A stretch of DNA of 64,000 bases from positions 1 to 64,000 of the forward strand of contig NZ_JAKZLF010000029.1 in the NCBI RefSeq assembly GCF_022808855.1. The letters run 5' to 3'. The stretch comes from Anaeromyxobacter soli (GTDB lineage Bacteria > Myxococcota > Myxococcia > Myxococcales > Anaeromyxobacteraceae). This document shows, piece after piece, positions 1 through 64,000 of the stretch. The notes below the pieces were generated by a model, which worked only from the letters and a program-made list of their open reading frames with translations, was not told where the DNA came from and ran no database searches. How positions within the stretch are numbered: the first letter of the stretch is position 1; every line of letters begins with the position of its first letter. Position numbers and translations under genes: made by a program.

Positions 1-794
1 CGCGCGGCGGCCGCCTGCTCCGCCTCGCCCGCGGCGAGGGCGCGCTGCGCCTCGGCGGTCGCGAGCGCCTCCGCGGCGGCCCGCGCGCTCCCGGCGGCGC
101 CCCGCGCGCCGTCCGCGAGCGGCCGCACCGGGAGCGCCACCACCGACAGGCCGCCGAGCCCGCACGGCTCATCGCCGCAGATGGCGACGTAGGCGGCGGT
201 CTCGGGCGTCCCGGCGAGCGTGCCGTCCATGGCGATGTCCGGCTCGTCCTCGCCGGCGCTCGCGAGCGCGAGCACGTAGCCGACGGTCGCCGACTGCGTG
301 GCGACCTCCACGAGGGCGAACTCGTCCGCGAGCGTCGCGACGAAGGCCTCGTAGGGCGGCGCCTCGGGCGCGGCCGGCTCGCCGCCGAGATCGGCGAGCG
401 CGGTGCCCCCGGCCGCGATCGCGGTCACGAGGCGGCCGCCGGGCGCGAGGAGGCGCCGGAGCGTCGCGACGCGGGCCGGCTCGCGCGCGAGCGCGCTCCC
501 GTCGGCGACGAGCAGGAGGTCGAAGGTGCCGGCCCGCAGCGCCTCCGGCTCGGCGGCGCGAAACTGCACGAACGGGTGGTGCCCGGCCTCGCGCGCGGCG
601 GCGAGCTCCGGCTCGCTCGGCGCGATGGAGAGGACCGCCGCCGCCCCGCGCTCGGCGAGGAACAGCGCGGTCGCGCCGTCGGAGGCCGCCGCCGCGCCGA
701 TCTCCAGCACGCGGCGGCCGGCGAGGAGCGGCTCGATGAAGCTGTAGCGCGCGAGCAGATCGCCCGCGCCGTTGCGCGCGTGAAAGGGGGCCAT
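1..794 (-). CDS. SAM-dependent methyltransferase-like protein (partial)
   Basis: The gene starts at the ATG at 794 on the minus strand and runs off the left edge, so its C-terminus is missing. Residues about 28-40 read VLEIGAAAASDGA, a class I methyltransferase motif I, and further on LLAPGGRLV matches the usual post-motif strand. The visible C-terminal part is rich in Ala and Glu (repeated AEA, AAG, AEQ) and is probably a coiled coil. The substrate cannot be told. It lies downstream of the membrane-protein gene at 939-1721 on the same strand, 144 bases away, and may be co-transcribed. Family assignment is moderately sure; the role is unknown. Confidence 0.7.
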   Translation of the reverse strand, partial: MAPFHARNGAGDLLARYSFIEPLLAGRRVLEIGAAAASDGATALFLAERGAAAVLSIAPSEPELAAAREAGHHPFVQFRAAEPEALRAGTFDLLLVADGSALAREPARVATLRRLLAPGGRLVTAIAAGGTALADLGGEPAAPEAPPYEAFVATLADEFALVEVATQSATVGYVLALASAGEDEPDIAMDGTLAGTPETAAYVAICGDEPCGLGGLSVVALPVRPLADGARGAAGSARAAAEALATAEAQRALAAGEAEQAAAA

Positions 795-894
795 GGCGCG
801 GCGATGTTACCACCCCGGCCCCGGGCGTCCGGCGGCGGGGCCCGCGGCGCTTAGGCGGGCGGCCCGCGGGGAGCGCGGGGGTCGGAGAGGAGCG

Positions 895-910
895 GAGGTG
901 TGCGCACCTC
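895..910. other. perfect hairpin between minus-strand genes
   Basis: GAGGTG and CACCTC form a perfect 6-bp stem around TGCG. It lies just downstream (minus sense) of the stop codon at 939. There is no T-tract, so it could be an RNA 3' end stabiliser or chance. Confidence 0.35.
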
Positions 911-938
911 GGGGCGGCGGCCCCGCCACGGCGCGGAC

Positions 939-1721
939 CTAGCGCTTCTCGCCGCCCGGCTCCCCCGATGGCGGTGCCGGGGTCGGCTCGGGCGCGGTCG
1001 GGGCCGCCTGGGCCGGCGCCCCGGGCTGCGCGGCCGGCTGCGCGCCCTGCCCGCTCTGCTGGGACCGCTGCGCGCTGGCCGCATTCCGGAGCGCGATCGA
1101 GGCGGCGTCGAGCGCGGGCTCGACGTCGTGAAGGAGCGCGCGCGCGTCGTTCGCGCGGGCGGAGCGCGAGGCGCCCGTGTGCCGCAGCTTCTCCGTCGCG
1201 TCGCGCAGCTCGCCGACGGCGCGATCGAGGAGCCGCTGCGCCTCGTAGAACCCGGACTCGGCGCGGAGCGCGGAGAGGTCGTCGCGCTGCGTGGGCGAGA
1301 GGCCCGCGAGCCGCTCGGCGCGGGAGAGGTAGCCGAGGCCGCGCTCGAGCCGCGCCGCGTCGCCGCTCGCGATCTCCTCGCGCGCCCAGCCGGAGAGGAG
1401 ATCGTAGATCCCCTGGTCGAGCAGGCTCCGCTCCTCGAACGCGCGCTCCGCCGGGAGCGGCTTGCCGGGGGGCGCCACGATGGGCTCGTACGCCTGCGCC
1501 TGCGAGGGATCGGCGGTCTTGAAGGTCTGCCGGCCCAAGGGCGCGAGGATGCCGCGCATCACCACGAGGCGCCCGTCGTCCGGGACGAGGTACCAGGTGC
1601 GCGCGTTCCGCTCCGAGACGAGCCACAGGACGAGCGCGAGGAGCCCCAGGATCGCGAGCCACGCGACCGCCGCCCTCGCCCCGCCGCCGCGCCGCGGCGT
1701 CCTCGTCGTGTCGTCCGCCAC
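939..1721 (-). CDS. single-pass membrane protein of unknown function
   Basis: The open frame extends upstream to 1835, but I choose the GTG at 1721 because GGGAGGACACTC places a near-perfect Shine-Dalgarno 6 bases before it. The 260-residue product has a short basic N-terminus, one membrane segment at about residues 17-35 (AWLAILGLLALVLWLVSE), a helical Arg/Glu/Ala-rich domain, and a Pro/Ala/Gln-rich low-complexity tail ending in EKR. I recognise no catalytic motif. It follows hpt on the same strand by about 130 bases. The membrane-anchored helical domain suggests a scaffold or envelope role, but that is a guess. Confidence 0.6.
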   Translation of the reverse strand: MADDTTRTPRRGGGARAAVAWLAILGLLALVLWLVSERNARTWYLVPDDGRLVVMRGILAPLGRQTFKTADPSQAQAYEPIVAPPGKPLPAERAFEERSLLDQGIYDLLSGWAREEIASGDAARLERGLGYLSRAERLAGLSPTQRDDLSALRAESGFYEAQRLLDRAVGELRDATEKLRHTGASRSARANDARALLHDVEPALDAASIALRNAASAQRSQQSGQGAQPAAQPGAPAQAAPTAPEPTPAPPSGEPGGEKR

Positions 1722-1852
1722 GAGTGTCCTCCCGCGCTGCGCGACGGTTCGCGCGCTCGCGATCGCCTTCCGCGCCGCGAACCGCGCCGTCGCTAGAGCC
1801 TCGTGCCGGCGGGCCTCTCGCCCGCGGCCGGTCACGAATGACGACTACCCCT

Positions 1853-2380
1853 TCACACCCGCGGCACGCCCACGAACGGCAGGTTCCGCATCTTGCCGTC
1901 CCAGTCCAGCCCGTAGCCCACCACGAACTCGTCGCCGATCTCGAAGCCGCGGTACTGGATGGGCACCTTCACGACCGCGCGCGACGGCTTCTCGAGGAGC
2001 GCGCACACCTGCACGCTCGCGGGCTTGCGCGTCGCGAGGTTGTCGAGGAGGTACCGCATCGAGAGCCCGGTATCGACGATGTCCTCGACGAGGAGCACGT
2101 CCTTGCCCTCGATCGGCCGGGTGAGATCGCTCGTGATCTGCACGACCCCGGTCGAGCGGGTGCCCTGGTACGAGGAGATGCCGATGAAGTCGATGGAGAT
2201 CGGCAGGTCGATCGCCCGCACCAGGTCGGCGAGGAAGATGAAGCTCCCCTTCAGCACCCCGACCACCACGAGCGAGCGTCCCGCGTGATCGCGCGTGATC
2301 TCGGCGCCGAGCGCCGCGACCCGCGCCTGCAGGTCCGCCTGCGAGATGAGGACGTCGACCTTGCCCGCGCCGCTAGACAT
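1853..2380 (-). CDS. hpt: hypoxanthine phosphoribosyltransferase
   Basis: It salvages hypoxanthine (and usually guanine) by transferring it to PRPP to make IMP or GMP. The 175-residue length is normal for bacterial Hpt. The PRPP-binding loop reads LLVEDIVDTGLS at about residues 96-107. VLKGSFIFLADLVR at about 42-55 is the expected flexible-loop region, and the C-terminal VVGYGLDWDGKMRNLPFVG is typical. The start ATG overlaps the end of the upstream UPRT-like gene by 8 bases (ATGTCTAG), so the two are translationally coupled as a nucleobase-salvage pair. The PRPP they use is made by Prs, encoded 4 kb away. Confidence 0.95.
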   Translation of the reverse strand: MSSGAGKVDVLISQADLQARVAALGAEITRDHAGRSLVVVGVLKGSFIFLADLVRAIDLPISIDFIGISSYQGTRSTGVVQITSDLTRPIEGKDVLLVEDIVDTGLSMRYLLDNLATRKPASVQVCALLEKPSRAVVKVPIQYRGFEIGDEFVVGYGLDWDGKMRNLPFVGVPRV

Positions 2381-3188
2381 AGGCGTTGTTCAGGATCTCC
2401 CCGAAGCCGCCGCCGCCGGGGACGATGTACTGGTGGTCGTCGAGGCCGCGCTCGTCGTCCCAGCGCGTGCCCGGGATCGTCGCGAGGACGTCCGGCGCGG
2501 AGAGGCCGCGGTCCACCCGGATCGCGTAGACGACGACGTCGGGGTGCGCCCGCGTCATCGTGCGGAGGTACTCCGGGGTGACGATGAGGTGGATGTTCAC
2601 GATCCGCCGGGGCCTGCCGGGGACCTTCGTCTTGTAGGTCTGGATGGCGGTCGAGAGCGAGCTGCCCGTCGCGCCCATCGGGTCGGGGAAGAGCAGGAAC
2701 GCCTCGTCGATGTCCCCGCCGATCTTCATGCCCCCGATGCCGGCGCCGACGACCTCCTCGTTCACCCCGAGCATGCGGCTCATGATGATGTGGTCCTGCC
2801 GCACGAGCGAGGGCTCCAGCGTCTCGTTCAGGAGGTCGTAGGCGACCTGCGACGGGAGCGCGCCCGCCCGGGCGATGTTCACCGTCACGGCGCGGACCGC
2901 CCGGTCGATGACCTCGCCCTCGAAGATCCCCTGGGGGGAGGTGTCGATCATGCGCGTCGGGACCGAGACGCGCCGGCGCGGGAACTCGACGTTGAGGACG
3001 GTGCGGATGAGGTCCTCGTAGAGGATGCGCACGAGCCGGCTGATGTCGGGCTGGCGCGTCTCCTTCGCGCAGAGCGTCGCGAGGTGTCCGAGGAGGAACG
3101 GGTTCGCGACGATGTGCACGTTCTCGCCGTAGCGGTGCTCGATCTCGGAGAGCCGGAACGGGACGGTGTCGTAGCTGCGGTCTCGCAC
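2373..3188 (-). CDS. upp: uracil phosphoribosyltransferase-like protein
   Basis: The product is predicted to convert uracil plus PRPP to UMP. The PRPP-binding motif is FPDPMGATGSSL (family form VDPMLATGGS) and the C-terminal uracil-binding end is YIVPGGGGFGEILN (family form YIIPGLGDAGD). At 271 residues it is about 60 longer than typical Upp. The family's PILRAGLG segment is IARAGALP here, so this is a divergent branch and substrate specificity is less certain. I place the start at the GTG at 3188, because no in-frame ATG lies upstream. A TATGCT box at 3202-3197 (minus) ends 8 bases before it. It is divergent from the M32 peptidase gene and overlaps hpt. Confidence 0.75.
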   Translation of the reverse strand: MRDRSYDTVPFRLSEIEHRYGENVHIVANPFLLGHLATLCAKETRQPDISRLVRILYEDLIRTVLNVEFPRRRVSVPTRMIDTSPQGIFEGEVIDRAVRAVTVNIARAGALPSQVAYDLLNETLEPSLVRQDHIIMSRMLGVNEEVVGAGIGGMKIGGDIDEAFLLFPDPMGATGSSLSTAIQTYKTKVPGRPRRIVNIHLIVTPEYLRTMTRAHPDVVVYAIRVDRGLSAPDVLATIPGTRWDDERGLDDHQYIVPGGGGFGEILNNAYV

Positions 3189-3206
3189 GGGCGGGGAGCA
3201 TAATGC

Positions 3207-3235
3207 TTGTCCCCCCGGATTCCTCTGCCTAAATG
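3207..3235 (+). promoter_or_regulatory. sigma-70-type promoter of the M32 peptidase gene
   Basis: TTGTCC (3207-3212), a 17-base spacer, then TAAATG (3230-3235). The ATG at 3243 follows after 7 bases, so a transcript from here would be essentially leaderless. Confidence 0.55.
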
Positions 3236-3242
3236 AGCGGCC

Positions 3243-4802
3243 ATGCCCGAGACCGCCCCCGCCCCGAGGAGCGCCGCGTGGGAGACGCTCGCGGCCGTCA
3301 TGTGCGACGTGCGGGCGCTCGGGGGCGCCGTCTCCCTCCTTCAGTGGGACCAGGAGACGTTCATGCCGGCGAAGGGCGCGGTCGCCCGCGGCGACCAGCT
3401 CGCCGCGGTCCAGGCCGCCCTCCACGAGCGACTCACCCAGCCCCGCGTCGCCGAGGCGCTCGACCTCGCCGAGCGCGAGGCCTCCGGGGATCCCGACCGC
3501 GCCGCCGCCCTCCGCGCGCTCCGCTTCGATCACGAGCGCGCCGCGCGCGTGCCGCAGGACCTCGTCCGCGCGCTCGCGCAGGCCCAGGCGGAAGGCGTCG
3601 ACGCCTGGAAGGCGGCCCGCAACGCGCGCGCCTTCGCCCTCTTCGCCCCGAAGCTCGCCCGGCTCGTCGAGCTCCGGCGCGAGCAGGCCGACGCGCTCAT
3701 GCCCATGCTGGCGCGGAGGCCGGAGGCGCAGCCGGACCCCGGCAAGATCGAACCTTACGACGCGCTCCTCGAGGGCTACGAGCCCGGCATGCGCGTCACC
3801 CGCCTCGAGCCCATCCTCCGCCGGCTCGTCGGGTGGCTCTCGCCGCTCGTCGCGGCGATCGACGCGGCCCCTGCGCCCGAGGACGGGTTCCTCTCCGGCC
3901 GCTTCGACGGCGAGGCCCAGTGGGGCTTCACCCTCGAGCTCCTCGCGGCGCTCGGCTTCGACCCCGCCGCCGGCCGGCAGGATCGCTCGCTCCACCCCTT
4001 CACCCTCGGCCTCGACCCGGGCGACGTGCGCGTCACGACGCGCGTCTACGAGGCGCAGCCGCTCTCCGCGATCTTCTCCACGCTCCACGAGGCCGGCCAC
4101 GGGCTCTACGAGCAGCACCTCCCCGGCGAGCACCGCCGCTCCCTGCTCTGCGCCGCGCCGTCGATGGGGATCCACGAGTCGCAGTCGCGCCTGTGGGAGA
4201 ACCTGGTCGGCCGCTCGCTCCCGTTCTGGCGTGCGTTCCTGCCGCGGCTCGCGGCGCGCTTCCCGCAGCTCGCCGGGGTCGCGCCCGCCGACTTCCACCG
4301 GGCGGTGAACCGCGTCGAGCGCTCGCTCGTGCGCGTCGAGGCGGACGAGGTCACCTACAACCTCCACGTCGCGCTGCGCTTCGAGCTCGAGCTCGGGATG
4401 ATGCGCGGCACGCTCGCGGTGTCGGACCTCCCCGAGGCGTGGGCGGCGCGCTCCGAGGCGCTCCTCGGCGTCCGGCCGCGCGACGACGCGGAGGGGGTGC
4501 TGCAGGACATTCACTGGGCGTGGGGAGACCTCGGCTACTTCCCGACCTACACGCTCGGCAACCTCTACGCCGCGACGCTCTTCGCCGCCGCCGGGCGCGC
4601 GCTCCCCGGGCTCGACGACGCCATCGCCGCGGGCGACCTCGCCCCGCTGCGGCGCTGGCTCGCCGAGAAGGTCTACCGCGTCGGCCGCCGCAAGGACGCC
4701 GAGGACATCGTGCGCGACGCGGCCGGGGTGGGGCTCACCGACGCGGACTTCGAGCGCTACGTGAAGACGAAGTACGGCGCGCTCTACGGCCTCACGCTCT
4801 GA
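3243..4802 (+). CDS. M32 family metallocarboxypeptidase (Taq type)
   Basis: This zinc-dependent carboxypeptidase removes C-terminal residues from peptides in the cytoplasm. The 519-residue length is typical of the family. The zinc motif HEAGH is at residues 282-286, followed by GLYEQ, and the family signature HESQSRLWENLVGRS follows about 25 residues later. There is no signal peptide. The N-terminal segment SLLQWDQETFMP is also characteristic. No Shine-Dalgarno precedes the ATG, which fits the promoter seen only 7 bases upstream. The gene stands alone, about 80 bases before ispE. Confidence 0.93.
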   Translation: MPETAPAPRSAAWETLAAVMCDVRALGGAVSLLQWDQETFMPAKGAVARGDQLAAVQAALHERLTQPRVAEALDLAEREASGDPDRAAALRALRFDHERAARVPQDLVRALAQAQAEGVDAWKAARNARAFALFAPKLARLVELRREQADALMPMLARRPEAQPDPGKIEPYDALLEGYEPGMRVTRLEPILRRLVGWLSPLVAAIDAAPAPEDGFLSGRFDGEAQWGFTLELLAALGFDPAAGRQDRSLHPFTLGLDPGDVRVTTRVYEAQPLSAIFSTLHEAGHGLYEQHLPGEHRRSLLCAAPSMGIHESQSRLWENLVGRSLPFWRAFLPRLAARFPQLAGVAPADFHRAVNRVERSLVRVEADEVTYNLHVALRFELELGMMRGTLAVSDLPEAWAARSEALLGVRPRDDAEGVLQDIHWAWGDLGYFPTYTLGNLYAATLFAAAGRALPGLDDAIAAGDLAPLRRWLAEKVYRVGRRKDAEDIVRDAAGVGLTDADFERYVKTKYGALYGLTL

Positions 4803-4882
4803 CCGGGGTGGCGCCATGCCCTTCGCAGGGCGACGCGCGGGCGGGGCCGCAGGGCGCGCGCCGCCTGTGGTAGGAGCGACGC

Positions 4883-5785
4883 GTGCGCCTCCAGACGATC
4901 GCCCCTGCGAAGGTGAACCTCGTCCTGCGCGTCGGCCCGCCGCGGAAGGACGGCTTCCACGGCATCCGCTCGCTCATGGTCCCGCTCGACCTCGGCGACC
5001 GCGTGGACGTCACGGTGGGCGAACGCGCGGGGCCGGTCACCTGCCGCGTGCCGGGCCGCCCCGAGCTCGACGGCGCCTCGAACCTCGCCGCCCGCGCTGC
5101 GGAGCGCTTCCGCGCGCGCTTCGGGATCGAGCGCGCCGTGGCCATCCGCATCGCGAAGCGAGTCCCGGTCACCGCCGGCCTCGGCGGCGGCTCGTCCGAC
5201 GCGGCCGCGGTGCTCCGCTGCCTCGCGCGCGCGTTCCGGATCCGCGACGCCGGGGCGCTCGCGGCGATCGCGGCGGAGGTCGGCTCCGACGTGCCGTTCT
5301 TCCTCGGCCCCGGCCCGGCGTGGGCCGAGGGCCGCGGCGAGCGGCTCACGCCGGCCGACGTGGCGCCTCAGCACCTCGTGCTCGTCTACCCGACCGCTCC
5401 CGAGCTCGCCATCCGCGCCGGCGACGCCTACCGCTGGCTCGACGCAGCGCGGCACGGCCGCAGCCCCCGGCTCGCGCCACGCTTCGATCGCTTCGATCCG
5501 TCCCGCGCGGGGAACGATCTCGAGCCGCCCTGTCTCGCGGAGCGGCCGCCCCTGAAGACGCTCTTGGGGCTGCTTGTGGGTCGCGGCGCGACGGCCGCTA
5601 TAATGTCCGGAAGCGGGCCCACCGTGTTCGGGCTTTTTCCCAGCAAGAACGCGGCGGCGCGAGCGGCGCGGACGATCGCGGAGGAGATCGTCGAGCGGGA
5701 CGTGAGGGTCCTCGCCGCGAGGACGGTGCGACGGCATCCGGGGGTTACGCCATGGAGATCACCGAGGTCCGCGTCTTCCCCGTGA
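4883..5785 (+). CDS. ispE: 4-diphosphocytidyl-2-C-methyl-D-erythritol kinase
   Basis: IspE phosphorylates CDP-methylerythritol with ATP in the non-mevalonate (MEP) isoprenoid pathway. The N-terminal APAKVNLVLRVG and the GHMP-kinase glycine-rich loop PVTAGLGGGSSDAAAV (about residues 95-110) are diagnostic. The C-terminal MSGSGPTVFGLF is GHMP motif 3. It starts at a GTG preceded by GGAG. The 3' end overlaps the start of spoVG by 34 bases in another frame, so the two are almost certainly co-transcribed. At 300 residues the length is normal. Confidence 0.95.
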   Translation: MRLQTIAPAKVNLVLRVGPPRKDGFHGIRSLMVPLDLGDRVDVTVGERAGPVTCRVPGRPELDGASNLAARAAERFRARFGIERAVAIRIAKRVPVTAGLGGGSSDAAAVLRCLARAFRIRDAGALAAIAAEVGSDVPFFLGPGPAWAEGRGERLTPADVAPQHLVLVYPTAPELAIRAGDAYRWLDAARHGRSPRLAPRFDRFDPSRAGNDLEPPCLAERPPLKTLLGLLVGRGATAAIMSGSGPTVFGLFPSKNAAARAARTIAEEIVERDVRVLAARTVRRHPGVTPWRSPRSASSP

Positions 5786-6051
5786 ACGAAGAGAAGCTGA
5801 AGGCGTACGTCACGATCACCCTCGACGACTGCTTCGTCATCCGCGACCTCAAGGTGATCAACGGCAACACCGGCCTCTTCATCGCGATGCCGGCGAAGCG
5901 CCGCAAGGACGGCACGTTCAAGGACATTGCCCACCCGCTCAACACCGAGACGCGGGAGCGGATGGAGCGGACGATCCTCGCCCAGTACGAGCGCGAGGTG
6001 CACAAGGGGGCGGCTCCCCGCCCGACCGGCACCGATCCGCACGACGCCTGA
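5752..6051 (+). CDS. spoVG: SpoVG family RNA-binding regulator
   Basis: This 99-residue protein has the characteristic SpoVG start MEITEVRVFPVNEEKLKAY, then FVIRDLKVI and FIAMPAKRRKDGTFKDIAHP. In other bacteria SpoVG binds RNA or DNA and acts as a pleiotropic regulator; the name comes from Bacillus sporulation, and no sporulation role should be assumed here. It begins inside the end of ispE with a 34-base overlap, implying translational coupling. It precedes the prs promoter region. Confidence 0.95.
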   Translation: MEITEVRVFPVNEEKLKAYVTITLDDCFVIRDLKVINGNTGLFIAMPAKRRKDGTFKDIAHPLNTETRERMERTILAQYEREVHKGAAPRPTGTDPHDA

Positions 6052-6093
6052 CGCGGCGCCGGTCTCGCTTTTCCGCTCCGGCGCGCTTGCCCG

Positions 6094-6122
6094 TTGGGTC
6101 CGTCCGACGGTTCCGGTATATG
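6094..6122 (+). promoter_or_regulatory. candidate promoter of prs
   Basis: TTGGGT (6094-6099), a 17-base spacer and TATATG (6117-6122) resemble a sigma-70 promoter. Transcription from about 6129 would give a leader of roughly 64 bases that begins with the hairpin at 6132-6159. Confidence 0.5.
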
Positions 6123-6131
6123 TGGCGCCGC

Positions 6132-6159
6132 CGACGGCCTCCCCTCCCCGGGGCCGTCG
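6132..6159 (+). other. hairpin in the prs leader
   Basis: CGACGGCC and GGCCGTCG form a perfect 8-bp stem around a 12-base loop, followed by TCTGTTCTT. It could be a weak terminator of the ispE-spoVG transcript or a 5' leader structure of prs. The T-tract is poor, so the role is open. Confidence 0.4.
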
Positions 6160-6192
6160 TCTGTTCTTCGCGGGATCACGCCGGAGCGCGCG

Positions 6193-7158
6193 ATGCAATT
6201 CCTTGGAAATCGGCCCGACTACCGGGTCTTCTCGGGCAACTCGAACCGGAAGCTCGCCGAGGCGATCTGCAAGGAGCTCGGCCGGCCCCTCGGCCACGCG
6301 ACGGTCGGGCGCTTCTCCGACGGCGAGATCCAGGTCGAGATCGGCGAGAACGTCCGCGGGCTCGACACGTTCGTCGTCCAGTCCACCTCCCCGGACGCGA
6401 ACACGAACGCGATGGAGCTCCTCATCATGATGGACGCGCTGAAGCGCGCGTCCGCGGGCTCCATCACCGCCGTCATGCCCTACTACGGCTACGCGCGGCA
6501 GGACCGGAAGGTCGCCTCGCGCTCGCCCATCACCGCGAAGCTCGTCGCGGACCTCCTCGTGGCGGCGGGCGCGACGCGCGTCGTCTCGATGGACATGCAC
6601 GCCGGCCAGATCCAGGGCTTCTTCAACGTGCCGTTCGACCACCTCTACGCCGCGCCCGTGCTCGTCGAGCACATGCGCAAGCGCTTCGACGGCGACACCC
6701 AGAACGTGGTGGTCGTCTCGCCGGACGCCGGCGGCGTGGAGCGCGCCCGCGCCTACGCGAAGCGGCTCGGGTCCACCCTCGGCATCATCGACAAGCGGCG
6801 CACGAAGCCGAACGTCGCCGAGATCATGAACGTCATCGGCGAGGTGCAGGGGAAGATCGCCGTGCTCCTCGACGACATGATCGACACCGCCGGCACGCTC
6901 ACCCAGGCGGCGAACGCGCTCATGGACAAGGGCGCGCTCAAGGTCTACGCGTACGCGACGCACGCGGTGCTCTCCGGCCCGGCCGTCGAGCGGATCGTGA
7001 AGAGCCCGATCGAGGAGGTCGTGGTGACCGACACGATCACCCTCCGCCCGGAGGCCGAGGCGTGCCGGAAGATCCGCGCGCTCTCGGTCGCGGGGCTCCT
7101 CGCCGAGGCCATGCGCCGGATCCACTCGGCCGACTCGCTGTCGAGTTTGTTTGTCTAA
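6193..7158 (+). CDS. prs: ribose-phosphate pyrophosphokinase (PRPP synthase)
   Basis: Prs makes PRPP from ribose 5-phosphate and ATP for purine, pyrimidine, His, Trp and NAD synthesis. I start it at the ATG at 6193 ([18 protein letters not shown]), giving 321 residues; an earlier in-frame start at 6094 would add a non-conserved leader. Diagnostic motifs are [12 protein letters not shown], the catalytic flexible region [21 protein letters not shown], and the PRPP loop [13 protein letters not shown]. It supplies PRPP to the hpt/UPRT pair in the same window. A palindrome sits directly after the stop codon. Confidence 0.97.
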
Positions 7159-7177
7159 GCGGGGGCTGCGCCCCCGC
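7159..7177. repeat. palindrome GGGGGC-TGC-GCCCCC abutting the prs stop
   Basis: GCGGGGGC and GCCCCCGC pair perfectly (8 bp) around TGC, starting on the base after the prs stop. A near copy sits directly after the helicase gene stop at 40845-40862. It may act in 3' end formation; there is no T-tract. Confidence 0.6.
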
Positions 7178-7401
7178 CCCCTGGCTTCTTGCCGGGGGAC
7201 ACCCACGACGCGTCCCCCGGACCCCGGCTCGCTCCGGCGCAGCCTCATTCCGGCTGCGCCTGCGCTCGTAGAAGGTCGCCGAGCGCGCCCGCTTGGCGGG
7301 TGCGCGCTGGTTCCCCGCCGGAGGGGCTTCGCCCCTCCCACGGCGAGAGGTCGGTCGTGACCGCTCGGCGGGGCCCCCGACGGTAAACCGCCCCGAACCT
7401 C
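7178..7401. repeat. non-coding palindrome mosaic between prs and the rplY promoter
   Basis: I see no gene in this stretch. It holds further perfect inverted repeats: CCGGGGGAC/GTCCCCCGG (7192-7200 and 7212-7220), GGCGCAGCC/GGCTGCGCC (7236-7244 and 7252-7260), and GGAGGGGC/GCCCCTCC (7320-7327 and 7331-7338). An imperfect one with AGCGCGC/GCGCGCT arms lies at 7282-7308. With the palindrome at 7159 this makes five hairpins in about 180 bases. Confidence 0.55.
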
Positions 7402-7430
7402 TTGACTCGCCGCGGGGTTTCCGGTAATCA
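7402..7430 (+). promoter_or_regulatory. strong sigma-70-type promoter of the rplY-pth unit
   Basis: TTGACT (7402-7407), a 17-base spacer and TAATCA (7425-7430) make the best match to the housekeeping consensus in this part of the window. The leader to the rplY ATG would be about 120 bases and ends in a normal Shine-Dalgarno (GGGAGGAC). Confidence 0.7.
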
Positions 7431-7512
7431 CCCGCGCTCCCGTGGCTCCCGGAAGGTCGGGGGCCCTCACACCACCCAGGGCCGGCACGCTCATCCGGCG
7501 GCCCCTCGCGCT

Positions 7513-7532
7513 CCGCTCCTCGATCGGAGCGG
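7513..7532 (+). other. hairpin in the rplY leader
   Basis: CCGCTCC and GGAGCGG form a 7-bp stem around TCGATC, ending about 14 bases before the rplY Shine-Dalgarno. It is a candidate for autogenous control of L25 or simple mRNA structure. Confidence 0.35.
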
Positions 7533-7556
7533 CCCGAGTCCATTGGGAGGACGAGA

Positions 7557-8264
7557 ATGGCCGACATCATCGTCAACGCGCAGCGCCGCGAGGGCAAGGG
7601 CAAGGGTCCCGCCCGCAGGCTGCGTCAGCAGGGCCTCATCCCCGCGGTCGTCTATGGCCGCAAGCAGGAGCCGACCCACCTCGCGGTGGATCCCAGCGCG
7701 CTCCTCAAGGCGATCGAGACCCCTCACAAGTTCAACACCCTCCTCACCCTGAAGCTGGACGGCAGCGACAAGCACGTCCTCTTCAAGGACTGGGCGGTCG
7801 ATCCCGTCTCGCGGAAGCTCGAGCACGCCGACTTCCTCGAGGTGAGCCTCGAGGAGCCGGTGAAGGTCGACGTGCCGGTCGTCACGACCGGCCGCGCGGC
7901 CGGCCAGGCGGAGGGCGGCATCCTCTCGCTCGCGACGCACGAGATCGTGCTCGAGGCGCTCCCGGCGAAGATCCCGGTGCGGATCGAGGTCGACGTCACG
8001 AACCTCAAGATCGGCGCCTCGATCCACGTCTCGGAGCTGACTCCGCCCGAGGGGTGCAAGTTCAAGTTCACGACCGACTACGTGATCGCGTTCGTCGCCG
8101 TGCCGGAGAAGGAGGAGGTCGTCGCCCCGGTGGCGGCCGCCGTTCCGGGCGCGGCTCCGGCCGAGGGCGCTGCCGCCCCGGCGGGCGCGGCCCCCGCGGC
8201 TGCGGGCGCCGCCGCTCCTGCGGCCGAGGGCAAGAAGCCCGAGGCCAAGGGCGCGAAGAAGTAG
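7557..8264 (+). CDS. rplY: 50S ribosomal protein L25/general stress protein Ctc
   Basis: L25 binds 5S rRNA in the large subunit. This is the long CTC/TL5 form: an N-terminal L25 domain (about residues 1-95, with [20 protein letters not shown] and VVYGRK), then a C-terminal beta domain (about 96-185), then an Ala/Pro/Gly-rich tail ending in KGAKK. At 235 residues it is much longer than E. coli L25 (94) and similar to other CTC-type proteins. It starts with a good Shine-Dalgarno and is followed after 8 bases by pth, a common pairing. Confidence 0.95.
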
Positions 8265-8272
8265 GCACGCCC

Positions 8273-8851
8273 TTGAAGCTCGTCGTCGGCCTTGGGAACC
8301 CCGGCCCCGACTACGCGCGCACGCGCCACAACGTCGGCTTCCTCGTTGCCGACCGGCTCGCGCTCGCCCTCGGGGCCGAGTTCACCCTCCGCAAGTTCGC
8401 CTCCGAGCTGGCGGAGGGGCGGGCGGGCGGCGAGCGGGTCTGGATCATGAAGCCCCAGACCTACATGAACCACTCCGGCGAGGCCGTCGGGCCCGCGCTC
8501 CACTTCTGGAAGCTCGGGCGCGAGGACCTCGTCGTCGTGCATGACGACCTCGAGCTCGACCCCTTCCGGATCCAGCTCAAGGTCGGGGGCGGTCACGGCG
8601 GGCACAACGGCCTGAAGAGCGTGAACGCCCACGTGGGCGGCCCCGACTACGCGCGCGTGCGCGTCGGCGTGGGCCGGCCGCCGCCGCGGATGGACCCGGC
8701 CGACTACGTGCTCGGCCGGTTCTCGAAGGGCGACGAGGCGGAGCTCGAGGACTGCCTCGTGCGCGCCACCGACGCCACCCGGCTCGTCGTCGAGCTGGGC
8801 GCGGCGAAGGCGATGAACCAGGTGAACCGCCGCGCGAGCGCGGCGGGATAG
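8273..8851 (+). CDS. pth: peptidyl-tRNA hydrolase
   Basis: Pth cleaves peptidyl-tRNAs released from stalled ribosomes and recycles the tRNA. The start is a TTG at 8273, giving (M)[19 protein letters not shown]; no ATG or GTG is available that keeps this conserved N-terminus. The Asn and His of GLGNPG and RTRHNVGF, the motif [13 protein letters not shown], and [10 protein letters not shown] followed by [12 protein letters not shown] contain the catalytic and tRNA-binding residues. The 192-residue length is typical. It lies 8 bases after rplY, in the same operon. Confidence 0.95.
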
Positions 8852-8870
8852 CAGCACTCTCCTGCAGCAC

Positions 8871-8896
8871 CCGCCGACCGGCATGGGGCCGGGCGG
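8871..8896 (+). promoter_or_regulatory. bulged hairpin in the rpsF leader
   Basis: CCGC/GCGG and CCGGC/GCCGG stack with a CGA bulge on the left side and an ATGGG loop. A second hairpin, GCGGCGG/CCGCCGC at 8918-8936 followed by TTT, lies 22 bases before the rpsF ATG. S6:S18 autoregulatory leaders are known from other bacteria, so this is a plausible site, but I cannot confirm the motif. Confidence 0.3.
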
Positions 8897-8958
8897 CGGA
8901 GACGGAGACGACTCCTCGCGGCGGGCGAACCGCCGCTTTCAGACCCGAGGGGAGCGAC

Positions 8959-9408
8959 ATGGCGGAGACGAGGAAGCTCGTACGCGAGTACGAGACCATC
9001 TACCTGCTCAAGGCGGAGACGCCGGACGATCAGGTGGAGGAGATCAAGGAGCGCCTGCGCGGCGTCGTGACGCGCGAGAGCGGCAAGGTCATCCGGTTCA
9101 CCAACCAGGGCAAGCGGAAGACCGCGTTCCCGGTCGGCAAGAACCCGAAGGCGCTCTACATGCACGTCCTGTACATCGGCCAGCCTGGCCTGGTGGCGGA
9201 GCTCGAGCGCAACCTGAAGATGATCGACGTGGTGCAGAAGTTCCAGTCGGTGAAGGTCGCCGACGGCGTGGACTTCGACGCCCGCCAGGTCGAGGCCGAC
9301 GTGAAGATCCAGGCCGTCGAGGACGAGCAGAAGCCGCGCGAGGAGCGCGGTGAGTTCGTGCCCGGCGAGGAGCCGTTCGAGGCCGAGGCGCCCGAGGCGG
9401 AGGAATAG
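8959..9408 (+). CDS. rpsF: 30S ribosomal protein S6
   Basis: S6 forms a dimer with S18 on the small-subunit platform. The core is recognisable: VREYETIYLLKAETPDDQV at the start, then VIRFTNQGKRKTAFPVGKN and a YMHVLYIGQPGLVAELERNL region. At 149 residues it is longer than E. coli S6 because of an acidic C-terminal tail (about 118-149, rich in Glu and ending in EAPEAEE). It has a clear Shine-Dalgarno (GAGGGGAGCGAC) and is followed after 3 bases by rpsR. Confidence 0.95.
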   Translation: MAETRKLVREYETIYLLKAETPDDQVEEIKERLRGVVTRESGKVIRFTNQGKRKTAFPVGKNPKALYMHVLYIGQPGLVAELERNLKMIDVVQKFQSVKVADGVDFDARQVEADVKIQAVEDEQKPREERGEFVPGEEPFEAEAPEAEE

Positions 9409-9411
9409 GCC

Positions 9412-9837
9412 ATGGCACGTCCTGACATGGGTGGTCCGAAGAGCAGCGGTGGGTTCGGCGGTCCTCGGAGCGGTGGCGGCTTCGGCGGCGGCGGGTTCGG
9501 CGGTGGTGGCGGCGGCGGCGGGGGCTTCGGCTCGCGCGGCGGCGGCGGCGACCGCGGGGATCGCGGCGACCGGGGCGATCGCGACGATCGCGGCGGCGAC
9601 GAGGGCGGTGGGCGGCGCGGCTTCGGCCGGCGCAAGGTCTGCCGGTTCTGCGCCGACAAGACGCTGAAGGTCGACTACAAGGACCAGTCGCAGATGAAGT
9701 ACTTCCTGACCGAGCGCGGCAAGATCATCCCCCGCCGCATCAGCGGGAACTGCGCGAAGCACCAGCGCGAGGTGGCCACCGCCGTGAAGCGCGGCCGCAT
9801 GCTCGCGATCCTGCCCTACACCGTGGGCGGGATGTAA
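9412..9837 (+). CDS. rpsR: 30S ribosomal protein S18 with Gly-rich N-terminal extension
   Basis: The C-terminal 75 or so residues are a normal S18: [17 protein letters not shown], then [20 protein letters not shown] and [14 protein letters not shown]. Before it lies an unusual 60-residue low-complexity extension made of GGFGG and GDRGDR-type repeats, rich in Gly, Arg and Asp. S18 is usually about 75-90 residues, and this one is 141. The ATG at 9412 has an excellent Shine-Dalgarno (GGAGGAATAGGCC), so translation of the extension is well supported. It sits between rpsF and rplI in the standard order. Confidence 0.93.
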
Positions 9838-9850
9838 AGGGAGGCCGGCG

Positions 9851-10300
9851 ATGAAGCTCATCCTCCGTGAAGACGTCGAGAACCTGGGCAAGGGCGGCGA
9901 GCTCGTGGAAGTGAAGCCCGGCTACGGGCGCAACTTCCTGCTCCCCCGCGGCCTCGCGGTCCTCGCGAACCCGAAGAACGTCCGCGAGCTCGAGCACCAG
10001 AAGGCCATCGCGACGGCCAAGGCCGCCAAGATGAAGGCGAGCGCGCAGGCCGTCGCGAAGCGGCTCGCCGAGACGCCCATCACCCTCGTGCGCAAGGTCG
10101 GCGAGCAGGACAAGCTCTACGGCTCGGTCACGGCGATGGACGTCGCCGAGGCCCTCGCCGCGCGCGGCCTGCAGATCGACCGCCGCTCGATCGATCTCGC
10201 CGAGCCGATCAAGACCACGGGCGACTTCGAGGTCCCCGTGAAGCTCCACAGCGAGGTGGTCGGCAAGGCGAAGGTGAAGGTCGAGGCCGAGCCGGCGTAA
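9851..10300 (+). CDS. rplI: 50S ribosomal protein L9
   Basis: L9 binds 23S rRNA and reaches out from the large subunit. The N-terminal domain begins [22 protein letters not shown] with the typical [13 protein letters not shown], then comes the long connecting helix (about residues 45-80) and the C-terminal rRNA-binding domain. The 149-residue length is exact for the family. A strong Shine-Dalgarno (AGGGAGG) precedes it. It closes the rpsF-rpsR-rplI operon and is followed by an intrinsic terminator. Confidence 0.97.
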
Positions 10301-10323
10301 CCGCTCGCCCGCACCGCCTCATC

Positions 10324-10363
10324 GAGAGGGCCGGTCCTCAGGGGCCGGCCCTCTCCTCGTTTT
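10324..10363 (+). terminator. intrinsic terminator after rplI
   Basis: GAGAGGGCCGG (10324-10334) and CCGGCCCTCTC (10345-10355) form a perfect 11-bp stem with a 10-base loop, followed by CTCGTTTT. It ends the ribosomal-protein operon before the convergent kinase gene. Confidence 0.85.
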
Positions 10364-10402
10364 CGGCCACGCGCCGCGTCCCGCGCCATGGATCAGGCTC
10401 CC

Positions 10403-13150
10403 TCAGCGGCAGAGGGGCCCGGCGTCCGGCGGCAGCTCGCCCGCCTCGATCGCGGCGGCGCGCGCGCTCGCGAGGGCGGCGTCCGGCCCCCCCGCCGCGG
10501 CGACGGCGCGCCACGCGTCCGCCGCGCGTACCCGGAGCGCCGGGTCCGCCGGCGGCGCGCGGAGCAGCTCCTCCGCGGCGCGCGCGGCGAGCACGCGGGC
10601 GGTGGCGGCGCGCTCCGGAGCCGGCGCGGGCGCGCGCGCGAGGAACGCCTCCGCCCTCGCCCAGACCTCCTCCGCGCCGCAAGGCGGCGCGAGCGCGATG
10701 GCCCGGAGCGCCGCCTCTTCCGCGAGCGGTCCCGCGCCGCCGATCCTCCGCTCGAACGCGGCGAGGTAGCGGACCTTGCCGTCCGCCGCCTCGAAGAGGG
10801 CCTCGCCGAGCCGCCGGGCGGCGGCGTCGTACGCCGCGACGCCCTCCGGCGCGAGGCTCGCGGCCGCGGCCTCGGCGATGCGTCCCGCCTCGAGCAGCAC
10901 GGCGTCGCGCGCGGCGGCTCCCGGCAGCTCCTCCGCGTAGGCGGCGGCGAGCTCGAGCGCCGGCGCGGCGCGCGATGCGCCGGCGAGCGCGCGCACGAGC
11001 GCGAGGGCCGCCTCGCCCGAGGCCGCGTCCGCGCCGAGCGCGAGGGCCGTGTACCCGCCCGCGCCCTCGAGGGCAGAGACCTCGAGCAGCACCGGCGCGG
11101 CCGGCACGGACACGGGCGCGAGCGAAACGAGGAGCGGCGAGCCGCCGGGCGCTGAGAGGCCCTCCGCCAGCGCCTCCGAGGCGGCGGCAGCGGGGCCGTG
11201 GGCCGGGGCGCGCACCTCGAGCGCGACGCCGGGATCCGGGACGAGCGCGACGAGCGCCGGTGAACCCGCCACCTCGGCGGCGAGCACGTCGGGATCGTCG
11301 GTCGAGGTCTCCCCGCGGAGCGACGCTCCCGGCCGGAGCGGGTTGCGGGCCGCGAGGACGGCCCACTCCGCCGCTCCCGCGCCGGGCGCCGGCGGCTCGT
11401 CGGGCTCGAGCTCCTCGCCCGGCCTCGCCTCGACGAGCCGCACCCTCAGCCGGTAGTCGTGCTCCGGCCGCTCGACGGGCGGCGCCCCGGGCGCGTGCCG
11501 CTCGCGCACCGCGAGGTAATAGGTGCCCCGCGAGACCGCCGCGACGAGCCGCTCCGCGCCGCCCGGCCCGCCGCGATCCACCTGCGCCACGAGCGGCGCC
11601 TCGCCTCCCGCGGCTTCGTCGGGCGCGCGGTGGAGCGTGAGCGCCACGTCGAGGCCGGGGAGGCCCGCGCCGGCGTCCGCGCCCGTCCACTCCGCCTCGA
11701 GCGCCGTGCGCGGCCCCGCGTCGGGCACCTCCACGCGGAACACGTCCGCGTCCCCCAGCTCGCGCCCGCGCCGCTCCCCCACCCGGCCGAGGAGCTCCGT
11801 CGCGCCCTCCGGGCCGGCGGGGAGCGGGAGCGGGTTCGCCTGCTCGGGCCGGTCGTTCGGCTCGTGCTCGCGCCCGTCGAAGGGCAGGTCGGGCCGGAGC
11901 GCGCCGGGCAGCGCCGCCGCGAGCGACGGCGCGCGGGCGGCGAGCAGGGCGTACGCGCCATCCCAGCGCCAGGCGAGCGCGGCGCCCGCGGCGAGCACCG
12001 CCAGGCTCCCTGCGAGCGCGAGCGGCGCCAGCCGCCCCGCGCGCAGCGCGCGCACCTGCCTGCCGAGGGCGTCGAAGTCCTCGCGGCTCGCGAGGTCGAG
12101 GTCGCCCTCGAGCTCCCGCGCGGTCGCGCGGGCGCGGCTGGCGGGCGCGGCGAGCGCGAGGAGCGCCGCGCGCATGGCGTCGGCGGAGGGGAAACGATCC
12201 TGAGGGCGCTTCGCGAGCGCGCGGTGCACGACGTCCGCGAAGGCGCGCGACACGCCCGGCGCCAGGGAGGCGAGCGGCGGCGGCTCCTGCGACAGGTGCG
12301 CCTTTACGACCGCCATCGGGCTCGGCGCCACGAACGGCGGCCGGCCCGCGACGAGCTCGTAGAGCACGCACCCCAGGGCGTACAGATCGGCGCGGCCATC
12401 GAGCGCGGCGCCGCGGGCCTGCTCGGGGGCGAGGTACGCGGGCGTGCCCAAAATGGCGCCGGCGCCGGCGTCGGCGCCGCCCGCGAAGTCGTCGCGGAGG
12501 GAGGCGATGCCGAAGTCGAGGACCTTCACGAAGTCCTCGCCCCCCCGCGTGCGCATGAGCATCACGTTGGCGGGCTTCACGTCCCGGTGGACGACGCCGG
12601 CGTCGTGCGCCTCGGCGAGCGAGCCGAGGACCTGCTGGCCGACCTCGCGGGCGCGCGCCTCGGGGAACGGTCCGCTCCGCGCGAGCGCCGCGGCGAGATC
12701 CTCGCCCGGCACGTACTCCATGGCGAGGTACAGGCCGCCCTGCCGGCCGACCTCGCCGAAGTCGAAGACCGCGAGGGTGTGCGGGTGCGACAGCCGCGAC
12801 ACCGCCCGCGCCTCCGCGAGGAACCGCTCCGCCGCGGTGGGCTCCCGGGCGAAGTCCTCCCGCAGGAGCTTCAGCGCGAGCGTCTTCCCCATGCGGATGT
12901 GCTCGGCCTTGTAGACCCGGCCCATCCCGCCCTCGCCGAGGAGCTCGACGAGCCGGTAGCGGTCGGCGACGACCCCATCCTTCCCGCGGCGGCGGCCGGT
13001 GCCGCGCGCGCCGGTCGCGCCGGTCGCGCCCGCGCGGAGAGGCGCCCCGCAGGCCGTGCAGAAGTTCGCGCTCCCGCGCGAGGGATCGGCGAGGTGCCCG
13101 CAGCGGGCGCAGGCAACGGGGGGCTCCGGGGCGGGCTTGCGACGCGCCAT
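10403..13150 (-). CDS. transmembrane Ser/Thr protein kinase with zinc ribbon
   Basis: The 915-residue protein starts with a zinc ribbon (Cys14, Cys17, Cys31, Cys34), followed by a Hanks-type kinase domain at about residues 62-330. Visible kinase motifs are GEGGMGRVYKAEH, VVHRDVKPANVML and DFGIASL, with the catalytic Asp and Asn intact. One membrane segment follows at about 370-392. The remaining 500 residues would then be outside the cytoplasm; they carry no PASTA repeats, and VERPEHDYRLRVRLVEA suggests a beta-rich PPC-like fold. Such kinases are abundant in myxobacteria. The gene is alone and converges on the rplI operon. The ligand and targets are unknown. Confidence 0.9.
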   Translation of the reverse strand: MARRKPAPEPPVACARCGHLADPSRGSANFCTACGAPLRAGATGATGARGTGRRRGKDGVVADRYRLVELLGEGGMGRVYKAEHIRMGKTLALKLLREDFAREPTAAERFLAEARAVSRLSHPHTLAVFDFGEVGRQGGLYLAMEYVPGEDLAAALARSGPFPEARAREVGQQVLGSLAEAHDAGVVHRDVKPANVMLMRTRGGEDFVKVLDFGIASLRDDFAGGADAGAGAILGTPAYLAPEQARGAALDGRADLYALGCVLYELVAGRPPFVAPSPMAVVKAHLSQEPPPLASLAPGVSRAFADVVHRALAKRPQDRFPSADAMRAALLALAAPASRARATARELEGDLDLASREDFDALGRQVRALRAGRLAPLALAGSLAVLAAGAALAWRWDGAYALLAARAPSLAAALPGALRPDLPFDGREHEPNDRPEQANPLPLPAGPEGATELLGRVGERRGRELGDADVFRVEVPDAGPRTALEAEWTGADAGAGLPGLDVALTLHRAPDEAAGGEAPLVAQVDRGGPGGAERLVAAVSRGTYYLAVRERHAPGAPPVERPEHDYRLRVRLVEARPGEELEPDEPPAPGAGAAEWAVLAARNPLRPGASLRGETSTDDPDVLAAEVAGSPALVALVPDPGVALEVRAPAHGPAAAASEALAEGLSAPGGSPLLVSLAPVSVPAAPVLLEVSALEGAGGYTALALGADAASGEAALALVRALAGASRAAPALELAAAYAEELPGAAARDAVLLEAGRIAEAAAASLAPEGVAAYDAAARRLGEALFEAADGKVRYLAAFERRIGGAGPLAEEAALRAIALAPPCGAEEVWARAEAFLARAPAPAPERAATARVLAARAAEELLRAPPADPALRVRAADAWRAVAAAGGPDAALASARAAAIEAGELPPDAGPLCR

Positions 13151-13242
13151 CGCTCGCGCCGGAGCGTAGCGCGCGAGCCCGCCCCCGCAAAGCTCTCCGC
13201 GCCGTTCGGACGTGGCGGGCGCACGTGGTAGAAGGGCGCTCC

Positions 13243-15300
13243 ATGCTGACCTCCGCCCTCGCCGCGCTCGTCGTGGCCACGGCCGCGCCCCGGCCGTTCA
13301 CGGTGGACGACCTCGTGGCGCTCCCGCGCGTCGGAGCGCCCGAGCTCTCGCCGGACGGCGCCCGGGTCGCCTTCACGGTGGGGCGACTCGACCGGGCGGG
13401 CGACAAGATCGCCTCGGCCCTCTACGTCGTCCCCGCGGCGGGCGGCGTGCGGCGGCAGCTCACCGATCGTGACGAGCGCATCTCCTCACCGCGCTTCTCT
13501 CCGGACGGCAAGCGGCTCGCCTTCGTCTCGACGCGCGGCGGGACCCCTCAGGCGCACGTGGTGGACCTCGCCTCGGGCGAGATCCGCCCGGTGAGCGACC
13601 TGCCCGGCGGCGTGAGCGAGCTGCTCTGGGCGCCGGACGGCGCCTCGCTCCTCGTCACCGCGGACGTGGACCCGCGCTGCGGCGCCGACGCCGCCTGCGC
13701 AGCCAGGGCGGAGGCCGAGGCGAAGGGCAAGCCGCGCCTCGCGACCCGCCTCCTGTTCCGCCACTGGAACGAGTGGCGCGAGCGGCTGCGCACGCACGTC
13801 CTCCGGGTGCCGCTCGACGGCGGCGCGCCCGCGGACCTCACGCCGGGCGATCGCGACGCGCCGCCCGCCGTCCGCGGCGGCGTGGACGATCTCGCGGTCT
13901 CGCCCGACGGGAAGACGCTCTACTTCACCTCCGTCGCGGACCCGCTCGAGGCGGCCTCCACCAACGCGGACGTCTTCGCGGTGCCGCTCGCGGGCGGCGA
14001 GGCCCGGCGCGTGACGAGCGGACCGGGCTGGGACGCGAGCCCGCGTCCCTCCCCCGACGGCAGCCGGATCGCCTGGCTCTCGCAGGCGCGCGGCGGCTAC
14101 GAGTCGGACCGCTTCCGGGTGATGGTGGCCGGGACGGACGGCAAGGACGCCCGCGACCTCACCGCCGGCACGGAGCTCTCCGCGAGCGACCTCCACTGGG
14201 CGCGGGGCGGCGCGGCGCTGCGGTTCGCGGCGCTCACCTCCGGCTACCACGAGCTCTACGAGGTGGACGTCCGGAGCGGGAAGATCGCGAAGCTCGCCGG
14301 CACGCCGGCGCTCGGCGGAAGGCCGCGCGTGAACGTCCAGTCGGTCTCGTACTCGGCCGACGGGACGCGCGCCGCGGCGCTCGTGGACGGGATCTCCGCC
14401 CCGCCCGAGGTCGCGGTGCTGGAGGGAGCACCGGGCAAGGCGCGCTGGGCGGAGCGCACGCGGCTCGCCGCGGACGCGCTCGCCGGCGTCGCGCGCCCGA
14501 CGCTGCGGCCGCTCGAGGCGATCTCGAAGGACGGCACGAAGGTGTTCGGCTGGATCGTCCTCCCCGCCGGCCAGCGCGACGGCGAGCGCCACCCCGCGGC
14601 GGTGCTCGTCCACGGGGGACCGCAGGGCGCCTGGAACGACGCCTGGACCTCGCGCTGGAACGCCATGCTGTACGCGGCGCGCGGCTACGCGGTGGTGCTG
14701 CCGAACCCGCGCGGCTCGACCGGCTACGGGCAGGCTTACGTGGACGCCGTCTCGCGCGACTGGGGCGGCAAGCCGTACGAGGACCTGATGGCCCTCGTCG
14801 ATGCCGCCATCGCCCTAGGCTCGGTGGACGGTGAGCGCATGTGTGCCGCGGGCGCGAGCTACGGCGGCTACATGGTTCACTGGCTGAACGGCCAGACCGA
14901 CCGCTTCCGCTGCCTCGTCTCGCACGCCGGGATCTTCGACCTGGAGGCGTTCTTCTACCGGACCGAGGAGCTGTGGTTTCCGGAGTGGGAGTTCGGCGGG
15001 ACGCCGTTCGAGCAGCCGGGCGACTACCAGAAGTTCTCGCCCTCCCGCTTCGTGCAGCGCTGGCACACGCCCACCCTCGTCTCGGTGGGCGAGCTCGACT
15101 ACCGCACCGGCGTCGACCAGGGCTACGCGGCCTTCACGGCCCTGCAGCGGCGCGGGATCCCTTCGAAGCTCCTCGCATTCCCCGACGAAGGGCATTGGGT
15201 CTCCAAGCCGAAGAATGCGAGAGTGTTCTACGATGTTGTGCTCGGGTGGCTCGACGAGCACATCGGCCCCGCGGCGAACCTGTCCGCGAAGGCGCGCTAA
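13243..15300 (+). CDS. S9 family prolyl-oligopeptidase-like serine peptidase
   Basis: The 685-residue protein begins MLTSALAALVVATAAPRPF, a signal peptide, so I use the ATG at 13243 rather than the GTG at 13225. An N-terminal beta-propeller (repeated LSPDGARVAF, FSPDGKRLAF and PSPDGSRIAW units) covers about residues 20-400. The C-terminal alpha/beta-hydrolase domain has the nucleophile motif GASYGGYM at about 540, an Asp in GELDYRTG and a His in DEGHWV. It probably cleaves short peptides in the periplasm or outside the cell. A weak TAGAAG box ends 8 bases before the ATG. Confidence 0.93.
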   Translation: MLTSALAALVVATAAPRPFTVDDLVALPRVGAPELSPDGARVAFTVGRLDRAGDKIASALYVVPAAGGVRRQLTDRDERISSPRFSPDGKRLAFVSTRGGTPQAHVVDLASGEIRPVSDLPGGVSELLWAPDGASLLVTADVDPRCGADAACAARAEAEAKGKPRLATRLLFRHWNEWRERLRTHVLRVPLDGGAPADLTPGDRDAPPAVRGGVDDLAVSPDGKTLYFTSVADPLEAASTNADVFAVPLAGGEARRVTSGPGWDASPRPSPDGSRIAWLSQARGGYESDRFRVMVAGTDGKDARDLTAGTELSASDLHWARGGAALRFAALTSGYHELYEVDVRSGKIAKLAGTPALGGRPRVNVQSVSYSADGTRAAALVDGISAPPEVAVLEGAPGKARWAERTRLAADALAGVARPTLRPLEAISKDGTKVFGWIVLPAGQRDGERHPAAVLVHGGPQGAWNDAWTSRWNAMLYAARGYAVVLPNPRGSTGYGQAYVDAVSRDWGGKPYEDLMALVDAAIALGSVDGERMCAAGASYGGYMVHWLNGQTDRFRCLVSHAGIFDLEAFFYRTEELWFPEWEFGGTPFEQPGDYQKFSPSRFVQRWHTPTLVSVGELDYRTGVDQGYAAFTALQRRGIPSKLLAFPDEGHWVSKPKNARVFYDVVLGWLDEHIGPAANLSAKAR

Positions 15301-16389
<1,089 letters not shown>

Positions 16390-16439
16390 CTCGTCCGTCC
16401 CGCCCCGAACGAAGCGCGCCTGGCGAAGGCGCTCTCTCC

Positions 16440-16474
16440 ACGACCGCCGCCGGCCCTCGGGCCGCGGCGGTCGT
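16440..16474 (+). terminator. long hairpin after mreB
   Basis: ACGACCGCCGC (16440-16450) pairs with GCGGCGGTCGT (16464-16474), with an inner GGCCC/GGGCC stem and one bulged C. Only TCC follows, so U-tract support is weak. Confidence 0.55.
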
Positions 16475-16609
16475 TCCGCCTGAGGGTCGCTGCGGCCGCG
16501 TGACGTCTCGATCGGTCTCCGCTGAGGCCGGGGCGGCCTCCCGGTTGACGGATCGTCGAGCGCGGCGAGGGGTCTCGCGCCGAGGCCTCGCGGGCGTTAG
16601 GTCCCGCGC

Positions 16610-17392
16610 ATGGCCCTGGCGCTCGAGCTCGAGGGATCGCCGATCGCGTACGCGGCGGCCGGGCTCGTCGTCGCCATCGCCTTCGCGTTCGGGGTCGCCG
16701 CCTCCACCGAGCCGCCGGCGGAGCGGGACGTGGGAGCACGGCTCGCGTACGCGGAGTGCCTCGCCTCGGGGCGCACCCGCGCTGCGTGCGCGCCGAGGCG
16801 CGACGTCGCGCTCACGATGTGCGCGGCGCGGCGGCCGCTCTCCGAGTGCGAGGAGCTCCTCGCCGAGGCGGACCGCGCGCCGCTGGAGGTGCTCGCCGGG
16901 GCGGAGGACGCGCGCGTGGCGGGTCCGCTCCACGGCAGCGCCCGCCGCGCCGCCGCCGGGGCGGTGCTCTCGGTCGCCGCCCTCGCGATCGTCGTCGCGC
17001 GGCGCCGGCCGCGCCCCGCGGCGTTCGCGCGGCTCGCCGCCGGCGCGATCGCCGGGCTCGCGCTCGCCTCGCTCCCGGCGCTCGCGGCGGCGGCGTTCGG
17101 CGTGCTCGTGTCGGCGGCCGTGCCGGAGAGCGAGGTCGCGCTGGTCGGATTCGGCCTGTTCGTCGCGACGTTCGCGGCGGTGGTGGGGATGCCCGTCGCG
17201 GCGGGCGCGGCGGACCCGTCGCCGGCGGCACGGCGCCAGCGTGTGCACGCGAGCCTCGCGGTGGTCGCGTGTGGGATGTCGCTCTGGATCGTCCTCGTCG
17301 GACCCATCCCGGCGGGGCTCGCGGGCGTGCTGCAGGCTTTCTCGGCGGTGGCGCTCGCACTGACAGGCTATCTCGCGCCGCGCTCATTATGA
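16610..17392 (+). CDS. polytopic membrane protein of unknown function
   Basis: The 260-residue protein has a hydrophobic N-terminal segment (about 12-32), then a Cys-containing region (about 45-85, including RTRAACAPRRD and MCAARRPLSEC), and about five further membrane helices from residue 105 to the end. I recognise no family. The four Cys in the loop between the first two helices may form disulfides if that loop is periplasmic. A TTAGGT box ends 7 bases before the ATG. The stop is 9 bases before the M14 peptidase start, so the two may share a transcript. Confidence 0.65.
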   Translation: MALALELEGSPIAYAAAGLVVAIAFAFGVAASTEPPAERDVGARLAYAECLASGRTRAACAPRRDVALTMCAARRPLSECEELLAEADRAPLEVLAGAEDARVAGPLHGSARRAAAGAVLSVAALAIVVARRRPRPAAFARLAAGAIAGLALASLPALAAAAFGVLVSAAVPESEVALVGFGLFVATFAAVVGMPVAAGAADPSPAARRQRVHASLAVVACGMSLWIVLVGPIPAGLAGVLQAFSAVALALTGYLAPRSL

Positions 17393-17401
17393 TGCGCGGC
17401 C

Positions 17402-19147
17402 ATGCCCATCGCCCCCGCGGCGGCCCTCGCGGCCGCGCTCCTCTCCGCAACCGCCCAGGACCTCGTCACCACCGCCGAGCGCACCGCCTTCGAGCGCACC
17501 GGCCGCTACGACGAGGCGGTCCGGCTGTGCCGCGACTACGCGCGCGCCTTCCCGCGGCGCGCCCGCTGCGTGGGCTTCGGCGTGACGCCGGAGCGGCGCG
17601 AGCTCGTGGCGCTCGTCGCGAGCGCCGACGGCGTCCTCACCCCCTACGCGGCTCGCGCCCGGCGGCGCCCGGTGGTCCTGTTCCAGGGCGCCATCCACGC
17701 GGGCGAGCTCGACGGCAAGGACGCGGGCTTCATCCTGCTCCGCGAGCTGCTCCGGAAGGGCGGCGGGCCGCTCGCGGGCGTCACCGCGGTGTTCGTGCCG
17801 GTCTTCAACGTCGACGGGCACGAGCGGTTCGGGCCGCTGCAGCGGCCGAACCAGCGCGGGCCGCTCGAGGCGGGCTGGCGCGTGACCGCGGCGAACCTGA
17901 ACCTGAACCGCGACTACCTGAAGGCGGACGCGCCCGAGACGCGCGCCATGCTCGCGCTCCTGCGCAAGTGGGATCCCATCGTCTACGCGGACCTGCACGT
18001 CACCGACGGCGCGCAGTTCCAGCACGACCTCGCCGTGATGGTCGAGCCGCGCTTCGGCTACGCCGCGGCGCTCCGTCCCGAGGGCGCTGCGCTCTCCGAG
18101 GCGCTCCTCGCGCGGCTCACCGCCGGCGGCCACCTCCCGGTGGACTTCTACCCCTCCTTCCGCGAGGACGGCGATCCGGCGAGCGGGTTCGCGCAGGGCG
18201 TGCCGCCGCCGCACTTCGGCCACGGCTACTGGGCGGCGCAGGACCGCATCGGCATCCTCCTCGAGGCGCACTCGTGGCGTCCCTACGGCGAGCGCGTGAA
18301 GGGGGCGGTCGACTTCCTCCGCGCGCTCCTCGAGCTCGCCGCCGAGCGCGGCGCCCGCTGGCGCGCCGCCGCCGAGCGCGCGGATCGCGAGGCGCCGTCG
18401 CTCGCCGGGCGCGAGGTCGCGCTCGCCTTCGAGCCCACCGGCGAGCCGACGCCCCTCGCCTTCCGGGGCTACGCCTACGTCCGCGAGCCCTCCGTCGTCA
18501 CCGGCGCGCCCGTGACCCGCTACGACGAGTCGCGCCCGGAGGTCTGGAACCTGCCATACCTCGCTGCGCTCCGTCCGGCCGCGAGCGCCGTCCTCCCCAG
18601 GGGCGGCTGGGTTGTGCCGGCCGGCTTCGCTGAGCCGGTCGCGGCGAAGCTCGCGGTCCACGGGGTGCGCTTCGAGCGCCTCGGCGGCGCGCGCCCGCCG
18701 CGCGAGGTGGAGGTCTTCCGCGCCACGGAGGCGAAGTTCCGCGCCGAGCCGTTCGAGGGGCGCCAGCAGCTCTCGGTGAAGGGCGCGTGGGCCCGCGAGC
18801 AGCGGTCGATCGGGGCGGGCGCGCTGTTCGTGCCCGTCGCCCAGCCGCGCGCGCTCGTCGCGGCGCACCTCCTCGAGCCGGCCGCGCCCGACGCGCTCCT
18901 CGCCTGGGGGACCTTCAACGCCGCCTTCGAGCGCAAGGAGTACATCGAGGACTACGTGCTCGAGCCGTTCGCCCGCCAGCTGCTCGCGGAGGACGCGGCG
19001 GTCCGCGCGGAGTGGGAGCAGCGGCTCGCGGATCCGACGTTCGCGGCGGACCGGCGGGCGCGGAGCGAGTTCTTCTTCCGCCGCCACCCGGCCTGGGACG
19101 AGACGTACCGGCGCTATCCGGTGGTGCGGGTGGACGCGCGGCCTTGA
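17402..19147 (+). CDS. M14 family zinc carboxypeptidase, exported
   Basis: The 581-residue protein opens with a signal peptide (MPIAPAAALAAALLSATAQD). The M14 zinc ligands are His99 and Glu102 in HAGELDGK and a His at about 199 in YADLHVTDG; the likely catalytic Glu is in GILLEAHSW at about 287. LNLNRDYLKADAPETRAM between them fits the substrate-binding Asn-Arg region. The C-terminal half has no recognised domain. It is likely a periplasmic or secreted carboxypeptidase. TATGAT at 17388-17393 ends 8 bases before the ATG, so it may also have its own start point. Confidence 0.88.
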   Translation: MPIAPAAALAAALLSATAQDLVTTAERTAFERTGRYDEAVRLCRDYARAFPRRARCVGFGVTPERRELVALVASADGVLTPYAARARRRPVVLFQGAIHAGELDGKDAGFILLRELLRKGGGPLAGVTAVFVPVFNVDGHERFGPLQRPNQRGPLEAGWRVTAANLNLNRDYLKADAPETRAMLALLRKWDPIVYADLHVTDGAQFQHDLAVMVEPRFGYAAALRPEGAALSEALLARLTAGGHLPVDFYPSFREDGDPASGFAQGVPPPHFGHGYWAAQDRIGILLEAHSWRPYGERVKGAVDFLRALLELAAERGARWRAAAERADREAPSLAGREVALAFEPTGEPTPLAFRGYAYVREPSVVTGAPVTRYDESRPEVWNLPYLAALRPAASAVLPRGGWVVPAGFAEPVAAKLAVHGVRFERLGGARPPREVEVFRATEAKFRAEPFEGRQQLSVKGAWAREQRSIGAGALFVPVAQPRALVAAHLLEPAAPDALLAWGTFNAAFERKEYIEDYVLEPFARQLLAEDAAVRAEWEQRLADPTFAADRRARSEFFFRRHPAWDETYRRYPVVRVDARP

Positions 19148-19378
19148 GGAGCTGAGGCGGCTCCGGCGCGCCGCGGAACCGCATGATGTGGAGCGCGCAG
19201 CGCGATGTCGTCCCGCCCCGGCGGGCTGTCGGGAGAACCCGACGCCGGAGCGCGCAAGCCCGCGAGAGGAGGCGCGGCGATCCTGGCAGCGGTCGTGCAG
19301 TAGGGAGCGAGCACGGCGGACGCGACGCGGTGGTGCTCGCCGGAACCTTCCAGACCGCAGCGAACCAGGAGAACCGTC

Positions 19379-19684
19379 ATGCAGAGCAAGACCCCCTCCC
19401 TCATCGGCGCCGGACTCGGCCTCGCCCTCTTCCTCGCCGTCGCGCTCCTCCCCTCGATGCTGTACGGCGGCTACGCGGGCGTGCTCCTCGCCGGCGGCAT
19501 CTTCGGCACGCCGCTCGAGCCGACGTTCCTCGTGCGCGCGCTCATCGTCTTCGGGATCGTGCTCGGCGTGGCCGGCGTGGGCGCGCTGTTCGCGGTGATG
19601 GGCGCCGCCGCGGGCGCCGGCGTGGGCGCGCTGACCGGCCTCGCCGTCCGGAAGCCGGCCGCCCAGGAGGCGTCGCCCGAGTAG
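19379..19684 (+). CDS. small three-helix membrane protein
   Basis: This 101-residue hydrophobic protein begins MQSKTPSLIGAGLGLALFL and has about three membrane segments (about 8-24, 28-48 and 52-88). The Gly/Ala-rich third segment could be two helices. CAGGAGAACCGTC gives a good Shine-Dalgarno 7 bases before the ATG. The 230 bases upstream hold no gene. A terminator follows at 19714. I recognise no family. Confidence 0.65.
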   Translation: MQSKTPSLIGAGLGLALFLAVALLPSMLYGGYAGVLLAGGIFGTPLEPTFLVRALIVFGIVLGVAGVGALFAVMGAAAGAGVGALTGLAVRKPAAQEASPE

Positions 19685-19713
19685 CTGCGCCGCCGATGTG
19701 CCGCTCGACCCGT

Positions 19714-19749
19714 CGCGGGCCCGGGGACCTCTCCGGGCTCGCGGCTTTT
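19714..19749 (+). terminator. intrinsic terminator upstream of the cytochrome module
   Basis: CGCGGGCCCGG and CCGGGCTCGCG form an 11-bp stem with one G-U pair and an 8-base loop, followed by GCTTTT. It isolates the cytochrome promoter region from the gene before it. Confidence 0.7.
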
Positions 19750-19793
19750 CTCGCGGCGGTGTGCGCGAACGCGCAGCCTTTCCCGTTCGGGCC

Positions 19794-19841
19794 GATTGCG
19801 CGCAAGCTTTGCGACCTCCCGGCGATTGATGTCGCGCAAAC
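19794..19841 (+). promoter_or_regulatory. candidate activator sites upstream of the cytochrome gene
   Basis: Two 14-base direct repeats match at 11 of 14 positions: GATTGCGCGCAAGC (19794-19807) and GATGTCGCGCAAAC (19828-19841), 34 bases apart. The first contains the perfect palindrome TTGCGCGCAA, and TTTGCGAC (19808-19815) adds another half-site. They lie about 75-115 bases upstream of the predicted sigma-54 start, where NtrC-type activators usually bind. Confidence 0.4.
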
Positions 19842-19886
19842 CCTCGTGATTTCCGGAACATAACCTCAGAATCTGTTTGGGTGCAG

Positions 19887-19902
19887 GGGCATGTCCGTTG
19901 CA
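19887..19902 (+). promoter_or_regulatory. candidate sigma-54 promoter
   Basis: GGGCATG-TCCG-TTGCA closely matches the sigma-54 consensus TGGCACG-N4-TTGCA, with GG (19888-19889) and GC (19900-19901) separated by the required 10 bases. Transcription would start near 19913, only about 7 bases before the ATG at 19920. The site also lies inside a GGGTGCA/TGCACCC inverted repeat (19879-19905). Confidence 0.45.
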
Positions 19903-19919
19903 CCCGCGACCCACCGCCT

Positions 19920-21632
19920 ATGCGAGCCATTCTCCTCTCCTTCGCGCTCCTCCTCGCCTCGACCGCTCGGGCGGAAGAGCCGAAGCTGCCCCAGGGCAGC
20001 GACACCTGTCTCCAGTGCCACTCCCCCGGCGGCGACGGCCCCACCGTCCACCCGGACCTCTTCGCCAAGTCCGTCCACGCCCAGAACGGCGTCGGCTGCA
20101 CGGACTGCCACGCGGGCTACACGGAAGAGCACGCGATGGGCGGCACCCTCCCGCCCCTGTCCGACGCGGAGCAGAAGTTCGTCTCCCGGCTGGAGAAGGC
20201 CGCCTGGGCCGACGGCGAGAAGAAGGTGAAGGTCACCTCCCCGCGCGCCTACCTCGCCTGCCAGAACTGCCACACCGAGCAGACCGACGCGTTCGCCGCC
20301 TCGGTCCACTCGAAGTGGCAGCGTGAGGACGCGAAGGTCGCGGGTCCCACCTGCGCCTCCTGCCACGGCTCGCTCCACTCCGTGAAGGCGCTGGCGTTCT
20401 ACGAGCCGAAGTCCGGCGCCCGCCAGCCGGTGCCCGAGGATCGCCGCGCGATGGCGAAGCGCTGCGAGGCCTGCCACGGCAACGAGGAGTTCGCCAAGGA
20501 GGCCGGCCTCAACCCCGAGGCGGCGGTCACCTACCACGACTCCATCCACGGCCGCCTCGTCCGCGTCGGCAACACCTTCGCGCCGGTGTGCGTGAGCTGC
20601 CACGCGGCGCCCGCGAACCGGGGCGGCACCCACGCGATCGTGGCGAAGACGGACCCGAACTCGATCGTGAACGTGAAGAACCGCAAGGACGCCTGCGCGC
20701 GCTGCCACGCCGGCGCCACGGACAGCTTCGCGTCGCTCATCGCCCACAAGACGCCGCAGGAGACGTCCGGGCACCCCGTCCCGCACATCATCCACATCGC
20801 GTTCTCGTACCTCACCACGCTCACGCTGCTGTTCTTCGCGTTCCACGTGCTCGTCGACTTCGTCTACGAGCTGCGCCAGCGCATGCGGGCGAAGGGTGGC
20901 CACGGCCCCTCCGTCGACGCGGTGCGGAGCGTCATCCGGTTCGACATCCACCAGCGCATCCAGCACTGGCTCATGCTCTCCGGCGTCATCCTGCTCGGCA
21001 TCACCGGCTGGCCGCTCCGCGGCGCCGGGACGTTCGGCAACGCGCCCATCATCGGGGGCAGGGACGCGGCGCCCTACTCCGAGGCGTTCATGAAGATCTT
21101 CGGCGGCGCGGAGGGCGCGGCGATGTGGCACCGCGTCGGCGCCGTCCTCATCATCGCCTCGTCGATCTACCACCTCTTCTACCTGACGTTCCTCGCGGCC
21201 CAGAAGCGGCTCCCGCTCTCGATGCTGCCCGGGCCGAAGGACGCCGTCGACATGCGGGACAACATCCTCTTCATGCTCGGCGTGAAGAAGGAGCGGCCCA
21301 GGTTCGACCGGTACATGTACCTGGAGAAGTTCGACTACTGGGCCGTGTTCTGGGGCATCGTGATGATGGTGGGCACCGGGTTCATCTTCTGGTTCCCGGC
21401 CTTCTTCGCGGCGTGGGCGCCGAGCTGGCTCATCTCCTCCGCCCTCATCATCCACGGCGAGGAGGCGACGCTCGCGATCCTCTTCCTCTTCGTGGTGCAC
21501 TTCTACAACGTGCACCTGAAGCCCTCGATCTTCCCGATGAACTGGGCCTGGCTGAACGGCCGGATCAGCGTCGAGATGATGAAGCACGAGCATCCGCTGG
21601 AGTACGACCGGATGAGCGACGAGCAGAAGTAA
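19920..21632 (+). CDS. seven-haem c plus cytochrome b inner-membrane quinol oxidoreductase (CbcL-like)
   Basis: The 570-residue fusion starts with a signal peptide (MRAILLSFALLLASTARA). A periplasmic domain to about residue 270 has seven CXXCH haem sites in order: CLQCH, CTDCH, CQNCH, CASCH, CEACH, CVSCH, CARCH. A cytochrome b domain follows with about five helices (near 280-310, 345-365, 400-425, 475-500, 520-545). Several carry His residues able to hold two b haems, for example HQRIQHW, WHRVG with IYHLFY, and VVHFYNVHL. This architecture resembles Geobacter CbcL, which takes electrons from menaquinol to periplasmic cytochromes during metal reduction. It is a single-gene unit between two terminators, behind a candidate sigma-54 promoter. 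Confidence 0.88.
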   Translation: MRAILLSFALLLASTARAEEPKLPQGSDTCLQCHSPGGDGPTVHPDLFAKSVHAQNGVGCTDCHAGYTEEHAMGGTLPPLSDAEQKFVSRLEKAAWADGEKKVKVTSPRAYLACQNCHTEQTDAFAASVHSKWQREDAKVAGPTCASCHGSLHSVKALAFYEPKSGARQPVPEDRRAMAKRCEACHGNEEFAKEAGLNPEAAVTYHDSIHGRLVRVGNTFAPVCVSCHAAPANRGGTHAIVAKTDPNSIVNVKNRKDACARCHAGATDSFASLIAHKTPQETSGHPVPHIIHIAFSYLTTLTLLFFAFHVLVDFVYELRQRMRAKGGHGPSVDAVRSVIRFDIHQRIQHWLMLSGVILLGITGWPLRGAGTFGNAPIIGGRDAAPYSEAFMKIFGGAEGAAMWHRVGAVLIIASSIYHLFYLTFLAAQKRLPLSMLPGPKDAVDMRDNILFMLGVKKERPRFDRYMYLEKFDYWAVFWGIVMMVGTGFIFWFPAFFAAWAPSWLISSALIIHGEEATLAILFLFVVHFYNVHLKPSIFPMNWAWLNGRISVEMMKHEHPLEYDRMSDEQK

Positions 21633-21657
21633 GCCGCCCGCCCAGGGAGCGAGCGTC

Positions 21658-21696
21658 GGGGGGCCGCGCGGGAGACTGCGCGGCCCCCCTCTTTTT
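21658..21696 (+). terminator. strong intrinsic terminator after the CbcL-like gene
   Basis: GGGGGGCCGCGC (21658-21669) and GCGCGGCCCCCC (21678-21689) form a perfect 12-bp stem with an 8-base loop, followed by TCTTTTT. It separates the CbcL-like gene from the cytochrome-kinase-regulator operon. Confidence 0.9.
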
Positions 21697-21736
21697 CCAG
21701 GGCGGCGCGGACGCGCGGACCCGGGACGGGCCGCGC

Positions 21737-21742
21737 TACAAT
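21737..21742 (+). promoter_or_regulatory. -10 box of the 12-haem cytochrome operon
   Basis: TACAAT ends 11 bases before the ATG at 21754. No convincing -35 box or Shine-Dalgarno is visible, so the mRNA would be nearly leaderless. Confidence 0.4.
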
Positions 21743-21753
21743 CGCGCTCCCCC

Positions 21754-22662
21754 ATGAGGCTCTCACGCCCCGCGAAGACGCTGGCCCTCACCCTCGCCGC
21801 GCTCGCCGTGGCCGCCCTCGCCGCGGGCGCGTGGCGCTTCAAGCGCTACGTCGACGAGGATCCGCGCCTCTGCGCGACCTGCCACCAGGCGAGCCCGGAG
21901 TTCGCGCTCTGGATGGCCGGCACGCACAAGAGCGTCGCCTGCCAGCGCTGCCACCACGCGAAGGCCGAGCAGGGCGTCGCCATGCTGGGCGCGTTCCTCC
22001 TCGGGAAGGCGCCGGCGGGGCACGGCGGCGTCGAGATCGGCTCCTGCGCCGAGTGCCACTTCTCGCACGACCCGCGCTGGCCGCAGGTGGGGGGCTCGCG
22101 CGGCCACCGGATCCACTACGAGCAGCACCGCATCGCCTGCGTGCGCTGCCACGCCGCGAGCATGCACGGCTTCGAGCCCATCGCCGCGAAGTGCGCCGAG
22201 TGCCACCCCGGCCACGCCGTCCGCGTGCAGGGCATGGAAGGGATGCACTGCTTCGCGTGCCACGAGTTCCTCGGCGACGCTCCCGGGCTCCGGCCGACGC
22301 GCCGCGACTGCCTCCGCTGCCACACCGCCCAGGGCATCCACGCGCCGGTGAAGGAGCACGGCCCGATGGCGATGGCCTGCTCGAGCTGCCACCGGCCGCA
22401 CGCCCCGCCGGGCGAGACGCTCGTCTCCTGCACGCACTGCCACGACTTCGCCGCGACGCGGCGCGCGGGGCTGCACGCGAACGCCGCCCACGCCCGCTGC
22501 GTGGACTGCCACCCGCCGCACACCTGGTCCGCCGAGCCGGCGAGCTGCCAGCGCTGCCACGCGCACGCCAGCGCGCACGCGAACGGGAAGACCTGCACCG
22601 CCTGCCACGCCTTCGCCGGCGCGCCGCGGCCCCTGCACCCGCAGGAGGAGGGCGGGCCGTGA
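21754..22662 (+). CDS. membrane-anchored dodecahaem cytochrome c
   Basis: The 302-residue protein has an uncleaved-looking N-terminal helix (about 10-27) like NapC/NrfH anchors and then twelve CXXCH sites: CATCH, CQRCH, CAECH, CVRCH, CAECH, CFACH, CLRCH, CSSCH, CTHCH, CVDCH, CQRCH and CTACH. Only the first part looks NapC/NirT-like; the long haem-rich remainder has no partner I recognise. It probably carries electrons through the periplasm from the CbcL-like oxidoreductase. Its stop overlaps the kinase start (GTGA), so cytochrome and kinase synthesis are coupled. Confidence 0.9.
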   Translation: MRLSRPAKTLALTLAALAVAALAAGAWRFKRYVDEDPRLCATCHQASPEFALWMAGTHKSVACQRCHHAKAEQGVAMLGAFLLGKAPAGHGGVEIGSCAECHFSHDPRWPQVGGSRGHRIHYEQHRIACVRCHAASMHGFEPIAAKCAECHPGHAVRVQGMEGMHCFACHEFLGDAPGLRPTRRDCLRCHTAQGIHAPVKEHGPMAMACSSCHRPHAPPGETLVSCTHCHDFAATRRAGLHANAAHARCVDCHPPHTWSAEPASCQRCHAHASAHANGKTCTACHAFAGAPRPLHPQEEGGP

Positions 22663-24164
22663 CCCTCAGGCTCAAGCTCTTCGTCCTCATCGCGGCGGTC
22701 ATCATCTTCGCGATGAGCGGCGTCACCGCGGTCGCGCTCTGGCGCGAGGTGGTCCGCGGCCAGGAGCTCCTCGCGCGCGAGGGCGTCGCCATCGCGTCCA
22801 CGGCCGCCACGGCGGGCGCCCACTGGGTGCGGGCCGATGGCGTGGATCCGGGCGGCGAGGCCGCGCTCCCCGCGGTGCTCGAGCGGGTGGTGGCGAGCGC
22901 ACCGCTCGACCGCGCCTGGATCGTCGACCGCAGGGGCAAGGTCCTCGCCTGCGTCACGCGCACGGAGGAGCCCTGCCCCGAGGGCGTTCCGCCCAGCGAG
23001 TTCCAGGTCGCGGAGGCGCCGCTGCAGGCGCTCGGGCGGCTCCTGCGACCGGAGGGGATCGTGGCCTCCGCGCCCATCCTGCGAGGCGGCGCGGTGGTGG
23101 GGGCGGTGCGGGTCGACTTCACCCACGAGGAGGTGATCGGCAACGCCCGCAACCTGGCGTGGGGGGCGAGCATCGTCGCCGCCTTCTGGATCTTCGTCGG
23201 GCAGCTGCTCGCCGCGATCTTCCTCCGCCGCGTGACCCAGCCGCTCGTGCGGCTGTCCGAGGCGGCCGAGTCGCTCGTCGAGGAGCGCGGCGTGCGCCTC
23301 GAGGAGCCTGAGGAGCGCGAGCTCGCCGATCTCGTGCGCGCGTTCAACGACATGTCCCGGCGGCTCGACGACCGCCGCGCCGAGAACCAGCGGCTCATCG
23401 CCGAGCTCGAGGAGCGCGTCGCCCAGAAGACCCGCGAGGTGCTGCGCGCGGACCGCCTCGCGACGCTCGGCGGGATCGCCGCGGGCTTCGCCCACGAGAT
23501 CGGGAACTCCCTGAACGTCATCCGCGGCTACGCGTCGGTGGCGGCCCGCGAGCTCCCGCCGGAGGCGGAGGTGAAGGGCGACGTGGAGGCGATCCGCCGC
23601 GAGGTGACGCGCGCGGCCGTGCTCATCGAGCGCTTCCTCGTGTTCGCGCGCGCCCGCACGGTCCACCCCATCGCCCAGCCGGTCGAGCCGATCCTGCGCG
23701 AGGCGGTGGAGGTGGTCGGCCCCGCGGCCGCGCAGGCGCGGGTCGAGCGCCTGGTCGAGATCGCGCCGGACCTCCCGGACGTGGTGGCCGACGGGGAGCT
23801 GCTCCGCCAGGCGTTCCTGAACCTCTGCGTGAACGCCGTGCAGGCGATGCAGGAGCGCGGGGGCGGCACGCTCGTGGCCCGCGCCCGCCGCGAGGGCGAG
23901 GCCGTGGTGGTCGAGGTGGCGGACAGCGGCCCCGGCCTCGAGCGCGACGTCTCGGCGCACGTGTTCGACCCGTTCTTCACCACCAAGGCGAACGGGACCG
24001 GCCTCGGCCTCGCCATCGTGCGCCAGGCGGCGGAGGCGCACGGCGGGACCGTCGAGGTCGAGAGCGCGCCCGGGCGCGGGGCGACCTTCCGCATCCGCCT
24101 CCCCGCCGCGCCGTCCGAGGCGGCCGTCGCTCTCGCAGGGGACGCCGTGAGAGGAGCGCCGTGA
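22659..24164 (+). CDS. membrane sensor histidine kinase
   Basis: The 501-residue kinase has two membrane segments (about 5-27 and 165-187) enclosing a periplasmic sensor domain, then a HAMP-like linker and coiled coil (about 190-265). The phospho-acceptor box FAHEIGNSLN holds His near 279. The ATPase domain shows the N box (FLNLCVNAVQAM), DSGPGL and GTGLGLAIV. The sensor domain has two cysteines, Cys98 and Cys106, that could respond to redox. It starts at a GTG with Shine-Dalgarno GGAGGAG, overlaps the cytochrome gene by 4 bases and overlaps the regulator gene by 4. It likely phosphorylates that regulator. Confidence 0.92.
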   Translation: MTLRLKLFVLIAAVIIFAMSGVTAVALWREVVRGQELLAREGVAIASTAATAGAHWVRADGVDPGGEAALPAVLERVVASAPLDRAWIVDRRGKVLACVTRTEEPCPEGVPPSEFQVAEAPLQALGRLLRPEGIVASAPILRGGAVVGAVRVDFTHEEVIGNARNLAWGASIVAAFWIFVGQLLAAIFLRRVTQPLVRLSEAAESLVEERGVRLEEPEERELADLVRAFNDMSRRLDDRRAENQRLIAELEERVAQKTREVLRADRLATLGGIAAGFAHEIGNSLNVIRGYASVAARELPPEAEVKGDVEAIRREVTRAAVLIERFLVFARARTVHPIAQPVEPILREAVEVVGPAAAQARVERLVEIAPDLPDVVADGELLRQAFLNLCVNAVQAMQERGGGTLVARARREGEAVVVEVADSGPGLERDVSAHVFDPFFTTKANGTGLGLAIVRQAAEAHGGTVEVESAPGRGATFRIRLPAAPSEAAVALAGDAVRGAP

Positions 24165-25534
24165 GCAAACCGAACCTCATGGTCATCGACGACCTCGACT
24201 CGGCGCGCCAGATGATGAAGCGCACGCTCGGGCGGTCCTACGCCGTGTACGACTTCCCCTCCGTCGCCGAGGCGCTCCCCGCGGTGGAGCGGGCCGAGTT
24301 CGACGCGATCGTGACGGACCTGCGCATGCCGGGGCTCGACGGCATCGAGGGGATGCGCCGCTTCAAGGCGAAGGTGCCGGAGATCCCGGTCATCCTCGTC
24401 ACGGCGTTCGCCACGGTGGAGACCGCGGTCGAGGCGATGAAGGCGGGCGCGTTCGACTACCTCAAGAAGCCGTTCGAGCCGGAGGAGCTCGAGCTCGTCG
24501 TCGCCCGCGCCGTGGAGCACGCCCGCATAAAGCGGGAGAACGCGCGGCTCCGGAGCGCCCTCGCCGGCGAGTTCGGCGTGCACGGGATCATCGGGAAGTC
24601 GCAGCCGATGAAGGCGCTCGTCGGGATGCTCGAGCGGATCGCCCCCTCCGACGTGCCGATCCTGGTCGAGGGCGAGTCCGGCACCGGCAAGGACCTCCTC
24701 GCCCGCGCGGCGCACGCCATGAGCCGGCGCGCAAGCGGGCCCTACGTGGCGCTCAACATGAGCGCCATCCCCGAGAACCTCGCCGAGGCGGAGCTGTTCG
24801 GGCACGAGAAGGGCGCCTTCACCGGCGCCGAGCAGGCGCGGGCCGGGTTCTTCGCCGAGGCGGAGGGCGGCACGCTCTTCCTCGACGAGATCGGCCTCCT
24901 CCCGCCGGCGCTGCAGCCGAAGCTCCTGCGCGTGCTCCAGGACGGCGAGTACATCCCGGTGGGCAGCCGCAAGCCGCGCAAGGCGAACGTGCGGGTGATC
25001 GCGGCGACGAACGAGGACCTCGCCCGGGCCGTGAAGGAGGGGAAGTTCCGCGAGGACCTCTGGTTCCGGCTGCGCGTCGTCCCGCTCCGGCTCCCGCCCC
25101 TGCGCGAGCGGCGCGAGGACATCCCGCTCCTCGTCGAGCACTTCGTCGAGAAGCACGCCCTGCGCCTCGGCCGGCCGCCCCTCGCGCCGGACGGCGAGGC
25201 GATGCGCGCGCTCCTCGACCACCCCTGGCCCGGCAACATCCGCGAGCTCGAGCACGCGATCGAGCGCGGGCTCCTGCTGGCGCGCGGAGACGCGATCACC
25301 CTCGCGGACCTCCCGCCCGAGCTCACCCCGCCCGCAGGCGACGCGGCGGCGGGCGGGGCGGAGGGGCGCTACCGGCGCGCGCGCGACGCGTGGGAGCGGA
25401 AGTTCCTCGAGGACCTCCTGCGCGAGGCGGGCGGCAACGTCGCGAAGGCGGCCGAGTCGGCCGGCCTGCACCGCTCCACGCTCTACGAGAAGCTCCAGCG
25501 CTACGGGCTCGTGGAGAAGGACACGAAGGCGTGA
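24161..25534 (+). CDS. NtrC-family sigma-54-dependent response regulator
   Basis: This 457-residue activator has a receiver domain with the phosphorylated Asp53 (VTDLRMPGLDG) and acidic pocket IDD at 9-11. Next is an AAA+ domain with Walker A GESGTGKD at about 170, the sigma-54 contact loop GAFTGA at about 218 and Walker B GGTLFLDEIG at about 235. A Fis-type helix-turn-helix ends the protein (VAKAAESAGLHRSTLYEKL). All activator motifs are intact. It starts at a GTG overlapping the kinase gene. Its likely target includes the candidate sigma-54 promoter at 19887, inferred from proximity. Confidence 0.95.
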   Translation: MSKPNLMVIDDLDSARQMMKRTLGRSYAVYDFPSVAEALPAVERAEFDAIVTDLRMPGLDGIEGMRRFKAKVPEIPVILVTAFATVETAVEAMKAGAFDYLKKPFEPEELELVVARAVEHARIKRENARLRSALAGEFGVHGIIGKSQPMKALVGMLERIAPSDVPILVEGESGTGKDLLARAAHAMSRRASGPYVALNMSAIPENLAEAELFGHEKGAFTGAEQARAGFFAEAEGGTLFLDEIGLLPPALQPKLLRVLQDGEYIPVGSRKPRKANVRVIAATNEDLARAVKEGKFREDLWFRLRVVPLRLPPLRERREDIPLLVEHFVEKHALRLGRPPLAPDGEAMRALLDHPWPGNIRELEHAIERGLLLARGDAITLADLPPELTPPAGDAAAGGAEGRYRRARDAWERKFLEDLLREAGGNVAKAAESAGLHRSTLYEKLQRYGLVEKDTKA

Positions 25535-26136
25535 GCCGGGGCCGCGGCCTCGCCGGCCGCTCGTCGCGTCCGCGCGCGCCACGGGCCGCGACGCTCCGGG
25601 CCGCGTCGCTCGACGACGCGACCGCCGTCGCGCGGGTCATGCGCTCGGCCGTCCGCGGGCGCGGCGCCGCCGCCTACTCCGACGCCGAGCTCCGCGCCTG
25701 GGCGTCGCTGCCGGCGCTGTACCACCGCTGGGCCATGGCGGCCGGCGGCGAGCGCTACGTCGTGGCGGAGCGGGACGGCCTCGTCGTGGGGTACGCGGCG
25801 CGGCGCGGCACGGAGCTCACCGCCGTCTTCGTCCTGCCCCGCGCCGCCGGCCGCGGCCTGGGGAGCGCGCTCGTCCGGCACGCCGCGCGCGCCGCTCGCC
25901 GCGCGGGCGCGACGCGGCTGCGCGTCCTGGCCGCGCTCGGCGCCGTCCCGTTCTACGAGCGCCTCGGCTTCGCGCGCCGCAGGGACCTCCGCGTCCCCCT
26001 CCCCGGCGGCGCCTCGCTCGCCGCGATCCGCATGGAGAAGCGGCTCGACAGTCCGGACGGCCGCGCCGGGAAGCGCGAGCCGAAGCCAGGGAAACGTCCT
26101 TCGGATCGAACGCGGGTGCGCCCGCGCGGGAGGTGA
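25531..26136 (+). CDS. GNAT family N-acetyltransferase
   Basis: The GNAT fold is recognisable from VVGYAARRGTELTAVFVLPRAAG, where the acetyl-CoA loop R-G-L-G-S-A follows, and from the C-terminal VPFYERLGFARR. The start is a GTG that overlaps the regulator stop by 4 bases (GTGA), giving 201 residues with a basic Arg-rich first 25. The acceptor is unknown. It continues the chain of 4-base overlaps from the cytochrome operon, so it is probably co-transcribed, though a link to respiration is not evident. Confidence 0.82.
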   Translation: MSRGRGLAGRSSRPRAPRAATLRAASLDDATAVARVMRSAVRGRGAAAYSDAELRAWASLPALYHRWAMAAGGERYVVAERDGLVVGYAARRGTELTAVFVLPRAAGRGLGSALVRHAARAARRAGATRLRVLAALGAVPFYERLGFARRRDLRVPLPGGASLAAIRMEKRLDSPDGRAGKREPKPGKRPSDRTRVRPRGR

Positions 26137-26141
26137 ACGGA

Positions 26142-26450
26142 ATGGTGAAGCACATCGTGTTCTGGACGCTCAAGGAGCGGGCCGAGGGCGGCTCCCGCGA
26201 GGAGAACGCCCGCAGGGTGAAGGCGGCGCTCGAGGGGCTCGCGGGCCGCATCCCCGGGCTCCTCGAGATCGAGGTGGGCATCGACTTCGCGCGCAGCGAG
26301 GCGTCCTTCGACGTCGCGCTCTACTCCACGTTCGTGGATCGCGCCGCGCTCGACGCCTACCAGGCGCACCCAGAGCACCGCGCCGTCGCCGACCTCATCG
26401 CGCGCGTGCGCGAGAAGCGGGCGGTGGTGGACTACGAGGCCCGCGGCTAG
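26142..26450 (+). CDS. Dabb (stress-responsive A/B barrel) domain protein
   Basis: The 102-residue protein begins MVKHIVFWTLKERA and contains LLEIEVGIDFARSEASFDVALYS, typical of the dimeric alpha-beta barrel (Dabb) family. I take the ATG at 26142 because GGGAGGTGAACGG gives a strong Shine-Dalgarno; a GTG at 26133 overlapping the GNAT stop is the alternative. Members have varied roles, and none can be assigned. It is the last gene of the operon that begins with the 12-haem cytochrome. Confidence 0.85.
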   Translation: MVKHIVFWTLKERAEGGSREENARRVKAALEGLAGRIPGLLEIEVGIDFARSEASFDVALYSTFVDRAALDAYQAHPEHRAVADLIARVREKRAVVDYEARG

Positions 26451-26589
26451 AGCGCCGACATGAGCCGGCGACCGCCGACAGGCGAGGCGCCGGTCGGCCA
26501 CGGCCCCCGCAACGACGCGTTCCGGTGGGAGACGAAGCGGCCCGAGGACGGGGCGCTCGCGTTCCGCTGCGGGAGCCGCGCCTGCCCGG

Positions 26590-27522
26590 CTACATCCGCC
26601 CGCACGGACGGCGGAACGGGCAGCGGCGGCAGCCGTCGCGCTCGGCGTGCTGCGGGAACTGGTCGATGAGGGCCTGGTTGCGGGTGGGGTCGGCGAGCAC
26701 GGCCCGCATCTCCCCGATGGAGTGGCGCATCTCCGCCTGGCACCGCTCCAGCGCGGCCGCGTCGGCGGCGACCGACACCGTGTCGCCGCCCGAGCCGGCG
26801 CCGTTCGCGACGAGGTAGACGAGCCCGCCCAGCACCTGGTCGGGCGGGGCGCTCCACTTCCGCTGCGCGTAGAGCGCGTAGATCCCCACCTGCGTGTGGT
26901 CGACGCCGCGCTCCTTGCCGGTCTTCCAGTCGAGGATCCGCACCCGCCCGTCGGCGTCGCGGTAGGCGAAGTCGATCGCGACCCAGATCTTGGTCCCCTC
27001 GAAGCTCCAGGAGTCGAGCTCGTCCACCGAGAGCCACTGCTCGCGCGGCGTGCGGCGGATCTCCTCGAAGGTGGGGCTCGCGTAGAACGCCCGGAGCGCT
27101 CCGTCCACGACGCCCTCGTAGAGCCGCTTCCAGTCCTCGCCGGGCACCACGTCGCCGTACTCGTGCTCGACGAGACCGACGATGCGCGACGCCTCTCGCC
27201 AGTAGCTCTTCTCGCGCGAGGTCGACCACTGCGCCCGCGCGCGGGCCCGCGTCCGCTCCAGCATCCGGTCCAGGGGGAGGAAGTCGCCGGTCGCGCGCGC
27301 CCGCGAGAGCATCTGCTTCAGCGCGTCGTGCACGACCGAGCCGGCCCACTGCCAGCGGGAGGAGAGCTTCTTGAGGACGTAGAGCTCGCGCACCGTCGAG
27401 CCCGGCGCCGCCTCCCAGCCGCCCCAGCTCCCGTAGTACGCGTAGTAATAGGCGCGCCGGCACTCCACGAACTTCTCGTGGCGCGACTTCGACCAGGAGA
27501 ACTCGTTCTGGAGATCGGCCAT
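26590..27522 (-). CDS. Cas4/RecB-like PD-(D/E)XK nuclease with Fe-S cysteines
   Basis: The 310-residue protein starts at the ATG at 27522 (MADLQNEFSWSKSRHEKF). The nuclease motif is visible as VAIDFAY followed by RILDWKTGK, the D and (D/E)XK residues of the RecB family, and QVGIYALYAQR is the following conserved helix. One Cys near the N-terminus (FVECRRAYYY) and a C-terminal CRRCPFRRPC (CX2CX5C) match the four-cysteine iron-sulfur pattern of Cas4 and AddB. No CRISPR array, cas gene or AddA partner is nearby. It probably acts on DNA ends in repair, but the partner is unknown. Confidence 0.85.
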   Translation of the reverse strand: MADLQNEFSWSKSRHEKFVECRRAYYYAYYGSWGGWEAAPGSTVRELYVLKKLSSRWQWAGSVVHDALKQMLSRARATGDFLPLDRMLERTRARARAQWSTSREKSYWREASRIVGLVEHEYGDVVPGEDWKRLYEGVVDGALRAFYASPTFEEIRRTPREQWLSVDELDSWSFEGTKIWVAIDFAYRDADGRVRILDWKTGKERGVDHTQVGIYALYAQRKWSAPPDQVLGGLVYLVANGAGSGGDTVSVAADAAALERCQAEMRHSIGEMRAVLADPTRNQALIDQFPQHAERDGCRRCPFRRPCGRM

Positions 27523-27646
27523 GGCGGGGTGCGGCGGGCAGGGAGCCCGCCGCCGGCGCAGTCTACTTCGGCACCCCGACAGGCGGGCACTCCTCGGGCG
27601 AGGGAGCGAGCGGTTGGTTTCGAACGGGTCGCGAGCGCGGCCCAAA

Positions 27647-27687
27647 TCGCGGTCGCGGTCGCGGTCGCGCGCGTCGCGTCGCGTCGA
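27647..27687. repeat. short tandem repeat TCGCGG then GTCGC
   Basis: Three copies of TCGCGG (27647-27664) run into three copies of GTCGC (about 27673-27687). The region between the nuclease and kinase genes (27523-27788) holds no other gene. Confidence 0.6.
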
Positions 27688-27753
27688 CCGACGCTAGCTC
27701 TCGCCCGGCGTCGAGCTCGCGGTCGTCACGGCAGCGGAGATCGCTTTGGGCTC

Positions 27754-27785
27754 GGGGGTCGGCGTGAACCTCGGCGCCGACCCCC
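27754..27785 (-). terminator. hairpin behind the orphan histidine kinase gene
   Basis: GGGGGTCGGCG and CGCCGACCCCC form a perfect 11-bp stem with a 10-base loop, starting 3 bases after the kinase stop on the minus strand. There is no T-tract. Confidence 0.5.
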
Positions 27786-27788
27786 GCG

Positions 27789-29177
27789 TCACCCCACCCG
27801 CGCCTCGGCGAGCGAGAGGCGGACCGCGCGCGGCACCCTCACGACGAAGGTCGTGCCCTGTCCCGGCGCCGACTCGACGTCCACCTGCGCGCCCTGGGCC
27901 TCCGTGAGGGTCCGCACCACGAAGAGCCCCAGGCCGACGCTGGAGTGGGCGCCCGGGAGACCGCGCGGCGCCCGCTGGAACGGCTCGAAGATGCTGGCTC
28001 GGATCGCGGGATCGAGCCCGGGCCCCTCGTCGCGCACCTCGAGGCGGACCGCGCCGTCCTCGCCGACCGCGCCGACGCGCACGGGCCGGTCGGGATCGCC
28101 GTACTTGAGCGCGTTCGACAGCAGGTTCGCGACCACCTGCTCCATGCGATCCGGGTCGAACCGGGCGCGCGTGTCGCCCGCGCGCAACAGCTCGATCCGG
28201 TGGCCGCGGGCGTCGGCCAGGTCCTCGGCGACGCGGGTGCAGACGTCGTACAGGTCGGCCTCGCACAGGTGGACCGGGATCTCGGCGCCCGCCTTGGCGC
28301 GACTCCAGTCGAGGAGGTCGCGGATGAGCCGCTCCATCCGCCGGCCCGCGGCGGCGATCCGGCGGGCTGCGCGCTTGGCGTCCTCGGGGAGGTCGGTGCG
28401 AGCGAGCGCCCACGCCGCGGTGAGGATCCCGGAGAGCGGGTTGCGCAGGTCGTGGCTCACCACCGCGACGATCCGCTGCTGCACCTCGAGCACGCGCGCC
28501 CGCTCAGCCTCGTGCGCCTCGCGCGCGCGGATCTCCTGCCGCACCACCCGCGCCGCGCCGAGGACGAACACGAGCAGGAGCCCGTCGAGACCGACGAACA
28601 CGGCGTTGGAGGTCGTGCGGGTGCGGCGGGCCGAGGCCATCGCGCGGGCGACCTCCGCCTCCTCGCGCATCTCGAGCGCCTCGAGCGCGGCGTGCGCCCG
28701 CTCGAGCGGCGGCACCGCCTCGGTGGCGCGCTGCATCCGCGCCTCCTCGAAGCGCCCGGCGTCGGCGAGCGCGAGGGCGCGCCCCTGGCCGTCGACGAGG
28801 CGCTTCACGGCCGGGCGGATCTTCCCGAGGTAGACTCCGTCGTCGTCCACGCGCTCGGCGCCGACCGCGTCGGTGAGGTGCTGCACCGCGCCGGGGATCC
28901 TTCCCCGCGCGTTCTCGTAGCGGGCGCGGTGCCGGGCGTCGCCGCCCGCGACGTACGCGTCCAGGGCCGCGTCGGAGACGAGCATCGCGGACTCGAGCTC
29001 CTCGACCGCGAGCTGCGTGTCCGCGGCCATCTCCGCCGCGACGCTCGCGTCGGTCCTCTTCCCGAGGGTGACGCCGGAGAGCACGCCCGAGGCGACGAGG
29101 GAGGCGACCGCCACGGCGAAGCCGAGCGCGACGCGCTTCGGCAACCCGAACCACCGGCCGGTCTTCCCCGCCATCAT
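27789..29177 (-). CDS. orphan membrane histidine kinase with CHASE3-like sensor
   Basis: The 462-residue kinase has two membrane segments (about 17-37 and 192-212) enclosing an all-helical periplasmic domain of about 150 residues, resembling CHASE3 or four-helix-bundle sensors. The cytoplasmic part has the H box VVSHDLRNPLSGI (His near 242), N box VVANLLSNALKYG, DEGPGLD and VGLGLFVVRTL. All catalytic motifs are intact. No response regulator is adjacent; the closest free receiver protein in the window is at 35231. The signal is unknown. Confidence 0.92.
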   Translation of the reverse strand: MMAGKTGRWFGLPKRVALGFAVAVASLVASGVLSGVTLGKRTDASVAAEMAADTQLAVEELESAMLVSDAALDAYVAGGDARHRARYENARGRIPGAVQHLTDAVGAERVDDDGVYLGKIRPAVKRLVDGQGRALALADAGRFEEARMQRATEAVPPLERAHAALEALEMREEAEVARAMASARRTRTTSNAVFVGLDGLLLVFVLGAARVVRQEIRAREAHEAERARVLEVQQRIVAVVSHDLRNPLSGILTAAWALARTDLPEDAKRAARRIAAAGRRMERLIRDLLDWSRAKAGAEIPVHLCEADLYDVCTRVAEDLADARGHRIELLRAGDTRARFDPDRMEQVVANLLSNALKYGDPDRPVRVGAVGEDGAVRLEVRDEGPGLDPAIRASIFEPFQRAPRGLPGAHSSVGLGLFVVRTLTEAQGAQVDVESAPGQGTTFVVRVPRAVRLSLAEARVG

Positions 29178-29380
29178 CGACCTCGCGTGAGGAGAACATC
29201 CAACACGTGTACGCGTCCGAGGTCATCGTGTCCCGATGTCGCACCCGAGCGAGCGCGGGCGGATATCGCTCCTCGCGAAGAGGGCGAAGAGGGACGCCGC
29301 GCGCTCCGACGCGGCGCGCGGAGGCCGCTGTGGGACAGCGCGATCCGTGTCGGGGAGCGGCGCGGGGCGCGCCCGCGTCC

Positions 29381-30892
29381 TCAGCGCGCGCCCGCCGCCC
29401 GGGCCGGACGCGTCCCACGCGCCGGGGAGGGGGCGGGGCGTTCGTCGACCGGTCCGAGCGGGAGCCCCGCGAGCTGGGGCCGTACGACGGACGGGTTCCC
29501 GACCATGACCACCGTCATGCGGGCCGGATCGAGGTAGCGCTGCGCGATCCGCCTGACCGCCTCGGCGTCCACCTTCCGCACCGCGTCGGCGTAGCCGTTC
29601 CAGTAGTCGTCGGGCAGCCCGTGCAGGGCGAGCTCCGCGACGCGGGAGGCGATCCCGCCGGCGGTGGCGAAGTCCGCGGGCAGGCCGAGCACCAGCGCGT
29701 CCTTCGCGTCGGAGAGCTCCTGCGCCGGGACCGGCTCCTCGCGCATCCGGGCGAGCTCGTGCAGGAGCTCCTTCACGGCCGGGCCGGTGACGTCGGCCTT
29801 GACGCTGCCGGCGACGAGGCTCACGCCGGCGAGCTTGCGGGCGTCACCCATGGCGTAGACACCGTAGGTGTAACCCTTCTCCTCGCGCAGGTTGCGGAAC
29901 AGGCGCGAGGAGGAGCCGCCGCCGAGCACCTGGAAGGCCACCGACGCCGCGACGAAGTCGGGCGAGGAGCGCAGGGCGCCGGGCATCCCGACGAGGAGGT
30001 ACGTCTGCGGCGCGTCGGGCTTCTCGACGAGGATCGTCCGGTGCGGCGCGGCGGGCGGCGTGGGCGCGAGCCGCCCCGGCGCGCCGCCGCGCTTCCAGCG
30101 GCCCAGCGTCGCCTCGAGCAGGGGGCGGAGCTCCGCCTCCGCGACGTCGCCCACCACGACGAGCTCGGCGTTCTCGGGGCGGTAGTTCCGGGCGTGGAAC
30201 TCGGCGAGGTCGCGCGGGCGGGTCGCCTTCACCGACGCCTCGTTCCCGAGCAGATAGTGGCCGTAGGGCATCGGGCCCCAGAAGATCGGGATGAACGTCT
30301 TCGAGGCGATGGGCTGCGGCTGATCCCGCTGCTGGAGGAGCGCCACGAGCCGCTGGTCCTGCACGCGGTCGAAGTCGCCCCGGGGGAAGGCCGGGTTCAT
30401 CGTCACGTCGGCGAAGAGCGTGAGGTACTTCGCGAGGTGCTTCGCGAGCACCGCGCCGGACACGGCGGCGGAGTCGGGGCCGGCCGAGGCGTGGATCGAC
30501 GCTCCGAGGAAGTTCGTCTCGTCCGAGAGCTGGATCGCGGAGCGGGTCTTCGTCCCCTCGGTGAGCATCGCGGCGGTGAAGCTCGCGAGGCCGGGCAGGC
30601 GCGCCGGATCGCGCCCCGCGCCGGCGCCCACGAGGAGGTTCATCGCGACCACCGGGAGGCGGCGGTACTCGACGAGGCGCACCTTGAGGCCGTTCGAGAG
30701 CGCGAAGTGGCGCTGCGCGGGGAGCTCGAGCTCCGGCGCGCGCCCGAGCGGCGGGACCTGCGAGCGGTCCGGCCCTGCGGGCGCGGGCGCGGCGGCTGCG
30801 ACGGGCGGCGGGGCGGCGGGCGCCTTCGCGCGCGGCCCGGCGCAGGCGAGCGCCGCGGCGACGAGGAGGACGAGGGCGTTGCGGCGGATCAT
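29381..30892 (-). CDS. M16 family peptidase-like subunit, zinc motif lost
   Basis: The 503-residue protein has a lipoprotein-like signal (MIRRNALVLLVAAALACAG, Cys17) and the M16 fold: NGLKVRLVEYRRLPVVAMNLLVGAG near the N-terminus and FRNLREEKGYTYGVYA in the C-terminal half. The place of the zinc motif HXXEH reads FTAAMLTEGT, so it cannot bind zinc in the usual way. It pairs with the active M16 gene just upstream; the ATGA overlap couples their translation. Catalytic plus inactive M16 heterodimers are known in other systems. The pair probably degrades peptides in the periplasm. Confidence 0.9.
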   Translation of the reverse strand: MIRRNALVLLVAAALACAGPRAKAPAAPPPVAAAAPAPAGPDRSQVPPLGRAPELELPAQRHFALSNGLKVRLVEYRRLPVVAMNLLVGAGAGRDPARLPGLASFTAAMLTEGTKTRSAIQLSDETNFLGASIHASAGPDSAAVSGAVLAKHLAKYLTLFADVTMNPAFPRGDFDRVQDQRLVALLQQRDQPQPIASKTFIPIFWGPMPYGHYLLGNEASVKATRPRDLAEFHARNYRPENAELVVVGDVAEAELRPLLEATLGRWKRGGAPGRLAPTPPAAPHRTILVEKPDAPQTYLLVGMPGALRSSPDFVAASVAFQVLGGGSSSRLFRNLREEKGYTYGVYAMGDARKLAGVSLVAGSVKADVTGPAVKELLHELARMREEPVPAQELSDAKDALVLGLPADFATAGGIASRVAELALHGLPDDYWNGYADAVRKVDAEAVRRIAQRYLDPARMTVVMVGNPSVVRPQLAGLPLGPVDERPAPSPARGTRPARAAGAR

Positions 30893-32400
30893 CGGACGGC
30901 TCCGTTCGCGGGCGGGTTCGGCTGGCTGGCGGCGGGGGGCGGCGGAGGCGCCGGGCTGGGCGCGGGCGCGGGGGCGCCCGGGCCGGGGGGAGCGCCCGCG
31001 GGCGGACGCTGCGGCGCGGGGACCTCCGGCCCGCCGGCGGACGGCGTCACGGTCAGGACGACGCGCGCGTCCTTGCGGAGGAAGCGCCGGGTGGCGGCGG
31101 ACACGTCGGCGGGGGTGAGGGCGCGGTAGCGGGCGAGGTCCTTCGCGAGGTAGCCCGGGTCGCCCGCCCGCAGGTAGTAGTCGGCGAGGGTCGCGGCGCG
31201 GCCGCCGAACCCGCCCACCGGCTCGAGCGAGAAGATCGCGCTCGACTCGATGACGTTCTTCGCGCGCTGCAGCTCCTCCGCGCTCGGAGGCTCCGCGGCG
31301 AGGCGCGCCAGCTCCTCGTCGATCTCCTTCTCGAGCCGCTCGAGCGAGATCCCCGGCTTCGGGGTGGCCACGACGAGGAACATGCCCGCGAGCGCCTGCC
31401 CGGACTGGCCCGCCGAGACGCTCTGCGCGATCCGCTCGTCCATCACGAGCCGCTTCTCGAGGCGCGCGCTCTTGCCCTCGGAGAGCACCTGGCCGGCGAC
31501 GCCCAGCGCGGCGTCGCCGTCGGCGAAGAGCTTCGGCGTCTGCCACGCGATGTACAGGCGGGGGAGCTGCACGCGGTCCTGCATCGTCGCGCGCTTCTCG
31601 GCCGCGATGGGCGCGGGCGCCGGCACGCTCGGCGCGGCCGGCTTCTGCTTGCCCGGGATCCCGCCGAACCACTTCTCGACGAGCGCGCGCGTCCTCGCCG
31701 GGTCGATGTCGCCGGCGACGGCGAGCACCGCGTTCTCCGGCCCGTACCAGCGCTGGAAGAACTCCTTCACGTCGCCGAGCGTCGCGGCCTCGAGGTCCTC
31801 GTGCGAGCCGATGGGCACCCAGTGGTACGGGAACTCCGGGCTCCAGAGGTTCGAGAGGATCCGCTCGTAGGCGAGCCCGTACGGCTGCATCTCGTAGTTC
31901 TCGCGCCGCTCGTTGCGCACGACGTCGCGCTGGTTGTCGAGCTTGTCCTGCGTGAGCGTGGGCAGGAGGTAGCCCATGCGGTCGGCCTCGACGAACAGCA
32001 TCTGCTCGAGGGCGCTCGTCGGGACCTGCTCCCAGTACTGCGTGGTGTCCTGCGCGGTGGAGCCGTTGCCGCTCCCGCCCGCCGCGTCGAGGAGCCGGTC
32101 CGCCTCGCCCTTCGGCAGGTGCTCGGTCCCCTGGAACATGAGGTGCTCGAAGAGGTGGGCGAACCCGGTCCGCCCCTCCTTCTCGTTCTTCGAGCCGACG
32201 TCGTACTGGACGTGGACGCCGACGATGGGCGTCGTGTGATCCTCGTGGAGGATGACGGTGAGCCCGTTCTCGAGCCGGAAGAGCGTGTAGGGGATCTCGG
32301 GCGCGCTCGCGGCGTCGGCCGCGGCGGCGGGAGCTTGCGCGCGCGGCAGGGCGGGGAGGAGCGCGACGGCGAGCGCGGTCGCGAGGATTCTCGGCGTCAT
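30889..32400 (-). CDS. M16 family zinc metallopeptidase, active subunit
   Basis: The 503-residue protein begins with a signal peptide (MTPRILATALAVALLPALPRAQA). The inverted zinc motif HLFEH is present in GFAHLFEHLMFQGT, and the downstream Glu region VRNERRENYEM supplies the third ligand. A long Pro/Ala/Gly-rich C-terminal tail (about 445-503) is low complexity. A promoter lies directly upstream. The stop overlaps the start of the inactive partner by 4 bases. Confidence 0.93.
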   Translation of the reverse strand: MTPRILATALAVALLPALPRAQAPAAAADAASAPEIPYTLFRLENGLTVILHEDHTTPIVGVHVQYDVGSKNEKEGRTGFAHLFEHLMFQGTEHLPKGEADRLLDAAGGSGNGSTAQDTTQYWEQVPTSALEQMLFVEADRMGYLLPTLTQDKLDNQRDVVRNERRENYEMQPYGLAYERILSNLWSPEFPYHWVPIGSHEDLEAATLGDVKEFFQRWYGPENAVLAVAGDIDPARTRALVEKWFGGIPGKQKPAAPSVPAPAPIAAEKRATMQDRVQLPRLYIAWQTPKLFADGDAALGVAGQVLSEGKSARLEKRLVMDERIAQSVSAGQSGQALAGMFLVVATPKPGISLERLEKEIDEELARLAAEPPSAEELQRAKNVIESSAIFSLEPVGGFGGRAATLADYYLRAGDPGYLAKDLARYRALTPADVSAATRRFLRKDARVVLTVTPSAGGPEVPAPQRPPAGAPPGPGAPAPAPSPAPPPPPAASQPNPPANGAVR

Positions 32401-32408
32401 GGCGCGGC

Positions 32409-32437
32409 GTTATAAGCCCCGCCTCCTCCGGCGTCAC
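32409..32437 (-). promoter_or_regulatory. promoter of the M16 pair
   Basis: On the minus strand GTGACG (32437-32432), a 17-base spacer and TATAAC (32414-32409). The ATG at 32400 follows after 8 bases, so the transcript would be leaderless. Confidence 0.5.
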
Positions 32438-32544
32438 GTTCCGTAGCGGGCCCCCTCCGTACCGCCGACCCGCCGTGCGAAATATTCCCTGCTCCGCGGC
32501 GTAGACGCCCCGAACGCCTCAGCCGCCCGGCGCCCTCCGCCTTC

Positions 32545-35151
32545 ATGCTCCGACGCTCGCTCGCGCTCCTCTCCGCCGCCTTCTCCCTTCCGGCGCTCGC
32601 CGCCGCCCCGGGCGAGCCGCTCACGGCCGCCCGCCGCACGGGGGACATCGTCCTCGACGGTCGGCTGGAGGATCCGGCCTGGGATCTCACCCCCGCCTTC
32701 GACGGCTTCGTCCAGGTCTTCCCGGCGCAGGGGGCCCCGCCGTCCGAGCGCACCGAGGTGCGCGTCCTGTTCGACGACCGGGCGCTGTACGTGGGGATCG
32801 TCGCCCACGACCGGAGCCCCGGCGAGGTGCGCCGTCCGCTCGGGCGGCGCGATCGGGCCCCGTACTCCGACGCGGTGACGGTGGTCATCGACTCGATGGG
32901 TGATCACCGCGCCGCCTACGTGTTCGAGCTCAACGCGGCCGGGGTGCAGACGGACGCGCTGCTCTTCGAGGACGACTCGTCGACGGGAGACTGGGACGCC
33001 GTGTGGGAGGCCGCCACGGCGGCCCTCCCCGACGGCTGGGGCGCCGAGCTGCGCATCCCGCTCGCCGCGCTGCGCTTCTCGAACGCGCCCGTGCAGACGT
33101 GGGGGTTCGGGGTGAAGCGAGTCATCGCGCGCCGGCACGAGGAGGTCCTCTCGGTGCTCATCCCCCGCGGCACGCGAGGGCAGATCGCGCGCCTCGGCAG
33201 CCTGGTCGGGCTGGAGGGGCTCCGGCCGGTGCAGGAGCTCGAGGTCGCCCCCTACACCGCGGCCCGGCTCGCCTTCCGCCCGCGGGTCTCGGACGTTCCG
33301 CGCCCGCGCGACGTCGATCCGGTCGGCGACGTCGGGCTCGACGTGCGCGCCTCGCTCGGGCGCGCGGTCTCGCTCCAGGGCACGCTCAACCCGGACTTCG
33401 GGCAGGTGGAGGCGGACGAGATCATCCAGAACCTCTCCACCTTCGAGATCTTCTTCCCGGAGAAGCGGCCGTTCTTCACGCAGGGCATGGACCTGTTCCA
33501 GCCGGTCGCGATCCCCAATCGCCGCTCGCCGCAGCAGCTCTTCTACTCCCGCCGCATCGGCCTCGACGCGCCCATCCTCGGGGCCGCGAAGCTCACCGGC
33601 AAGCCCTCCGACACGCTCCAGGTCGGGTTCGCGGACGCGCTCGTCACCGGCGCCGGCGCGGGGCTGCCGGAGGCGACCCCCGACCGCTCCTTCCGCTTCG
33701 ACGCGGCCCAGCCGCTCCACTTCGGGCCGCGGGCCGCGCTCCCCGAGCTCGCCCCGGCGCCGCGCAACTTCCTCGCCGGCGTCGCGCGTTACCAGCCCGC
33801 GCCGTCGCGCAGCTTCGGCGCGACCTTCACCTCGGCGCTGCCCCTCGGCCCGGCCTGCTCGATCGAGGACGCCGAGAAGGACGACGAGGCCGACGACCCG
33901 CGCCTGCGCCGCCCTGCGCGCTGCGACGTGCTCGGCGGCAACGCCGCCGCGCTCGACTGGAACCTGCGCTCGCGCGACGGCGCGTGGTTCCTCCTCGGCC
34001 AGGTCACCGGCTCGCAGGCGCTCGGCGGCGCGCCGACGCGGGCCGCCCCCGGCGCGCCCATCTCGCCCCGCTCGCGCACGCTCGCGGACGGGACGGTGCT
34101 CGAGGAGGGCGATCTCGGCTACGGCGCTCACGCCGCGGTCGGCCGCGTCGGGGGAGAGCCGTGGCGCTTCGAGGTCCACTGGGAGTACGAGTCACCCCGG
34201 CTCGAGCTCAACGCCCTCGGCTACCAGCGCACCCAGAACGAGCAGCTCGGGCGCGCGCTCGTGCGCTACGTCCGGCCGACCGGTGGCGGGCCGTTCCACT
34301 CCTACGCGCTCGTCACCGGCGTCGAGGGGCACCGCACCACCGACGGACGTGGCCTCGCGCGGACGAAGCAGGTCTGGATCGGCGGCGAGGCGCAGCTCCG
34401 CACCTACCAGTGGGTCGGCTGCACCGCCCTGGCGGAGGACCGCTCCTGGGACGTGCGCGAGATCTCCGAGACCGGCGTCGCGCTCGAGAAGGCGCCGTTC
34501 ACCTACGCCGAATGCTACGCCGCGCTCGACCCCTCGAGGCCCGTGTACCTCGAGGTCGCCGCCGGCAGCGGGCGCACCGCCGCGGTCGGACCCCTCGGTG
34601 CGCTCGGCTACTGGGGAACGAAGGGCATGCTCGTCGTGAGGCCGCACGCGCGGCTCGAGAGCCGCCTCGACGTTCACTACGAGGCGTCGCGCTGGCGGGC
34701 GCGGTACGTCGACGAGCCGACCCCCGGCGTCTACCGCTTCGGCGACCTCGGCGCGCCCTCGCTCTCCGTGACGGTGCGCCAGCAGCTGGTCGTCACGCCG
34801 CGGCTCACCCTCCAGGGCTACGCGCAGCTCTTCGCGTCGTACGGCGAGTTCCGCGGGTTCCGCCAGGCCGCCGCGCGGGACCGCAAGGTGACGCTCGCCT
34901 CGCTCTCGCCCGCCGAGGCGCCCCCGCCGAGCGAGAACGACTTCCGCGAGGGCGCGCTCAACCTGAACGCCGTCCTGCGCTGGGAGTACCGGCTCGGCTC
35001 CACCCTGTACCTCGTCTACACGCGCGCCCAGCGCGAGCTCGAGTGGGACGGCGCGAGCGCGCTCCCGGTCACGCTCGGCCCGCACGCGCTCGGCGCCGGG
35101 CCGGCGACCGACACCTTCCTCGTGAAGTGGACGTACTACTGGACCCGCTGA
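32545..35151 (+). CDS. DUF5916-type outer-membrane protein with CBM9-like domain
   Basis: The 868-residue protein has a signal peptide (MLRRSLALLSAAFSLPALAA). An N-terminal CBM9/DOMON-like beta domain (about 25-210) contains IVLDGRLEDPAWD and ALYVGIVAHDRSPGEV. The remainder is the DUF5916 region with NPDFGQVEADE and FFPEKRPFFTQGMDLF, ending in aromatic WTYYWTR as outer-membrane barrels do. The ligand is unknown; related proteins are often exported and surface-associated. It is divergent from the M16 peptidase pair. Confidence 0.82.
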   Translation: MLRRSLALLSAAFSLPALAAAPGEPLTAARRTGDIVLDGRLEDPAWDLTPAFDGFVQVFPAQGAPPSERTEVRVLFDDRALYVGIVAHDRSPGEVRRPLGRRDRAPYSDAVTVVIDSMGDHRAAYVFELNAAGVQTDALLFEDDSSTGDWDAVWEAATAALPDGWGAELRIPLAALRFSNAPVQTWGFGVKRVIARRHEEVLSVLIPRGTRGQIARLGSLVGLEGLRPVQELEVAPYTAARLAFRPRVSDVPRPRDVDPVGDVGLDVRASLGRAVSLQGTLNPDFGQVEADEIIQNLSTFEIFFPEKRPFFTQGMDLFQPVAIPNRRSPQQLFYSRRIGLDAPILGAAKLTGKPSDTLQVGFADALVTGAGAGLPEATPDRSFRFDAAQPLHFGPRAALPELAPAPRNFLAGVARYQPAPSRSFGATFTSALPLGPACSIEDAEKDDEADDPRLRRPARCDVLGGNAAALDWNLRSRDGAWFLLGQVTGSQALGGAPTRAAPGAPISPRSRTLADGTVLEEGDLGYGAHAAVGRVGGEPWRFEVHWEYESPRLELNALGYQRTQNEQLGRALVRYVRPTGGGPFHSYALVTGVEGHRTTDGRGLARTKQVWIGGEAQLRTYQWVGCTALAEDRSWDVREISETGVALEKAPFTYAECYAALDPSRPVYLEVAAGSGRTAAVGPLGALGYWGTKGMLVVRPHARLESRLDVHYEASRWRARYVDEPTPGVYRFGDLGAPSLSVTVRQQLVVTPRLTLQGYAQLFASYGEFRGFRQAAARDRKVTLASLSPAEAPPPSENDFREGALNLNAVLRWEYRLGSTLYLVYTRAQRELEWDGASALPVTLGPHALGAGPATDTFLVKWTYYWTR

Positions 35152-35193
35152 CGCCCGCTGGCGAGGGGGCGGGCGGCCGTGGGGCCCCCCGGG

Positions 35194-35221
35194 TTGCGCC
35201 CGCCTGCTGGGGCGGTATGCT
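35194..35221 (+). promoter_or_regulatory. promoter of the receiver-domain gene
   Basis: TTGCGC (35194-35199), 16 bases, TATGCT (35216-35221). The ATG at 35231 is 9 bases beyond the -10 box and has no Shine-Dalgarno. Confidence 0.5.
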
Positions 35222-35230
35222 TCCTCCCAC

Positions 35231-35620
35231 ATGGCGCCCCGCTCGCAGCCGCCGCTCCGGATCCTCCTCGCCGAGGACGACGCGGCGCTCGCGAAGCTCT
35301 ACGGCTCCTACGCGAGCGACCGGGGGCACGCGGTCACGTTCGCGCGCGACGGGGTCGAGACCCTCGCCGCCGCGCTGGCGCAGCTCCCGGACGTGATCCT
35401 GCTCGACGTCGCCATGCCGGCGCTCGACGGCCGCGACGTCCTCCGCCAGCTCAAGACGGACCCCCGCACCGCGGCGATCCCCGTGCTCGTCGTCTCCGCC
35501 CTGGGGGGCGACCAGCACATGCGCGATCTGCTCGTGGAGCTCGGCGCCTCGGACGTGATGGAGAAGCCGGTCGATCTCCAGATCGCGTTCAACAAGGCCG
35601 AGCGGATGGTGCGCGGCTAG
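35231..35620 (+). CDS. stand-alone receiver-domain response regulator
   Basis: The 129-residue protein is a single CheY-like receiver: acidic pocket LAEDDAAL, phosphorylation site LLDVAMPALDG (Asp near 58), VLVVSALGG and the conserved Lys in DVMEKPVD. There is no output domain, so it must act through protein contacts. No kinase is adjacent; the orphan histidine kinase 6 kb upstream is one possible partner, without direct support. Confidence 0.93.
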   Translation: MAPRSQPPLRILLAEDDAALAKLYGSYASDRGHAVTFARDGVETLAAALAQLPDVILLDVAMPALDGRDVLRQLKTDPRTAAIPVLVVSALGGDQHMRDLLVELGASDVMEKPVDLQIAFNKAERMVRG

Positions 35621-35641
35621 CGCGGGAGCGCTCACGCCGCG

Positions 35642-35662
35642 GCCCGGTCCTGGGGACCGGGC
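35642..35662. terminator. bidirectional hairpin between convergent genes
   Basis: GCCCGGTCC and GGACCGGGC form a perfect 9-bp stem around TGG, between the convergent receiver and glgC genes. There is no T-tract on either side. Confidence 0.45.
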
Positions 35663-35671
35663 GGGCGCCGC

Positions 35672-36913
35672 TCACCGATCCGGCTCGATCCGCATCGCCT
35701 TCGGGATCACCACGATGCCGCTCTCGGTGACGTGGAAGCGCTTGCGATCCTGCTCGAGGTCGTAGCCGATGGTGGTGTTCGCCGGGATCTCCACGTGCTT
35801 GTCCACAATGGCGCGGCGGATCCGGCAGTGTCGGCCGATGTTCACGTTCTCGAAGAGGATCGAGTCCTCGACCAGGCTGTAGCTGTTGATGCGCACCTTG
35901 GGCGAGAGGACGCAGTGGTGGGCGTGGCCGCCGGAGATGATGCAGCCCTCCGACACGAGCGAGTCGGTGGCGTGGCCGACGCGCTGCTCCACCTCGTTGT
36001 TGAAGACGAACTTCACCGGCGGGAAGTTGTGCTGCGCCGTGAAGATGGGCCAGCGGTCGTTGTAGAGCGAGAACGACGGGTCGACGTCCACGAGGTCCAT
36101 GTTGGCCTGGTAGTAGGCGTCGAGGCTGCCGACGTCGCGCCAGTACCCCGCCTCCTTCTGGCCCTGACCGGGGACCACGTTCTTCGCGAAGTCGTAGACG
36201 TAGACGCGCTTGCTCCCGTACATCCCGGCCACGATCGACTTGCCGAAGTCGTGCGCGCTCTTGGTGTCGCCGGCGTCGCGGACGATCTCCTGCACGAGCG
36301 CGTCGGTCGTGAAGAGGTAGTTCCCCATCGAGGCGAGCGCGCGGGTGGGATCGCCGGGCATGGTCTTCACGTCGCTCTTCGGCTTCTCGACGAAGCCGAT
36401 CATCCGGCCGTCGGCGTCCACCTCGATGATCCCGAACTCGCCCGCCTCGTGGACCGGCACCGGGATGGCCGCGACGGTGAGGTCCGCGCGCTTCTCCTCG
36501 TGGAACTCCAGCATCTGCCGGACGTCCATGCGGTAGATGTTGTCGGCGCCGAAGATGAAGGTGTACTCGGGCTCCTCGTCGGTGATGATGTTGAGGTTCT
36601 GGTAGATCGCGTCGGCGGAGCCCTCGAACCACTTCGGGCCGACGCGCATCTGCGCGGGGACGATCTCCACGTACTGGTCGAGCAGCGCCGTGAGCCGCCA
36701 GCCGCGCTGGATGTGGGCGTTCAGGGACTCGGACTTGTACTGCACGAGCACCTTCATCTTGAGGACGCCCGAGTTCGCGAAGTTCGACAACACGAAGTCG
36801 ATGATCCGGTAGCGGCCGCCGAAGGGGACGGCGGGCTTGGCGCGCTCCCGCGTGAGCGGGTCGAGCCGGCGCCCCTCGCCGCCGGCGAGGATCATCGCGA
36901 GAAGCTTCGCCAT
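35672..36913 (-). CDS. glgC: glucose-1-phosphate adenylyltransferase
   Basis: GlgC makes ADP-glucose, the committed step of bacterial glycogen synthesis. The N-terminal nucleotidyltransferase domain shows [17 protein letters not shown] and [30 protein letters not shown], and the [15 protein letters not shown] sugar-phosphate site, follow. The C-terminal left-handed beta-helix begins near residue 300 ([20 protein letters not shown]). At 413 residues the length is normal. GGAG lies 9 bases before the ATG. No other glycogen gene is adjacent. Confidence 0.96.
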
Positions 36914-37143
36914 CGGGTCACTCCGCGTGAGGCTGGAACATCATCGAGGCTACGCACCCGCGCGAGGCGGGGCAAGGAAGCGGCCGCACCAGCGCGGCGT
37001 CGTCTCGCTCTACCGCGACGAAAGGCGCGCGAGCGAGAACGCGGACGCGGGTCGCCCCGTCAGGGCCGCGGATTCCATATTGGACCGCGCCGGGCGGTGT
37101 CGCGAGGACGTGGCGCGCTCCACGGCGGCGGCGGGGCCAGCGA

Positions 37144-37629
37144 TCAGGCGAGCCGCAGGAGCGGCGCGTGGGCGGCCTCGTGCGCGAGGAGCCAGCGCTT
37201 CACGTCGAGGCCGCCGGCGTAGCCCCCGAGCCGCCCGCCCGCCTGCACCACCCGGTGGCAGGGGACGAGCACGGCCACCGGGTTCTCGTGGTTCGCGCCG
37301 CCCACGGCGCGCGCGGCGCCGGGCCGGCCGAGGCGGGCGGCGAGCTCGCCGTAGCCTCGGGTCTCGCCCCAGGGGATCTCGACGAGCGCGGCCCACACGG
37401 CGCGCTGGAACGGCGTCCCGCGGAGATCGAGGGCGGGCAGCACGGGCGGCCGGCCGGCGAAGTACGCGTCGAGCGCGGCGCCGGCCGCGTCGAGGTGGGC
37501 GCGGGCCTGCGCCGAGGGCCCGGGGCGCGAGCCGCCGCGGTCGCCGAAGGTCACGCCCACCACCCCCGCGTCGGTCGCCTCGACGCCCAGGATGCCGATG
37601 GGGGAGCGGTACCGGAGGCGTGCGGTCAC
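37144..37629 (-). CDS. ogt: methylated-DNA-protein-cysteine methyltransferase
   Basis: It repairs O6-alkylguanine by irreversible transfer to its own Cys. The active-site motif PCHRVVQ is intact (about residues 119-125, VLVPCHRVVQAGG), and GTPFQRAVWAALVEIPWGETRGYGEL is the usual DNA-binding helix-turn-helix region. The product has 161 residues and lacks an Ada-type N-terminal domain, so it is the Ogt form. It starts at a GTG with TAGAGT ending 7 bases upstream. It follows the adenosine deaminase gene by 10 bases on the same strand. Confidence 0.94.
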   Translation of the reverse strand: MTARLRYRSPIGILGVEATDAGVVGVTFGDRGGSRPGPSAQARAHLDAAGAALDAYFAGRPPVLPALDLRGTPFQRAVWAALVEIPWGETRGYGELAARLGRPGAARAVGGANHENPVAVLVPCHRVVQAGGRLGGYAGGLDVKRWLLAHEAAHAPLLRLA

Positions 37630-37639
37630 GCCTCGAACT

Positions 37640-38779
37640 CTACCGCACCGCGGCCGCGGCGGTCACCGCCGCCCCCGCCTGCTCCGCCGCGCGGCCGCCC
37701 GCCGCCGGGGGAGCGAAGCGCGCCAGCACCGCCGCGATCTCGGCGTTCACGTCGCGGAGCAGCTCCGCCTTCTCCCGGAACGGCAGGAACGCGCTCTTGA
37801 ACCCCTGCACGAGGAGCGTGCAGAGGTCCTCCAGCGTGAAGCCCATCTTCTCGTGGGCGAGGCGCAGCTCCTTCGTGAGGCTCGTGTCCGTGATGAGCCG
37901 GTTGTCCGTGTTGAGGGTCACCCGCAGCCCGAAGTCGAAGTAGAACTTGAGCGGGTGGCTCGCGTAGTCGGCGACCGAGCGCGTCTGCACGTTCGAGGAC
38001 GGGCACATCTCGAGCGGGATGCGGTGGTCGTTCAGGTAGTTGAGCAGGTCGCCGTTCTCGCGCAGCCGCACGCCGTGGCCGATGCGATGGGCGCCGCAGG
38101 TGTGGACCGCCTGGGCGATCGACTCGGGGCCGAACGCCTCGCCGGCGTGGATCGTCACGTTCACGTTGTTGTCGAGGATGAGCTGCACCGCCTCGCGGTG
38201 GCGGCGGGCGGGGTGCCCCTCCTCCGCGCCGGCGAGGTCGAACCCGACCACGCCCTTGCCCTTGTAGGCCACGGCGAGCTCGGCGAGCCGCACCGAGGTC
38301 TGCGGGTCGATGTGGCGGATCCCGCAGATGATCACGTTCGAGCGGATGCCGGTCGCCCGGTTCGCCGCGCGCAGGCCGTCGAGCACGGCGTCCACGATCG
38401 CGGTGGGCTTGAGCCCCTGCCGCGTGTGGAGGACCGGCGAGTAGCGCACCTCGAGGTAGCGCACGTTCTCGGCCGCGCAGTCGAGCGCGAGCTCGTGGGC
38501 CACCCGCCGCAGCGCGTCCTCGGTCTGGAGCACCGAGAGCGTCACGTCGAAGGCGGTCAGGTAGTCCTCGAGCGACTCGCACTGCTCGCCCATCCGCACC
38601 GCGCGGGCGAGCCCCTCGGGCGTGTCCGCCGGGAGGTGCACGCCCTGCGCCTCCCCGAGCTCGAGCAGGGTGCCGAGGCGCATCGAGCCGTCGAGGTGGC
38701 AGTGCAGGTCGGTCTTCGGCAGCGCCCGGAGCAGCTCGTCGGTCACGGGAATCGGCGCGGCGCCAGTCTTCGCGGTCAT
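37640..38779 (-). CDS. add: adenosine deaminase
   Basis: It hydrolyses adenosine or deoxyadenosine to the inosine form in purine salvage. The zinc ligands are in KTDLHCHLDGS (HXH), IHAGEAFGP, and LNTDNRL; HRIGHGVRL carries the catalytic His. The second residue after the metal Asp is Asn (TDN), as in a known bacterial subgroup. The 379 residues end in an Ala-rich tail. Inosine feeds the hypoxanthine pool used by Hpt at 1853. TAAGCT ends 6 bases before the ATG. Confidence 0.94.
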   Translation of the reverse strand: MTAKTGAAPIPVTDELLRALPKTDLHCHLDGSMRLGTLLELGEAQGVHLPADTPEGLARAVRMGEQCESLEDYLTAFDVTLSVLQTEDALRRVAHELALDCAAENVRYLEVRYSPVLHTRQGLKPTAIVDAVLDGLRAANRATGIRSNVIICGIRHIDPQTSVRLAELAVAYKGKGVVGFDLAGAEEGHPARRHREAVQLILDNNVNVTIHAGEAFGPESIAQAVHTCGAHRIGHGVRLRENGDLLNYLNDHRIPLEMCPSSNVQTRSVADYASHPLKFYFDFGLRVTLNTDNRLITDTSLTKELRLAHEKMGFTLEDLCTLLVQGFKSAFLPFREKAELLRDVNAEIAAVLARFAPPAAGGRAAEQAGAAVTAAAAVR

Positions 38780-38903
38780 GCCCGAAGCTTAAGCCCGGCG
38801 GGGGCTCGACGGCGATGACCTGCCCGGTCGCCTGCTCCCCGAGGTGCGGCGCTCCCCGCCCGGCGTCTGGTGGATCCGCGCACCTGGATCGCACCTTCCA
38901 CGG

Positions 38904-40682
38904 GTGAACAGGCGAGCCCCGCTGCCCATGGCGTTCCTCCTCGCGCTCGCCTGCACCGGCGCAGGCGAGCCGCCCGCCACCACGCCGCCCCAGGTCGAGC
39001 CGCCTCCCTACCAGCAGCTCCCCCCGCCCGGTCCGTCCTGGCCCGCGGCCGCGCCGGGCGAGCTCCCCTCCCCCGAGGTCCGCCTCCGCCGCCTCGACGT
39101 CACGCTCGCGGCGAGCGACCTCGCCGCGCTCGACGCGAACCCGTACTGGGACGTCATGTATCCGGCGACGGTGAAGCTCGACGGCCGGGAGGCGAAGGGG
39201 CTCGTGCGCTACCGCGGCGCCTCCTCGCGCACGCGGCCGCAGAAGAGCTGGCGCATCGACCTCGACCCCGGCTACGCGCTCGAGGGGCGGGACCGGTTCG
39301 CGCTGCTCGCGGAGTACGACGACGCGGCGAAGCTCGTCGAGCGGTTCGCGGTGGATCTCTACCGGGTCCTCGGCCTCCCCGTCCCGTACGCGCGCTTCGT
39401 GAAGCTCACCGTGAACGGCGAGTACCGCGGGGTGTTCCTCGACATGGAGCGCGTGGGAGGCGAGTACCTCGTCCACCACGGCCAGGAGCCGGACGCCTCC
39501 ATCTACCGCTGCGGGGGGCGCAACTGCGAGCTGAAGCAGCAGCCGCGCTTCGAGGCCTCCTACCAGCAGGACTTCACGAAGACCCGCAACGAGGCGCTCC
39601 CGTGGGACGACCTGGATCGCTTCCTCGAGGTGGTCAGCCGGACCGACGACGCGGACCTCGAGCGGCGGCTCGGCGAGGTCATGGACCTCGACGCCTACCT
39701 CGGGAACCTCGCCGCGGACGAGCTCATCGCGAACACCGTCCTCGAGGACGCCCGCGCGTACTGGGTGCACGAGCTGCACCGCGACGTCTGGACCTACGTG
39801 CCGTGGGACCTCAACAACGCGCAGCCCTACTGGTCGCGCGACCTCTCCGCCGGCGCGCCGCTCGGCGGCGTCTGGCGCGAGGCGCAGATCTTCTCGATCT
39901 ACGACGACGCCGTGAAGCGGATCTACGACGTGCGCGTGAACGAGCGCGCGGGCCAGAAGCCGACCTGGAGCGTGCTCGCGACGCGCGTCTGGGATCACCC
40001 CGCCCTGCGCGCGCGCCTGCTCGCGAGGCTCGAGTCCGCCCTCCAGGGCGTCTTCACGCCGGAGCGGGTCGGCCCCTACCTCGACGCGCTCTGGGCGGCG
40101 GTCGGCCCCGAGATCCTGGGCGATCCGTTCGTGGACGCGGCGCGCGCCGCGACGGAGCCGGCCCGCCTCCTGGCGTTCGTCCGCGACCGCCGCAGCGTGC
40201 TCCTCTCCCGCCTGCCCGCGCTCCGCGCGCACGGCTCGGGGCCGCTCGTCGTGAACGAGCTCGGGCTCCCGGGTGCCACCGGGCCGGGCTACGTCGAGCT
40301 CTACAACCGCGGCGACGCAGACCTCGACCTCTCGGGCGCGCAGGTGACGGACGACCTGCGCGTCCCCGCCAAGTACGCGCTGCCCGCGGGCACGGTCCTG
40401 CCCGGCCACGGCCACCTCGTGCTCGTCGCGGACGGGACGCCCTGGCCCCCGCCGCCTCCCGATCCGGCGCTGCCGCCGGATCCCACCGCGGGGCCTCCGC
40501 ACCTGCCGTTCGTCCTCTCCACCTCGGGCGGCGAGCTCGGCGTGTTCCCGGCGGGCACCATCCACGCTCCGTACGACCTCGTCTACTTCGGCCCGCGCGC
40601 GAGCGGCAGCGCCTACGGCCGGACGAGCGACGGCGCCGAGACGTTCGCGAACGTCGCGCGCACTCCGGGGGCCGCGAACTAA
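38904..40682 (+). CDS. CotH-like kinase domain lipoprotein with lamin-tail domain
   Basis: The 592-residue protein starts at the GTG at 38904 (VNRRAPLPMAFLLALACTG), a lipoprotein signal with lipobox LALAC. ATG 38928 is an alternative. After a Pro-rich linker, the CotH domain (about 60-410) has VRYRGASSRTRPQKSWRIDL, a YRGVFLDMERVGG loop and VPWDLNNAQPYW. The C-terminal region (about 450-590), with PLVVNELGLPG and YVELYNRGDADLDLSG, looks like a lamin-tail domain. CotH proteins in Bacillus phosphorylate spore-coat proteins, so this may modify surface proteins. It stands alone. Confidence 0.85.
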   Translation: MNRRAPLPMAFLLALACTGAGEPPATTPPQVEPPPYQQLPPPGPSWPAAAPGELPSPEVRLRRLDVTLAASDLAALDANPYWDVMYPATVKLDGREAKGLVRYRGASSRTRPQKSWRIDLDPGYALEGRDRFALLAEYDDAAKLVERFAVDLYRVLGLPVPYARFVKLTVNGEYRGVFLDMERVGGEYLVHHGQEPDASIYRCGGRNCELKQQPRFEASYQQDFTKTRNEALPWDDLDRFLEVVSRTDDADLERRLGEVMDLDAYLGNLAADELIANTVLEDARAYWVHELHRDVWTYVPWDLNNAQPYWSRDLSAGAPLGGVWREAQIFSIYDDAVKRIYDVRVNERAGQKPTWSVLATRVWDHPALRARLLARLESALQGVFTPERVGPYLDALWAAVGPEILGDPFVDAARAATEPARLLAFVRDRRSVLLSRLPALRAHGSGPLVVNELGLPGATGPGYVELYNRGDADLDLSGAQVTDDLRVPAKYALPAGTVLPGHGHLVLVADGTPWPPPPPDPALPPDPTAGPPHLPFVLSTSGGELGVFPAGTIHAPYDLVYFGPRASGSAYGRTSDGAETFANVARTPGAAN

Positions 40683-40844
40683 ACGGCGCCGATCATGATT
40701 CACGAACAGGCGAGCGAAGCGAGCCCGCCGGGGCGCTGCCGCGGAAGCGGCGAAGCCGCTCGCGGCGGCGCGCGGGACCCGGCTGTCGGGGTGGGGCATC
40801 GATCGGTACGCGCGCACGAGCGCGCGGAGCTTCGCTCGGCGGGG

Positions 40845-40862
40845 CGGGGGCGGCAGCCCCCG
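40845..40862 (-). repeat. palindrome CGGGGGC-TGCC-GCCCCCG abutting the helicase stop
   Basis: On the minus strand this 7-bp perfect hairpin starts on the base after the helicase stop codon. It is nearly the same as the element behind prs at 7159-7177. The rest of 40683-40844 shows no gene. Confidence 0.6.
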
Positions 40863-43208
40863 TTAGACGGCCGACAGGAAGCGGGCGAGGACGCGCTTCT
40901 CGCCGACCTCGTCGAAGACGACGGTCACCTTCGCGCCGGCGCCCGCGCCCTCGCAGGCGAGCACGGTCCCCTCGCCGAGCGAGGCGTGGAGGACGCGCGT
41001 GCCGCGCGGGAGCGTGCCGCTCGTCTCCGCCCGCTGGTCGAAGGAGTAGTCCACCACCGGCCCCTGGCGCTGGGGCGCCGTCCGGCGCGGCGGCGGGGTC
41101 TCGCGCGGGCCGTCGTCCTCGAGCTCGATGTGCGGCTCGCCCGGGAGCGAGCCCGGCGGGCGGCGGATGACGGGGCCGCGCGCGGCGGGCGCGGCGGACG
41201 GCGCGATCCGGTGGGCGAGCCCGAACAGCTCCGGCGGCAGGTCCGCGAGGAAGCGCGAGGGCTCCATCGAGCGGTACGAGGGGCCGCCCTCGCCGTAGCC
41301 GATGCGGCGGCGCGCGAGCGAGAGGGTGAGCCGCTTCTTCGCCCGCGTCATGCCCACGTAGCAGAGCCGCCGCTCCTCGTCCTCGGCGGCCTCGCGCTCG
41401 GCGGGGCCCGCGTCGGACCAGGGCCGCTCGTAGGGCAAGGTCCCGTCCTCGAGGCCGGCGAGGAACACGGCCTCGAACTCGAGGCCCTTCGCGGCGTGCA
41501 GCGTCATGAGCGAGACGCGCCCCTCCGGCGTCTCGGCGTCGGCCTCGCCGAGGAGCGCGATCTGCTCGAGGAAGCGCGCGAGCGGCGGCGGCCGGACGTC
41601 GTCCGGATCGCGCGGCGGCGGCTCGCCGAGGAGCGACTCGTCGAACTCGCGCGCCGCGGCGACGAGCTCGACGAGGTTCTCCGCGCGCTCGACCGCCTCG
41701 TCGGTGTGCTCCTCCTCGAGCCGCGCGAGGAGCCCCGAGCGCTTCAGCGCCTCCTGCACGGCGATCCCCGCGTCGAGGGCGGGGACGTCGGCGGCGAGGC
41801 CCGCCACGAGCGCGTGGAACTCGGCGAGGGCGCGCCGCGCGGCGGGCTTCAGGTCCTCGACCGCGTCGCGGTCGGCGATGGCGTCGAAGAGCGAGATCCC
41901 CCGCGCCTGGGCGTGCGCGCGGAGCCGCTCGACGGTCTTCTCGCCGATGCCGCGCGGCGGCCGGTTCACCACCCGCTCGAGGTCGAGGTCGCTCCGGGGC
42001 GAGAGGGAGAGGCGCAGGTAGGCGGCCGCGTCGCGCACCTCGGCCCGCTCGTAGAAGCTCGTGCCGCGGACGATCACGTACGGCACGCGCGCCGCGCGCA
42101 GCGCCGCCTCGAGCGGCCGCGACTGCGCGTTCGTGCGGTAGAGCACGGCGATCTCGTCGCCGGCGGTGCCGCGCGCGCGCTCCGTCTGCACCGCGCGCGC
42201 GATGCGCTCCGCCTCGTCGTGCTCGTCCAGGCCGACGACGAGGGCGAGCGGCTCGCCCGCGCCGCTCTCGGTCCAGAGCCGCTTCTCGCGCCGGCGCCGC
42301 GCCTTCGAGATGACGGCGTGCGCCGCGTCGAGGACCGTGCGCGTGGAGCGGTAGTTCTGCTCGAGCTTCACGACGCGGGCGCCGGGGAAGCCCTGGTCGA
42401 ACTCGAGGATGTTCGTCACGTCGGCGCCGCGCCAGCGGTAGATGGCCTGGTCGTCGTCCCCCACCACGCAGACGTTCCGCTTCTCGTTCGTGAGGAGCTT
42501 GAGGAGCCGGTACTGCGCGGCGTTCGTGTCCTGGAACTCGTCCACGAGCAGGTGGCGGAAGCGGCCCGACCAGGTGCGGCGCACGGCCGGGTCCTCCTCG
42601 AGGAGCCGCACCGGGCGCAGCAGGAGGTCGCCGAAGTCCACCGCGCCGGCGCGCGCGAGGGCGGCCTCGAAGCGGCCGTAGACCTCCCGCGCGAGCTGCC
42701 CCTCCACGTCGTACTCGCCGATGACGGCCTCGTCCGGGCGCAGCGCCGCGTTCTTCCAGCGGTCGATGCGCGAGAGCGCCTGCCGCGCGGTGAGCGGCTC
42801 GCCGTCCTCGACGCGCAGCTCCTGGAAGATGCGCTTCACGAGCCGGATCTGGTCGTCGTCGTCGTAGATGGCGAAGGAGGGCGGCAGGCCGGCGCGCGCC
42901 GCCTCGCGCCGGAGGAAGCGTGCCCCGAAGGCGTGGAACGTCTGCACCCAGAGCTCGTTCGCCTGGACGCCGAGCAGCCGCTCGAGCCGCTCTCGCATCT
43001 CGCCCGCCGCCTTGTTCGTGAAGGTCATGGCGAGGATGTGCCAGGGCATCACCCGCTCGTCGCGCACGAGCCGGGCGATGCGGTGGACGATGACGCGCGT
43101 CTTGCCGCTGCCGGCGCCGGCGAGGACGAGGAGCGGGCCCTCGCCGTGGAGCACGGCCTCGCGCTGGGCGTCGTTCAGGCCCTCGAGGAGCGGGTCGGAC
43201 GTCGACAT
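40863..43208 (-). CDS. pcrA: PcrA/UvrD family ATP-dependent DNA helicase
   Basis: This superfamily 1 3'-5' helicase acts in excision repair and replication-fork maintenance. I start it at the ATG at 43208 (MSTSDPLLEGLNDAQREAV), giving 781 residues. The motifs run in order: LAGAGSGKTRVI (I), AMTFTNKAAGEM (Ia), LLVDEFQDTN (II), VVGDDDQAIYRWRGAD (III), LEQNYRST (IV), VSLMTLHAAKGLEF (V) and YVGMTRAKKRL (VI). The C-terminus ends in the Tudor-like beta domain of PcrA (RVLHASLGEGTVLACEG). TATCCT (43224-43219) ends 10 bases before the ATG. Confidence 0.95.
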   Translation of the reverse strand: MSTSDPLLEGLNDAQREAVLHGEGPLLVLAGAGSGKTRVIVHRIARLVRDERVMPWHILAMTFTNKAAGEMRERLERLLGVQANELWVQTFHAFGARFLRREAARAGLPPSFAIYDDDDQIRLVKRIFQELRVEDGEPLTARQALSRIDRWKNAALRPDEAVIGEYDVEGQLAREVYGRFEAALARAGAVDFGDLLLRPVRLLEEDPAVRRTWSGRFRHLLVDEFQDTNAAQYRLLKLLTNEKRNVCVVGDDDQAIYRWRGADVTNILEFDQGFPGARVVKLEQNYRSTRTVLDAAHAVISKARRRREKRLWTESGAGEPLALVVGLDEHDEAERIARAVQTERARGTAGDEIAVLYRTNAQSRPLEAALRAARVPYVIVRGTSFYERAEVRDAAAYLRLSLSPRSDLDLERVVNRPPRGIGEKTVERLRAHAQARGISLFDAIADRDAVEDLKPAARRALAEFHALVAGLAADVPALDAGIAVQEALKRSGLLARLEEEHTDEAVERAENLVELVAAAREFDESLLGEPPPRDPDDVRPPPLARFLEQIALLGEADAETPEGRVSLMTLHAAKGLEFEAVFLAGLEDGTLPYERPWSDAGPAEREAAEDEERRLCYVGMTRAKKRLTLSLARRRIGYGEGGPSYRSMEPSRFLADLPPELFGLAHRIAPSAAPAARGPVIRRPPGSLPGEPHIELEDDGPRETPPPRRTAPQRQGPVVDYSFDQRAETSGTLPRGTRVLHASLGEGTVLACEGAGAGAKVTVVFDEVGEKRVLARFLSAV

Positions 43209-43272
43209 GGGGTCGGGAAGGATAATCGAAGCGGGCCCGGGCCGCGCGGGGCGAGGGCCCCGAGGCGAGAGC

Positions 43273-44361
43273 TCAGCCCCGGGCGGCGGTGCGCTTCGCC
43301 TTGCGGACGGGCTTCTTCCGCGCGGGCGCGCCGTACTGGTAGTCGGTCTCGCTCCGCTCCACCTGCTCGAGCACCCGCGGCTCCCCGTCGCCCTCCGCGA
43401 CCGTCGCCCGCACCGAGCGCGTCCACACGAAGCGGTGGGGGAGCAGCGTCGCCGGCTCGGTGACGAGCACGAGCTCGTTCTCCACGACGAGCTCGCGGAG
43501 CGCGTCCTCGGGGAGCCTCGCCTCCGGCCCGGCCAGCTTCGCGACCACCGCCCGCGCGAGGCCCGGGAGCGCGGCCGGATCCGGCGCCGCGCGCAGCGTG
43601 ATCTCGACACAGCGCTCCTCGTGATCGCGCGCGGAGCACGGCACCCTGCGTCGCACGGAGAACTCCTGCTCGAAGTCCGTCCTCGTGCCGAGGAGCGGCA
43701 CCTCCGCCTCGGTCCTCATGCCGTAGCGCTCGCCGAGCTCGAGGTCCGCGCCGATCCAGAACCCGACCGCGAGGTTCCACATCTCGCGCGCCTGCGCCTG
43801 CGTGGCCGCCTCCGCGAAGGCGAGCGCGCGCTCCCGCTGATCGTCGGGGACCGAGCCCTCGAGCATGCGCGCCATCCCGGGCCGCAGCGCCTCCACGCCC
43901 TCCAGGGCGACGAACTCGCCCTCCGGCGACACCACCTGCACCACGGACTCCGCCGCCCGCAGGATCCCGTCCACCGCCGCCGGCGGACCCGGGTACGGGG
44001 CGTCGCCCTCCCACGAGGTGCCTCGGGTGGAGATGCGGAGCGCGCCGCCGGCGTGATCGAGCCGCTGGGTGAAGCGCGTGGTCGTCGTGCTCGGCGGCAG
44101 GCCGGAGCGGTGCCGCGTCCTCCGCTGCGTCGCCTGCACCTCGGCCGCGGCCGGCCAGGCGAAGCGCAGGCGGACCACGTCGGAGTCGCTCGCCCCGGGA
44201 GCGGGCGCAGGCTCGGGCGCGGACTGCCCGCTCGCCCGGGGAGCCTCGCGCGCGGGGGCCCCCGTCTTGCGGGGCGCGGGCCGGTCCTTCGCACGCGCCG
44301 CACCGGGGGTGAGAGCGAGGGAGAACACGAGCACGGCGGCCGCGCGGGCGAGGCTTCGCAT
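43273..44361 (-). CDS. exported protein of unknown function
   Basis: The 362-residue protein has a signal peptide (MRSLARAAAVLVFSLALTPGAARA), a Pro/Ala-rich linker to about residue 58, and a soluble domain with alternating beta segments (VVRLRFAWPAAAEV, RFTQRLDHAGGALRIST, VVQVVSPEGEFVALEG). Two cysteines (VPCSAR and ERCVEI) may form a disulfide. The tail is basic (KKPVRKAKRTAARG). I do not recognise the family. It lies 64 bases upstream of the helicase gene on the same strand. Confidence 0.65.
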   Translation of the reverse strand: MRSLARAAAVLVFSLALTPGAARAKDRPAPRKTGAPAREAPRASGQSAPEPAPAPGASDSDVVRLRFAWPAAAEVQATQRRTRHRSGLPPSTTTTRFTQRLDHAGGALRISTRGTSWEGDAPYPGPPAAVDGILRAAESVVQVVSPEGEFVALEGVEALRPGMARMLEGSVPDDQRERALAFAEAATQAQAREMWNLAVGFWIGADLELGERYGMRTEAEVPLLGTRTDFEQEFSVRRRVPCSARDHEERCVEITLRAAPDPAALPGLARAVVAKLAGPEARLPEDALRELVVENELVLVTEPATLLPHRFVWTRSVRATVAEGDGEPRVLEQVERSETDYQYGAPARKKPVRKAKRTAARG

Positions 44362-44576
44362 GGGCGGCCGAGGCTACCACGGGGCCGTCGCGTCACGATC
44401 CGCGGGCTCGCGGTCTCTCACCCCCGGGGAGCGCGCCGCGGACAGGTCCGCAGCCGGTCGGCGGCCTCGCGCTTCCCGCCCGGCGCCGAACGCGCCGGGC
44501 GGAGCGGGTGGGGAGCCCGGAGCCAGGGAGCCGGGTTCCCGCCCCTCCACCCCGGCGCGAGGAGTAGATTCCCCGC

Positions 44577-46229
44577 GTGGCGCCTCCCGTCCGCATCGTC
44601 CCGCTCGGCGGCCTCGGCGAGATCGGCATGAACTGCATGGCGATCGAGGCCGACGGCCGGATCGCCGTGGTCGACTGCGGCATCCTCTTCCCGAACGAGC
44701 CGATCGGCGTCGACCTCATCGCCCCCGACCTCGGCTGGCTGCGCGAGCGGCGCGAGCAGGTGGGCGCCATCTACCTGACGCACGGGCACGAGGACCACAT
44801 CGGCGCGCTGCCCTTCCTGCTCCGGGACGTGAAGGCGCCGGTGTACGGGACGCGCTTCACGCTCGCGCTCCTGCGCCCGCGGCTCGACGAGGCGGGCGTC
44901 GCGGCGGACCTGCGCGAGGTCGCGCCCGGCGAGCTGCGGCCGGCGGGGGAGGCGTCGCCGCTCGCGGCCGAGTTCTACGCCGTCACCCACTCCATCCCCG
45001 ACGCGTGCGGCCTCGCCTTCTCCACGCCGCAGGGGACGATCGTCCACTCGGGCGACTTCAAGATCGACCCGCGGCCCATCGCCGGGCCCGGCTTCGACCT
45101 CGCCCGCGTCGAGGCGCTCGGCGCGCGCGGGGTGCGGCTCCTCCTCTCCGACTCGACGAACTCGGAGCGCCCCGGCTCCTCGCTCTCCGAGGCGGAGGTC
45201 GGCGCCGCGCTCGAGGAGGCCTTCGAGCGCGCTCCCGGGCGCGTCTTCGTCGCCTGCTTCGCCTCCAACATCCACCGCATCCAGCAGGTCGCGAACGCCG
45301 CCCGCGCCTTCGGCCGCCGCCTGGCGCTCCTCGGCCGCTCGATGGAGTCGAACGTCCGGCTCGCCCAGTCGCTCGGGTACCTCGACCTGCCCGCCTGGAT
45401 GCCGGTCGGCTTCCCCGAGGCGCGCGAGCTGCCGCCGAAGGAGCTGTGCGTCCTCACCACCGGCACCCAGGGTGAGCCGCGGAGCGCCCTCTCTCGGCTC
45501 GCGCGCGGCGAGCACCCCGACCTCGACCTCGCGCCGGGCGACCTCGTCATCCTCTCCTCGCGCTTCATCCCCGGGAACGAGGTCGCGGTGGGCGAGGTCG
45601 TGAACGCGCTCTGCCGCCGCGGCGCCCAGGTGGCCTACGAGGGGCTGCGGCCGCTCCACGTCTCCGGGCACGCGCAGGAGGCCGAGCAGCGGCGCCTCAT
45701 CGCGCTCGCCCGCCCCGAGCACTTCGTGCCCATTCACGGTGAGTACCGCCACCTCGCCCGCCACGCCGCCCACGCCGCCTCCGAGGGCGTGCGCGGGCGC
45801 CACCTGCTCCTCGACGGGCAGGTGCTCGAGCTCGGCGACGGCGGGGTGAGCGTGCTCGCGGAGCCGGTCCCGGTGGGGCGCGTCTACACCGACCGCGACG
45901 CGCTGCTCGGGCAGGACATCGGCGCGATGGTGGTGAAGGACAGGCGCCTGCTCGCGGAGGCGGGGCTCTGCATCGCGGTGCTCGTCGTGGACAAGGCGAC
46001 CGGCGCGGTGATACGCGGGCCCGAGCTCTTCGCCCGCGGCGTCGCCGGGTTCGAGGGGGCGGAGGACGAGCTCCGGGCGGAGGCGCTGCGCGCGCTCGAC
46101 GAGCTCACGCCGCAGGCCCGCCTCTCCGTCGAGGAGGTGCAGGAGACGCTCCGGGTCGCGGTCCGCCGCTCGCTGAAGCGGGCCACGGGGAAGCGGCCCA
46201 CGGTGCTGCCGGTGGTGCTGGAGCTCTAA
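44577..46229 (+). CDS. rnj: ribonuclease J
   Basis: RNase J is a metallo-beta-lactamase/beta-CASP nuclease with 5'-3' exo- and endonuclease activity in mRNA decay and rRNA maturation. The metal-binding motif is THGHEDHIG, with VVDCGILFPNE before it and HSGDFKID after; SDSTNSERPG and HVSGHA are the beta-CASP motifs. The C-terminal domain completes 550 residues, a normal length. It starts at a GTG; TAGATT ends 6 bases upstream. It is followed after 33 bases by the YajQ gene. Confidence 0.95.
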   Translation: MAPPVRIVPLGGLGEIGMNCMAIEADGRIAVVDCGILFPNEPIGVDLIAPDLGWLRERREQVGAIYLTHGHEDHIGALPFLLRDVKAPVYGTRFTLALLRPRLDEAGVAADLREVAPGELRPAGEASPLAAEFYAVTHSIPDACGLAFSTPQGTIVHSGDFKIDPRPIAGPGFDLARVEALGARGVRLLLSDSTNSERPGSSLSEAEVGAALEEAFERAPGRVFVACFASNIHRIQQVANAARAFGRRLALLGRSMESNVRLAQSLGYLDLPAWMPVGFPEARELPPKELCVLTTGTQGEPRSALSRLARGEHPDLDLAPGDLVILSSRFIPGNEVAVGEVVNALCRRGAQVAYEGLRPLHVSGHAQEAEQRRLIALARPEHFVPIHGEYRHLARHAAHAASEGVRGRHLLLDGQVLELGDGGVSVLAEPVPVGRVYTDRDALLGQDIGAMVVKDRRLLAEAGLCIAVLVVDKATGAVIRGPELFARGVAGFEGAEDELRAEALRALDELTPQARLSVEEVQETLRVAVRRSLKRATGKRPTVLPVVLEL

Positions 46230-46262
46230 GGCGCGGCGACGCGCGGGGAGGAACAGCGGTCT

Positions 46263-46751
46263 ATGCCGAGCTTCGACGTGGTCTCCGAGCTGAACCTCAT
46301 GGAGGTGGAGAACGCCTTCAACCAGGCGCGGAAGGAGATCCTCCAGCGCTTCGACTTCAAGGGCACGAACACGGACCTCGAGCGCGACAAGGACCTGCAC
46401 GTCGTCGTGAAGGCCGCCTCCGAGGGGCGCGCCGAGGCGGCCCTGCAGGTGCTCATGGAGAAGCTCGCGAAGCGAGGCGTCCCGCTCGAGGGCCTCGACC
46501 CGCAGAAGGTCGAGCCCGCCTCCGGCGGCTCGGTGCGACAGCTCGTGAAGCTGAAGCGCGGGCTCAAGCAGGAGGACGCGAAGAAGATCGTGGCGCTCGT
46601 GAAGGAGAGCGGGCTCAAGGTGCAGGCCGCGATCCAGGGGGAGGCGGTGCGGATCACCGGGAAGAAGAAGGACGACCTGCAGGCGGCGATGCAGGCCATC
46701 CGCGGCGCGGCGCTGGGCGTCCCGCTGCAGTTCCAGAACTTCAGGGAGTGA
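46263..46751 (+). CDS. YajQ family nucleotide-binding protein
   Basis: The 162-residue protein begins [21 protein letters not shown], the family signature, followed by [14 protein letters not shown] and the C-terminal [16 protein letters not shown]. YajQ proteins have two ferredoxin-like domains and bind nucleotides; a Xanthomonas member binds cyclic di-GMP, and whether this one does is unknown. GGGGAGGAAC is a good Shine-Dalgarno. It probably shares a transcript with the RNase J gene. Confidence 0.94.
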
Positions 46752-46785
46752 GAGACCTACCCCCCGCCCGCCCGCTCACCGCGGA

Positions 46786-46814
46786 TTGTCCGCGCCCACC
46801 CCGTCTGTTAGATC
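46786..46814 (+). promoter_or_regulatory. promoter of rimO
   Basis: TTGTCC (46786-46791), 17 bases, TAGATC (46809-46814). The ATG at 46825 follows after 10 bases, and there is no Shine-Dalgarno. Confidence 0.5.
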
Positions 46815-46824
46815 GGGCGCCCCG

Positions 46825-48243
46825 ATGACCACCACCCGCGTCTACCTCCACACGCTCGGCTGCCCGAAGAACCGGGTGGACAGCGAGGTCATGCTCGGCA
46901 CCCTGACGGGCGCCGGCTACCGCCTCGAGCGCGACCCCGCCCAGGCGGACGTCATCGTGGTGAACACCTGCGGGTTCATCGAGAGCGCCAAGGAGGAGTC
47001 GGTCGACGCCATCGTCGAGCTCGCGGGCATGAAGCAGGAGGGGCGCTGCAAGAAGCTCGTCGTGACCGGCTGCCTCGTGCAGCGTCACGCCGAGGAGCTG
47101 TCGGCCGAGCTGCCGGAGGTGGACCACTTCCTCGGCACCGGCGCCTACGCCGACATCGCCCGCGTCGTCTCGGACGCGCAGGCGAAGCGGCTCGTCGTGC
47201 CCGACCCGGACTTCGTCCACTCCGCCTCGACGCCGCGGGTGAACTCGCTCCCCTCGCACACGGCCTACCTCAAGATCTCCGAGGGCTGCGACAACGCCTG
47301 CGCGTTCTGCATCATCCCGAAGCTCCGCGGCGCGCAGCGCTCGCGGCCGGTGGACGACGTCGTGGCCGAGGCGGCCGCGCTCGCGGCGCAGGGCACCGTC
47401 GAGCTCTCGCTCGTGGCGCAGGACCTCACCGCCTACGGCTACGACCTGCCGGGCAAGGTCCGCCTGCACCACCTCCTGCCGGAGCTGTGTAAGGTGGACG
47501 GCATCCGCTGGCTGCGGCTCCACTACGCGTACCCGCGCGACGTGCCGGACGCGCTCGTCGACGTGATCGCGCGCGAGCCGAAGATCGTGAAGTACCTCGA
47601 CATGCCGCTGCAGCACTCCTCCGACCGGCTGCTCCGCTCGATGAAGCGCGGCCGCGACTCGGTGTTCCTGCGCGAGCTCCTCGCTCGCCTTCGGGCGCGC
47701 GTGCCCGGCATCGCGCTGCGGACCTCGCTCATCGTCGGGCTCCCCGGCGAGACGGAGGAGGACTTCGAGGATCTCGTGCGCTTCGTGGAGGAGCAGCGCT
47801 TCGAGCGGCTCGGGGTGTTCGAGTTCTCGCCCGAGGACGGCACGCCCGCGGCGGAGATGGACGGGCAGCTCCCGGAGGCGGTGAAGCGCGCCCGCCGCGA
47901 TCGCATCATGGCGCTCCAGCAGGAGATCTCCCGCGACCACCAGCAGGCGATGATCGGCCGGCAGCTCGAGGTGCTCGTGGAGGGGCGCTCGGAGGAGACC
48001 GAGCACCTGCTCGCCGGCCGCCACGCGCAGCAGGCGCCGGAGATCGACGGCATCACCTACATCAACGACGGGGTCGCCTACCCCGGCGAGCTCGCCACCG
48101 TCGAGATCACCGACGCCTCCGAGTACGACCTCGTCGGCCGCGTGGTGGCGCGCGATCCGGAGCGGGCGCGACGCCCGCTTCCCCAGGCGGAACCCCGCGA
48201 CGCAGGCCCGCGCCGCCGCGGTGGCCTCCCCGTCGTCGGCTGA
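46825..48243 (+). CDS. rimO: ribosomal protein S12 methylthiotransferase
   Basis: RimO is a radical SAM enzyme that methylthiolates an Asp of ribosomal protein S12. The N-terminal UPF0004 domain has the three cluster cysteines in [29 protein letters not shown] and [11 protein letters not shown]. The radical SAM motif [12 protein letters not shown] (CX3CX2C) follows, then a C-terminal TRAM domain. The N-terminal GCPKN distinguishes RimO from MiaB. The extreme C-terminus (about 445-472) is an Arg/Pro-rich extension. The protein has 472 residues. Confidence 0.95.
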
Positions 48244-48247
48244 GCTC

Positions 48248-50053
48248 TCAGCGCACTGGGTGCGCCCGCAGCGCCTCGGCGAAGGGATCCCGCCGCCCCC
48301 GAGCGACGCACACCCGATCGTCGCCGACGGCGCCGCAGTCCGCGCCCGCCGCGAGGAGGCGCGCGATGGCGCTCGGGTGCACGACGTAGATCGTCGCGGG
48401 ATCCAGCGTTCCCGCCTCGACGGCGCGGCGGGTCGCCCGGCACGCCGCGATCGCTCGCCCGGGATCGAGGCGGGCGGCGTACGCGGCGTCGAAGGTGGCG
48501 CCCAGGCGATACGCCGCCTCCGCGAGCGGCAGGTAGCTGTCCGGCGGATACAGGTGCGGACCGCAGAGCTCCGGCTCGGGCGCGATGGGGTCCCCGCCGG
48601 CGAGGAGGTAGGGCGGGAACATCGAGACGTGGCGGTACGCGCCCTCCGCGAGCGCCCACTCCGGCGCGGGAGGTGGGAAGGAAGGGGCGAGCCGGAGCGG
48701 CGCGGGCGGCCTCACGTCGAGCACCTGCGCCACCACGGCCAGCGCGAGCACGCCCCGCAGCGCGCGCGGCTTCTCGCCGAGCACGGCCGCGGCGAGGCCG
48801 ATCCCGCCGAGGAGGAGCAGGTAGTGGAGGGGCCAGACGAAGCGGCCCGAGGAGCGGAAGGTGCCGGAGAGCGCGGGCACCGCCTCGTAGAAGCGGAGCC
48901 GCCCGACGACCTCTCCCGCCGCCCGCACGGTGCCGGAGAGCGCGAAGAAGCCGAGTACGAGCGCGATCACCACGATCGGCGCCACACGGGCGAGCGCGAC
49001 GGCGGCGGGGGGACGGCGCCGCGCGGCGGCGAGGACGGCGCCGAGGACGAGGAGGAACAGGACGCCCGCGCCGAGGTAGCCGAACCCCTCGTACTGGCCG
49101 GCGTGGACGGGGAGCCCCGCCCAGACGCGCGACCAGCCCATGGGGTTCACGAGGGTCGCGAGGTCGGCCGAGAAGTAGCCGAAGCCGTTCGCGCGCGCCC
49201 GCACCCCGCTCACGAGGAAGCCGAAGAGCGCGAGCCCCGCGCCCGCCGCGAGCGCGATCGCGGCGAGGCCGCCCGCGAGGAGCGAGGCGCCCCCGCGCCG
49301 CTCGACGAGGACGATCCGCGCGAGGAGGGCGGCGGCGAGGGCGGCCGCCATCACCACGAAGTACGGGTGCACCCCCGCCGCGGCGAGGACGAGGAGGAGC
49401 GCCGCGGCGAGCCTCGCGCGGAGCCGGGGCGCGTCCTCGCGCGCGGGCGCGAGCGCGAGCCACAGGGCGAGGAGCAGGATCCACTGCGCGCAGAGGCTCG
49501 CGTGACCGGTCTTCGGGCCCACGAGCCGGTGGAGGAGCGGCGGCGCGAGCACGAACAGCGCCCCGCCGAGCGCCTGCGCGACGCGGTCCGGCGTCGCGAG
49601 CCGCGCGAGCTTCGCGCCCACGAACCCCTGCAGCGCGAAGGAGACGACGAGCCAGCTCCCCACGTACTGGAAGTCCTGCGGGAGGAGCGCCGCGAGCGGG
49701 CGGAGGACCACCGCGACGAGCGGGAGCGAATCGGTGAAGCCGAGCGTCGAGCCGATGCCGAAGGGATAGAGCGGGTTCGCGCCGAGGGGCAGCGTGAACG
49801 GAGCCGAGCGGAAGAAGAGCCACCCGACGTAGCTCGCCCCGAAGTCGCTGCCCAGGAGCCAGCGGACGTTCCCCGGCGCGGCGAGGGCGAGGCCACCGGC
49901 GTTCCAGGCGAGCCAGCCGACGCCCGCGAGCCCCGCCACGAGCGCGGGGGCGTGCGGCGCGAGGCGCGCGCGCAGGGGGGCGAGTCGCCCGCCCGCCCTT
50001 CCCGCCGGGACGCCGGGAGCGGATCCCTTCTCGTCGGGGGCGCCGGGGGACAT
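48248..50053 (-). CDS. large polytopic membrane protein (DUF6311-like)
   Basis: The protein of about 601 residues has roughly ten membrane helices and extracytoplasmic loops, with a soluble C-terminal domain (about 470-601). The segment LGANPLYPFGIGSTLGFTDS recalls DUF6311/YfhO-like integral membrane glycosyltransferases, but I cannot prove the family. I use the ATG at 50053; a GTG at 50062 would add three residues. It is divergent from a methyltransferase and a GT2 glycosyltransferase, which suggests a role in a surface glycan or glycolipid. Confidence 0.72.
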   Translation of the reverse strand: MSPGAPDEKGSAPGVPAGRAGGRLAPLRARLAPHAPALVAGLAGVGWLAWNAGGLALAAPGNVRWLLGSDFGASYVGWLFFRSAPFTLPLGANPLYPFGIGSTLGFTDSLPLVAVVLRPLAALLPQDFQYVGSWLVVSFALQGFVGAKLARLATPDRVAQALGGALFVLAPPLLHRLVGPKTGHASLCAQWILLLALWLALAPAREDAPRLRARLAAALLLVLAAAGVHPYFVVMAAALAAALLARIVLVERRGGASLLAGGLAAIALAAGAGLALFGFLVSGVRARANGFGYFSADLATLVNPMGWSRVWAGLPVHAGQYEGFGYLGAGVLFLLVLGAVLAAARRRPPAAVALARVAPIVVIALVLGFFALSGTVRAAGEVVGRLRFYEAVPALSGTFRSSGRFVWPLHYLLLLGGIGLAAAVLGEKPRALRGVLALAVVAQVLDVRPPAPLRLAPSFPPPAPEWALAEGAYRHVSMFPPYLLAGGDPIAPEPELCGPHLYPPDSYLPLAEAAYRLGATFDAAYAARLDPGRAIAACRATRRAVEAGTLDPATIYVVHPSAIARLLAAGADCGAVGDDRVCVARGRRDPFAEALRAHPVR

Positions 50054-50145
50054 CCGTTGCACGCGGGCGCGAGGATCCGCGCGCGCGATGGGAGTGTCAA
50101 CGGGCTGGCCTCGCGGCCCCGAACGCGCGAAAGTCTCCGCCGACG

Positions 50146-50898
50146 ATGGATCTCCTGGAGCTCGAGCGCGCCCCCGTCCGGCGCCACCCCTGGGAGGAGG
50201 CGCGGGTCGCCTTCTTCCTGCGGGTCCTGCGCGGCGCGGGCCTGCTCGGGCCGGGCGTGGCGGTGCTCGACGTGGGCGCGGGCGACGGCTTCTTCTCCCG
50301 CCGGCTCACCGAGGCGCTCGCCGAGGGCTCGTCCGTCACCTGCTGGGACACGAACTACACCGACGCGCACCTCGCCTCGGAGGCCTTCGCCCCGTCGGCA
50401 GGCCTGCGCTTCACCCGCGCCGCGCCGGAGGGCGCGTTCGGGCTCGCCCTCCTCCTCGACGTGCTCGAGCACGTGGAGGACGACGCCGCGTTCCTCGCCG
50501 AGGTGGTCGAGGCGCGGCTCGCGCCCGGCGGGCACGCGCTCGTGTCGGTGCCGGCCTGGCCCGCCCTCTTCTCGAGCCACGACGTGAAGCTCCGGCACCA
50601 CCGCCGCTACGCGCCGCGGGCCGCGCGGGCGGTCCTCGCGCGCGCCGGGCTCGAGGTGGTCCGCGGCGGCGGCCTCTTCCACGCCCTCGTCGCGCCGCGG
50701 GCGGCGCAGGTCGCGCTCGAGCGCCTCTCCCGTTCGGCGCCCCCGCCGAAGGACCTCGGCGAGTGGGACGCGCCCGCGTCCGTGACGGCCGCCGTCCGCG
50801 GCGCGCTCGCGCTCGACGCGTCCCTCTCGCTCCTGCTCTCGCGGCTCGGGCTCGACCTGCCCGGCCTGAGCTACTGGGCCCTATGCCGGAAGCCGTAG
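50146..50898 (+). CDS. class I SAM-dependent methyltransferase
   Basis: The 250-residue protein has motif I VLDVGAGDGFFSRRL (about 42-56), then SVTCWDTNYTD and the motif LLLDVLEHVEDDAAFL, with LAPGGHALVSVP following. This is a typical small-molecule or lipid methyltransferase arrangement. The gene overlaps the following GT2 gene by 16 bases, so both act together, perhaps in glycolipid or polyprenyl-linked sugar metabolism. No Shine-Dalgarno is visible before the ATG. Confidence 0.87.
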   Translation: MDLLELERAPVRRHPWEEARVAFFLRVLRGAGLLGPGVAVLDVGAGDGFFSRRLTEALAEGSSVTCWDTNYTDAHLASEAFAPSAGLRFTRAAPEGAFGLALLLDVLEHVEDDAAFLAEVVEARLAPGGHALVSVPAWPALFSSHDVKLRHHRRYAPRAARAVLARAGLEVVRGGGLFHALVAPRAAQVALERLSRSAPPPKDLGEWDAPASVTAAVRGALALDASLSLLLSRLGLDLPGLSYWALCRKP

Positions 50899-51635
50899 CG
50901 CTCGTCATCCCCTGCTTCAATGAGGCGGTGCGGCTCCAGCGCGAGGAGCTCCTCCGGCTCGCCCGCGCGCGCGAGGGCCTCTCGCTCGTGCTCGTGGACG
51001 ACGGCTCCACCGACGGGACCGTGGCGGTGCTCGACGAGCTCCGCCGCGCGGAGCCCGCGCGGATCTCCGTCGTGCTCCTCCCCCGGAACCGCGGCAAGGC
51101 CGAGGCGGTGCGGGAGGGGCTCCGCCGGGCGCTGGCGGGCGGCGCCGCGGTGGTGGGCTACGCCGACGCCGATCTCTCGACGCCGGTCGACGAGCTCGCC
51201 CGGCTCGTGGACACGGCCCGTGCCTCGCGCCGCGAGGCGGTGCTCGGCTCGCGCGTGCGGCTCCTCGGCAGGCGCATCGAGCGTCAGCCGCTCCGCCACT
51301 ACCTCGGCCGCGTGTTCGCGACGCTCGCCTCGCTCGCCCTCGGCCTCGCGGTCTACGACACCCAGTGCGGCGCGAAGCTCTTCCGCGCGACGCCCGCGCT
51401 CGCCGCCGCGCTCGAGGCGCCGTTCCGCACGCGCTGGATCTTCGACGTGGAGCTCCTCGCGCGCCTCCGCGCCGGCGGCCCCGGCGTCGCGCCCCTCGGG
51501 GAAGACGCGTTCGAGGAGGTGCCGCTCCTCGCCTGGCGCGACGTGGGCGGCTCGAAGCTCCGCCCCGGTGCGATGCTCGCCGCCGGCCTGCAGCTCGTCG
51601 CGCTCGGCGCGCGGCTGCGGCTCGGGCGGCGCTGA
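50883..51635 (+). CDS. GT2 family glycosyltransferase (polyprenyl-phosphate type)
   Basis: The 250-residue protein begins with the GT-A domain: VALVIPCFNEAVRLQ, LVLVDDGSTDGTV, NRGKAEAVREG and the metal-binding YADADLSTPVDEL. This pattern is like dolichyl-phosphate glucosyl- or mannosyltransferases, with VYDTQCGAKLFR also matching that subgroup. No C-terminal membrane helices are obvious. It overlaps the methyltransferase gene by 16 bases and converges on the HerA-like gene 15 bases downstream. Confidence 0.88.
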   Translation: MPEAVALVIPCFNEAVRLQREELLRLARAREGLSLVLVDDGSTDGTVAVLDELRRAEPARISVVLLPRNRGKAEAVREGLRRALAGGAAVVGYADADLSTPVDELARLVDTARASRREAVLGSRVRLLGRRIERQPLRHYLGRVFATLASLALGLAVYDTQCGAKLFRATPALAAALEAPFRTRWIFDVELLARLRAGGPGVAPLGEDAFEEVPLLAWRDVGGSKLRPGAMLAAGLQLVALGARLRLGRR

Positions 51636-51649
51636 CCGCCGGCTCCGGC

Positions 51650-53128
51650 TCAGCGCCGGCGGCCCCCGCCGAACATGGAGCCCAGGATCCCGCGCATGAT
51701 CTCGCGGCCGATCTGGGTCCCCGCGGCGCGCATGGCGCTCGTGGCCATCTTGCCGAGCATGTCGCCGGCCTGGCCGAGCGCGCCCGCGTCCTGCCGTCCG
51801 CGCGGCGCACCGCCCGCGGGCCCGGGACGCTCCCCCTCTGCCTCCCGCTCCGTCGCGCGCCGCTGCAGCCGCTCGTAGGCGGACTCGCGATCGACGGGGG
51901 CGTCGTAGCGGCCGCGCAGCGGCGAGGCGGCCATCACCTGGGCGCGCTCCTCGGGCGTGAGCGGCGAGAGCCGCGAGCGGGGCGGCACGACGAGCGCGCG
52001 CTGCACCGGCGCGGGCGTGCCGCGCGCGTCGAGGAAGGACACGAGCGCCTCGCCCACGCCGAGCTGGGTGATGGCGGCCTCGACGTCGAGGCCGGGGTTC
52101 GCGCGGAAGGTCTCCGCCGCGGCGCGCACGGCCTTCTGATCGCGCGGCGTGAAGGCGCGCAGCGCGTGCTGCACCCGGTTGCCGAGCTGGCCCAGCACTG
52201 CGTCCGGCACGTCGAGCGGGCTCTGGGTGACGAAGTAGACCCCGACCCCCTTCGAGCGGACGAGCCGCACCACCTGCTCGATCTTGGCGCGCAGCTCGTC
52301 CGGCGCGTCCTCGAAGAGCAGGTGCGCCTCGTCGAAGAAGAACACGAGCCGCGGCTTCTCCGGGTCGCCCACCTCCGGGAGCTGCTCGAACAGCTCGGAG
52401 AGGAGCCAGAGGAGGAGCGTCGCGTAGAGCTGCGGGGAGCGGACGAGCCGCTCCGCGTGGAGGACCGTCACCTGCCCCCGGCCCGAGAGGTCGGTGCGGA
52501 GCAGGTCCTCGAGCGCGAGGGCCGGCTCGCCGAAGAGCCGGTCGGCGCCCTGCGACTCGAGCGCGAGGAGCGCCCGCTGGATCGCGCCGACGCTCGCCGA
52601 GGAGACGTTCCCGTAGCGCGCGCGCAGCTCGGCGGCGCGCTCCGTGAGGTGCTCCAGCATCGCGCGCAGGTCCTTCACGTCGAGGAGGAGGAGCCCCCCC
52701 TCGTCCGCCACCCGGAACGCCATCTGCAGCACGCCGGCCTGGGTCTCGTTGAGCCCGAGCACGCGCGCGAGCAGCAGCGGGCCCATCTCGGAGATGGTGG
52801 TCCGCAGCGGGTGGCCGGCCTCCCCGTAAACGTCGAGGAAGACGACCGGGCTCGCCTCGGGAGTGAGGGCGAGGCCCAGCTCGCGGGCGCGCTCGGCGAG
52901 CTTCGGCGAGTCGCCGCCCGGGCGCGCGAGCCCGGAGAGGTCGCCCTTAACGTCGGCGAGGAACACCGGCACGCCGAGGCGGCTGAAGCCCTCGGCGAGG
53001 ACGCGCAGGGTGACGGTCTTGCCGGTGCCGGTCGCCCCTGCGACGAGGCCGTGCCGGTTCGCGAGCGCCGGGAGGAGCAGGAGCTCCTCGGTGCTCTTCG
53101 CGACGAGGATGGGAGCGGGAGGGGCCAT
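51650..53128 (-). CDS. HerA-like DUF853 ATPase
   Basis: The 492-residue P-loop protein has Walker A GATGTGKTV at about 32-40 and Walker B FFFDEAHLLF near 265-275. An Arg/Gly-rich end reads GTQIGREIMRGILGSMFGGG. This matches the DUF853/HerA-FtsK helicase family, thought to translocate or remodel DNA; a direct role here is not known. The end of the gene touches lolA's operon partner region: lolA lies only 9 bases upstream on the same strand, so the two share a transcript despite unrelated predicted jobs. Confidence 0.88.
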   Translation of the reverse strand: MAPPAPILVAKSTEELLLLPALANRHGLVAGATGTGKTVTLRVLAEGFSRLGVPVFLADVKGDLSGLARPGGDSPKLAERARELGLALTPEASPVVFLDVYGEAGHPLRTTISEMGPLLLARVLGLNETQAGVLQMAFRVADEGGLLLLDVKDLRAMLEHLTERAAELRARYGNVSSASVGAIQRALLALESQGADRLFGEPALALEDLLRTDLSGRGQVTVLHAERLVRSPQLYATLLLWLLSELFEQLPEVGDPEKPRLVFFFDEAHLLFEDAPDELRAKIEQVVRLVRSKGVGVYFVTQSPLDVPDAVLGQLGNRVQHALRAFTPRDQKAVRAAAETFRANPGLDVEAAITQLGVGEALVSFLDARGTPAPVQRALVVPPRSRLSPLTPEERAQVMAASPLRGRYDAPVDRESAYERLQRRATEREAEGERPGPAGGAPRGRQDAGALGQAGDMLGKMATSAMRAAGTQIGREIMRGILGSMFGGGRRR

Positions 53129-53137
53129 CCCCCTTCT

Positions 53138-53761
53138 TTACCGCTCCGCCCCCGGCGGCGCGATCCTCCGGACGTCCTTCGGCAGCTTGAGCTCGAAGGC
53201 GGAGTCGGCGAGCCCGGCGTTGCGCTTCACCTTCTCGAAGCGGATCTCGTTCACGTTGCCGGCCCCGTCCACGACGCGCGTGGCGCGCACCTCGCCGTCG
53301 GGGCCCACCGTGAGCGCGATCGACTCGACGCGCGGATCCTCCTCCTTGGGGCGGAGCAGGAGCGCCCCCGCGCCGTCCACCGAGAGGTGGAACTCGCGGG
53401 CGAGGTCGCCCTTGCCGAGGAGGAACGTGACCGCCGCGCTCATGGCGGTCGCGTCGAAGTGCTCGTCCACGTAGGCCTGGTTCTCCTCCGGCTCGTACTG
53501 CACGAGCCGCGAGCCCTTCACCGCCACGGTCTTCGAGGAGGGCGTCTCGTAGTCCCAGCGCATCATCCCGGGCTTCTTCACCCGGAGCGTTCCGGCGGAG
53601 ACCTGGCGCCGGCCGAAGCCGGAGTAGGTGTAGGTCTGCTGGAAGCGCGCCTCGAGATCGCGGGTGCGCTCGTAGAAGGTCTGGACCTTCTTGGCGAGCG
53701 CGCCCGCGTCCGCGGGGGGCGGGGCGGCGGCGAGGAGCAGGGCGGCGAGGGCGGCGATCAT
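53138..53761 (-). CDS. lolA: outer-membrane lipoprotein carrier LolA
   Basis: LolA carries lipoproteins through the periplasm from LolCDE to the outer membrane. The 207-residue protein has a signal peptide (MIAALAALLLAAAPPPADA), then VQTFYERTRDLEARFQQTY, LRVKKPGMMRWDYETP and LVQYEPEENQAYV, the usual LolA regions. A TATCTA box (53774-53769) ends 7 bases before the ATG, with no Shine-Dalgarno. The window encodes several likely lipoprotein clients, including those at 38904 and 53862. Confidence 0.92.
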   Translation of the reverse strand: MIAALAALLLAAAPPPADAGALAKKVQTFYERTRDLEARFQQTYTYSGFGRRQVSAGTLRVKKPGMMRWDYETPSSKTVAVKGSRLVQYEPEENQAYVDEHFDATAMSAAVTFLLGKGDLAREFHLSVDGAGALLLRPKEEDPRVESIALTVGPDGEVRATRVVDGAGNVNEIRFEKVKRNAGLADSAFELKLPKDVRRIAPPGAER

Positions 53762-53822
53762 GGTGAGCTAGATAGCAGACGGGCGGCGCGCGGGCGGCAT
53801 TCACGGCCGCCACCCACACGCC

Positions 53823-53850
53823 TTGACGGCGCGGGCGCCCCAGGTGATCC
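53823..53850 (+). promoter_or_regulatory. promoter of the Cys-rich lipoprotein gene
   Basis: TTGACG (53823-53828), 16 bases, TGATCC (53845-53850). The ATG at 53862 follows after 11 bases. Confidence 0.4.
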
Positions 53851-53861
53851 TCCCCGGCTCG

Positions 53862-54161
53862 ATGCGCGCCCTCCTCGCCGCCCTCGCCCTCGTCGCGCTC
53901 TCCGCCTGCACCGAGCCCTGCCAGGAGCTCGCGAACCGCCTGTGCGAGTGCGCCGGCGGCGGCAGCGCGCGCGACGCCTGCCAGCGGGGCGCGGAGGACC
54001 GGCTCTCCTCGGTCGGCGCGGGCGACGCGAAGCAGAAGCAGTGCGACGCCTGGCTCGGCACCTGTCACGCGCCGGAGGGCACGAAGTTCTGCGAGTGGAT
54101 CAACACCACGGACGCGAAGGCGGCCTGCGGGATCTCGCTCGAGCCTGCCACCACGCCGTAG
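53862..54161 (+). CDS. small Cys-rich lipoprotein
   Basis: The 99-residue protein has a lipoprotein signal ending in lipobox LSAC (Cys16). Eight further cysteines (20, 28, 30, 40, 61, 68, 77 and 89) could form four disulfides in the mature protein. I choose the ATG at 53862 because the signal starts there; upstream in-frame residues are not conserved-looking. No family is recognised. It is flanked by oppositely oriented genes and is a single-gene unit. Confidence 0.75.
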   Translation: MRALLAALALVALSACTEPCQELANRLCECAGGGSARDACQRGAEDRLSSVGAGDAKQKQCDAWLGTCHAPEGTKFCEWINTTDAKAACGISLEPATTP

Positions 54162-54181
54162 GCCACGTCCGGGAGGCGCGC

Positions 54182-55255
54182 TCAGCGCTCCGGCAGCCCC
54201 AGCATCACGCGCCTTCCCGCGGTCGGGGCGACCTTCCCCTCCGCGAAGCGCCCGGCGATCCGCTCGCCGCACCCGGCGCAGGCGCCGCCCTTCATCCGCA
54301 CCGCCCGCACCGCGTGCCAGTCGCGCTCGATGACGCGCGCGCCGCAGCGCGGGCAGTAGGTGGTCTGGCCCTCGGGATCGTGGACGTTGCCGGTGTAGAC
54401 GTGGCGGAGCCCCGCGGCGCGGGCGATGGCGCGCGCGCGGGTGAGCGTCGCCGGCGGCGTCCGGGGGCGGTCGAGCAGCTTGTAGTCGGGGTGGAACGCC
54501 GTGAAGTGCACAGGCACGTCCGGGCCCATGTGCTCCGCCACCCAGTCGGCCAGCCGCCGCGTCTCGTCAGGCGCGTCGTTCAGGCCCGGGATGAGGAGGT
54601 TCGTCACCTCCACCCAGACGTCCGTCTCCCGCGCGAGCCAGGCGAGCGTGTCGAGGACCGGCGCGAGGTGCGAGAGGGTGATGCGCGCGTAGAAGTCCTC
54701 GGTGAATGCCTTCAGGTCCACGTTCGTGGCGTCCATGTGGCGGAAGATCTCGGCCCGGGCCTCGCCGGCCACGTAGCCGCTCGTCACGAACACGGTGAAG
54801 AGCCCGCGCGCGTGTGCCTCGCGGGCGACGTCGATGGCGTACTCCGCCCAGATGATGGGGTCGTTGTAGGTGAAGGCGATCCCCGGGGCGCCGCGCGCGA
54901 CGGCGAGGTCCACCACCCGCTCCGGCGTCCACGCGTCCTCGGCGGCGCTCGCGTCGAGGCGGGCCTTGGAGATGTCCCAGTTCTGGCAGAAGCGGCACCC
55001 GAGGCAGCAGCCCGCGGTGCCGAACGAGAGGACGCTCGAGCCGGGCAGGTAGTGCGCGAGCGGCTTCTTCTCGATGGGATCGACCGCGAAGCCGGTGGAG
55101 CGGCCGTAGCCGGCGGTGAGGAGCCGGCCCCCGTGATTCTGGCGGATGAAGCAGAACCCGGCCTGCCCCTCCCCGATGCGACAGGCGCGCGGGCAGAGCG
55201 AGCAGAGCACCCGCCCGTCGGCGGCGGGCTGCCAGTGGCGCGCCTCGTGGAGCAT
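54182..55255 (-). CDS. amrS: AmmeMemoRadiSam-system radical SAM enzyme
   Basis: The 357-residue protein has the radical SAM motif GCCLGCRFCQNW (CX3CX2C) at about 80-90, preceded by an N-terminal Cys cluster (LCSLCPRACRIGEGQAGFC). A C-terminal zinc-like cluster reads TYCPRCGARV and ACAGCGERI. VDLKAFTEDFY and VEVTNLLIPGLND are family segments. Its usual partners AMMECR1 and Memo are not adjacent here. The reaction is not established for the family. Confidence 0.88.
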   Translation of the reverse strand: MLHEARHWQPAADGRVLCSLCPRACRIGEGQAGFCFIRQNHGGRLLTAGYGRSTGFAVDPIEKKPLAHYLPGSSVLSFGTAGCCLGCRFCQNWDISKARLDASAAEDAWTPERVVDLAVARGAPGIAFTYNDPIIWAEYAIDVAREAHARGLFTVFVTSGYVAGEARAEIFRHMDATNVDLKAFTEDFYARITLSHLAPVLDTLAWLARETDVWVEVTNLLIPGLNDAPDETRRLADWVAEHMGPDVPVHFTAFHPDYKLLDRPRTPPATLTRARAIARAAGLRHVYTGNVHDPEGQTTYCPRCGARVIERDWHAVRAVRMKGGACAGCGERIAGRFAEGKVAPTAGRRVMLGLPER

Positions 55256-55398
55256 GGACGGATCGTAGTCGCCCGCCCAGGACGGGGCAGCGGGCGGGCC
55301 GGCGGGGCCTCGCCCGCGGGTCCGCCGGCCCGTCGTCCCGCGGCGCCAGCCGTCCGCGCGCTCGATCGACGCGCATGGCGGTGCTATCAGTCGAGGAC

Positions 55399-55421
55399 GG
55401 CCCGCGCCGCTCGCGCGGGCC
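55399..55421 (+). other. hairpin in front of metH
   Basis: GGCCCGCG and CGCGGGCC form a perfect 8-bp stem around CCGCTCG, about 22 bases before the chosen metH start. It could be a leader structure; no known riboswitch motif is evident. Confidence 0.35.
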
Positions 55422-55443
55422 TGCCATTTTCGAGGACCGCCCC

Positions 55444-58400
55444 GTGACCTTCCGCGAAGCCATCGACCGCCGCCCCCTCGTGTTCGACGGCGCGATGGGC
55501 ACCCAGATCCAGCGCCACCAGCTCACCGCCGCGGAGTTCGGCGGCAAGGAGGGCGCGAACGATCTCCTCACCCTCACCCGCCCGGACCTCGTGGAGGACA
55601 TCCACGCGCGCTACTTCGCGGTCGGCTGCGACGTCGTCGAGACGAACACGTTCGGCTCCTCGCGCCTCAAGCTCGACGAGTACGGCCTCGGGCACCGGAC
55701 CTACGAGGTGAACTTCCGCGCGGCGATCCTCGCCCGCCGGGCCGCGGAGCGCTTCCACGGCCCGGAGCACCCGCGCTTCGTGGCCGGCTCCATCGGGCCG
55801 ACGGGCATGCTGCCGTCCTCCTCGGACCCGGCGCTCGGGAACATCACCTCCGACGCGCTGGAGCGGATCTTCTTCGAGCAGGCGAAGGGGCTCGTGGAGG
55901 GAGGCGTCGACGCGATCATCATCGAGACCCAGCAGGACATGCTGGAGCTGCGCGCCGCAGTGCTCGCCGCCGACGCCTGCCGCAAGGAGTGCCTGCGCGA
56001 CGTCTTCATCATCGCCCAGCCCACCCTCATCGACGCGAACGGGCGGATGCTGCTCGGCACCGACGTCGCGAGCGCGCTCGCCACGCTCGAGCGGCTGCCG
56101 GTGGACGCCGTCGGGCTCAACTGCTCGACCGGCCCCGCCGAGATGCGGGCCTCGGTGCGCTACCTCGCGGAGCGGTCCTCCCACTACGTCTCGGTCCTGC
56201 CGAACGCCGGCATGCCCGAGAACGAGGACGGGCACGCGGTCTACAAGCTCTCGCCGGACGCGCTCGCCGACGCGCTCGCCGGGTTCATCGCCGAGTACGG
56301 GGTCGAGATCGTGGGCGGCTGCTGCGGGACGACGCCCGAGCACATGCGCAAGGTCGTCGAGCGGGTGCGCGGCCTGCGCGCGCCGCGCCGGTCCCGGCCG
56401 CGGGCCGCCGCGGAGCTGTCGAGCGCCATGAAGGCGGTCCCGCTCGCCATGGAGCCCCGGCCGCTCATCGTGGGCGAGCGGCTCAACAGCCAGGGCTCGA
56501 AGAAGGTGAAGGAGCTGCTCCTCGCCGACGACTACGCCGGGCTCGTGCAGATCGCGCGCGGCCAGGTCGACGCCGGCGCCCACGTGCTCGACGTGTGCGT
56601 GGCGCTCAACGAGCGCGACGACGAGGGCGCGCAGATGCGCACCCTCGCGAAGCTCCTCGCCCAGTCGGTGGACGCGCCGCTCATGATCGACTCGACCGAG
56701 GCGGACGTGGTCGAGGGCGCGCTCAAGGTGTACCCGGGCCGCTGCATCGTGAACTCGGTGAACCTCGAGAAGTCGGGCGAGCGCGTGAAGCGGATCCTCC
56801 CGCTCGCGCGGCGCTACGGGGCGGCGGTGGTCGCGATGACCATCGACGAGAAGGGCATGGCCCAGACCGCCGAGCGCAAGGCGGAGGTGGCCCGGCGCAC
56901 CGTGGCGATCGCGACGGACTACGGGGTCCCGCCGGACAGCCTGGTGTTCGACGCGCTCACCTTCACGCTCGCCACCGGCGGCGAGGAGTACCGCCGGAGC
57001 GCGCTCGAGACGCTCGAGGGGATCCGGCGCATCAAGGCGGAGAACCCGGGCGTCCTCACCACCCTCGGCGTCTCGAACGTCTCGTTCGGCCTCGCGAAGG
57101 GCGCCCGCGAGGTGGTGAACTCGGTCTTCCTCTACCACGCGGTGCAGGCGGGCCTCGACCTCGCCATCGTGAACCCGAAGGACATCCGCCCCTACCCCGC
57201 CATCGTGGAGGAGGAGCGCGCGCTCGCCGAGGACCTCCTCTTCGACCGCCGCCCCGACGCGCTCGCGCGGCTCATCGCCCACTTCGGCGCGAAGGGCGCG
57301 CCCGAGAAGGCGGCGGTGGACCCGCTCGCCGGCGCGGGCGGGAAGAGCGCGGAGGAGCGGATCCACCTCCAGATCCTGCACCGCCGCCCGGAGGGCATCG
57401 AGGCCCTCATCGACGACGCGCTCACCCGCCGCTCGGCGGTCTCGGTGCTGAACGAGGTGCTCCTGCCGGCCATGAAGGACGTCGGCGACCGGTTCGGCGC
57501 GGGCGAGCTCATCCTCCCCTTCGTGCTCCAGTCGGCGGAGGTGATGAAGAAGGCGGTCGCCCACCTCGAGCAGTTCCTCGAGAAGAAGGCCGGCTCGACG
57601 AAGGGCACGGTCGTGCTCGCGACCGTCTACGGGGACGTCCACGACATCGGCAAGAACCTCGTGAAGACCATCCTCTCGAACAACGGCTTCACGGTGCACG
57701 ACCTCGGCAAGCAGGTGCCGGTCGCGACCGTCATCGAGAAGGCGGTCGCCACCAACGCCGACGCCATCGGCCTCTCCGCCCTGCTCGTCTCAACCTCCAA
57801 GCAGATGCCGTTCTGCGTGGAGGAGCTCGCCCGGCGGAACCTCGCCTTCCCCATCATCATCGGCGGCGCGGCCATCAACCGGCGCTTCGGCTACAAGACC
57901 CACTTCACGCAGGGCGGAACGCCCTACGCGGGCGGCGTCTTCTACGCGAAGGACGCCTTCGAGGGGCTCGAGATCGTGGAGCAGCTCGTCGATCCGGCGA
58001 AGCGCGACGCGCTCAAGCACGGGGTGCTGCAGAAGGCCATCGCGAACCGCGACCTGCCGGCCTCCCCGGCGCCGCCGCCCGCGCCCACGAAGCGCGGGTC
58101 GTCCGTGGCGGCCGCGCCGCGCGTCCCGGCGCCGCCGTTCTGGGGGCCGCGCGTGGTGCCCGCCGGGCAGATCGCGCTCGCCGACGTGTGGCCGATGCTG
58201 GACCTGCCGGAGCTCTTCAAGCTGCAGTGGGGCGTGAAGGCGAAGGGCGAGGAGTACGAGAAGCTCATCCGCGAGGAGTTTGGGCCGAAGCTCGAGGAGC
58301 TGAAGAGCGAGGCCCAGGCGCAGGGCTGGCTCGTGCCGAAGGTCGTCTACGGGTACTTCCCCTGCCACGCCGAGGGGAACGACCTCGTGGTGCTCGACCC

Positions 58401-58896
58401 CGTGCACCGAAAGGCCGAGGTCGCGCGCCTGAAGCTCCCGCGCCAGCCCGACGACCGGAACCTCTGCATGGCGGACTGGTTCCGCGAGGAGCGCGGCTCC
58501 GACGTGTGCGCCTTCCAGGTCGTCACGGTGGGTGACCAGGCCTCCAGGATCGCGCACGAGGCGCAGGAGCGGGGCGACTACACCCACGCGCTCTTCCTCC
58601 ACGGCCTCGCCGTCGAGACCGCCGAGGCGATGGCCGAGTACTGGCACCGCCAGGTGCGGAAGGAGCTCGGCCTCCCCGACGGCCAGGGCAAGCGCTACTC
58701 GCCGGGCTATCCGTCCTGGCCGGACCTCGCCGACCAGCGTCAGGTCTGGAAGCTGCTCGAGCCCGACCGGACCATCGGCGTCTCGCTCACCGAGGCGAAC
58801 CAGATGGTGCCGGAGGCGTCGACCTCGGCGATCGTCCTGCACCACCCGGACGCGATCTACTTCCTCGTGCGCGGGCTGGAGCGGGTGGCGGGGTAG
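55444..58896 (+). CDS. metH: cobalamin-dependent methionine synthase
   Basis: MetH transfers methyl from methyltetrahydrofolate to homocysteine through cobalamin. Domains in order: homocysteine binding (about 1-310, VFDGAMGTQIQ with zinc cysteines in VGGCCGTT), pterin binding (about 320-590, PLIVGERLNSQGSKK), the cap and B12-binding domains (about 620-880, with VYGDVHDIGKNLV carrying the cobalt-ligand His), and the reactivation domain (about 910-1150, VYGYFPCHAEGNDLV). I start it at the GTG at 55444, 8 bases after GAGGA; an ATG at 55375 would add 23 non-conserved residues. At 1150 residues it is a full four-module enzyme. Confidence 0.95.
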   Translation: MTFREAIDRRPLVFDGAMGTQIQRHQLTAAEFGGKEGANDLLTLTRPDLVEDIHARYFAVGCDVVETNTFGSSRLKLDEYGLGHRTYEVNFRAAILARRAAERFHGPEHPRFVAGSIGPTGMLPSSSDPALGNITSDALERIFFEQAKGLVEGGVDAIIIETQQDMLELRAAVLAADACRKECLRDVFIIAQPTLIDANGRMLLGTDVASALATLERLPVDAVGLNCSTGPAEMRASVRYLAERSSHYVSVLPNAGMPENEDGHAVYKLSPDALADALAGFIAEYGVEIVGGCCGTTPEHMRKVVERVRGLRAPRRSRPRAAAELSSAMKAVPLAMEPRPLIVGERLNSQGSKKVKELLLADDYAGLVQIARGQVDAGAHVLDVCVALNERDDEGAQMRTLAKLLAQSVDAPLMIDSTEADVVEGALKVYPGRCIVNSVNLEKSGERVKRILPLARRYGAAVVAMTIDEKGMAQTAERKAEVARRTVAIATDYGVPPDSLVFDALTFTLATGGEEYRRSALETLEGIRRIKAENPGVLTTLGVSNVSFGLAKGAREVVNSVFLYHAVQAGLDLAIVNPKDIRPYPAIVEEERALAEDLLFDRRPDALARLIAHFGAKGAPEKAAVDPLAGAGGKSAEERIHLQILHRRPEGIEALIDDALTRRSAVSVLNEVLLPAMKDVGDRFGAGELILPFVLQSAEVMKKAVAHLEQFLEKKAGSTKGTVVLATVYGDVHDIGKNLVKTILSNNGFTVHDLGKQVPVATVIEKAVATNADAIGLSALLVSTSKQMPFCVEELARRNLAFPIIIGGAAINRRFGYKTHFTQGGTPYAGGVFYAKDAFEGLEIVEQLVDPAKRDALKHGVLQKAIANRDLPASPAPPPAPTKRGSSVAAAPRVPAPPFWGPRVVPAGQIALADVWPMLDLPELFKLQWGVKAKGEEYEKLIREEFGPKLEELKSEAQAQGWLVPKVVYGYFPCHAEGNDLVVLDPVHRKAEVARLKLPRQPDDRNLCMADWFREERGSDVCAFQVVTVGDQASRIAHEAQERGDYTHALFLHGLAVETAEAMAEYWHRQVRKELGLPDGQGKRYSPGYPSWPDLADQRQVWKLLEPDRTIGVSLTEANQMVPEASTSAIVLHHPDAIYFLVRGLERVAG

Positions 58897-58995
58897 ACCG
58901 CGGGCCGGTCACATATCGGGACAGAACAGCCGGGCGGAGAGGTTTCGCAGCCGCGCACGTCACTGCCCCCCGACCGGCTCGAGAGGAGACGGAGC

Positions 58996-59388
58996 ATGGA
59001 CCGATTCACCGGCGGTTGCCTGTGCGGCAACGTCCGCATCGTGGCATCGGGACGCCCGTACCGCGTCGGCATCTGTCACTGCCTCGACTGTCGCAAGCAT
59101 CACGGGGCCCTCTTCAACGCTTCTGCGGTGTTTCCTCAGGATGCGGTGACGATCGAGGGCGAGACCGGCGACTACGCCGGTCGGTTCTTCTGTCTCCGCT
59201 GCGGCTCGTCCGTCTTTGGACGCACCGCAGACGAGGTCGAGGTGAACCTGGGATCCCTGGATGCCCCGGACCAGCTGATGCCGACCTACGAGAGCTGGAT
59301 CGTCCGTCGCGAGTCCTGGTTGCCGCCGTTTCCGCTCACGAGACGGTACGACCGCGATCGTGGCGGCACGGGTCGCTCCGAGGAATAG
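58996..59388 (+). CDS. GFA/CENP-V family zinc protein
   Basis: The 130-residue protein has the GFA zinc pattern: GGCLCGNVRI, GICHCLDCRKHHG and FCLRCGSSVFG. Family members include glutathione-dependent formaldehyde-activating enzymes, but many bind zinc without that activity, so no reaction is assigned. GAGGAGACGGAGC is a good Shine-Dalgarno. Two 60-base blocks inside it counted by eye hold 39 and 38 G+C, clearly lower than neighbouring genes, and codons such as TGT and TTT are more frequent. This suggests recent acquisition. Confidence 0.88.
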   Translation: MDRFTGGCLCGNVRIVASGRPYRVGICHCLDCRKHHGALFNASAVFPQDAVTIEGETGDYAGRFFCLRCGSSVFGRTADEVEVNLGSLDAPDQLMPTYESWIVRRESWLPPFPLTRRYDRDRGGTGRSEE

Positions 59389-59666
59389 GTCGCACCAGGG
59401 AATCCGGATAGAGACGTGACCGTCGCGTTCCGCGATTCGGCCGGATCGTTCGCGCGACGGAACTCTGGGTCGGGCGTGCGCGTGCGCGCCGCTGGGTCGG
59501 GCGCGTGCGTGTGTCCGCGAAGGTGGGGCGCGGTCGGTCTCTGTGGGACCCGGCTCCAGGAGTTCGGCGCCCTTGGAGCCGATGGGCCCGCGCACGCCGC
59601 TCCGACCTGTCGCGCGAGCGAGGGACGGTCTGATATCGACCGATAAACTGGTAGTGAATGGTCGCA
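59389..59666. other. gene-free lower-GC stretch
   Basis: I see no gene between the GFA gene and the promoter at 59667. It contains a 12-base direct repeat CTGGGTCGGGCG (59465-59476 and 59492-59503) and, near its end, an AT-richer patch GATATCGACCGATAAACTGG. Confidence 0.5.
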
Positions 59667-59696
59667 TTGACATGCTGAAACAGCGCTCCCTAACAT
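59667..59696 (+). promoter_or_regulatory. strong sigma-70-type promoter of the roadblock/kinase operon
   Basis: A perfect TTGACA (59667-59672), an 18-base spacer and TAACAT (59691-59696). The leader to the small ORF at 59758 would be about 55 bases. Confidence 0.65.
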
Positions 59697-59757
59697 CGCG
59701 GCGTCTTGTCGCAGGCCGTCGCCCGGTGGCGCGGCACGACCCGGACCCGAGGGAACG

Positions 59758-59868
59758 ATGTTCACGTCCTCGCCAGAGCGCGTTCTCACCGACGAGGCCT
59801 TCGCGTCGTCGGGCGACGGGAGCTCGCGGCCCCGGTGCAGCGCCCTCGTTCGGCGAGGCGGCCCATGA
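59758..59868 (+). CDS. possible 36-residue leader peptide
   Basis: An ATG at 59758, preceded by GAGGGAAC, opens a 37-codon frame (MFTSSPERVLTDEAFASSG and onward) whose TGA overlaps the next start codon as ATGA. Nearly all third positions are G or C, as in real genes here. It may couple translation of the roadblock protein or encode a small protein. It could also be chance in GC-rich DNA. Confidence 0.4.
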   Translation: MFTSSPERVLTDEAFASSGDGSSRPRCSALVRRGGP

Positions 59869-61967
59869 CGCTCCCGGAGCAGCTCCGCGCCATGCCCGAG
59901 GTGCGAGGCGGCCTCCTCGGCGACGCGCGCGGAGCGCTCCTCGACGCGTCGCCCGGCACGCCGGCCGCGGCGGACCTCGCCGCGCAGACGGCCGCGGCTT
60001 TGAACGCGCTCACCGCCGCGGGCGAGGCCGCGAAGCTTTCCCGGCTCGAGTCGGTGCTCCTCAAGTGCACGGGCAGCGCGACCGCGATCGCCGCCCGGGC
60101 GGACGGGTTCCTCCGGCTCGCGCTCGACCCCTCGAAGGCGACCAAGGCCGTGGAGGCGGCCCTCCACCAGTGGTCGCGCGAGGCCGTCGCGGTGCCCGCC
60201 CCGCGGCTCACCCGGCCCACGCCGCCTCCGATCCCTTCGCCGCCCGTCGCGAGCGGCGCCACCGGCGGCCAGGCCGCGTCGGCGTCCGGGCCGAGACTCC
60301 GCTCGGCCGAGAGCGACCGCTTCGCGGCCCTGCGCCGCGCGATGGTGCGCGGCCACCTCAGCGAGGCCGTGACGCTCGCGGCCGCGCTCGGCGAGCGTCC
60401 GCCCTCTGCTCCGGCGCGCGCGGGGGACGAGCCCGTGGACCGCGACGCGCTCGCCGCCACGCTCGAGAGCCTCCTCGAGGGCGTCGGGAGCATCCTGGCG
60501 GGCGATGGCATCGGGGGGGAGCGGGCGCTCCGCGAGCTCACCGTCAGCGCGCAGCCAAACCTCTCCTTCCGCTGGCTCGCCCTCTACTGGAGCGCGCGCG
60601 CCGCGCTCAAGAGCGGGAGCCTCCCCTCGGCGCGGGCCCACGTGAAGGAGGCGCTCCCACTCGGACGCCAGCTCGACCTCGAGTCGAGGGCGGTCACGGA
60701 GTGGCTCGCGGGCGACGTGCTCTCGCAGGACCGCGACGCGTCGCGCGCCCTCGCCTGGTTCGCCGACGCCCGCGCGCTGTTCGAGCGGCTCGGGGATGCC
60801 TGGGGCGCCGCGCAGGTGTCGCTCTCCGAGGCGCGCACCCTCGCCTCGCTGGAGCGCGAGCAGGAGGCCGCCGAGGCGGCCTCGCGCGCGTCGGCGCTCG
60901 ACGCGGCCTGGGACGAGCCGGCGGTCTTCCTCGCGCGGCGGGCGCTCTTGCGGGATGACGTCGCCGCGGCGGAGAAGATCCTCGAGGCCGTGGAGACGCC
61001 GGCCGCCGACCGCGTACGCACCGTGATCGAGGCGATCCGCGGCGACGCCGTCAGCCGCGCGGACGCGAGCGAGTACCTGCGGGAGCACGACGCGCCCCCG
61101 AGCGCGCGCGCGATCCAGGCGCTGGGGCGCATCGCGAACGCGTGGCCGCGGTTCGTCCCCGCGCGCGACGCGCTCGCGTGGATGCTGCTCAAGGTCGGCA
61201 AGTACGCGGAGGCGGGCAGCGTGTTCCGCGGCCTCCTCGGCCAGCCTCTCGCCCCGGGCGATCGCGCCTCGGTGATGCTCGGGCTCGGGTGCATCTCGCA
61301 CGCGCAGCGGCCGGCGAGGGGTCCCGCGGCGCTCCGCGCCGTGGTGGCAGCGGCTTCCGTGGCGTCCCCCGCCGCGCCGGCCGCGCCGCGGGAGCCGCCG
61401 CCCGTCCCTCAGCTCTCCGGGTCCACCCTCCTCGCCCGCGGCTCGCAGGCGCTCGGCACGCTCGACGCGGTGTTCTCGGGTCGCCTCAGCGTCTTCGCCT
61501 TCCCCGACCTGCTCGAGTTCCTCCGCAGCGCCAGGCGCACCGGGCTCCTCGTGTGCAGCAGCGCGCGGGGCGTCGCGGCGCTCAGGCTGCGCGACGGCTG
61601 GATCACGGGCGGCGCCTCCCCGGGCACGCCCAGGGTGGGAGAGCTGCTCCTCCGCGCGCGGAAGGTCTCGCCTTTCGCGCTGCACGCCGTGCAGGACGAG
61701 CCGGACCCGGTGATCGGCGAGGTGCTCGTGCGCGAGGGCATCGCGGACGCCGCGGCGGTGAAGGAGGCGCTCGAGCAGCAGGTCGCGCTCGCCATCCGCG
61801 AGCTCGTCGGCTGGACCGACGGCGAGTTCGCGTTCAACCGCGAGCCGGAGGGAGGCGAAACTTCGGCACAGCTCTCCGTCGCGCTCGATCCCCAGGCGGT
61901 CCTGCTGAACGTGTTCAAGGAAATGGACGAGCAGGCCCGCCCCGCCGCGAGCGGCGTGGAGCTCTAG
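59865..61967 (+). CDS. roadblock-like and DUF4388 domain protein
   Basis: The 700-residue protein has an N-terminal roadblock/LC7-like domain (about 1-100: GGLLGDARGALLDASPG, then LLKCTGSATAIAAR). A Pro-rich linker follows, then a helical repeat region (about 145-490) with TPR-like features (AREAL-like spacing; RALAWFADARALFERLGDA). The C-terminal DUF4388 domain (about 530-690) includes SVFAFPDLLEFLRSARRTGL. DUF4388 and roadblock domains are common in Myxococcota signalling. The ATG overlaps the small upstream ORF, and the kinase-ATPase gene follows after 11 bases, so the three form one operon. Confidence 0.82.
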   Translation: MTLPEQLRAMPEVRGGLLGDARGALLDASPGTPAAADLAAQTAAALNALTAAGEAAKLSRLESVLLKCTGSATAIAARADGFLRLALDPSKATKAVEAALHQWSREAVAVPAPRLTRPTPPPIPSPPVASGATGGQAASASGPRLRSAESDRFAALRRAMVRGHLSEAVTLAAALGERPPSAPARAGDEPVDRDALAATLESLLEGVGSILAGDGIGGERALRELTVSAQPNLSFRWLALYWSARAALKSGSLPSARAHVKEALPLGRQLDLESRAVTEWLAGDVLSQDRDASRALAWFADARALFERLGDAWGAAQVSLSEARTLASLEREQEAAEAASRASALDAAWDEPAVFLARRALLRDDVAAAEKILEAVETPAADRVRTVIEAIRGDAVSRADASEYLREHDAPPSARAIQALGRIANAWPRFVPARDALAWMLLKVGKYAEAGSVFRGLLGQPLAPGDRASVMLGLGCISHAQRPARGPAALRAVVAAASVASPAAPAAPREPPPVPQLSGSTLLARGSQALGTLDAVFSGRLSVFAFPDLLEFLRSARRTGLLVCSSARGVAALRLRDGWITGGASPGTPRVGELLLRARKVSPFALHAVQDEPDPVIGEVLVREGIADAAAVKEALEQQVALAIRELVGWTDGEFAFNREPEGGETSAQLSVALDPQAVLLNVFKEMDEQARPAASGVEL

Positions 61968-61978
61968 GTCTCCTTCGC

Positions 61979-63898
61979 ATGAACCGGACCTCCCCCACGG
62001 ACGAGCCCCGCGGTCCCGAGCAGGAGGACCTGACGCGCCTCGTCGGCGTGAAGCTCGGGAACTACCGGCTCGAGCGGCTCATCGGGCGCGGCCGGATGGG
62101 GGTCGTCTACCTCGCGAAGGACGAGGCGCTGCTCCGCCCCACCGCCATCAAGATCCTCTCGTGGAGAGTCGCGGACGCGCAGGGCCACGACCCCGTCCAG
62201 TGGTTCCTCACCGAGGCCCGCCTCGTCGCGCGGATCAACCACCCGCGGGTGGTCCAGATCTACGGCGCCGCGAGGCACGGCGATCACTGCTACATCGCGA
62301 TGGAGTACGTGGTCGGCTCCTCCGCCGAGGCCGTGGTCGCGGCGCGGGGGCGGCTCGCTCCGGAGGTGGCGACGGACATCCTCCTGCAGGCCGCGGCGGC
62401 GCTCGAGGCCGCTCACCGCTCCGGCGTCATCCACCGCGACGTGAAGCCCGCGAACCTGCTCGTCGGCGACGGCGGCGTCACGAAGCTCGGCGACTTCGGG
62501 ATGGCCCTCGGCTCGGCAGAGCTGCGCATCGGCACCGCCCACCTGCGCGTCGGCACGCCCTACTACACCGCTCCCGAGATCTGGAGCGGCGCCGCGGCCA
62601 CGGCGGCCTCTGACATCTACTCGCTGGGCGCGACGTACTTCCACCTGCTCACCGGCCGCCCTCCGTACCCGGGTCCCGACGTCGCGGCGGTCGAGCAGGG
62701 CCACCTCCGCGAGCGCGTGCCCGACGTCCGCGCCCTCGTGCCGAGCCTGCCCGCCTCGTGCGCCGCCCTCCTCGCTCGCGCGCTCGCGAAGGCGCCGCGG
62801 GAGCGGCACGCGTCCGCGCAGCTCCTTCTCTGGGAGGGGAGGAGGGTGCTGCAGGACATCGCGGCGGCCGGCGGGTCGCCCCGCTCCGCAGCCCCGATGA
62901 CGGCGCGTACCTCGTCGGCGCGGGCGCAGCCGCCCGCCCCCTCCACTGCCCCGGCGCCGCGCCTCCTCGCGGAGGCGCTCGGGTTCGTCCACCGCCCGTT
63001 CGTGGGCGGCGACAAGGCCGGCGGCCCGCGCGGGGGCGAGCCGTTCGCGGCGATCCGGCGAGAGCTCACCGATGCCGTCGGCGACGAGGGACGGCTCCTC
63101 GTCGCGCTCACCGGTCCGGGCGAGAGCGGGCGCACCACGCTGTGCCAGGAGCTCGCGCGTGAGCTCGCCGGCGAGCGGCTCACGCTCGTCGTGGCCGCCG
63201 CGCCCGGTGTCGATTCACGCGGCCTCGTCCAGGGCATCTGCCGCGCGGCGGGGATGGCGGAGGAGGCGTCCGAGGAGGCCTGCCTGGACGCGCTCGTCGA
63301 GCGGTTCGTCGAGGAGCAGCGCCGCCGGGCGACGCCCCTCCTCGTGCTCGACGGCGTGACCGCGGCGCCGCCCTGCGCGGCGGGGGTGGCGCGGGTCCTC
63401 GAGGCAGCGCGCTGGTCCGGATCGTTCAAGGTCCTGCTCGCGGGCGCGCCCGGGCTCGTCGAGGCCCTCGCTCGGGGTGGCATCGAGCTCCCCGAAGGGC
63501 GCGGCCCGGAGCTCGCGGTGCCGTCCCTCGATCCCCAGGTGATCGGGGCGTACGTGCGGGGCGCCATCGACGCGGCGCTCGCGCGCGGGGCCCCTCCCAT
63601 CGTGGTCTCGCCGGACGCGGTGCTCCTCCTCGCGCTTCGCTCGGACGGCGTCCTCGGCCGGGTGGACTGCATCGCCGAGAACATGCTGGTGCTCGCCGCC
63701 GCGGAGCGGCGCCGCGTCCTCCGCTCGTGGCACGCGTGGGTCGCGTCCGACGAGGAGCGCTGGTCCGAGCGCGCCGCCGCGGCGCTGCCTCGGCAGCCGG
63801 ACCGCTGGCCGCCGCCCGAGGTCGCCGACGTCATCGACGCGTGCCGCCGTGGCGCGGGCCTTCCTCCCTGGCCGCGGGGAAGGACGTCGCGAACGTGA
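61979..63898 (+). CDS. Ser/Thr protein kinase fused to a P-loop ATPase
   Basis: The 639-residue protein has a Hanks-type kinase (about 23-290) with LIGRGRMGVVYLAK, IHRDVKPANLLV near 153-164 and KLGDFGMAL near 172. After a Pro/Ala/Ser linker (about 300-335) comes an ExeA/TniB-like P-loop domain: GPGESGRTT at 379-387 has Arg385 in place of the invariant Walker A Lys, and LLVLDGV near 454 is a Walker B. There is no membrane segment. It is probably a cytoplasmic signalling switch acting with the preceding roadblock/DUF4388 protein. Confidence 0.85.
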   Translation: MNRTSPTDEPRGPEQEDLTRLVGVKLGNYRLERLIGRGRMGVVYLAKDEALLRPTAIKILSWRVADAQGHDPVQWFLTEARLVARINHPRVVQIYGAARHGDHCYIAMEYVVGSSAEAVVAARGRLAPEVATDILLQAAAALEAAHRSGVIHRDVKPANLLVGDGGVTKLGDFGMALGSAELRIGTAHLRVGTPYYTAPEIWSGAAATAASDIYSLGATYFHLLTGRPPYPGPDVAAVEQGHLRERVPDVRALVPSLPASCAALLARALAKAPRERHASAQLLLWEGRRVLQDIAAAGGSPRSAAPMTARTSSARAQPPAPSTAPAPRLLAEALGFVHRPFVGGDKAGGPRGGEPFAAIRRELTDAVGDEGRLLVALTGPGESGRTTLCQELARELAGERLTLVVAAAPGVDSRGLVQGICRAAGMAEEASEEACLDALVERFVEEQRRRATPLLVLDGVTAAPPCAAGVARVLEAARWSGSFKVLLAGAPGLVEALARGGIELPEGRGPELAVPSLDPQVIGAYVRGAIDAALARGAPPIVVSPDAVLLLALRSDGVLGRVDCIAENMLVLAAAERRRVLRSWHAWVASDEERWSERAAAALPRQPDRWPPPEVADVIDACRRGAGLPPWPRGRTSRT

Positions 63899-63965
63899 GG
63901 ACACCGATGCGAACCAGGCAGTCGCACTGCGGAACGGCCGGCCTTCCGTCGCAAGGAGCGAGCCC

Positions 63966-64000
63966 ATGTCGGACCTGACGCTGATCAGCGGTCTACCCGA
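63966..64000 (+). CDS. start of a further gene (partial)
   Basis: An ATG at 63966 with a clear Shine-Dalgarno (AAGGAGCGAGCCC) opens a frame reading MSDLTLISGLP before the window ends. It lies 67 bases after the kinase gene and may belong to the same operon. Nothing can be said about function. Confidence 0.6.
   Translation, partial: MSDLTLISGLP

Follow-up and report, generated by a model that had tools for sequence, protein, structure and literature searches.

A candidate sigma-54 promoter and a shared upstream dyad at a cbcL-like cytochrome gene of Anaeromyxobacter soli

A -24/-12 promoter element stands close to the start codon of a cbcL-like cytochrome gene in the 64,000-nt stretch of Anaeromyxobacter soli DNA that we analysed (the window), and it is conserved in relatives together with an upstream dyad, CGCAA-N3-TTGCG. 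The same two elements also front genes for making haem and for protein folding, so haem supply and electron-transfer proteins probably share one regulator. We propose that a sigma-54 promoter serves the cbcL-like gene, that a nearby response regulator acting through the dyad drives this gene, hemA2 and a PPIase gene, and that an FNR/CRP-like site supplies a second input; taken as a whole, we consider this account probable. Anaeromyxobacter is a metal-reducing soil genus in which the regulation of extracellular electron transfer is little charted, and a search of the literature available to us found no description of such a sigma-54 regulon in it.

Promoter, dyad and leader of the cbcL-like gene

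The features of the region, in window coordinates, are these.

19712-19745, + strand: intrinsic terminator of the upstream gene (19379-19684), a 15-bp stem and then TTTTCTC
19770-19781, + strand: CGCGCAGCCTTT, a weaker upstream element and possible second activator site, direct repeat of 19799-19810 (83%)
19801-19813, no strand assigned: CGCAA-N3-TTGCG dyad, candidate enhancer (UAS), centred at about -106 and coupled to the -24/-12 element
19826-19839, no strand assigned: TTG-N8-CAA dyad TTGATGTCGCGCAA, FNR/CRP-like candidate site, centred at about -80
19861-19866, + strand: TAACCT, resembling a -10 hexamer but weak; its spacing from the TTG-N8-CAA dyad is exactly 21 bp
19887-19902, + strand: -24/-12 sigma-54 promoter element GGGCATGTCCGTTGCA, kept in orthologues near the ATG
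19913, + strand: predicted +1, an A (purine), placed by taking C19901 as -12; leader of 7 nt
19920-21632, + strand: cbcL-like gene, 570 aa (Pfam Ni_hydr_CYTB, Cytochrome_C7)
21658-21689, + strand: strong intrinsic terminator after the cbcL-like gene, a 14-bp stem and then TCTTTTT
21737-21742, + strand: TACAAT, a -10-like box and candidate separate promoter, 17 nt before the next ATG
21754-22662, + strand: multihaem cytochrome c gene (Pfam Cytochrome_C7, Cytochrom_c3_2)
22659-24164, + strand: membrane sensor histidine kinase (HAMP-HisKA-HATPase)
24161-25534, + strand: sigma-54 activator (NtrC-type EBP) with receiver, AAA+ domain with GAFTGA and Fis-type HTH_8

The GG at 19888-19889 and the GC at 19900-19901 are separated by 10 bases, and GGGCATGTCCGTTGCA matches TGGCACG-N4-TTGCW at 10 of 12 positions (8-10 in orthologues), its -24 box being GGGCATG, not TGGCACG. 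Taken from a single genome this is a weak candidate, fair at best. When we dinucleotide-shuffled the 235-bp intergenic region, 2% of the shuffles held a GG-N10-GC matching at least 10 of the 12 consensus positions, and in our genome-scale background, 2 Mb of tiles from a sister genome (G007), consensus matches with the right spacing were no commoner than those with wrong spacings; this lack of enrichment led us to drop pure consensus scoring as evidence.

Conservation is what makes the candidate strong. The nearest named match to the window's contig comes from A. terrae SG22, an orthologous contig at 94% in protein; cbcL-like orthologues occur in 23 of 24 family genomes, with upstream DNA readable for 22. 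In 16 of these 22, which are related sequences and not independent samples, spread over genera g1, g3, g5 and g6, a -24/-12 element scoring 8-10 of 12 begins 31-37 bp before the ATG. The distance from GG-N10-GC to the ATG is thus near-fixed in DNA that otherwise aligns poorly, and several relatives have a -24 box nearer consensus than the window's, for example GGGCACATCGGTTGCA (loci L008-L010). The six remaining orthologues comprise two g2 loci with TGGCC-type sites somewhat farther from the ATG, one g2 locus with a candidate at -118 and three with no -24/-12 element near the ATG. The paralogous cbcL locus on contig C1 has no -24/-12 element, and the stretch examined in an Oligoflexia relative outside the family (L274) shows neither a -24/-12 element nor an EBP gene. 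RpoN is encoded once in the genome (Sigma54_DBD match, E 3.2e-65). The initial annotation had read a -24/-12 site with 10-base spacing here, and conservation in 16 orthologues, with RpoN encoded, bears it out: on this comparison, 19887-19902 is almost certainly a genuine sigma-54 promoter, belonging to a known kind. A perfect 7-bp inverted repeat, GGGTGCA-N13-TGCACCC (19879-19905), straddles the site; among the genomes read it occurs only here and in A. terrae, the nearest relative, and it is probably either chance or a species-specific operator.

Presence of the CGCAA-N3-TTGCG dyad follows that of the promoter. In its common form, CGCA-N5-TGCR, it accompanies all 16 start-proximal -24/-12 elements and none of the six orthologues that lack one, and the inverted repeat in the window exceeds chance (shuffle P 0.003). 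We regard it as a candidate activator site with a newly recognised motif. The enhancer had previously been sought in two 14-base direct repeats, GATTGCGCGCAAGC (19794-19807) and GATGTCGCGCAAAC (19828-19841), at about -119 to -72. These exist as described, identical at 11 of 14 positions and 34 bases apart, but the evidence does not support reading them as paired, equivalent enhancers: three such pairs were observed against a shuffle mean of 3.3 (P 0.49), the pair is not retained in all relatives, and its members belong to two different conserved dyads. The first overlaps CGCAA-N3-TTGCG; the second carries the right half of the TTG-N8-CAA dyad and falls mostly inside 19826-19839. We accordingly set the direct-repeat model aside. 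The usual upstream place of an activator site would be taken by the conserved dyad and not by the repeats. By eye, genus members also show GCGCA..(C)CTTTCC at the position of CGCGCAGCCTTT.

The promoter implies a start at A19913, 7 nt from the ATG at 19920, which agrees with the earlier estimate of about seven bases; predicted leaders of 5-11 nt recur in the 16 orthologues. The product begins with MRAILLSFALLL, a signal-peptide-like N-terminus conserved in orthologues, so a start-codon error is an unlikely cause of the short leader. The 16 sigma-54 orthologues have no space for, and little trace of, a Shine-Dalgarno sequence, whereas several of the six without the site have GGA-rich leaders with anti-SD energies to -8.4 kcal/mol. 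Shine-Dalgarno-like leaders would thus tend to appear where the sigma-54 promoter has been lost, in a contrast that is not clean, as g6 loci and L014 also score for anti-SD. The conserved short leader would make this gene a tractable example in which a sigma-54 promoter goes with leader-poor translation.

Shared promoters and the candidate activator

Scanning the dyads of the same genome against -24/-12 sites yielded two further promoters, both on contig C1. The first, GGGCACGGCGCTTGCT with a dyad 56 bp upstream, precedes hemA2, a second hemA copy in addition to the usual one, whose product scores over the TIGR01035 cut-off for glutamyl-tRNA reductase; the second, GGGCACACGCGTTGCA with a dyad 89 bp upstream, precedes a PPIase gene near multihaem cytochromes. 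All 12 hemA2 orthologues have a -24/-12 element scoring 10-11 of 12, and 11 have a strict dyad; both elements accompany 10 of 17 PPIase homologues. Leaders at these two promoters are longer, many with GGAG-type sites. Matrices trained on cbcL-like promoters only, and run over 2 Mb of G007 and our own sequence, returned at a strict threshold four dyad/-24/-12 pairs against 0.09 expected (downstream control, 0); these are the cbcL-like and PPIase promoters of both genomes, with two of the four accounted for by the training promoter or its orthologue. Across the family, a search for the exact pattern gave 37 matches, compared with 8 for the reversed pattern, and 28 or 29 of the 37 fall at the three operons, the remainder being close to background.

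Several other sites came up in these searches. In the hemA2 upstream regions (L217-L228) a conserved element, CGCA-N5-TTCG, precedes the dyad by about 41 bp; it resembles the CGCA..CTTTCC (19770-19781) upstream of the cbcL-like dyad and may be a second, weaker site for the activator. An FNR-like gene on C78 has the dyad upstream but no good -24/-12 element, and was rejected as a target. Elsewhere in the genome, a strong -24/-12 element at C8:5467-5481 (L196), GGCACGTGCGTTGCA, has its predicted start about 3 nt before an ATG and is a candidate for a second near-leaderless sigma-54 gene. At C80:103142-103157 (L002), a gene reading like lpxC, presumably a UDP-3-O-acyl-GlcNAc deacetylase, is preceded by TGGCACATCGATTGCT; it would be an unusual sigma-54 target, if real.

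The arrangement of genes suggests how the activator itself is expressed. The terminator at 19712-19745 (fold of 19700-19760, z-score -5.3) would insulate the promoter region from the upstream gene. The cbcL-like gene, whose product has seven CxxCH haem motifs and a cytochrome b561 domain, is probably transcribed alone, because a strong terminator follows it, with a hairpin at the equivalent position in most orthologues. Given this terminator and the TACAAT box behind it (seven loci of the genus have TACAAT or TAGAAT there, 15-17 nt from the ATG), the cytochrome c, kinase and regulator genes are probably a separate sigma-70-type unit, with no autoregulation tying the activator to the -24/-12 promoter, and we set aside a single-operon model in which the regulator would be transcribed with the cbcL-like gene. 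The genus-conserved TACAAT box ends about 11 nt before the cytochrome c ATG (window 21737-21754); from its position, this mRNA too is predicted to be nearly leaderless.

The initial annotation had noted a downstream regulator gene with an intact GAFTGA loop. We located it at 24161-25534, and its product is likely to be the activator at the dyad. Receiver, Sigma54_activat and HTH_8 are all Pfam matches over cut-off, and the GAFTGA loop is represented by GAFTGA, GAFSGA or GSFSGA among 18 aligned orthologues. The protein falls below the curated cut-offs of the named EBP equivalogs (NtrC, AtoC, ZraR, PEP-CTERM regulator, NtrX), its best NCBIfam scores being 435.9 for AtoC (cut-off 714) and 435.1 for NtrC (558.6).

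A competing account, which we think clearly less likely but worth serious weight, leaves promoter and dyad as described and has a different EBP bind the dyad, with other targets for the neighbouring kinase-regulator pair. About 43 related activators are encoded in the genome, the regulator probably lies outside the cbcL-like transcription unit, and six orthologues keep the adjacent regulator with no dyad near the cytochrome gene, as seen in g2, g4 and two g5 genomes. However, genomes lacking the dyad here have it with a -24/-12 element elsewhere. In G009 and G011 it stands at the PPIase gene; in G012 and G017, both g5 genomes whose cbcL-like gene has lost its sigma-54 site, it occurs in mutually similar sequences (G012:C235:20396 and G017:C6:167259). 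In every genome with both on one contig, moreover, the regulator gene follows the cbcL-like gene at a short distance; the regulator's recognition segment, HRST.YEKL, does not vary among 18 orthologues and is unlike that of seven paralogues sampled from the same genome; and G016 (92% complete), the only well-covered genome with no orthologue of the regulator, lacks the cbcL-like gene, hemA2 and PPIase as well. These observations favour the adjacent regulator.

An FNR/CRP-like element upstream of the promoter

The TTG-N8-CAA dyad is found in 19 of 22 orthologues, including three with neither the sigma-54 site nor the CGCAA-N3-TTGCG dyad. Measured against TTGAT-N4-ATCAA, 19826-19839 has a perfect left half and CGCAA as its right half, and some orthologues have a near-perfect palindrome, for example TTGACTCCCATCAA. 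The spacing of exactly 21 bp to the -10-like hexamer recurs in other lineages, with TAGAAT or TATCCT in orthologue sequences and alignment, and approximates the geometry of class II FNR/CRP promoters. The genome encodes two proteins of the CRP/FNR family whose recognition helix carries E..SR, and strict TTGAY-N4-RTCAA palindromes in it number 12 against 2 in a reversed control, a six-fold excess; the 12 do not show a -10 at the 21-bp geometry. Three of them (C1:90218, 92175 and 137056; L063-L065) are neighbours of a multihaem cytochrome gene and precede the second cbcL-like paralogue, which suggests that the same electron-transfer region harbours an FNR-like regulon. A second, FNR-like input at 19826-19839 is therefore a plausible reading of the sequence.

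It is much less plausible that this element marks the main promoter, of class II FNR/CRP-type and sigma-70-dependent, with the -24/-12 element secondary. The dyad is centred about 28 bp upstream of the -10 (TAACCT; TAGAAT in relatives), and the exact 21-bp spacing holds in several genera, also where sigma-54 has been lost; with the two E..SR proteins and the excess of palindromes, this speaks for such a promoter. Yet the -10 is weak in the window itself, the A. dehalogenans group has TGAGTC in its place while its -24/-12 element is strong, and the coupled dyad and the hemA2 and PPIase promoters would be left unexplained. That the -24/-12 element is a functionless chance match in GC-rich DNA we consider hardly credible, since the absence of enrichment over wrong spacings in 2 Mb and a shuffle P of only 0.02 are outweighed by three findings: the element is conserved in four genera at a fixed distance to the ATG, it is present or absent together with the dyad, and it recurs in front of two more operons.

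A proposed regulon and its known counterparts

In the model that we prefer, the membrane kinase would phosphorylate a two-component activator, most likely the regulator at 24161-25534, which would bind the CGCAA-N3-TTGCG dyad centred near -106 and open the RNA polymerase complex; RpoN-dependent transcription from 19887-19902 would then yield a nearly leaderless cbcL-like mRNA. The same activator and dyad would drive hemA2 and the PPIase gene near multihaem cytochromes, so that one signal would raise haem supply, a folding helper and electron-transfer cytochromes together, with the FNR/CRP-like dyad at 19826-19839 as a separate, sigma-54-independent input. Joint control of haem supply and electron-transfer proteins by one regulator is thus probable, and from a compact regulon marked by a defined motif it can be predicted that a single kinase-regulator pair adjusts haem, folding helper and cytochromes jointly. 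We are evenly divided on the broader claim that this sigma-54 regulon is specific to the Anaeromyxobacteraceae, placing hemA2, the PPIase and an inner-membrane cytochrome under one kinase, and that the cytochrome promoter evolved a near-leaderless mRNA.

Known systems offer partial precedents. Comparative reconstruction of sigma-54 regulons in Desulfovibrio vulgaris, where each genome has many EBP genes, likewise found conserved -24/-12 elements and EBP motifs upstream of orthologous operons, in another lineage and with other targets; a GCAA-containing motif is absent from the main text of that work, whose motif logos stand in figures (PMC4641369). NtrC/ZraR/AtoC-type promoters share with ours the GG-N10-GC -24/-12 element, RpoN, an upstream dyad 50-130 bp away and a response regulator with a GAFTGA AAA+ domain and Fis-type HTH. 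The present case differs from them in the CGCAA-N3-TTGCG dyad, in a regulator that scores below named equivalog cut-offs and is encoded in a separate unit, and in a 5-11 nt leader with no clear Shine-Dalgarno sequence. The element at 19826-19839 is, like FNR/CRP sites (TTGAT-N4-ATCAA), a 14-bp dyad with TTG and CAA ends in a genome with FNR-like proteins, but it departs from them in its right half and in lying upstream of a sigma-54 promoter. In Geobacter, cbcBA is reportedly controlled by the RpoN-dependent regulator BccR (work attributed to Joshi et al., 2021). The cbcL-like protein resembles Geobacter CbcL/CbcBA in joining a multihaem c domain to a b-type membrane cytochrome, and certain respiratory conditions induce cbcBA (PMC12307469; PMC6148476).
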